A DNA stretch of 22,546 bases from the NCBI GenBank assembly GCA_031256125.1, contig JAIRRE010000054.1:1-22546 (forward strand). The letters are read 5' to 3'. Below the pieces are notes generated by a model. That model was not told the origin of the DNA. It worked only from the letters and a program-made list of their open reading frames with translations, and did not search any database. The DNA is from Burkholderiaceae bacterium. GTDB taxonomy: Bacteria; Pseudomonadota; Gammaproteobacteria; Burkholderiales; Burkholderiaceae_C. The position numbers and the translations under genes were made by a program. Positions 1-22,546 of this stretch are shown in pieces (positions within the stretch are counted from its first letter, which is position 1; each line of letters starts with the position of its first letter).

Positions 1-1
1 A

Positions 2-400
2 GCGCAGGGTACGCTGGGCGGCATCGCGTTCGCCGTGTTGGGCATCCAGGGCGCACTGTTCTGGGGCGTGGTGATGGCGTTCCTGTCGCTGGTGCCCGCA
101 GTCGGCACGGCGCTGGTGTGGGCGCCGGTGACCCTTTATCTGCTGGCCACCGGATCGACCTGGAAAGGGCTGGCATTGCTGTTCTGGGGCGGCGTGGTCA
201 TCAGCCTGGTCGATAGCCTGCTGCGCCCGTTGCTGGTCGGCAAGAACACCCGCCTGCCCGACTATCTGGTGCTGATCTCCACACTGGGCGGCATGAGCCT
301 GTTCGGCATCAACGGCTTCGTCATCGGCCCCACCATCGCCGCGCTATTCGTCGCCGTCTGGGCGTTATTCAACGAGGCCCAGCCAGTGGATGCCGGTTGA
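2..400 (+). CDS. AI-2E family transporter (PerM/YdiK-like), C-terminal part only
   Basis: The frame is open from the window edge to a TGA stop at 398-400, so only about the last 132 residues are seen and the true start lies outside. The product is very hydrophobic, with repeated membrane segments: a Leu/Val/Ala-rich stretch containing SLVPAVGTALVWAP, a second around GLALLFWGGVVISLVDSLLRPLL, and a last one around GFVIGPTIAALFVAVWALF. The order 'LVPAVGT ... D(S/N)LLRP ... G.NGFVIGP..AAL' is typical of the C-terminal half of the AI-2E/PerM family of inner-membrane exporters or channels. The substrate cannot be read from sequence; members range from autoinducer-2 export to Na+/H+ antiport. The gene runs convergent to ubiB with only 30 bp between stops. 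Family call is firm, function is not. Confidence 0.8.
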   Translation, partial: AQGTLGGIAFAVLGIQGALFWGVVMAFLSLVPAVGTALVWAPVTLYLLATGSTWKGLALLFWGGVVISLVDSLLRPLLVGKNTRLPDYLVLISTLGGMSLFGINGFVIGPTIAALFVAVWALFNEAQPVDAG

Positions 401-430
401 GCATCCGGCGTTGGCGCCCGTAGGATTGGC

Positions 431-2017
431 TTAGCGCGCCAGTCGATGCCTCAGCCACAGGCGTCCGAGAATCAGCGCCGCCAGCACGCCTAGCGCAAAG
501 CACAGCAGCAGCCCGACGATCAATTGCCTGACCAGCCGGCGCGTGCGGCGTTGCTCGTCGGCCAACGCGGCCACGGCGCGCGCCAGGTCTTCCGATGGAC
601 GCTGCGACAAGTACCCATGCAACAGACGCGGCAGGTCGGGCAGCAGCTTGGCGTAATACGGCGCCTGCTCCTTGAAGCCCTGCAACAGCCGCCGCGGACC
701 GATCTGTTCGCGCATCCAGCGTTCCAGAAACGGCTTGGCGGTGTGCCATAAATCCAGGTCGGGGTCGAGCATACGGCCCAGCCCTTCGATGTTGAGCAGC
801 GTTTTTTGCAATAGCACCAGTTGCGGCTGGATTTCGACATGAAAACGCCGCGAAGCCTGAAACAGGCGCATGAGCACCATGCCCAGCGAGATTTGCTTGA
901 GCGGACGGTCGAAGTACGGTTCGCACACGCTGCGCACGGCCGATTCGAGTTCATCGACGCGCGTGTCCTTGGGCACCCAGCCGCTTTCGATGTGCAGCTC
1001 GGCCACGCGCTTGTAGTCGCGCCGGAAGAAGGCCGTGAAGTTCTGCGCCAGGTATTCCTTGTCGTATTGCGTGAGCGTGCCCACGATGCCGAAGTCCAGC
1101 GCGATGTAGCGCCCAAAGGTTTCCGGCGCGGTGCTGACCATGATGTTGCCGGGGTGCATGTCGGCATGGAAAAAACCGTCGCGGAACACCTGCGTGAAAA
1201 ACAGCGTGACGCCATCGCGCGCAAGGCGCTTGAAGTCCACGCCCGCCGCGCGCAACTCGTCCGTGCGGCCTATCGGGATGCCATACATGCGCTCCATCAC
1301 CATCACGTCGGTATGGCACAGCGACCAGAACACTTCGGGGATCAGCACCAGATTCAACCCCGCCGTGTTGCGGCGCAGTTGCGCGGCGCTGGCCGCTTCG
1401 CGCATCAGGTCCAGTTCGTCGTGCAAATACTTGTCGAACTCGGCGACCACTTCGCGGGGCTTCAAGCGCTTGCCGTCGGCGGACAGGCGTTCAATCCAGG
1501 CGGCCATCGAGCGAATCAGGTCCAAGTCTTGCTCAATCACCTTGAGCATACCGGGGCGCAGCACTTTCACCGCCGCATCGCGCACGCGGCCTTGCTCGTC
1601 ACGCACCGTGGCAAAGTGCACCTGCGCAATGGAGGCGCTGGCGACCGGCTCGCGCTCGAATGTCAGGAACAATTCATCCACCGGCTTTTTGAACGCGCGC
1701 TCGATGGTGGCAACGGCCACCTCCCCTGGAAACGGCGGCACGCGGTCTTGCAGCTTGGCCAGTTCTTCGGCCAGATCGGGCGGCAGCAGGTCGCGCCGGG
1801 TGGAGAGCACCTGACCGAATTTGACGAAGATCGGCCCCAGGCGTTCCAACGCCTCGCGCAGCCGCTGGCCGCGCGGCGCGGAGAGGTTGCGCCCGATCGC
1901 GGCTAGCCGCGCCAACGCGCGCAGGCTGCGGTGCTGGAAACTGGTCAACACCAGTTCGTCCAGACCGTAGCGCAGCGCGATCCAGACAAGGGCGGCGGCG
2001 CGCAGCAGGCGTTTCAT
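431..2017 (-). CDS. ubiB: Ubiquinone biosynthesis ATPase/atypical kinase UbiB
   Basis: 528 residues, close to the usual 500-550 of UbiB. Family hallmarks are visible in order: the KxGQ motif (KFGQ, residues 66-69) with the following LSTRRDLLP, the alanine-rich loop replacing a kinase glycine loop (ASASIAQVH, 126-134), the lysine of AVKV (K151), the catalytic-type HADMHPGN segment (284-291) and the metal-binding DFG (308-310). The C-terminus carries a hydrophobic segment (about 498-520) that should anchor the protein in the inner membrane. In the family, UbiB supports assembly and lipid handling of the ubiquinone pathway rather than acting as a protein kinase. Its ATG overlaps the ubiJ stop (ATGA, 2014-2017), so translation is probably coupled to ubiJ. 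It is the last gene of the ubiE-ubiJ-ubiB group. Confidence 0.95.
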
Positions 2018-2646
2018 AGCCCGGCCTTGGGCGGGTTGGGTTGATCGGGCTGGCCGGGGCCGGTGGTGAATGTCCGATCCGCTGTTCGCTGCGCCGCGTC
2101 CGCGCTCTGACCCGCGGACCGGCCCGCTGCAAAACGCTGCACCGCATCGGCCACGCCGCGCCCGATGCGCGCAATCTGGTGCGCCGCCGGGCCGCCCACC
2201 ACGCGCGCCAGATCGTCTTCCATGTCCCAGCGCAGGTTATCCACCAGCCAGTTGATATCGCCCGCCAGCTGCACGTCGCCTTCGATGCGCACGGCGGGGC
2301 GCTGACCGCGCAGCGCGCCGCCGGCCAGCGCCAGCGGCGAGTCATCGACCAGAGTCAGCAGCAGGTCGTGCGCAGCATCGGGCGCCAGTTCGCACAGGCC
2401 CGCCGGAGTCGCGCGCAACTGCATCGCCAGCGACCGCCATTGCAGCCGCACCACGCGACCGGCTTGCCCGGCCAGACGCGCCTGCGCTTGCGGCTCCTGC
2501 ATCAGCACATGGTTGAGCAGCAGCACCAGGCGGTTTTGCGCCTCCTGCGTCAGCCATGCGGGCGGTTTGAGCGTTTGGCCCAGCTTGTCGCGCAGCTGAT
2601 TCAGGACATCGCTAACCGCAGAGAAGGGAGAGGACTGGAGAGGCAT
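2014..2646 (-). CDS. ubiJ: Ubiquinone biosynthesis accessory factor UbiJ (SCP2-domain)
   Basis: A 210-residue protein between ubiE and ubiB, the standard place of ubiJ (formerly yigP). The segment [17 protein letters not shown] (32-48) followed by a beta-rich SCP2 lipid-binding region (about 60-135, ending [17 protein letters not shown]) and a [12 protein letters not shown] helix fits UbiJ, which helps organise the Ubi enzyme complex on a lipid carrier. I chose the ATG at 2646 because family conservation begins there; an in-frame ATG at 2700, overlapping the end of ubiE, would add 18 residues. No clear Shine-Dalgarno sequence is visible for either. After the SCP2 core the last 45 or so residues are Ala/Gly/Gln/Pro-rich low-complexity sequence and may be a disordered tail. 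Confidence 0.85.
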
Positions 2647-2690
2647 GGGGTTGGACTGTTTGAAAATCAAGTATGGAAACCGCGCCCGCA

Positions 2691-3425
2691 TCAGGCGCAT
2701 TTGATGCCGACATGCAGCGCCACAACGCCGGCGGTCAGGTTGTGGACATCGACGTGGGCAAAGCCGTTGTGCTGCATCAGGCCCTTGAGCGCCTGCTGGT
2801 TGGGGTGCATGCGAATGGATTCAGCCAGATAGCGGTAGCTGTCCGCGTCGCCCGCCACCCAGCGGCCCAGCCGCGGCAGCACGCCGAACGAATACAGGTC
2901 ATAGGCACGCTTGAGCGGCGGCGCGACCTCGGAAAACTCCAGCACCAGCAGCTTGCCGCCGGGCTTGAGCACACGCGCCATCTCGCGCAAGGCGGCGTCC
3001 TTGTGCGTCATGTTGCGCAGGCCGAACGCCACGCTGACCAGATCGAAGCGCGCAGCGGCAAAGGGCAGCCGCTCGGCGTCGCACACCGTGGTGGGCAGGA
3101 TCACGCCCGCGTCGATCAGCCGGTCGCGCCCGGTGCGCAGCATGGCTTCATTGATGTCGGTGTGCACCACCGTGCCGGTGGGGCCGGCCTGTTTGGCAAA
3201 AGCCAGCGCCAAGTCGCCCGTGCCGCCGGCGATGTCGAGCACCTGCCAGCCCGGCTGGACGTTGGCAACCAGCACCGCATAGCGCTTCCACAGCCGGTGC
3301 ATGCCCAGCGACATCAGGTCGTTCATCAAGTCGTAGCGGGTAGCCACCGAATCGAACACACCGCGCACGCGCCGCGCCTTGTCCTGCTCCTCGATGGTTT
3401 CGTAGCCGAAATGGGTGGTGGTCAT
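2691..3425 (-). CDS. ubiE: Demethylmenaquinone/2-methoxy-6-polyprenyl-1,4-benzoquinol C-methyltransferase UbiE
   Basis: A 244-residue class I SAM-dependent methyltransferase. The N-terminal signature HFGYETI followed by [25 protein letters not shown] (24-48) is diagnostic of UbiE/MenG. SAM motif I is [12 protein letters not shown] (62-73), the acidic motif II residue is D90 (VHTD), and the later GLRNMT (135-140), [13 protein letters not shown] (153-165) and [12 protein letters not shown] (197-208) blocks are all present. It methylates the ring at C-2 in ubiquinone synthesis. The start at 3425 is set by the conserved [11 protein letters not shown]; the frame stays open upstream without conservation. 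It is the first gene of the ubiE-ubiJ-ubiB group, 44 bp before ubiJ. The 5' region holds two short inverted repeats (3437-3448, 3452-3468) and a weak -10-like CACAAT about 33 nt upstream. Confidence 0.95.
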
Positions 3426-3549
3426 GTGGTGTGTGCGGTTCCCGAACCAAATGGGGCCGATTGTGCCCCCATGCCTGAAGGCTGAACCGCCAGCGTCCTC
3501 AGCCACTGGCCGCACGACATGGCAACGCGCCAGAGCCACGTCCACTGGC

Positions 3550-3555
3550 TAAAAT
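3550..3555 (+). promoter_or_regulatory. Possible -10 element of the FAD-oxidase promoter
   Basis: TAAAAT lies 37 nt before the ATG at 3593 in the region divergent from ubiE. I see no good -35 at a 16-18 nt distance. A nearly identical box stands before valS. Single weak motif, so tentative. Confidence 0.3.
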
Positions 3556-3592
3556 TTTCCGATGTCCCCACGGCTGCCAAGAAATCCAACAC

Positions 3593-4705
3593 ATGGCTGT
3601 TGATATTGATTGCTTGGTCATCGGAGCCGGCGTGGTCGGCTTGGCGGTGGCGCGCGCGCTGGCCCTGCAAGGCCGCGAGGTGCTGGTGGCCGAAGCCGAG
3701 ACGGGTATCGGCACGGGCATTAGCGCGCGCAATTCCGAAGTCATTCACGCGGGCATTTATTACCCGGCGGGCAGTCTCAAGGCGCGTCTGTGCGTGCGCG
3801 GCAGGCTCTTGCTTTACGCCTATTGCGCGGCGCGCGGTGTGCCGCACCGGCGGCTGGGCAAACTGCTGGTGGCGACATCGCAAGCCGAAGCCGGTTTGCT
3901 CGATGGCATTGCCGCCCGCGCCCGCGCTAACGGCGTTGACGACCTGCGCCCCATGACTGCTGCCGATGCCGCCGAACTCGAACCCGCCTTGCGCTGCGCC
4001 GCCGCGCTGTTGTCACCTTCCACCGGCATCGTCGATAGTCGCGCGCTGATGCTGGCCTATCAGGGCGACGCCGAAAACGCCGGCGCGCAGTTCGCTTTCC
4101 GTTCCCCCCTGCTGTCGGCTCGCGTGCTGAGCCAGGGCGGTTTTGAGGCGCGCTTTGGCGGCGACCCCGCCATGACGCTGACATGCGCCGTGCTGGTCAA
4201 CGCCGCAGGTCTGCACGCGCCCGCGCTGGCGCGGCGCATCGAGGGCTTGCCCCCCGCAACTATTCCCCGTGCCTATCTATGCAAAGGCAGCTATTTCACG
4301 CTACCGGGGCGCGCGCCGTTCTCGCGGCTGATCTACCCCATTCCCGGTCATGCCGGGCTGGGCGTGCATTTGACGCTGGATTTGGGCGGTCAGGCCCGCT
4401 TCGGCCCCGACACCGAATGGATAGACCGCGAGGATTACACGCTCGACCCGCGCTGCGCCGAGGTGTTTTACGCCGCCGTGCGCCGCTACTGGCCCGGTCT
4501 GCCTGATGGCGCGCTGACGCCGGGCTACGCGGGCATCCGCCCCAAGATTTCTGGGCCGCACGAACCCGCCGCCGACTTCGCCATCGCCGGGCCGGCTGAA
4601 CACGGCGTGCCTGGTCTGGTGAACCTGCTGGGCATCGAATCGCCCGGCCTGACCGCCAGTCTGGCCATCGCCGAGGAAACGCTGCGTCGTCTTGGCGATG
4701 GGTGA
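3593..4705 (+). CDS. FAD-dependent oxidoreductase, L-2-hydroxyglutarate oxidase (LhgO)-like
   Basis: 370 residues of the DAO (D-amino-acid oxidase) FAD superfamily. An N-terminal Rossmann dinucleotide fold is seen in [18 protein letters not shown] with GxGxxG at 11-16, followed by the acidic E34. The block [16 protein letters not shown] (43-58) and the C-terminal [15 protein letters not shown] flavin-binding block closely follow the L-2-hydroxyglutarate dehydrogenase/oxidase family, which oxidises L-2-hydroxyglutarate to 2-oxoglutarate and passes electrons to quinone. Length is slightly shorter than E. coli LhgO (about 420). Substrate could be another 2-hydroxyacid. It diverges from ubiE, with a TAAAAT -10-like box at 3550-3555. 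A carboxylate-type MFS transporter follows 153 bp downstream on the same strand, hinting at uptake plus oxidation of a hydroxyacid. Confidence 0.8.
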
Positions 4706-4858
4706 TCCGCAGCTATTTCATTTCCCATCCGCCATGTGATGGCGATTCGCTCACGGTACCGTTTTGGCAGAATGACGGAACTGCCGACGGACAGCTTGTT
4801 TTCCGTCAATCCGTCGCGCCCCGGCGCGGCATTTTCAACATCCATATCCAATACTGTC

Positions 4859-6103
4859 ATGGAGACCTCCCCTACCCGTTGGACCAAAGAGCAGAAGCAC
4901 ATCACGATCGCTGCCTATCTGGGCTGGACGCTCGATGCATTCGACTTCTTCTTGACGGTATTCGTGCTCAAGGACATCGCCAAACAATTCGGCGTGCCCA
5001 TTTCCAGTGTGACCGACGCGATCATGCTGACGCTGATCATGCGTCCCGTCGGCGCGCTGATCTTCGGCCGTCTGGCCGACCGCTTTGGCCGCCGACCGAT
5101 GCTGATGATCAACATCGTCTTGTTCTCGCTGTTCGAACTGCTCTCCGGTTTCTCGCCGAACCTGACGGTATTCTTGATCCTGCGCGCACTGTTTGGAGTG
5201 GCGATGGGCGGTGAATGGGGTGTGGGCGCGGCGCTGACGATGGAAAGCGTGCCGCCGCGCTCGCGCGGCCTGGTCTCCGGGGTGCTCCAGGCTGGCTACC
5301 CCACGGGCTTTTTGCTCGCCTCCATCGTCTATGGTCTGCTGTTCGATACGATTGGCTGGCGCGGCATGTTCTTCGTCGGTGTGCTGCCCGCGTTGCTGGT
5401 GCTCTACATCCGGCGCAACGTCCCGGAATCGCCCGCCTGGCAAACCCTGAAAAACCGCACCGAGCGCCCGGGCCTGGCGAAAACCCTGGGCACCAATCTC
5501 AAGCTGTCGATCTATGCCATCGTGTTGATGGCGTGCTTCAACACTTTCTCGCACGGCAGCCAGGATTTGTATCCAACGTTTTTGCAGGTGCAACGGCATT
5601 TCAGCACCCATACGGTATCGCTGATTACCATCGTGATGAACATCGGCGCGATCATTGGCGGGCTGGGTTGCGGTTTGCTATCGGAAAAAATTGGCCGCCG
5701 TTACGCGATTGCCATCTTTGCGTTGATCGCGCTGCCCCTGTTGCCGCTGTGGGTGTTTTCGACCACGCCGGTGATGCTGGCGCTGGGCGCGTTTCTGATG
5801 CAAATCGCGGTGCAAGGCGCATGGGGCGTGATCCCGGTGCACCTCAACGAAATTTCGCCCGACATCATCCGCGCCACCTTTCCGGGCCTGATGTACCAGC
5901 TTGGCAATTTGCTGGCCTCGCGTAATGGCGTGTTCCAGGCGCAGATCGCCGAAGCGCACGGCAACGATTACGCCACCATCCTGGCGTGGGTGATCGGCAT
6001 CGTCAGCGTGGCCATTGCCGTCCTGATCCTGTTCAGCCCGGAACGGCGCGGCATCGACATGACGCAATCGGCCCGGCAGGCGGCGGACTCAACCAACGCT
6101 TGA
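4859..6103 (+). CDS. MFS transporter, sialate/lactate:H+ symporter-like (SHS) family
   Basis: 414 residues with about 12 hydrophobic segments, an inner-membrane major facilitator. The opening TKEQKHITIAAYLGWTLDAFDFFL is typical of the sialate:H+ symporter group, which includes NanT and Jen1-type monocarboxylate carriers. The MFS loop 2-3 signature appears as GRLADRFGRRPML, and its second-half counterpart as SEKIGRRYAI. The conserved RALFGVAMGGEWGVGAAL segment (TM4-5) also matches this group. I placed the start at 4859 because METSPTRWTKEQK leads directly into the conserved region; the frame is open further up to 4736, without conservation. The gene follows the hydroxyacid oxidase-like gene on the same strand. 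Substrate (lactate, pyruvate or another carboxylate) is inferred from family and neighbour only. Confidence 0.85.
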   Translation: METSPTRWTKEQKHITIAAYLGWTLDAFDFFLTVFVLKDIAKQFGVPISSVTDAIMLTLIMRPVGALIFGRLADRFGRRPMLMINIVLFSLFELLSGFSPNLTVFLILRALFGVAMGGEWGVGAALTMESVPPRSRGLVSGVLQAGYPTGFLLASIVYGLLFDTIGWRGMFFVGVLPALLVLYIRRNVPESPAWQTLKNRTERPGLAKTLGTNLKLSIYAIVLMACFNTFSHGSQDLYPTFLQVQRHFSTHTVSLITIVMNIGAIIGGLGCGLLSEKIGRRYAIAIFALIALPLLPLWVFSTTPVMLALGAFLMQIAVQGAWGVIPVHLNEISPDIIRATFPGLMYQLGNLLASRNGVFQAQIAEAHGNDYATILAWVIGIVSVAIAVLILFSPERRGIDMTQSARQAADSTNA

Positions 6104-6110
6104 ACATTGA

Positions 6111-6133
6111 GCATGGAGGCAACGCCTCCATGC
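6111..6133 (+). terminator. Perfect 10-bp hairpin after the MFS gene
   Basis: GCATGGAGGC and GCCTCCATGC form a perfect 10-bp stem with a 3-nt AAC loop, starting 7 nt after the transporter stop. There is no T-run behind it, so it is either a weak or Rho-assisted terminator or a 3'-end stabilising hairpin. Confidence 0.5.
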
Positions 6134-6152
6134 CGTCTGCGTATTGCGGGCA

Positions 6153-6183
6153 TAAAAAAGCCCAACCGGAAAAGGTTGGGCTT
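6153..6183 (-). terminator. Rho-independent terminator of tRNA-Pro
   Basis: Read on the minus strand, AAGCCCAACC, a 6-nt loop and GGTTGGGCTT form a 10-bp stem whose 3' arm runs straight into a T-tract (6 A on the plus strand at 6154-6159). It begins 8 bp after the tRNA-Pro 3' end, so it most likely ends that transcript. Confidence 0.8.
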
Positions 6184-6191
6184 GGCGTGTA

Positions 6192-6268
6192 TGGTCGGGG
6201 TGAGAGGATTCGAACCTCCGGCCTCTACGTCCCGAACGTAGCGCTCTACCAGGCTAAGCTACACCCCG
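6192..6268 (-). tRNA. tRNA-Pro (anticodon CGG)
   Basis: A 77-nt cloverleaf on the minus strand. The acceptor arm is CGGGGTG paired with CACCCCG, followed by discriminator A and an encoded CCA. The anticodon stem CTACG/CGTAG encloses the 7-base loop TTCGGGA, giving anticodon CGG (reads CCG). The T-arm has GGTTCGAATCC. A Rho-independent terminator follows at 6153-6183, so it is probably transcribed as its own unit; ispB lies upstream on the same strand, with its stop 36 bp away. Confidence 0.95.
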
Positions 6269-6304
6269 TTGGCCGCACGTTGAAATAACGCAAAAAGTCA
6301 CAAA

Positions 6305-7297
6305 TCAAGCGCGGCGCTGCAAAAGCTGAGTGGTTAATTCTAGCAGACCGTGGGTATACGGGTTGTCCGGCAACAAGCGCGCCGCGCTCATCGCCTGTTC
6401 TGCTTGGCTTGCGGCGACGGCACGGGCGCCCTCCAGCGCCCCCGAATGCCGCACGATAGCCACGATACGCGCCAGCGCCTCGGCGTGAGCCTCGCCGGTT
6501 TGGATCGCCGCACGCACCAGCGTGGCATCGTCCGGGCTGCCGCGCTGCATCGCCAGAATCAGCGGCAGCGTCGCCTTGCCTTCACGCAGATCGTCGCCCA
6601 GGTTCTTGCCCATTTCCTGCGCGTCACCGTCGTAGTCGAGTACGTCGTCGATGATCTGAAACGCCGTGCCCAGCGAGCGGCCGTATTCGGCGCAAGCGTC
6701 TTCGATAGTCGGCGGGCTGCCCGCCAGCACTGCCGCCAGCCGGCAACTGGCCTCGAACAGCTTGGCCGTCTTGGAGCGGATGACTTGCAGATACGCTTGC
6801 TGCGTCAGGCCGGCGTCGTGCATGTTGACCAGTTGCAGCACTTCGCCCTCGGCAATCACGTTGGTCGCGTCGGCCAATATTTCCATCACCCGCATGACGC
6901 CCGTTTCCACCATCATCTGGAAGGCGCGCGAATACAGAAAATCCCCCACCAATACGCTGGCCGGGTTGCCGAAAGTCTGATTGGCGGTGGCGCGGCCCCG
7001 TCGCAGTGTGGATTCATCGACCACATCGTCATGCAGCAACGTGGCGGTGTGGATGAATTCCACCACGGCGGCCAGATTGAAGCGCTGCGGCGAATCGCAC
7101 CCCAGCGCGCCGCACGTGAGCAGCAGCAGCACGGGCCGCAGGCGCTTGCCGCCCGCCGACACGATGTAGCGCGCCACCTCGCCCACCAGCGACACGCCCG
7201 AAGCCAGCCGCCTGGCAATGACGGCATCCACCTGACGCATGTCTTGAGCGGCCAAATCCAGGGCGGCATTGGAGGAGAGCTTGGCGGGAGCGGTCAT
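6305..7297 (-). CDS. ispB: Octaprenyl diphosphate synthase (trans long-chain polyprenyl synthase)
   Basis: 330 residues. All key trans-prenyltransferase motifs are present: GGKRLRP (49-55, substrate phosphate contacts), the first aspartate-rich motif LLHDDVVDESTLRRGR (D90, D91, D94), and the second motif FQIIDDVLDYDGD (D217, D218, D221), followed by GKNLGDDLREGKATLPLI. It extends farnesyl diphosphate with isopentenyl diphosphate to make the ubiquinone side chain, which fits the ubi genes at 431-3425. The ATG at 7297 gives the expected N-terminus; the frame stays open far upstream but that part is antisense to rplU and obgE. A perfect TATAAT box sits 34 nt upstream. The gene diverges from rplU-rpmA-obgE, a common Burkholderiales and enterobacterial layout. 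Confidence 0.95.
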   Translation of the reverse strand: MTAPAKLSSNAALDLAAQDMRQVDAVIARRLASGVSLVGEVARYIVSAGGKRLRPVLLLLTCGALGCDSPQRFNLAAVVEFIHTATLLHDDVVDESTLRRGRATANQTFGNPASVLVGDFLYSRAFQMMVETGVMRVMEILADATNVIAEGEVLQLVNMHDAGLTQQAYLQVIRSKTAKLFEASCRLAAVLAGSPPTIEDACAEYGRSLGTAFQIIDDVLDYDGDAQEMGKNLGDDLREGKATLPLILAMQRGSPDDATLVRAAIQTGEAHAEALARIVAIVRHSGALEGARAVAASQAEQAMSAARLLPDNPYTHGLLELTTQLLQRRA

Positions 7298-7331
7298 GGA
7301 CGGATCATCATCGGCGCGGGCATCGAAAAAA

Positions 7332-7337
7332 ATTATA
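7332..7337 (-). promoter_or_regulatory. -10 element of the ispB promoter
   Basis: On the minus strand, a perfect TATAAT followed by a T-run lies 34 nt before the ispB ATG. I find no clear -35 at the standard spacing (the best, ACTGCC, would need a 21-nt spacer). Confidence 0.5.
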
Positions 7338-7418
7338 GGGGCCAGTCCATGCCGGAGAGGCAGTCTGGATGGGAATAAATGCTTGCCATCGCTCTGACAT
7401 GATCGGGACGGGGCATTC

Positions 7419-7427
7419 TGGCATAAT
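7419..7427 (+). promoter_or_regulatory. Extended -10 promoter of rplU-rpmA
   Basis: TGGCATAAT is a TGn-extended -10 (CATAAT, 5 of 6 matches to TATAAT). The expected start of transcription is near 7434, giving a 5' leader of about 55 nt. The only -35-like hexamer, CTGACA at 7394-7399, would need a 22-nt spacer, which fits an extended -10 promoter that depends little on -35. Confidence 0.5.
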
Positions 7428-7434
7428 AAAAGGT

Positions 7435-7463
7435 TTCCCCGCTGCCACTTTTGAGTGGGGGAA
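7435..7463 (+). promoter_or_regulatory. Stem-loop in the rplU 5' leader
   Basis: Outer arms TTCCC (7435-7439) and GGGAA (7459-7463) and inner arms CCACT (7445-7449) and AGTGG (7454-7458) form a 10-bp stem with a one-sided 5-nt bulge and a TTTG loop. It would start at the first transcribed bases of the predicted rplU mRNA and lies 15 nt before the ribosome binding site. It might be an autoregulatory leader or only an mRNA stabiliser; I know of no named family that matches it. Confidence 0.35.
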
Positions 7464-7489
7464 GGGTTTTCATCACTAAGGAATTTTCC

Positions 7490-7801
7490 ATGTACGCAGT
7501 CATAAAAACCGGCGGCAAGCAGTATCGCGTAGCCGCCGGCGACAAGATCAAGGTAGAACAGATTGCTGCGGACGTAGGACAGGAAGTGGTGCTCGATCAA
7601 GTGCTTGCCATCGGTGATGGCGAGGCGCTCAAGGTCGGCGCGCCCCTGGTGTCCGGCGCCACAGTCACGGCCAAAGTGCTTGCCCACGGCCAGCACGACA
7701 AGGTGCGTATCTTCAAGATGCGCCGCCGTAAGCACTACCAGAAGCATCAAGGGCACCGCCAGACGTTCACCGAGCTGGAAATCGCGGCGGTTGCGGCCTG
7801 A
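7490..7801 (+). CDS. rplU: 50S ribosomal protein L21
   Basis: 103 residues, the usual size of bL21. The start [18 protein letters not shown] is the family N-terminus, and the [16 protein letters not shown] segment near residues 78-93 is the conserved rRNA-binding basic region. The ATG at 7490 is preceded by an AAGGA ribosome binding site at 7478-7482; the frame is open slightly further upstream but unconserved. L21 binds 23S rRNA in the large subunit. rpmA follows 21 bp downstream. Confidence 0.97.
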
Positions 7802-7822
7802 AACACCAAGGAGTAATTCGAA

Positions 7823-8086
7823 ATGGCACACAAAAAAGGCGGCGGCTCCACACACAATGGCCGCGATTCCAAGCCCAAGATGCTGGGCGTCAAGGCGTAT
7901 GGCGGCGAGCAGGTTAGCGCCGGTTCGATCATCGTGCGCCAGCGCGGCACGCGCCTGCACGCGGGCACCAATGTTGGCACCGGCAAAGACCATACGCTGT
8001 ATGCGCTGGTCGATGGACAGGTATCGTTCACCACCAAGGGCGCGCTCAACAAGCACACCGTCATGGTGACGCCGGTCGCGGCATAA
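7823..8086 (+). CDS. rpmA: 50S ribosomal protein L27
   Basis: 87 residues with the classic bL27 start [16 protein letters not shown] and the [22 protein letters not shown] core. The N-terminal tail of L27 reaches the peptidyl-transferase centre. No Firmicutes-type cleavable N-terminal extension is present. The ribosome binding site AAGGAG lies at 7809-7814. It shares a transcript with rplU and is followed by a GC-rich hairpin (8108-8132) before obgE. Confidence 0.97.
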
Positions 8087-8107
8087 CCTTTTCCGCGTTC
8101 CGACCGC

Positions 8108-8132
8108 AAAGCCCCGCGCGCCGCGGGGCTTT
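8108..8132 (+). terminator. Terminator or attenuator between rpmA and obgE
   Basis: AAAGCCCCGC and GCGGGGCTTT form a perfect 10-bp stem with a 5-nt loop. It starts 21 bp after the rpmA stop. The T-tract is short (TTT then GG), so read-through into obgE is likely, allowing more ribosomal protein mRNA than obgE mRNA. Confidence 0.65.
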
Positions 8133-8158
8133 GGCATTTCTGGACGCGGTAGACTTGA

Positions 8159-9232
<1,074 letters not shown>

Positions 9233-9240
9233 GAGAGACT

Positions 9241-10398
9241 GTGACCGGCGCAATCGACCCGCAGCAAGCCAGCGATACGTTACGTGCGGCGCGGCGCATT
9301 GTGGTCAAGGTCGGCTCCAGCCTGGTCACCGACGAAGGGCGCGGGCTGGATGAGACGGCCATCGGCCAGTGGTGCCAGCAACTGGCGGCGCTGGCGCACG
9401 GCGGGCGCGAGCTGGTCATGGTTTCCAGCGGCGCCATCGCCGAAGGCATGAAGCGCCTGGGCTGGGCCAAGCGCCCCAGCCAGATCAAGGAATTGCAGGC
9501 CGCCGCCGCCGTCGGCCAGATGGGGCTGGCGCAAATCTACGAAACCAAGCTGCGCGAGCAGGGCTTGCGCAGCGCGCAGGTGCTGCTCACGCACGACGAC
9601 CTGTCCGACCGCGAGCGCTACCTGAATGCGCGCTCTACGCTGCTGACGCTGCTGGAACACCGCGTGATTCCGGTCATCAACGAAAACGATACCGTCGTCA
9701 ACGACGAAATCAAATTCGGTGACAACGACACACTGGGCGCACTGGTGGCCAATTTGATCGAAGCCGACCTGCTGATCATCCTGACTGACCAGCGCGGCCT
9801 GTTCGCCGCCGACCCGCGCCAGCAGCCCGACGCCGCTTTCATCCACCTGGCCCGCGCGGGCGACCCTGCGCTGGAAGCAATGGCCGGCGGCGCGGGGTCC
9901 GGCATCGGCAAAGGCGGGATGCTGACCAAAATTCTGGCCGCGCGCCGCGCCGCTGGATCGGGCGCATCGACCGTCATCGCCTGGGGGCGAGAACCGGACG
10001 TGCTGCCGTGTCTGACGCAAGGCGAGGCCATCGGCACCTGGCTGATCGCGCCTACCCACAAAACCCAGGCGCGCAAACAGTGGATCGCTGACCACCTGCA
10101 ACTGCGCGGCGCGGTCGCCATCGACGCCGGCGCGGCGCGCAAACTCACCGGGGAAGGCAAGAGCCTGCTGCCGGTGGGCATGACCGCCGTGCGCGGCGCG
10201 TTCAAACGGGGCGACGTGATCGCCATCTGCGACGAAGCGGGGGCAGAACTGGCGCGCGGCTTAGCCAACTATTCGGCAGCCGAAGCGCGGCTGCTGTGCC
10301 GCAAGCCTTCCGGCGACATCCAGCCCATTCTGGGCTACGCCGCCGAACCGGAAATGGTGCACCGGGATAATTTGGTGCTTTCCGCCAGCGCCCGGTAA
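9241..10398 (+). CDS. proB: Glutamate 5-kinase
   Basis: 385 residues from a GTG start at 9241, chosen because an AGGAGA ribosome binding site lies 5 nt upstream and [10 protein letters not shown] (21-30) then sits at the family position; an ATG at 9133 lies inside obgE. The amino-acid kinase domain shows [10 protein letters not shown] (61-70), [17 protein letters not shown] (115-131), [18 protein letters not shown] (146-163) and [10 protein letters not shown] (225-234). A C-terminal PUA domain (about 288-365) is present, as in most ProB. It phosphorylates glutamate in the first step of proline synthesis and is normally feedback-inhibited by proline. proA is not in the window. The 8-bp gap to obgE suggests co-transcription. 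Confidence 0.96.
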
Positions 10399-10458
10399 AT
10401 ACAACCGCTCGGTTACCGCTGGCCTGCGGCGAGCACAAAGCTACGCTACGGTTACGCC

Positions 10459-10503
10459 GGGGATGTCGAGGGATGGGCTATGACTGCGATCCCCTTGATT
10501 TTT
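10459..10503 (+). terminator. Possible terminator downstream of proB
   Basis: GGGGAT (10459-10464) or the nearer GGGAT (10470-10474) can pair with ATCCCC (10489-10494), followed by a T-rich TTGATTTTT. The loop is long (14-24 nt), so the call is weak. It also lies just past the 3' end of the convergent tRNA-Lys. Confidence 0.3.
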
Positions 10504-10504
10504 C

Positions 10505-10580
10505 TGGTGGGTCGTGCGCGACTCGAACGCGCGACCAACGGATTAAAAGTCCGCTGCTCTACCGGCTGAGCTAACGACCC
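10505..10580 (-). tRNA. tRNA-Lys (anticodon UUU)
   Basis: A 76-nt cloverleaf on the minus strand. The acceptor arm is GGGTCGT paired with ACGACCC, followed by discriminator A and an encoded CCA. The D-arm is GCTCAGCCGGTAGAGC. The anticodon arm has CGGA/TCCG around CTTTTAA, giving UUU (Lys, AAA/AAG) with A37, the position that carries t6A/ct6A. The T-arm contains GTTCGAGTC. It lies 65 bp downstream of tcdA on the same strand. Confidence 0.95.
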
Positions 10581-10645
10581 GGTCAGCCAGAAAGTTGGAA
10601 TTTCCGGCAAGCTTTTAATTGTACAACGGGCCGAGTGTCCAACGC

Positions 10646-11449
10646 TCAGTCTTGCGCGATCCGGTCCAGTGTCCACCCGGCGGCGATGAGGCCGAAGGTG
10701 GCGGTCACGCTGACGGTGGAACCGTAGCCGTGGCAGTTCAGGCTGCCGTCCGTTTGCGGCGTTGGTGCGTCGCAGGCGTCGGGCCGCGCCACCGGTTCGC
10801 GGCTGAATACGACGGCAATGCCGATGCGGCGCGCTTTGCCGGATTTGTCCGTTTTTGCCGCGCCGTGGTCGTGCCGCAAGCGGCGGCGCAATTCGGCCAG
10901 CAGCGGGTCGTGCGTCGCTTCGGCCAGATCGGCTATCTGGACCTCTTCGCCGCACCGTTTGCCACCCGCCGCGCCGATGGTGATGAAGCGCGCTTGCGTG
11001 CGCAGCGCCCAAGCCGCCATGGCTACCTTGGCGGCGACTTGGTCGCAAGCGTCGATGACGGCATCGACCGGCTCGCCCTCCAGCAGTGCGGGCCAGTTGT
11101 CCGGCGTCACGAATTCGTCGATGGTGCGCACGCGGCAGCCGGGATGGATTTGCGCGATGCGCGCCGCCATAGCCTCGACCTTGGCCAGCCCCAGCGTATC
11201 GGTGAGCGCATGGACTTGCCGGTTGACGTTGGATTCGGCCACGTGGTCCAGGTCAATCAGCGTGAGCGCACCCACGCCGCTGCGCGCCAACGCTTCCGCC
11301 ACCCACGACCCCACGCCACCAATGCCCGCCACCGCAATATGCGCGCGTCGGATACAAGCCGCGCCGGCTACGCCGTAAAGCCGCGCCAGTCCGCCAAAAC
11401 GGCGCTCCAGATCAGCCGTTCGATCATTTCCGTGGTTTGCCGTGGACAT
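10646..11449 (-). CDS. tcdA: tRNA threonylcarbamoyladenosine dehydratase TcdA
   Basis: 267 residues (E. coli TcdA/CsdL has 268). It is an E1-like ThiF/MoeB-fold enzyme: ATP-binding GIGGVGSWVAEALARSGVG (42-60), then LIDLDHVAESNVNRQ with the catalytic-type D and N-R pair, and VDAVIDACDQVAAK. The start ERRFGGLARLYG and the late FSREPV and GSTVSVTATFGLIAA blocks distinguish TcdA from ThiF, MoeB and HesA. It uses ATP to cyclise t6A at position 37 of ANN-decoding tRNAs into ct6A. A TACAAT -10-like box ends 7 nt before the ATG with no Shine-Dalgarno, suggesting a leaderless mRNA. It diverges from valS, and tRNA-Lys(UUU) lies just downstream. Confidence 0.93.
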   Translation of the reverse strand: MSTANHGNDRTADLERRFGGLARLYGVAGAACIRRAHIAVAGIGGVGSWVAEALARSGVGALTLIDLDHVAESNVNRQVHALTDTLGLAKVEAMAARIAQIHPGCRVRTIDEFVTPDNWPALLEGEPVDAVIDACDQVAAKVAMAAWALRTQARFITIGAAGGKRCGEEVQIADLAEATHDPLLAELRRRLRHDHGAAKTDKSGKARRIGIAVVFSREPVARPDACDAPTPQTDGSLNCHGYGSTVSVTATFGLIAAGWTLDRIAQD

Positions 11450-11455
11450 GCGCTG

Positions 11456-11461
11456 AATTGT
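11456..11461 (-). promoter_or_regulatory. -10-like box immediately before tcdA (leaderless signature)
   Basis: On the minus strand, TACAAT is followed by 7 nt and then the tcdA ATG, so transcription would start at or next to the start codon. No -35 match is seen at 16-18 nt, and no Shine-Dalgarno sequence is present. Confidence 0.4.
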
Positions 11462-11467
11462 AGTTTT

Positions 11468-11484
11468 GCTATTTAAAAAATAGC
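11468..11484. repeat. AT-rich palindrome in the tcdA-valS divergent region
   Basis: GCTATTTAAAAAATAGC is a perfect 7-bp inverted repeat around AAA, followed by ATTAGCGCG. From memory, Comamonadaceae genomes carry many dispersed intergenic palindromes of the type GCTAT...ATAGC followed by (TG)CTAGCGC, and this resembles one. That identity is recall, not a search. Confidence 0.5.
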
Positions 11485-11540
11485 ATTAGCGCGATGTGCT
11501 GACGGAATAAGCAAGGTGCGTGAATGGCGGGCCGCGCCGA

Positions 11541-11546
11541 TAAAAT
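11541..11546 (+). promoter_or_regulatory. Possible -10 element of the valS promoter
   Basis: TAAAAT lies 38 nt before the valS ATG (11585), in the right position for a leader of about 30 nt. No convincing -35 is seen. Confidence 0.35.
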
Positions 11547-11584
11547 CAACTATTTACCTTTGCTCAAGCCCTTACTGTTCCGTC

Positions 11585-14473
11585 ATGCCGTCCGATCAAG
11601 CCGCCCATCCGCCCACCCATCAACCGGGTTTGACCAGCCTCTCCAAATCTTTCGATCCCGCCGCCGTGGAAGCACGCTGGGGCCAGGCGTGGGAGGCGGC
11701 GGGCCTGGGCCGCGCCGGGTATCGCGGCACCGGCCAGCCCGATGCGCAGGTAGCGCGCGAGGAACGCAATTTCGCCATCCAGTTGCCGCCGCCCAACGTG
11801 ACGGGCACGCTGCACATGGGCCATGCGTTCAACCAGACCATCATGGACGCGCTCACGCGCTACCACCGGATGCGGGGCTTTAACACGCTGTGGCTGCCGG
11901 GCGTGGATCACGCCGGCATTGCCACGCAGATCGTGGTCGAGCGCCAGTTGCAGGATCAAGGTATCAATCGCCACGATCTGGGGCGCGAAGCGTTCGTGCA
12001 AAAGGTCTGGGCCTGGAAGGAGCAATCCGGCAACACCATCGTGCAGCAGATGCGCCGCATGGGCGACAGCGTGGACTGGTCGCGCCAGTATTTCACGATG
12101 GACGACAAACTCTCGCGCGCCGTGGCCGAGACTTTTGTGCGCCTGTATGAAGAAGGCTTGATTTACCGCGGCAAGCGGCTGGTCAATTGGGACCCGGTGC
12201 TGCAATCGGCGGTAAGCGATCTGGAGGTGGAAAGCGTCGAGCGCGACAACCAGATGCACTACATCACCTACCCGTTCGTCGATGGACCGCAAATGATCGA
12301 CGGCCAGTTGCGGCGCGGCATGGAAATCGCCACCACGCGCCCGGAAACCATGCTGGCCGACGGCGCACTGGCGGTGCATCCGGAAGATGAGCGCTACCGC
12401 CATCTGGTGGGCAAGTGGGTCGATTTGCCGCTGTGCGACCGGCGCATTCCGATCATTGCCGATGACTTTGTAGACCGTGCATTCGGTTCAGGGTGCGTCA
12501 AGATCACCGGGGCACACGACTTCAACGATTACGCCTGCGCCCAGCGGCACGGTATCCCGTTAATTACCATCTTCACCCCCGACGCCAAGATCAACGACAG
12601 TGGTCCGGCGGCCTATCGCGGGCTGGATCGCTTCGAGGCGCGCAAGGCGGTGGTGCGCGATTTGCAAACGCAGAACTTTCTGTTCGACATCAAGCCGCAC
12701 AAATCAATGCTGCCGATTTGCACGCGCACCGGGCAGATCGTCGAGCCGATGCTCACCGACCAATGGTTCGTGGCGCTGAGCAAGCCGGGCGCGGACGGCC
12801 CCAGCATTGCGCAACAGGCCATCGACGCCGTGGCGAGCGGTCAGGTGCGCTTCGTTCCGGAGAACTGGGTCAACACCTACAACCAGTGGATGCACAACAT
12901 CCAGGACTGGTGCATCAGCCGGCAACTGTGGTGGGGCCACCAGATTCCCGCCTGGTACGACGAAGACGGCAAGGTTTATGTTGCGCGCAACGAAGCAGAG
13001 GCGCAGCGGCAGGCGCCGGGCAAAAAGCTCACGCGCGACCCCGACGTGCTCGACACCTGGTATTCCTCGGCGCTGGTGCCGTTCTCCTCGCTGGGCTGGC
13101 CCGATCAAACCGGCGCGGCCAGCAGCGACTACGACTTGTACCTGCCCAGCACCGTGCTGGTGACGGGCTACGACATCATCTTCTTCTGGGTCGCCCGGAT
13201 GATCATGATGACGCTGCACTTCACAGGCCGCGTGCCTTTCAGGCACGTCTATATCCACGGGCTGGTACTGGACGCGCAGGGCAAGAAGATGAGCAAGTCC
13301 GAAGGCAACGTGCTCGACCCGGTGGATTTGATCGACGGCATCGGGCTGGATGCGCTGCTGGCCAAGCGCGTGGTTGGCTTGCGCCGCCCGGAGACTGCGC
13401 CGCAGGTCAGGAAAGCCACGCAAAAGGAATTCCCGGACGGCATCCCGGCCTACGGCGCGGACGCGCTGCGCTTTACCTTTGCCGCTTACGCCAGCCTGGG
13501 CCGCACCCTCAACTTCGACAGCAAGCGGTGCGAGGGCTACCGCAACTTCTGCAACAAGCTCTGGAACGCCAGCCGCTTCGTGCTGATGCACTGCGAGGGA
13601 CAGGATTTAGGCGATGAACAGGACAACGCCCAGCGCTCGGCCGCCGACCGCTGGATCGTCAGCCTGCTGCAACAAGCCGAAAGCGCCGTCGCCAAAGGCT
13701 TCGAGGAATACCGGCTGGATACGGTAGCGGGCGTGATCTACGACTTCGTGTGGAACGAGTTTTGTGACTGGTATCTGGAAATTGCCAAGGTGCAAATCCA
13801 GCACGGCGCGCCCGCGCAGCAGCGCGCCACCCGCCGCACACTGATCCGCGTGCTGGAAGCGCTACTGCGCTTGGCGCATCCGCTCATTCCTTTCGTCACC
13901 GAGGCGTTGTGGCAAGTGGTCGCGCCGGTCGCCGGGAAAAAAGTCGCCGAGTCGATCGCCGTCGCACCCTATCCGCAAGCGCAGTCCGAAGCCATCGACC
14001 CCACTGCCGAGGGCGAAATGGCGCGCCTGAAGGCGCTGGTCGATGCCTGCCGCGCGCTGCGCGGCGAAATGAATGTTTCGCCCGCCACGCGGTTGCCGCT
14101 GTACGTTCACGGTGACGCGGATTTTGTGCGCGTCGTGGCCCCAGCCTTGCAGGCGCTGGCCAAGCTCAATGAAGTGCGGCTGTTCGATACCGAAGCCGAA
14201 TGGGCACAAGCGGCAGGCGCGGCCCCGGTCGCCGTGGTCGGTGAAGCGCGCCTGGCGCTATTCATGGAAATCGACGCAGCAGCCGAAAAAGCGCGTTTGA
14301 CCAAGGAAGCGCAGCGGCTGGAAGGCGAACTGGCCAAGGCGCGCGGCAAACTGGCCAACCAAGCCTTTGTCGCCAAAGCCCCGCCCGCCGTGATCGAACA
14401 GGAGCAAAAGCGCCTGGCCAATTTCGGCGCAGCGCTGGAAAAAATCCGGGCGCAGATTGGGCGGCTGGGGTAG
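11585..14473 (+). CDS. valS: Valyl-tRNA synthetase
   Basis: 962 residues of a class Ia synthetase. The HIGH motif is HMGH (77-80) inside [19 protein letters not shown], and the KMSKS motif is exact (568-572) inside [14 protein letters not shown]. Between them lies the CP1 editing domain ([34 protein letters not shown]), which clears mischarged Thr-tRNA(Val). The anticodon-binding domain covers about 665-820, with [15 protein letters not shown]-terminal coiled coil (about 895-960; [18 protein letters not shown]) is characteristic of ValRS. I used the ATG at 11585; the frame is open a little upstream but the conserved region starts at [14 protein letters not shown], so the first 18 residues may be a variable tail. 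galU follows 75 bp downstream. Confidence 0.97.
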
Positions 14474-14548
14474 TACCTGTCACGATGCCTGCGGCTGGCC
14501 CTGGATTAACCCATTCCATCCTTTTCATCAACTCCGCTGTTTATCAAG

Positions 14549-15445
14549 ATGTCCTCGATACCTCCCGTTCACGTAGCCGTGTTTCCGGTCGCAGGGCTGG
14601 GTACGCGCTTTTTGCCCGCCACCAAGGCCAGCCCCAAGGAGATGCTGCCCATCGTCGATAAGCCATTGATCCAATATGCGGTGGAAGAGGCTTACGCCGC
14701 CGGTGTGCGGCACATGGTGTTCGTCACCGGACGCAGCAAACGTGCCATCGAGGATCACTTCGACACCGCCTACGAGTTGGAAAGCGAGCTAGAAGCGGCG
14801 GGCAAGTCCGAAATGCTGGCCGCGGTGCGCGCGGTGCAGCCCGCCGACATGGATTGCACCTATGTGCGTCAGTCGCGCTCGTTGGGACTGGGGCACGCGG
14901 TGCTGTGCGCCGCGCCCATCGTGGGTCAGCGCCCTTTTGCCGTGCTGCTGGCCGACGATTTGATGACCGGGTCACAAGGCCTGGGCCACGGCCAGAACGT
15001 ATTGCAGCAAATGGTGCACGCTTATCAGGATATGGGCTGCGCCGTGGTGGCGGTGCAGGAGGTGCCGCAAGACCAGGTGCAGCGCTACGGCATCGTGGCC
15101 GGTCAGCCAGCGGGGCAGCGTTTGATGCGCATCGAGCGCATCGTCGAAAAGCCCACGCCGCAGAATGCGCCTTCGCGCATGGCCGTAGCCGGGCGCTATA
15201 TCCTCACGCCGCGCATCTTTCAGGAAATCCGCCAGCAACCCCCCGGCGCGGGCGGCGAGATCCAGTTGACCGACGCCATCGCCCGCCTGATGGCCAAGGA
15301 AGCCGTCTATGCCTACCAATACGAAGGCAAACGCTACGATTGTGGTAGCAAAGAAGGCTTTCTGCAAGCCACTGTCGAGCTGGCGCTGCAACACCCGAAA
15401 ATGGGCGCCGGGTTCCGGGCATATCTCAAAGAACTGGCTATTTGA
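14549..15445 (+). CDS. galU: UTP-glucose-1-phosphate uridylyltransferase
   Basis: 298 residues, the standard GalU size. The nucleotidyltransferase signature [18 protein letters not shown] (16-33) holds the catalytic Arg and Lys, followed by [15 protein letters not shown]. Further family blocks are [11 protein letters not shown], the metal-binding [22 protein letters not shown] and [10 protein letters not shown]. It makes UDP-glucose for envelope polysaccharides, lipopolysaccharide core and trehalose or galactose metabolism. The valS-galU order is one I associate with Burkholderiales. The ATG at 14549 gives a typical N-terminus; no strong ribosome binding site is visible. The gene converges with a dehydrogenase gene, and two hairpins lie between them. 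Confidence 0.96.
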
Positions 15446-15474
15446 GACTTGCGTTGTTCGCCGGCAATCTGGTG

Positions 15475-15501
15475 ATGAAGCGCGTGGATCCCGCGCTTCA
15501 T
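15475..15501. terminator. Hairpin between convergent galU and dehydrogenase genes
   Basis: ATGAAGCGCG and CGCGCTTCAT form a perfect 10-bp stem with a 7-nt loop, 30 bp after the galU stop. A second smaller hairpin (CCGCG 15505-15509 with CGCGG 15518-15522) follows. Neither has a T-tract, so they may act as a bidirectional or Rho-assisted stop. Confidence 0.45.
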
Positions 15502-15573
15502 GTACCGCGCGGGGTTTCGCGGGATGCCAAGAGCGCGCGCCCCGTCAAGTAAATCCAGCCGTCTGCCGTTGCC

Positions 15574-16503
15574 TCAATCCCGCTTACCCAACCGCAAGCG
15601 CTTGATCAAGCTGGAAGTATCCCAGCGCCCGCCGCCCATCGCCTGTACGTCGCCATAGAACTGATCGACCAGCGCGGTGATGGGTAGGTGCGCGCCGTTG
15701 CGCCGCGCTTCATCGAGCACCAGACCCAGATCCTTGCGCATCCAGTCCACCGCAAAGCCAAAGTTGAACTGCCCCGCTACCATCGACTGGCCGCGGTTGT
15801 CCAGTTGCCAGCTTTGCGCCGCGCCCTTGCCTATCACTTCCAACACGCGCTCGATGGGCAGGCCGGTGCGCTCGCCAAAGGCAATCGCCTCCGACAGTGA
15901 TTGCAGCACGCCGCACAGGCATATCTGGTTGACCATCTTGGTCAGTTGCCCGGCGCCGACCTCGCCCATGCGCGTGACGGCGCGCCCGTAGGCCATGGCT
16001 ACCGGCTGGACGCGCGTAAACACCGCCGCGTCACCGCCGCACATCACTGTGAGCACGCCTTTCTCCGCGCCGGCTTGACCGCCGGAGACGGGCGCATCCA
16101 TGAAATGCAGGCCGCGCTTTCGGGCCTCGGCGTCCAACTCGCGCGCCACTTGCGCCGAAGCGGTGGTGTGGTCGATAAAGATCGCGCCGGCCTTCATGCC
16201 GGCAAACGCGCCAGCGTCGCCAAGCACAACCTGGCGCAGATCGTCATCGTTGCCGACACAGGCAAACACCATGTCAGCACCGGATGCGGCCTGCGCGGGC
16301 GTGGCCGCGGCGGCAACCCGGCCTGTGTCCTGGAACTGCTCGCAAAACGCCGCCGCCTTGCTGGCGGTGCGGTTGTAAACCGTCACCCGATGCCCGGCGC
16401 ACGCCAAGTGCCCCGCCATCGGGTAACCCATCACCCCCAAGCCAAGAAAAGCGACGGCCAGCGGCGTGGCTGGTTCATAGGTTTTGGGCTGAATGGCGGG
16501 CAT
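15574..16503 (-). CDS. NAD(P)-dependent beta-hydroxyacid dehydrogenase (3-hydroxyisobutyrate dehydrogenase family)
   Basis: 309 residues. The N-terminal Rossmann motif is VAFLGLGVMGYPMAGHLACAGH (GxGxxG at 21-26). The substrate-binding signature DAPVSGGQAGAEKG covers 136-149, and the catalytic block GAGQLTKMVNQ places the active lysine at K189 with N192 following. The KDLGLVLDEA segment near residue 258 is also characteristic. The family includes 3-hydroxyisobutyrate dehydrogenase, tartronate semialdehyde reductase (GarR/GlxR) and succinic semialdehyde-type reductases; sequence alone does not settle the substrate, and no glyoxylate or valine pathway gene is adjacent. A TAGAAT box on the minus strand (16539-16544) about 35 nt upstream could be its -10. 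It diverges from the CopD-like gene. Confidence 0.88.
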   Translation of the reverse strand: MPAIQPKTYEPATPLAVAFLGLGVMGYPMAGHLACAGHRVTVYNRTASKAAAFCEQFQDTGRVAAAATPAQAASGADMVFACVGNDDDLRQVVLGDAGAFAGMKAGAIFIDHTTASAQVARELDAEARKRGLHFMDAPVSGGQAGAEKGVLTVMCGGDAAVFTRVQPVAMAYGRAVTRMGEVGAGQLTKMVNQICLCGVLQSLSEAIAFGERTGLPIERVLEVIGKGAAQSWQLDNRGQSMVAGQFNFGFAVDWMRKDLGLVLDEARRNGAHLPITALVDQFYGDVQAMGGGRWDTSSLIKRLRLGKRD

Positions 16504-16574
16504 GGCAGGGTCTCACAAAATGAAGAAAGAGGCTGGAAATTCTAGAAGTAGCGCCGCCACCTTGCCGCGCGCTC

Positions 16575-16580
16575 TACACT
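16575..16580 (+). promoter_or_regulatory. -10-like box immediately before the CopD/HemJ-like gene
   Basis: TACACT is followed by 6 nt and then the ATG, with no Shine-Dalgarno sequence and no clear -35. This spacing would give a leaderless mRNA. Confidence 0.35.
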
Positions 16581-16586
16581 CGTCCC

Positions 16587-17015
16587 ATGTTGATGCTTTG
16601 GATCAAGACCTTGCACATCGTGCTGGTGGCGAGCTGGTTTGCCGGACTGTTCTATCTGCCGCGCATCTTCGTCAATCTGGCGATGACGCCGCCCGGTTCG
16701 ATAGCCGAGCGCGAGCGCCTGCTGCTGATGGCGCGCAAGCTGTTCCGTTTCATGACGCCAATCGCCGTGCTGGCGCTGGCGTTCGGGCTGACGCTATGGC
16801 TGGTTTACGGCGTTGGGAGCGGCAGCGGTTGGCTTCGTGTCAAGTTACTGGTAGTCGTGTTGCTGCTGATCTATCACGGCTGGTGCGGCGTCACGCTCGG
16901 GCGTTTCGAGCGCGGGGTGGAGCGCCACAACCACGTGTGGTTCCGCTGGCTCAACGAAGCCCCCGTGCTGCTGCTGCTGGCGGCGGTGGCGCTGGCCGTG
17001 GTCAAGCCTTTTTGA
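16587..17015 (+). CDS. CopD/HemJ-like four-helix integral membrane protein
   Basis: 142 residues with four hydrophobic segments (about 4-26, 54-77, 83-103 and 121-140). The N-terminus MLWIKTLHIVLVASWFAGLFYLPR places a His at residue 10 followed by LPR, the pattern of the UPF0093/HemJ group, which in databases is often labelled CopD family. A Lys in LRVKLLVVVLL (third helix) also fits. HemJ is a heme-containing protoporphyrinogen IX oxidase of the inner membrane, so a heme-synthesis role is possible. The usual HemJ VYH after LPR is VNL here, so I do not assign the symbol. The ATG has no ribosome binding site but a -10-like box 6 nt upstream. Confidence 0.75.
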   Translation: MLMLWIKTLHIVLVASWFAGLFYLPRIFVNLAMTPPGSIAERERLLLMARKLFRFMTPIAVLALAFGLTLWLVYGVGSGSGWLRVKLLVVVLLLIYHGWCGVTLGRFERGVERHNHVWFRWLNEAPVLLLLAAVALAVVKPF

Positions 17016-17078
17016 AAAAAGCAATTCCATCACCCGCCCGTGATACCTTGCGCGCAATGCGGGATCGCAACCGGCTTC

Positions 17079-17084
17079 TAGAAT
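17079..17084 (+). promoter_or_regulatory. -10-like box immediately before the ferredoxin gene
   Basis: TAGAAT is followed by 7 nt (GCCGCGC) and then the ATG at 17092, again without a Shine-Dalgarno sequence. The alternative ATG at 17083 would overlap this box. Confidence 0.4.
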
Positions 17085-17091
17085 GCCGCGC

Positions 17092-17430
17092 ATGAATCAA
17101 TCCCAAAGCTACTACCAACGCCACATCTTCTTTTGCCTCAACCAGCGCGAGGACGGGCGCGATTGTTGTGCCAGCCACGGCGCACGGGCCGCGTTCGAGC
17201 ACTGCAAGGTGCGCGTCAAGGCGCTGGGGCTGTCCGGCCCCGGTCAGGTGCGGGTCAATCAGGCCGGGTGTCTGGATCGCTGCGCCGGCACGCCGGTGGC
17301 GGTGGTGTATCCCGAAGCGGTCTGGTACACCTACACCGGCACGGACGATATTGACGAGATCATCGAATCGCATTTGCAAAACGGCCAACCGGTCGAGCGC
17401 CTGCGACTGGCCCCGGACGTGGGGCATTGA
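17092..17430 (+). CDS. Thioredoxin-fold (2Fe-2S) ferredoxin
   Basis: 112 residues from the ATG at 17092. The pattern RHIFFCLNQREDGRDCC, then VRVNQAGCLDRCAGTPVAVVYPE, matches stand-alone 2Fe-2S ferredoxins of the thioredoxin-like family (as in Aquifex Fd4 and the NuoE C-terminal domain). Cluster ligands are expected among the Cys of FFC, the DCC pair, and the GCLDRC pair. It is presumably a soluble one-electron carrier; its redox partner is not indicated. An upstream in-frame ATG at 17083 adds three residues. The stop at 17428-17430 is only 1 bp before the GTG of the hydrolase gene, implying a shared transcript and coupled translation. Confidence 0.85.
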   Translation: MNQSQSYYQRHIFFCLNQREDGRDCCASHGARAAFEHCKVRVKALGLSGPGQVRVNQAGCLDRCAGTPVAVVYPEAVWYTYTGTDDIDEIIESHLQNGQPVERLRLAPDVGH

Positions 17431-17431
17431 G

Positions 17432-18076
17432 GTGGCCGGCGCCAGTCAAAGCCTGGCGCTGCACGGCGCCGCGGGCATTATCGAAGCGCTGGTCGAGGCC
17501 CCGGATACCGGAATTTGGCCCACCCCCATTGGCACTGCGGTGATTGCGCACCCGCACCCGTTGTTTGGCGGAACGATGCACAACAAAGTGGTGCAGACGC
17601 TGGCGCGCGCCTATTTGTATTGCGGTTGGCGCGCGGTGCGGTTCAATTTTCGCGGCGTAGGCGCCAGCGCGGGCGAGCACGACGAGGGCCGAGGCGAGGC
17701 AGGCGATATGTTGGCGGTGGTCGAGCAAACTACGCCGCCTGGCGTTGCGCTGGCAATTGCCGGATTTTCGTTTGGCGCTTATGTGGCGGCGCAAGTTATT
17801 GCGCGGCTACACCTGGATCGCGCCATTGCGTCGGTGGCGTTGATAGGCACGGCAGCGTCGCGCTTTGCAGTGCCGGCAATACCCAATGACTTGCACGCGC
17901 GCGTACTGACCGTGCATGGCGAACAGGACGATACGGTACCGCTGGCGGCGGTGATGGATTGGGCGCGCCCGCAGTCGCTGCCCATCACCGTGGTGCCTGG
18001 GGTGGGACATTTTTTTCATGGGCAATTGCCGCTTTTAAAAACGCTGGTCACGCGGCACGTGCGCGGCTGCGCGTAG
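17432..18076 (+). CDS. Small alpha/beta hydrolase (dienelactone-hydrolase-like esterase fold)
   Basis: 214 residues from a GTG at 17432. The start is inferred: the frame has no ATG near the conserved region, and this GTG lies 1 bp after the ferredoxin stop. The HPHPLFGGTMHNKVV block (40-54) and FNFRGVGASAGEHDEGRGE (71-89) mark the family usually annotated as alpha/beta hydrolase or YfbK-like CocE/NonD esterase. The nucleophile elbow is GFSFG with S113, the acid is D166 or D167 in HGEQDDTVP, and the histidine is H193 in GVGHFFHG. No signal peptide, so cytoplasmic. Substrate unknown. Upstream, the same frame is open inside the ferredoxin gene, but that is overlap. Confidence 0.82.
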   Translation: MAGASQSLALHGAAGIIEALVEAPDTGIWPTPIGTAVIAHPHPLFGGTMHNKVVQTLARAYLYCGWRAVRFNFRGVGASAGEHDEGRGEAGDMLAVVEQTTPPGVALAIAGFSFGAYVAAQVIARLHLDRAIASVALIGTAASRFAVPAIPNDLHARVLTVHGEQDDTVPLAAVMDWARPQSLPITVVPGVGHFFHGQLPLLKTLVTRHVRGCA

Positions 18077-18080
18077 GGTG

Positions 18081-18156
18081 GATAAAGCCCGATAAAACCC
18101 GTTGGCGCGGCGATACCCGGAGGTACCGCGATATTTGCAACGAGGCGAAAATCGCC
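18081..18156. repeat. Structured spacer between hydrolase and dacA
   Basis: The spacer starts with a near-perfect tandem repeat (GATAAAGCCC then GATAAAACCC, 18081-18100). Next comes a hairpin in which CGCGG (18106-18110) and TACC (18114-18117) pair with GGTA (18122-18125) and CCGCG (18126-18130) around a CGGA loop. A smaller hairpin, GGCGA/TCGCC, follows at 18144-18156. Neither has a T-run. It may end the hydrolase transcript or be the remnant of a dispersed intergenic repeat. Confidence 0.4.
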
Positions 18157-18196
18157 CAAAGCCAGGATATGCCAGCCGTGCCGGACTTATGCAGTA

Positions 18197-18226
18197 TTGC
18201 TCTGGGCTACTTTTTGTGTGTAGCAT
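18197..18226 (+). promoter_or_regulatory. Predicted dacA promoter, start codon 7 nt after -10
   Basis: TTGCTC (18197-18202) and TAGCAT (18221-18226) are separated by 18 nt. The ATG follows the -10 after 7 nt without a Shine-Dalgarno sequence, so the mRNA may be leaderless. Confidence 0.4.
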
Positions 18227-18233
18227 CCGCTCC

Positions 18234-19475
18234 ATGAAACATTTCCGCCTGGCGCTTGCCGCGCCCTTTCTGGCTAGCGCTTTGGCTCTGGCCGTTTCGC
18301 TACCCGCCAACGCAGCTTCGGCGTCCGCGCCGGTAAATCCTAAGCCTGCCGCCATCGCATCGGCAGAACCGTCGGCGTCTGTTCTGCCACAGCCACCCAA
18401 AATTGCGGCCAAAGCGTATCTGCTGGTTGATGTGACCGCGGATGGGCGGCAACTGGCGGGTAGCAACATCGATCAGCCTGTAGAACCAGCCTCGTTGACC
18501 AAGCTGATGACCGCGTATCTGGTATTCAATGCCCTGCGCGCCAAACAAATCAGCCTGACGCAAACCTGTACGGTCTCCGAACAGGCGTGGAAAACACCCG
18601 GTTCGCGCATGTTCATTTCCCCTAATACACAGGTACCGGTGGAAGACCTTATTAAGGGCATGATCGTTCAATCGGGTAACGACGCCACAATAACGCTTGC
18701 GGAATGCGTCGGCGGCACGGTGGAGCACTTTGTGCAGATGATGAACGACCAGGCGCGGACGCTGGGCATGAACGCCACCCTCTACAAAAACCCCGACGGC
18801 TTGCCCGCGCCCGGCCACTTGACCACCGCGCTTGACTTGGCCACATTAGCTCAGCGCCTAATGTACGACTTCCCTGAAGACATGCATTACTACGCCATCA
18901 AAAAATACTACTATCCCGGAACGCCAATAAGCAACCAAAATAATCGCAATATTTTGCTACTACGCGATCCAAGCGTCGATGGCCTGAAAACCGGCTATAC
19001 CGACGCGGCGGGCTATTGTTTGGTGGTCACCGCCAAACGGGACTTTCCTGGTCTAGGTGGACGACGGTTGCTTTCGGTGTTATTGGGCGCGATCAGTGAA
19101 CAGGGGCGAGCCAACGAGTCGCAAAAACTCCTTAATTGGGGCTATACCGCGTATGAAGATGTCAAACTTTTTGACGCTGGACAACCTGCGGCCACCCCCA
19201 CTGTGTGGAAAGGAGCGTCGGGCATACTCAAACTTGGCCGCGCCGATCCTATTATTGTCGCCGTTCCAGCAGGCGATGCGTCCAAAATCAGCACCCAAAT
19301 CACTGGACCCGAACCGCTCATCGCTCCTTTTAAGCAAGGTCAACAAGTAGCCACACTTAAAGTAAAACTCGGCAAACAGGTTATCACTGAAGTACCATTA
19401 TTGGCGCTAGAAACAGTGGATGAAGCCGGTTTTCTGGGCCGCGCATGGGATGCGATGCGGCTGTGGATAAGATGA
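18234..19475 (+). CDS. dacA: D-alanyl-D-alanine carboxypeptidase (PBP5/6 type)
   Basis: 413 residues from the ATG at 18234, chosen because it begins a clear Sec signal peptide (MKHFRLALAAPFLASALALA, then VSLPANA with predicted cleavage after residue 27). An Ala/Pro/Ser-rich linker follows. The penicillin-binding motifs are SLTK (S87-K90), SGN (147-149) and KTG (252-254), the set of S11 family DD-carboxypeptidases. A PBP5 C-terminal beta domain covers about 305-395, and the last residues (GFLGRAWDAMRLWIR) form an amphipathic helix for membrane attachment. It trims the terminal D-Ala of peptidoglycan stem peptides in the periplasm. GC content drops markedly in the second half (about 35-43% in sampled 60-base blocks), leading into the AT-rich island. 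A consensus DnaA box overlaps its last codons (19462-19470). Confidence 0.94.
   Translation: MKHFRLALAAPFLASALALAVSLPANAASASAPVNPKPAAIASAEPSASVLPQPPKIAAKAYLLVDVTADGRQLAGSNIDQPVEPASLTKLMTAYLVFNALRAKQISLTQTCTVSEQAWKTPGSRMFISPNTQVPVEDLIKGMIVQSGNDATITLAECVGGTVEHFVQMMNDQARTLGMNATLYKNPDGLPAPGHLTTALDLATLAQRLMYDFPEDMHYYAIKKYYYPGTPISNQNNRNILLLRDPSVDGLKTGYTDAAGYCLVVTAKRDFPGLGGRRLLSVLLGAISEQGRANESQKLLNWGYTAYEDVKLFDAGQPAATPTVWKGASGILKLGRADPIIVAVPAGDASKISTQITGPEPLIAPFKQGQQVATLKVKLGKQVITEVPLLALETVDEAGFLGRAWDAMRLWIR
19462..19470 (-). promoter_or_regulatory. Consensus DnaA box at the end of dacA
   Basis: TGTGGATAA on the plus strand is TTATCCACA on the minus strand, an exact match to the classical DnaA box. 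It lies within the last codons of dacA, so it could be coincidence, but it shares orientation with the box at 20214-20222. Confidence 0.4.
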
Positions 19476-19540
19476 TTAGTTAGCACGTTGATGTCTATGT
19501 GTATTTGATGGCCGAGTACAGTGTATCAATTCTTGTGTTG

Positions 19541-19556
19541 TGCGGATAATTAGAAT
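19541..19556 (+). promoter_or_regulatory. Possible apt promoter overlapped by a DnaA-box variant
   Basis: GATAAT (19545-19550) and TAGAAT (19551-19556) are both -10-like and lie 33-39 nt before the apt ATG. TGCGGATAA (19541-19549), one base off the DnaA box consensus on the minus strand, overlaps the first. No good -35 is visible. Confidence 0.3.
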
Positions 19557-19589
19557 CTGTATTTTATTAATCACCTACCTTTTTACATT

Positions 19590-20147
19590 ATGAATCAACC
19601 ACCTACATATATTACAGACTACCTGCGTCAATATATCCGTACTGTGCCTGATTGGCCAACTCCGGGTGTGCAGTTCCGTGATATTACACCGCTATTACAG
19701 AATCCACGGGTATTACGTGTACTTATTAACACCTTTATTTTACGATATATGGAACCTGGGATGCGCCCAGATATGATAGCAGGGTTGGATGCGCGTGGAT
19801 TTATTATTGGTTCGATATTAGCATATGAGTTGGGGTTGGGTTTTGTACCGATCCGCAAAAAAGGTAAACTTCCTTTTACAACGGTAGCAGAGACCTATGA
19901 ATTAGAATATGGTAGTGCCACTGTAGAATTACACGTGGACGCTATTCAACCGGGTCAACGCGTAATACTGATAGATGATTTAATTGCTACTGGTGGCACC
20001 ATGATAGCAGGTCAACGTTTATTAGAAAAATTAGGTGCGCATGTGATTGAGGGCGCAGCTATTGTTAATTTACCCAGCCTGGGTGGTTCTGCGCGCTTAT
20101 ATACATCAGGTTTACCGTTATTTATATTAGTGAATTATATAAATTAA
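19590..20147 (+). CDS. apt: Adenine phosphoribosyltransferase
   Basis: 185 residues, the typical Apt size. The N-terminal [21 protein letters not shown] (16-36) is the family purine-binding region, [11 protein letters not shown] (64-74) and PIRKKGKLP (87-95) are conserved, and the PRPP-binding motif is [14 protein letters not shown] (125-138). The enzyme salvages adenine to AMP in the cytoplasm. The gene is strikingly AT-rich (about 42% GC by hand count of six blocks, against roughly 60% or more elsewhere) and uses many A/T-ending codons (TTA, ATA, AAT), although the protein looks intact. Its last codons form the first of two tandem AT-only 13-mers. The ATG is the only candidate at the family N-terminus; no good Shine-Dalgarno sequence precedes it. 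Confidence 0.95.
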
Positions 20148-20159
20148 TAATATAAATTA
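20134..20159. repeat. Tandem AT-only 13-mers (unwinding-element-like)
   Basis: ATTATATAAATTA (20134-20146) is followed directly by ATAATATAAATTA (20147-20159); they match at 12 of 13 positions and contain no G or C. The first overlaps the apt stop codon. AT-rich 13-mers beside DnaA boxes are typical of origin unwinding elements. Confidence 0.5.
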
Positions 20160-20547
20160 CAACACTTTTAAATATTAACTACCGATTCCATTGACTGTGT
20201 ACATCATGTAGGTTGTGGATAAATTATGAATAAACTTAAACTTATCCACAACCCAACATAGAACATCCAAGTTGTTCCTATTCCTCCCGCTTTCTTAAAG
20301 CACATCACCCACAGTCGATAATCACAACTAAGTTGATGTTTTGTAAAGAATTTTTCTAATTATACCCAAAACAGCACAACATCTACTATCCAATCCTAAT
20401 TTAAGAAGTAAAACATAAGATAGTTGTTCAGCAACCTCGAACGTGGACGCAACACTCTAGCAAAGAGGAGAGGCTCCTATCTTGAGTCAACGGCTGAAAC
20501 GTCCTGCCACTGCTAAGATCGCTAGGCTTCTTTCAATCACTCAACCC
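20148..20547. other. AT-rich 400-bp intergenic region between apt and minC
   Basis: No gene is seen. GC content is about 33, 30, 42, 28 and 40% in successive 60-base blocks from 20161. It holds the second AT-only 13-mer, an inverted pair of consensus DnaA boxes (20211-20253), further A/T tracts (20340-20410), and a GAGGAGAGG Shine-Dalgarno-like sequence at 20465-20473 before an in-frame TTG (20482) of minC. A weak -35/-10 pair, TTGATG (20333-20338) and TAATTA (20357-20362) with an 18-nt spacer, could serve minCDE. No tRNA, insertion-sequence end or long ORF was found. Confidence 0.7.
20211..20253. promoter_or_regulatory. Inverted pair of consensus DnaA boxes
   Basis: GGTTGTGGATAA (20211-20222) and TTATCCACAACC (20242-20253) are perfect reverse complements, 12 bp each, separated by 19 AT-rich bases. 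Each contains an exact TTATCCACA DnaA box: minus orientation at 20214-20222, plus orientation at 20242-20250. The pair could bind DnaA as an origin, titration or regulatory site, or could be a transcript hairpin. Confidence 0.55.
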
Positions 20548-21309
20548 ATGCCCATCACTCTCTTAGGCGCTACCCCTGCTACGTTCGAGATCAAGAGTGC
20601 AAGTCTGCCTTTGTTGACGTTGCGTTTGAAGTCAGCAGATATGAATGTGCTGACAACCGAGTTTGCTGCTCACTACGATGCCACCCCTGACTTTTTTGAA
20701 GATGATCTATTACTGATTGATCTGGCGCATCTTCCTGAGGACACAACAACGGTGGACTTCACACGGTTGAAGGCATTGTTGATGCACTATCGTTTACAGC
20801 CTATTGCCGTAACAGCGGGTAGACCTGAATTCATGGCGGCAGCGTTGCAAGCAGATTTGCCTGCTGCGCCATCAGGTTGGCGTGAGATGCAGTCACAACA
20901 GCGTTCAGCAACACCTGTACCGCAAGCGATATCGCCGGAACTCATAACAGACCTCACGACTGTACAAGGCGCATTAATAGTTAATAAACCTTTACGTTCC
21001 GGCCAACAGGTTTATGCACGTGGACGTGATCTGGTGTTGTTAGCTGTATGTAATCCAGGTGCGGAAGCTATTGCTGATGGACATATTCATATTTACGCAC
21101 CGATGCGTGGGCGTGCTATCGCTGGTGCACGCGGCTGGAATGAGGCGCGTATCTTTGCGTTGGATATGCGGCCTGAACTGGTTTCTATTGCGGGTATCTA
21201 TCGTACTAGTGAACAAGGCTTGGCGCCAGAAGTCTGGGGTCGTGCTGCAACAGTACGCTTGGCCGCAACGGCAGACCGTGATACGCTAGTCTTTGAGCCG
21301 TTGACTTGA
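20548..21309 (+). CDS. minC: Septum site-determining protein MinC
   Basis: 253 residues from the ATG at 20548. The N-terminal domain begins ATPATFEIKSASLPLLTLRL, the usual start of betaproteobacterial MinC, and includes DFFEDDLLLIDLAHLP; this domain blocks FtsZ. The C-terminal beta-helix domain (about 140-250) contains LIVNKPLRSGQQVYARGRDLVLLAVCNPGAEAIADGHIHIYAPMRGRAIAGARG, which binds MinD. No Shine-Dalgarno sequence precedes this ATG. An in-frame TTG at 20482 does have GGAGAGG 8 nt upstream and would add 22 residues, so the start is uncertain; family length favours the ATG. It is the first gene of minC-minD-minE. Codon use is more AT-rich than in genes before 18 kb. Confidence 0.92.
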   Translation: MPITLLGATPATFEIKSASLPLLTLRLKSADMNVLTTEFAAHYDATPDFFEDDLLLIDLAHLPEDTTTVDFTRLKALLMHYRLQPIAVTAGRPEFMAAALQADLPAAPSGWREMQSQQRSATPVPQAISPELITDLTTVQGALIVNKPLRSGQQVYARGRDLVLLAVCNPGAEAIADGHIHIYAPMRGRAIAGARGWNEARIFALDMRPELVSIAGIYRTSEQGLAPEVWGRAATVRLAATADRDTLVFEPLT

Positions 21310-21364
21310 CCAGGCTATCTCAATCTATTTAAACTCGTTCCCATATTTGCAAAAGAGGCGACTG

Positions 21365-22183
21365 ATGACAAAAATCGTGGTGGTGACTTCCGGTAAAGGT
21401 GGTGTGGGTAAGACCACAACCAGCGCCGCCTTCGCATCCGGCTTGGCGCTCAAAGGCCATAAAACAGCGGTGATCGACTTCGATGTTGGTTTGCGTAATC
21501 TGGACCTCATCATGGGTTGTGAGCGCCGTGTGGTCTATGACCTCATCAACGTTATTCAGGGTGAGGCCAACCTTCATCAGGCGCTCATCAAAGACAAGCA
21601 AAGCGATAACCTGTCGATCCTAGCTGCCAGCCAGACGCGTGACAAGGAAGCGCTGAAGCAGGAAGGTGTAGAAAAAGTTCTTAAAGAACTTGCTAATATA
21701 GGTTTTGAGTACATCATTTGCGATTCGCCGGCGGGAATTGAAACAGGCGCATTAATGGCTATGCACTTCGCTGATGAAGCATTAGTGGTAACCAACCCAG
21801 AAGTCTCCAGTGTGCGCGACTCGGACCGGATTCTGGGAATGCTGGGTAGTAAAACTGATCGAGCGCAAAAGGGTAAGGAACCTGTCAAGGAACATCTACT
21901 CATCACGCGCTACGATCCCAACCGCGTAGCTGATGGGCAAATGCTCAGCTTGACCGACATTCAGGACATCTTGCGCATCCCGCTCATCGGCGTGATTCCT
22001 GAAAGTGAAGCCATTCTGCAAGCTTCCAACCAAGGCTTGCCTGCGGTGTATCTGAAGGGAACCGACGTGGCAGGGGCGTACACCGATATGGTAGAGCGCT
22101 TTCTAGGCAACACCGATCTGCCGTTGCGCTTTACCGAAGCGGAAAAACCGGGCTTCTTTAAGCGCCTGTTCGGAGGGCGATAA
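21365..22183 (+). CDS. minD: Septum site-determining ATPase MinD
   Basis: 272 residues. The deviant Walker A motif is SGKGGVGKTT (9-18) with the signature lysine K11. DFDVGLRNLDL (38-48) and the Walker B-type YIICDSPAGIETGA block follow, together with VVTNPEVSSVRDSDRI. The C-terminus ends in an amphipathic helix (EKPGFFKRLFGGR), the membrane-targeting sequence. MinD binds membrane as an ATP dimer, recruits MinC and is released by MinE, giving pole-to-pole oscillation. The start MTKIVVVTSGKG has an AAAGAGG ribosome binding site at 21352-21358. It lies 55 bp after minC and 3 bp before minE. Confidence 0.97.
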   Translation: MTKIVVVTSGKGGVGKTTTSAAFASGLALKGHKTAVIDFDVGLRNLDLIMGCERRVVYDLINVIQGEANLHQALIKDKQSDNLSILAASQTRDKEALKQEGVEKVLKELANIGFEYIICDSPAGIETGALMAMHFADEALVVTNPEVSSVRDSDRILGMLGSKTDRAQKGKEPVKEHLLITRYDPNRVADGQMLSLTDIQDILRIPLIGVIPESEAILQASNQGLPAVYLKGTDVAGAYTDMVERFLGNTDLPLRFTEAEKPGFFKRLFGGR

Positions 22184-22186
22184 GCC

Positions 22187-22465
22187 ATGTCTTTCCTCTC
22201 CTTTTTTTTACGCGAAAAACAAAAGACAGCGGTGGTTGCCAAAGAGCGGCTGCAAATCATTCTGGCGCATGAACGTGTCGGACGTAACGCCAGCGAGCCG
22301 GACTACATGCTGGATCTGCAACGCGACTTGATTGCGGTGATTGGCAAGTACGTCAAGATCGACCCGAAGGACATCACGGTGAATCTGGAACGGCAAAAAG
22401 ATCTAGATGTGTTGGAAGTGAAAATCGAACTACCCGAAAAGTCCGACTCAAAAACAAATACCTGA
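22187..22465 (+). CDS. minE: Cell division topological specificity factor MinE
   Basis: 92 residues, the normal MinE size. The N-terminal [15 protein letters not shown] is the membrane-binding and MinD-contact region, [13 protein letters not shown] (18-30) is the conserved anti-MinCD helix, and [19 protein letters not shown] plus [22 protein letters not shown] form the topological-specificity domain. MinE triggers MinD ATP hydrolysis and keeps the division inhibitor away from midcell. A GGAGGG ribosome binding site (22172-22177) lies inside the end of minD, 9 nt before the ATG, and the genes are separated by 3 bp, so translation is probably coupled. No terminator is seen in the remaining 81 bp. 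Confidence 0.96.
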
Positions 22466-22546
22466 CCCGGACTTGGAATCAACCTCGCAACCGCGCGCAT
22501 ACAACATGGATGGTTTGAGTTCCACTGCCGATCACCCGCCGCCGCT

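Follow-up and report, generated by a model that had tools for sequence, protein, structure and literature searches.

Introduction

The dnaA gene is often taken as the place to look for bacterial replication origins, DnaA-box clusters situated outside dnaA are exemplified by datA and DARS of Escherichia coli, and CTACTA is the complement of DnaA-trios. Origins located far from dnaA have been mentioned for several other bacteria (PMC6323995, PMC10225481), and the origin of chromosome 1 of Cupriavidus metallidurans CH34 is displaced from this gene (PMC2864759). The E. coli type of oriC has a gidA-mioC location (PMC10225481), and datA and DARS2 are both named in a further report (PMC13036160). For origins with a basal unwinding system (BUS), as in Bacillus subtilis, the published search rule calls for a DnaA box followed by three or more DnaA-trios, with no more than 16 bp of spacer between them (PMC8287927).

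Here, we have analyzed an entire contig (JAIRRE010000054.1, C142; 22,546 nucleotides, hereafter the window) from a Burkholderiaceae draft genome, G000, of 2,046,083 bp in 365 contigs and 77.7% complete. The gap between apt and minC contains a DnaA-box unit of ~190 bp which is conserved across the family and present in one copy in the draft. As judged by sequence comparison with relatives, this module is very probably the chromosomal replication origin (oriC) of G000.

Anatomy of the module

The features on which the analysis relies are given below. The module core was delimited with R1, a sequence-only model of 197 positions made from 28 sequences of 27 relatives with G000 held out; box offsets are counted from window position 20242.

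18102-19475, open reading frame of dacA (ORF list, Pfam support)
19590-20147, plus strand, apt, left neighbour of the module in G000 (ORF list, Pfam support)
20210-20388, plus strand, core of the predicted oriC module (R1 match, 66.9 bits, E 2.1e-20, model positions 15-193 of 197)
20214-20222, minus strand, exact DnaA box at offset -28, at the same alignment place in relatives
20242-20250, plus strand, exact DnaA box at offset 0, the central box of the module, conserved in the alignment
20305-20313, plus strand, degenerate DnaA box at offset +63 with 2 mismatches, aligned with the relatives' box
20360-20368, plus strand, degenerate DnaA box at offset +118 with 2 mismatches, closest to the trios and aligned with the relatives' box
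20369-20382, plus strand, 14-bp spacer from box to trios
20383-20388, plus strand, CTACTA, two clean DnaA-trios (relatives have mostly CTACTAC, then more trios)
20389-20425, plus strand, predicted DNA unwinding element, 76% AT (AT content also peaks at this offset in the 29 sequences from relatives)
20482-21309, plus strand, minC, adjoining the module (ORF list, Pfam support)
21347-22183, open reading frame of minD, after minC (Pfam support)
22187-22465, minE, after minD

The original prediction had described an origin-like module between dacA and minC, and the sites it listed are all present: the exact box TTATCCACA occurs three times, at 19462-19470 (minus strand), 20214-20222 (minus) and 20242-20250 (plus), a near-match with one mismatch lies at 19541-19549 (minus), a perfect 12-bp inverted repeat is formed by 20211-20222 and 20242-20253, and two AT-only 13-mers, 20134-20146 and 20147-20159, differ from each other at one position. 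Such a density of boxes was said to be unusual, and it is. Indeed, eight boxes with at most one mismatch are found in the window for 2.18 expected, a number reached in 0 of 100 shuffles, and three of the seven exact boxes of the 2.05-Mb draft are located there, another one lying directly upstream of dnaA on contig C130; by an arithmetic estimate, the chance that three of seven random sites fall within 800 bp is ~2e-5.

The composition of the module proposed at first has nevertheless to be revised. Its inverted pair is conserved, but the 19462 box is located inside the 3' end of dacA, and neither this box nor the one at 19541 is retained as a module part, only the inverted pair belonging to the conserved unit. 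Regarding the 13-mers, the first one is inside the last codons of apt. Their assignment as the unwinding element is not supported: they lie on the apt side, overlapping the apt end, they have no counterpart in relatives, whose AT content is not raised at the corresponding offset, and the AT-rich region which is conserved is found at the other end of the module, towards minC. The apt-minC gap being 65% AT overall, a second and lineage-specific melting site at the apt-side 13-mers is conceivable.

Measured against described origins, the module of G000 has a cluster of two exact boxes and two boxes with 2 mismatches at conserved positions (the +30 site having 4 mismatches and the -40 site being absent from this copy), and, by its sequence, an AT-rich element beside these boxes, predicted to unwind at 20389-20425. 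The distance from the last box to the trios is 14 bp for a limit of 16 bp in the BUS rule, with a box carrying 2 mismatches. Two aspects count against the oriC reading, namely the 2 mismatches in each of two boxes and the presence of two trios versus the three of the published rule (PMC8287927), longer runs being found in most relatives. In most aligned relatives, the central box reads TTATCCACAG and contains CACAG, while window positions 20242-20251 have A as the following base; CACAG is a methylated motif reported at Burkholderia cenocepacia origins (PMC7364216).

Conservation across the family

A search for MinC was successful in 32 of 35 genomes, and boxes were then sought upstream of minC. 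Many genus members share one geometry there: a box on the minus strand is followed 28 or 40 bp on by a plus-strand box, with further plus-strand boxes ~63 and ~118 bp past the latter. Two members, G021 and G005, had no boxes at this place. The same geometry was present away from minC in other genera: in G053 (by mnmG), G031, G032, G035 (two copies) and G045. The 29 excised copies align near-gaplessly and 28 of them form the final alignment, a weak copy from G024 having been excluded from it and from R1. Aligned boxes are located at -40 and/or -28 on the minus strand and at 0, ~+30, +63 and +118 on the plus strand. In relatives, the +118 box is followed by a short spacer, by CTACTAC in most of them and then by an AT-rich stretch, in a fixed order. 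In 29 relative sequences, mean AT content reaches 0.72-0.74 in the two 20-bp windows which begin at +150 and +160, the maximum across offsets -200 to +390, with a background mostly of 0.3-0.5.

In the G000 draft, R1 has a single match, at 20210-20388, and none on three other contigs with exact boxes (C158, C203 and C320). That the boxes cluster by chance in DNA rich in AT, a reading to which the incidental look of the 19462 box and of the 13-mers lends something, is already refuted for the core module by the near-gapless alignment with relatives and by an E-value of 2.1e-20 from a model made without G000; its probability is negligible.

Within a family sample, R1 matches 236 of 250 genomes (E <= 0.01), 216 of the 223 of good quality and 135 of 141 genera, or 228 of 242 genomes once the 8 training genomes are removed, with one to three matches per genome. 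The 14 family genomes out of 250 without a match count against the oriC reading. Matches were obtained in 26 of 100 genomes of an order sample and in 17 of 150 of a phylum sample, 3 being family members in each case, with best non-family scores of 44.6 and 24.8 bits, respectively; the module is thus characteristic of the family, with faint resemblances beyond it. Two or three copies are found within a few kb to 30 kb in G031, G032, G035, G011 and others, as though the origin had been duplicated.

Genomic addresses of the module

In the genus, R1 matches 27 of 29 genomes, 22 of these 27 being training genomes which match by construction; the two others, G004 and G012, gave neither an R1 nor a MinC match. 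Whole-genome searches with R1 returned one copy each, except for G011 with three. The copy is directly upstream of minC and on the same strand in 25 of the 27 module-bearing genomes, a count which leans to minC as most training copies were found by searching upstream of this gene; the exceptions are G005 and G021, with 7 kb and 37 kb between module and minC, respectively. A MinC scan across genome contigs gave 3 loci, the closest one with 53% identity in a record labelled Desulfovibrionaceae (L273, WRJY01000169.1), a label which looks wrong.

This address brings to the fore a DnaA-responsive control site of minCDE, at which DnaA, bound upstream of minC, would couple the division-site selector's expression to the initiation of replication. 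The 25 of 27 genus genomes speak for it, and G035 keeps the idea alive with a six-box cluster upstream of minC in the absence of an R1 match there. The six boxes of this cluster (L106:4807-5503) have at most one mismatch, share the minus strand and are partly inside a 431-bp tandem repeat, the module of that genome being ~1.8 Mb away. In other genera, however, the module is found between dnaA and dnaN, close to mnmG or next to other genes, and in G181, from another genus, it is upstream of minC in the opposite orientation; moreover, trios and a conserved AT-rich stretch are unnecessary for a control site. With so many other addresses, control of minCDE is highly unlikely as the main role of the module, although it might conceivably be a by-product.

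Among the 30 R1 loci listed for the family, 3 have MinC as a neighbour, each of them in this genus, 2 are flanked by DnaA and DnaN (G286 and G261), and for the other 25, eight query genes gave no match within 1.5 kb. The module also lies in the dnaA-dnaN gap in G044 and 0.5 kb from mnmG in G053, and 4 of 9 loci from other families adjoin dnaA (G062, with dnaN too, G341, G076 and G349). R1 thereby matches DNA of the dnaA-dnaN gap, homology to which is a mark of oriC, in G286, G261, G044 and G062.

The apt side is different. In relatives, apt is 7-15 kb from dnaA in 11 of the 15 genomes having both genes on one contig, and neither DacA nor MinC was found within 1.5 kb of any of 29 relatives' apt loci. 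Since apt is located elsewhere in relatives, the dacA-apt-module order is either peculiar to G000 or an assembly fault. In G006, apt and minC are together on an 8.2-kb contig.

parS, dnaA and strand asymmetry

Distances to parS and dnaA were measured in eleven contiguous genomes (G003, G005, G010, G013, G023, G031, G032, G035, G045, G053 and G044), using for G045, which has a second R1 match, the listed one. In ten of them, 2-47 kb separate the best-scoring module copy from the closest parS-like site, and 53-505 kb separate it from dnaA (39 kb in the case of the G032 copy closest to this gene), dnaA being 50-515 kb from parS; the module is always closer to parS than dnaA is. The exception, G044, counts against the oriC reading, with a module beside dnaA and parS 1 Mb away. 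In ten relatives with both located, parS sites overlap or adjoin mnmG; the exceptions are an extra site with one mismatch, at another place in G013, and a site 11 kb away in G053.

The dnaA region has boxes of its own. An inverted pair of DnaA boxes with 49-50 bp spacing lies upstream of dnaA in G000 (L039:13173-13231) and in 12 of 29 relatives (L041-L060), and is probably involved in dnaA autoregulation. In G000 and these 12 relatives, picked for the box pair, the dnaA-upstream region has neither CTACTA/TAGTAG within 300 bp nor an AT peak, and R1 gave no match at dnaA in G000, G005, G010, G023 (upstream end) and G035. A box cluster away from a dnaA which keeps its own conserved inverted pair is what would be expected of a datA- or DARS-like site for DnaA titration or reactivation, with the true origin at dnaA. 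Against this stand the origin architecture of the module, the fact that the same module fills the dnaA-dnaN gap in some genera and the company of parS, which in 10 of 11 genomes goes with the module and not with dnaA. We consider such a titration or reactivation site to be highly unlikely.

In the draft, dnaA and parS are each on another contig (C130 and the small C270, respectively), neither with an R1 match, as could be the case if the window carried the origin of a chromid or plasmid. Nevertheless, housekeeping genes are present on this contig (L21, L27, obg, valS, galU and minCDE), which ends 2.2 kb past the module. The absence of a repA-like gene from the window, already pointed out in the original prediction, agrees with a Pfam scan of its 23 open reading frames, in which no replication-initiator family was found. 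The module is also chromosomal in single-contig relatives, making an extrachromosomal origin extremely improbable.

Strand asymmetry favours no site. In 20 windows for each of G010, G013 and G035, GC skew, 4-fold-site skew and gene-strand bias do not place the origin, and neither do GC skew and gene-strand bias in 20 windows of G044 or the KOPS-like octamer GGGNAGGG in that genome; skew is near zero in the sampled windows of all four. In G010, forward copies of this octamer prevail (44 to 13) on either side of the module and of dnaA, with no flip, and favour neither; in G035, its counts agree with a terminus near 4.3-4.6 Mb, a position opposite the module and dnaA alike, unlike minC. No dif site was found in 12 genomes with a gammaproteobacterial-type consensus.

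Base composition shows a trough of third-position GC over window positions 17198-22465, centred at ~20250, that is, on the module. On the left, values go from 0.81-0.85 (ubiB to valS) to 0.76 (galU), 0.71 before dacA, 0.63 then 0.54 in dacA and 0.30 in apt; on the right, they are 0.43 in minC, 0.58 in minD and 0.60 in minE. The trough is milder in G006 and absent beyond the core in ten other genomes; it may be the mutational footprint of an origin.

Among the roles put forward in the original prediction (displaced chromosomal origin, chromid origin, datA-like site or control of apt/minCDE), comparison strongly favours the first one, owing to the conserved module with its DnaA-trios and AT-rich region, to its nearness to parS and to the copies in the dnaA-dnaN gap and by mnmG, while the others fit worse.

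Proposed mechanism and implications

By analogy with origins that have been studied, we infer that DnaA would bind, melt and fire the origin at the module. It would occupy first the strong inverted pair (20214-20222 and 20242-20250) and next the weaker boxes toward minC, before crossing the 14-bp spacer from the 20360 box onto the trios at 20383, where it would engage one strand; the AT-rich stretch at ~20389-20425 would then open. The predicted opening site being just upstream of minC, a side effect on this gene is possible. A bolder and rather doubtful proposal is that the oriC of the family is a compact, movable cassette of ~190 bp, keeping its sequence and internal spacing while changing its address from genus to genus (dnaA-dnaN gap, mnmG, minC, other genes), usually near parS and not dnaA; in this genus, it would be fixed at the promoter end of minCDE, DnaA binding or firing there directly coupling the start of replication with division-site selection.

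If the module is oriC, looking for the origin at dnaA would, for many members of the family, miss it by tens to hundreds of kilobases, with consequences for growth rates estimated from read depth, for studies of strand bias and for arguments on gene dosage. A model of 197 positions locates the predicted origin even when the metagenome draft is fragmented and its relatives are nearly skewless. Moreover, owing to the stable minC address in one genus, it becomes possible to test whether replication initiation is linked to control of the division site.

Comparison with known systems

Among described origins, the BUS oriC of the B. subtilis type resembles the module in the order of its elements, in the spacer length and in the AT-rich stretch past the trios (PMC8287927), and some relatives also share its dnaA-dnaN location. 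It differs in that the neighbour of the module is minC, that degeneracy affects two of the module's boxes as well as its trio run, and that DnaA binding and melting are predictions for the module. The origin of C. metallidurans CH34 is another close parallel, with a GC-skew switch ~90 kb from dnaA by three perfect DnaA boxes within 213 nt (PMC2864759). Skew supports the CH34 site, whereas it is uninformative for the module, and the likeness is one of layout.

With the E. coli type of oriC by gidA/mnmG, the module has in common a box cluster off dnaA and, in G053, a place beside mnmG; the neighbour in the genus is minC, however, and the 13-mers of E. coli oriC are conserved, unlike those of the window. 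As for datA and DARS, they are likewise box clusters outside dnaA, but the module has trios and an AT-rich stretch and, in some genera, sits between dnaA and dnaN. No betaproteobacterial oriC next to minC appears in the titles and abstract openings of the literature matches listed, and DoriC may contain such a prediction. By its architecture, the module is an ordinary oriC, and its novelty is an unusual, genus-wide minC address.
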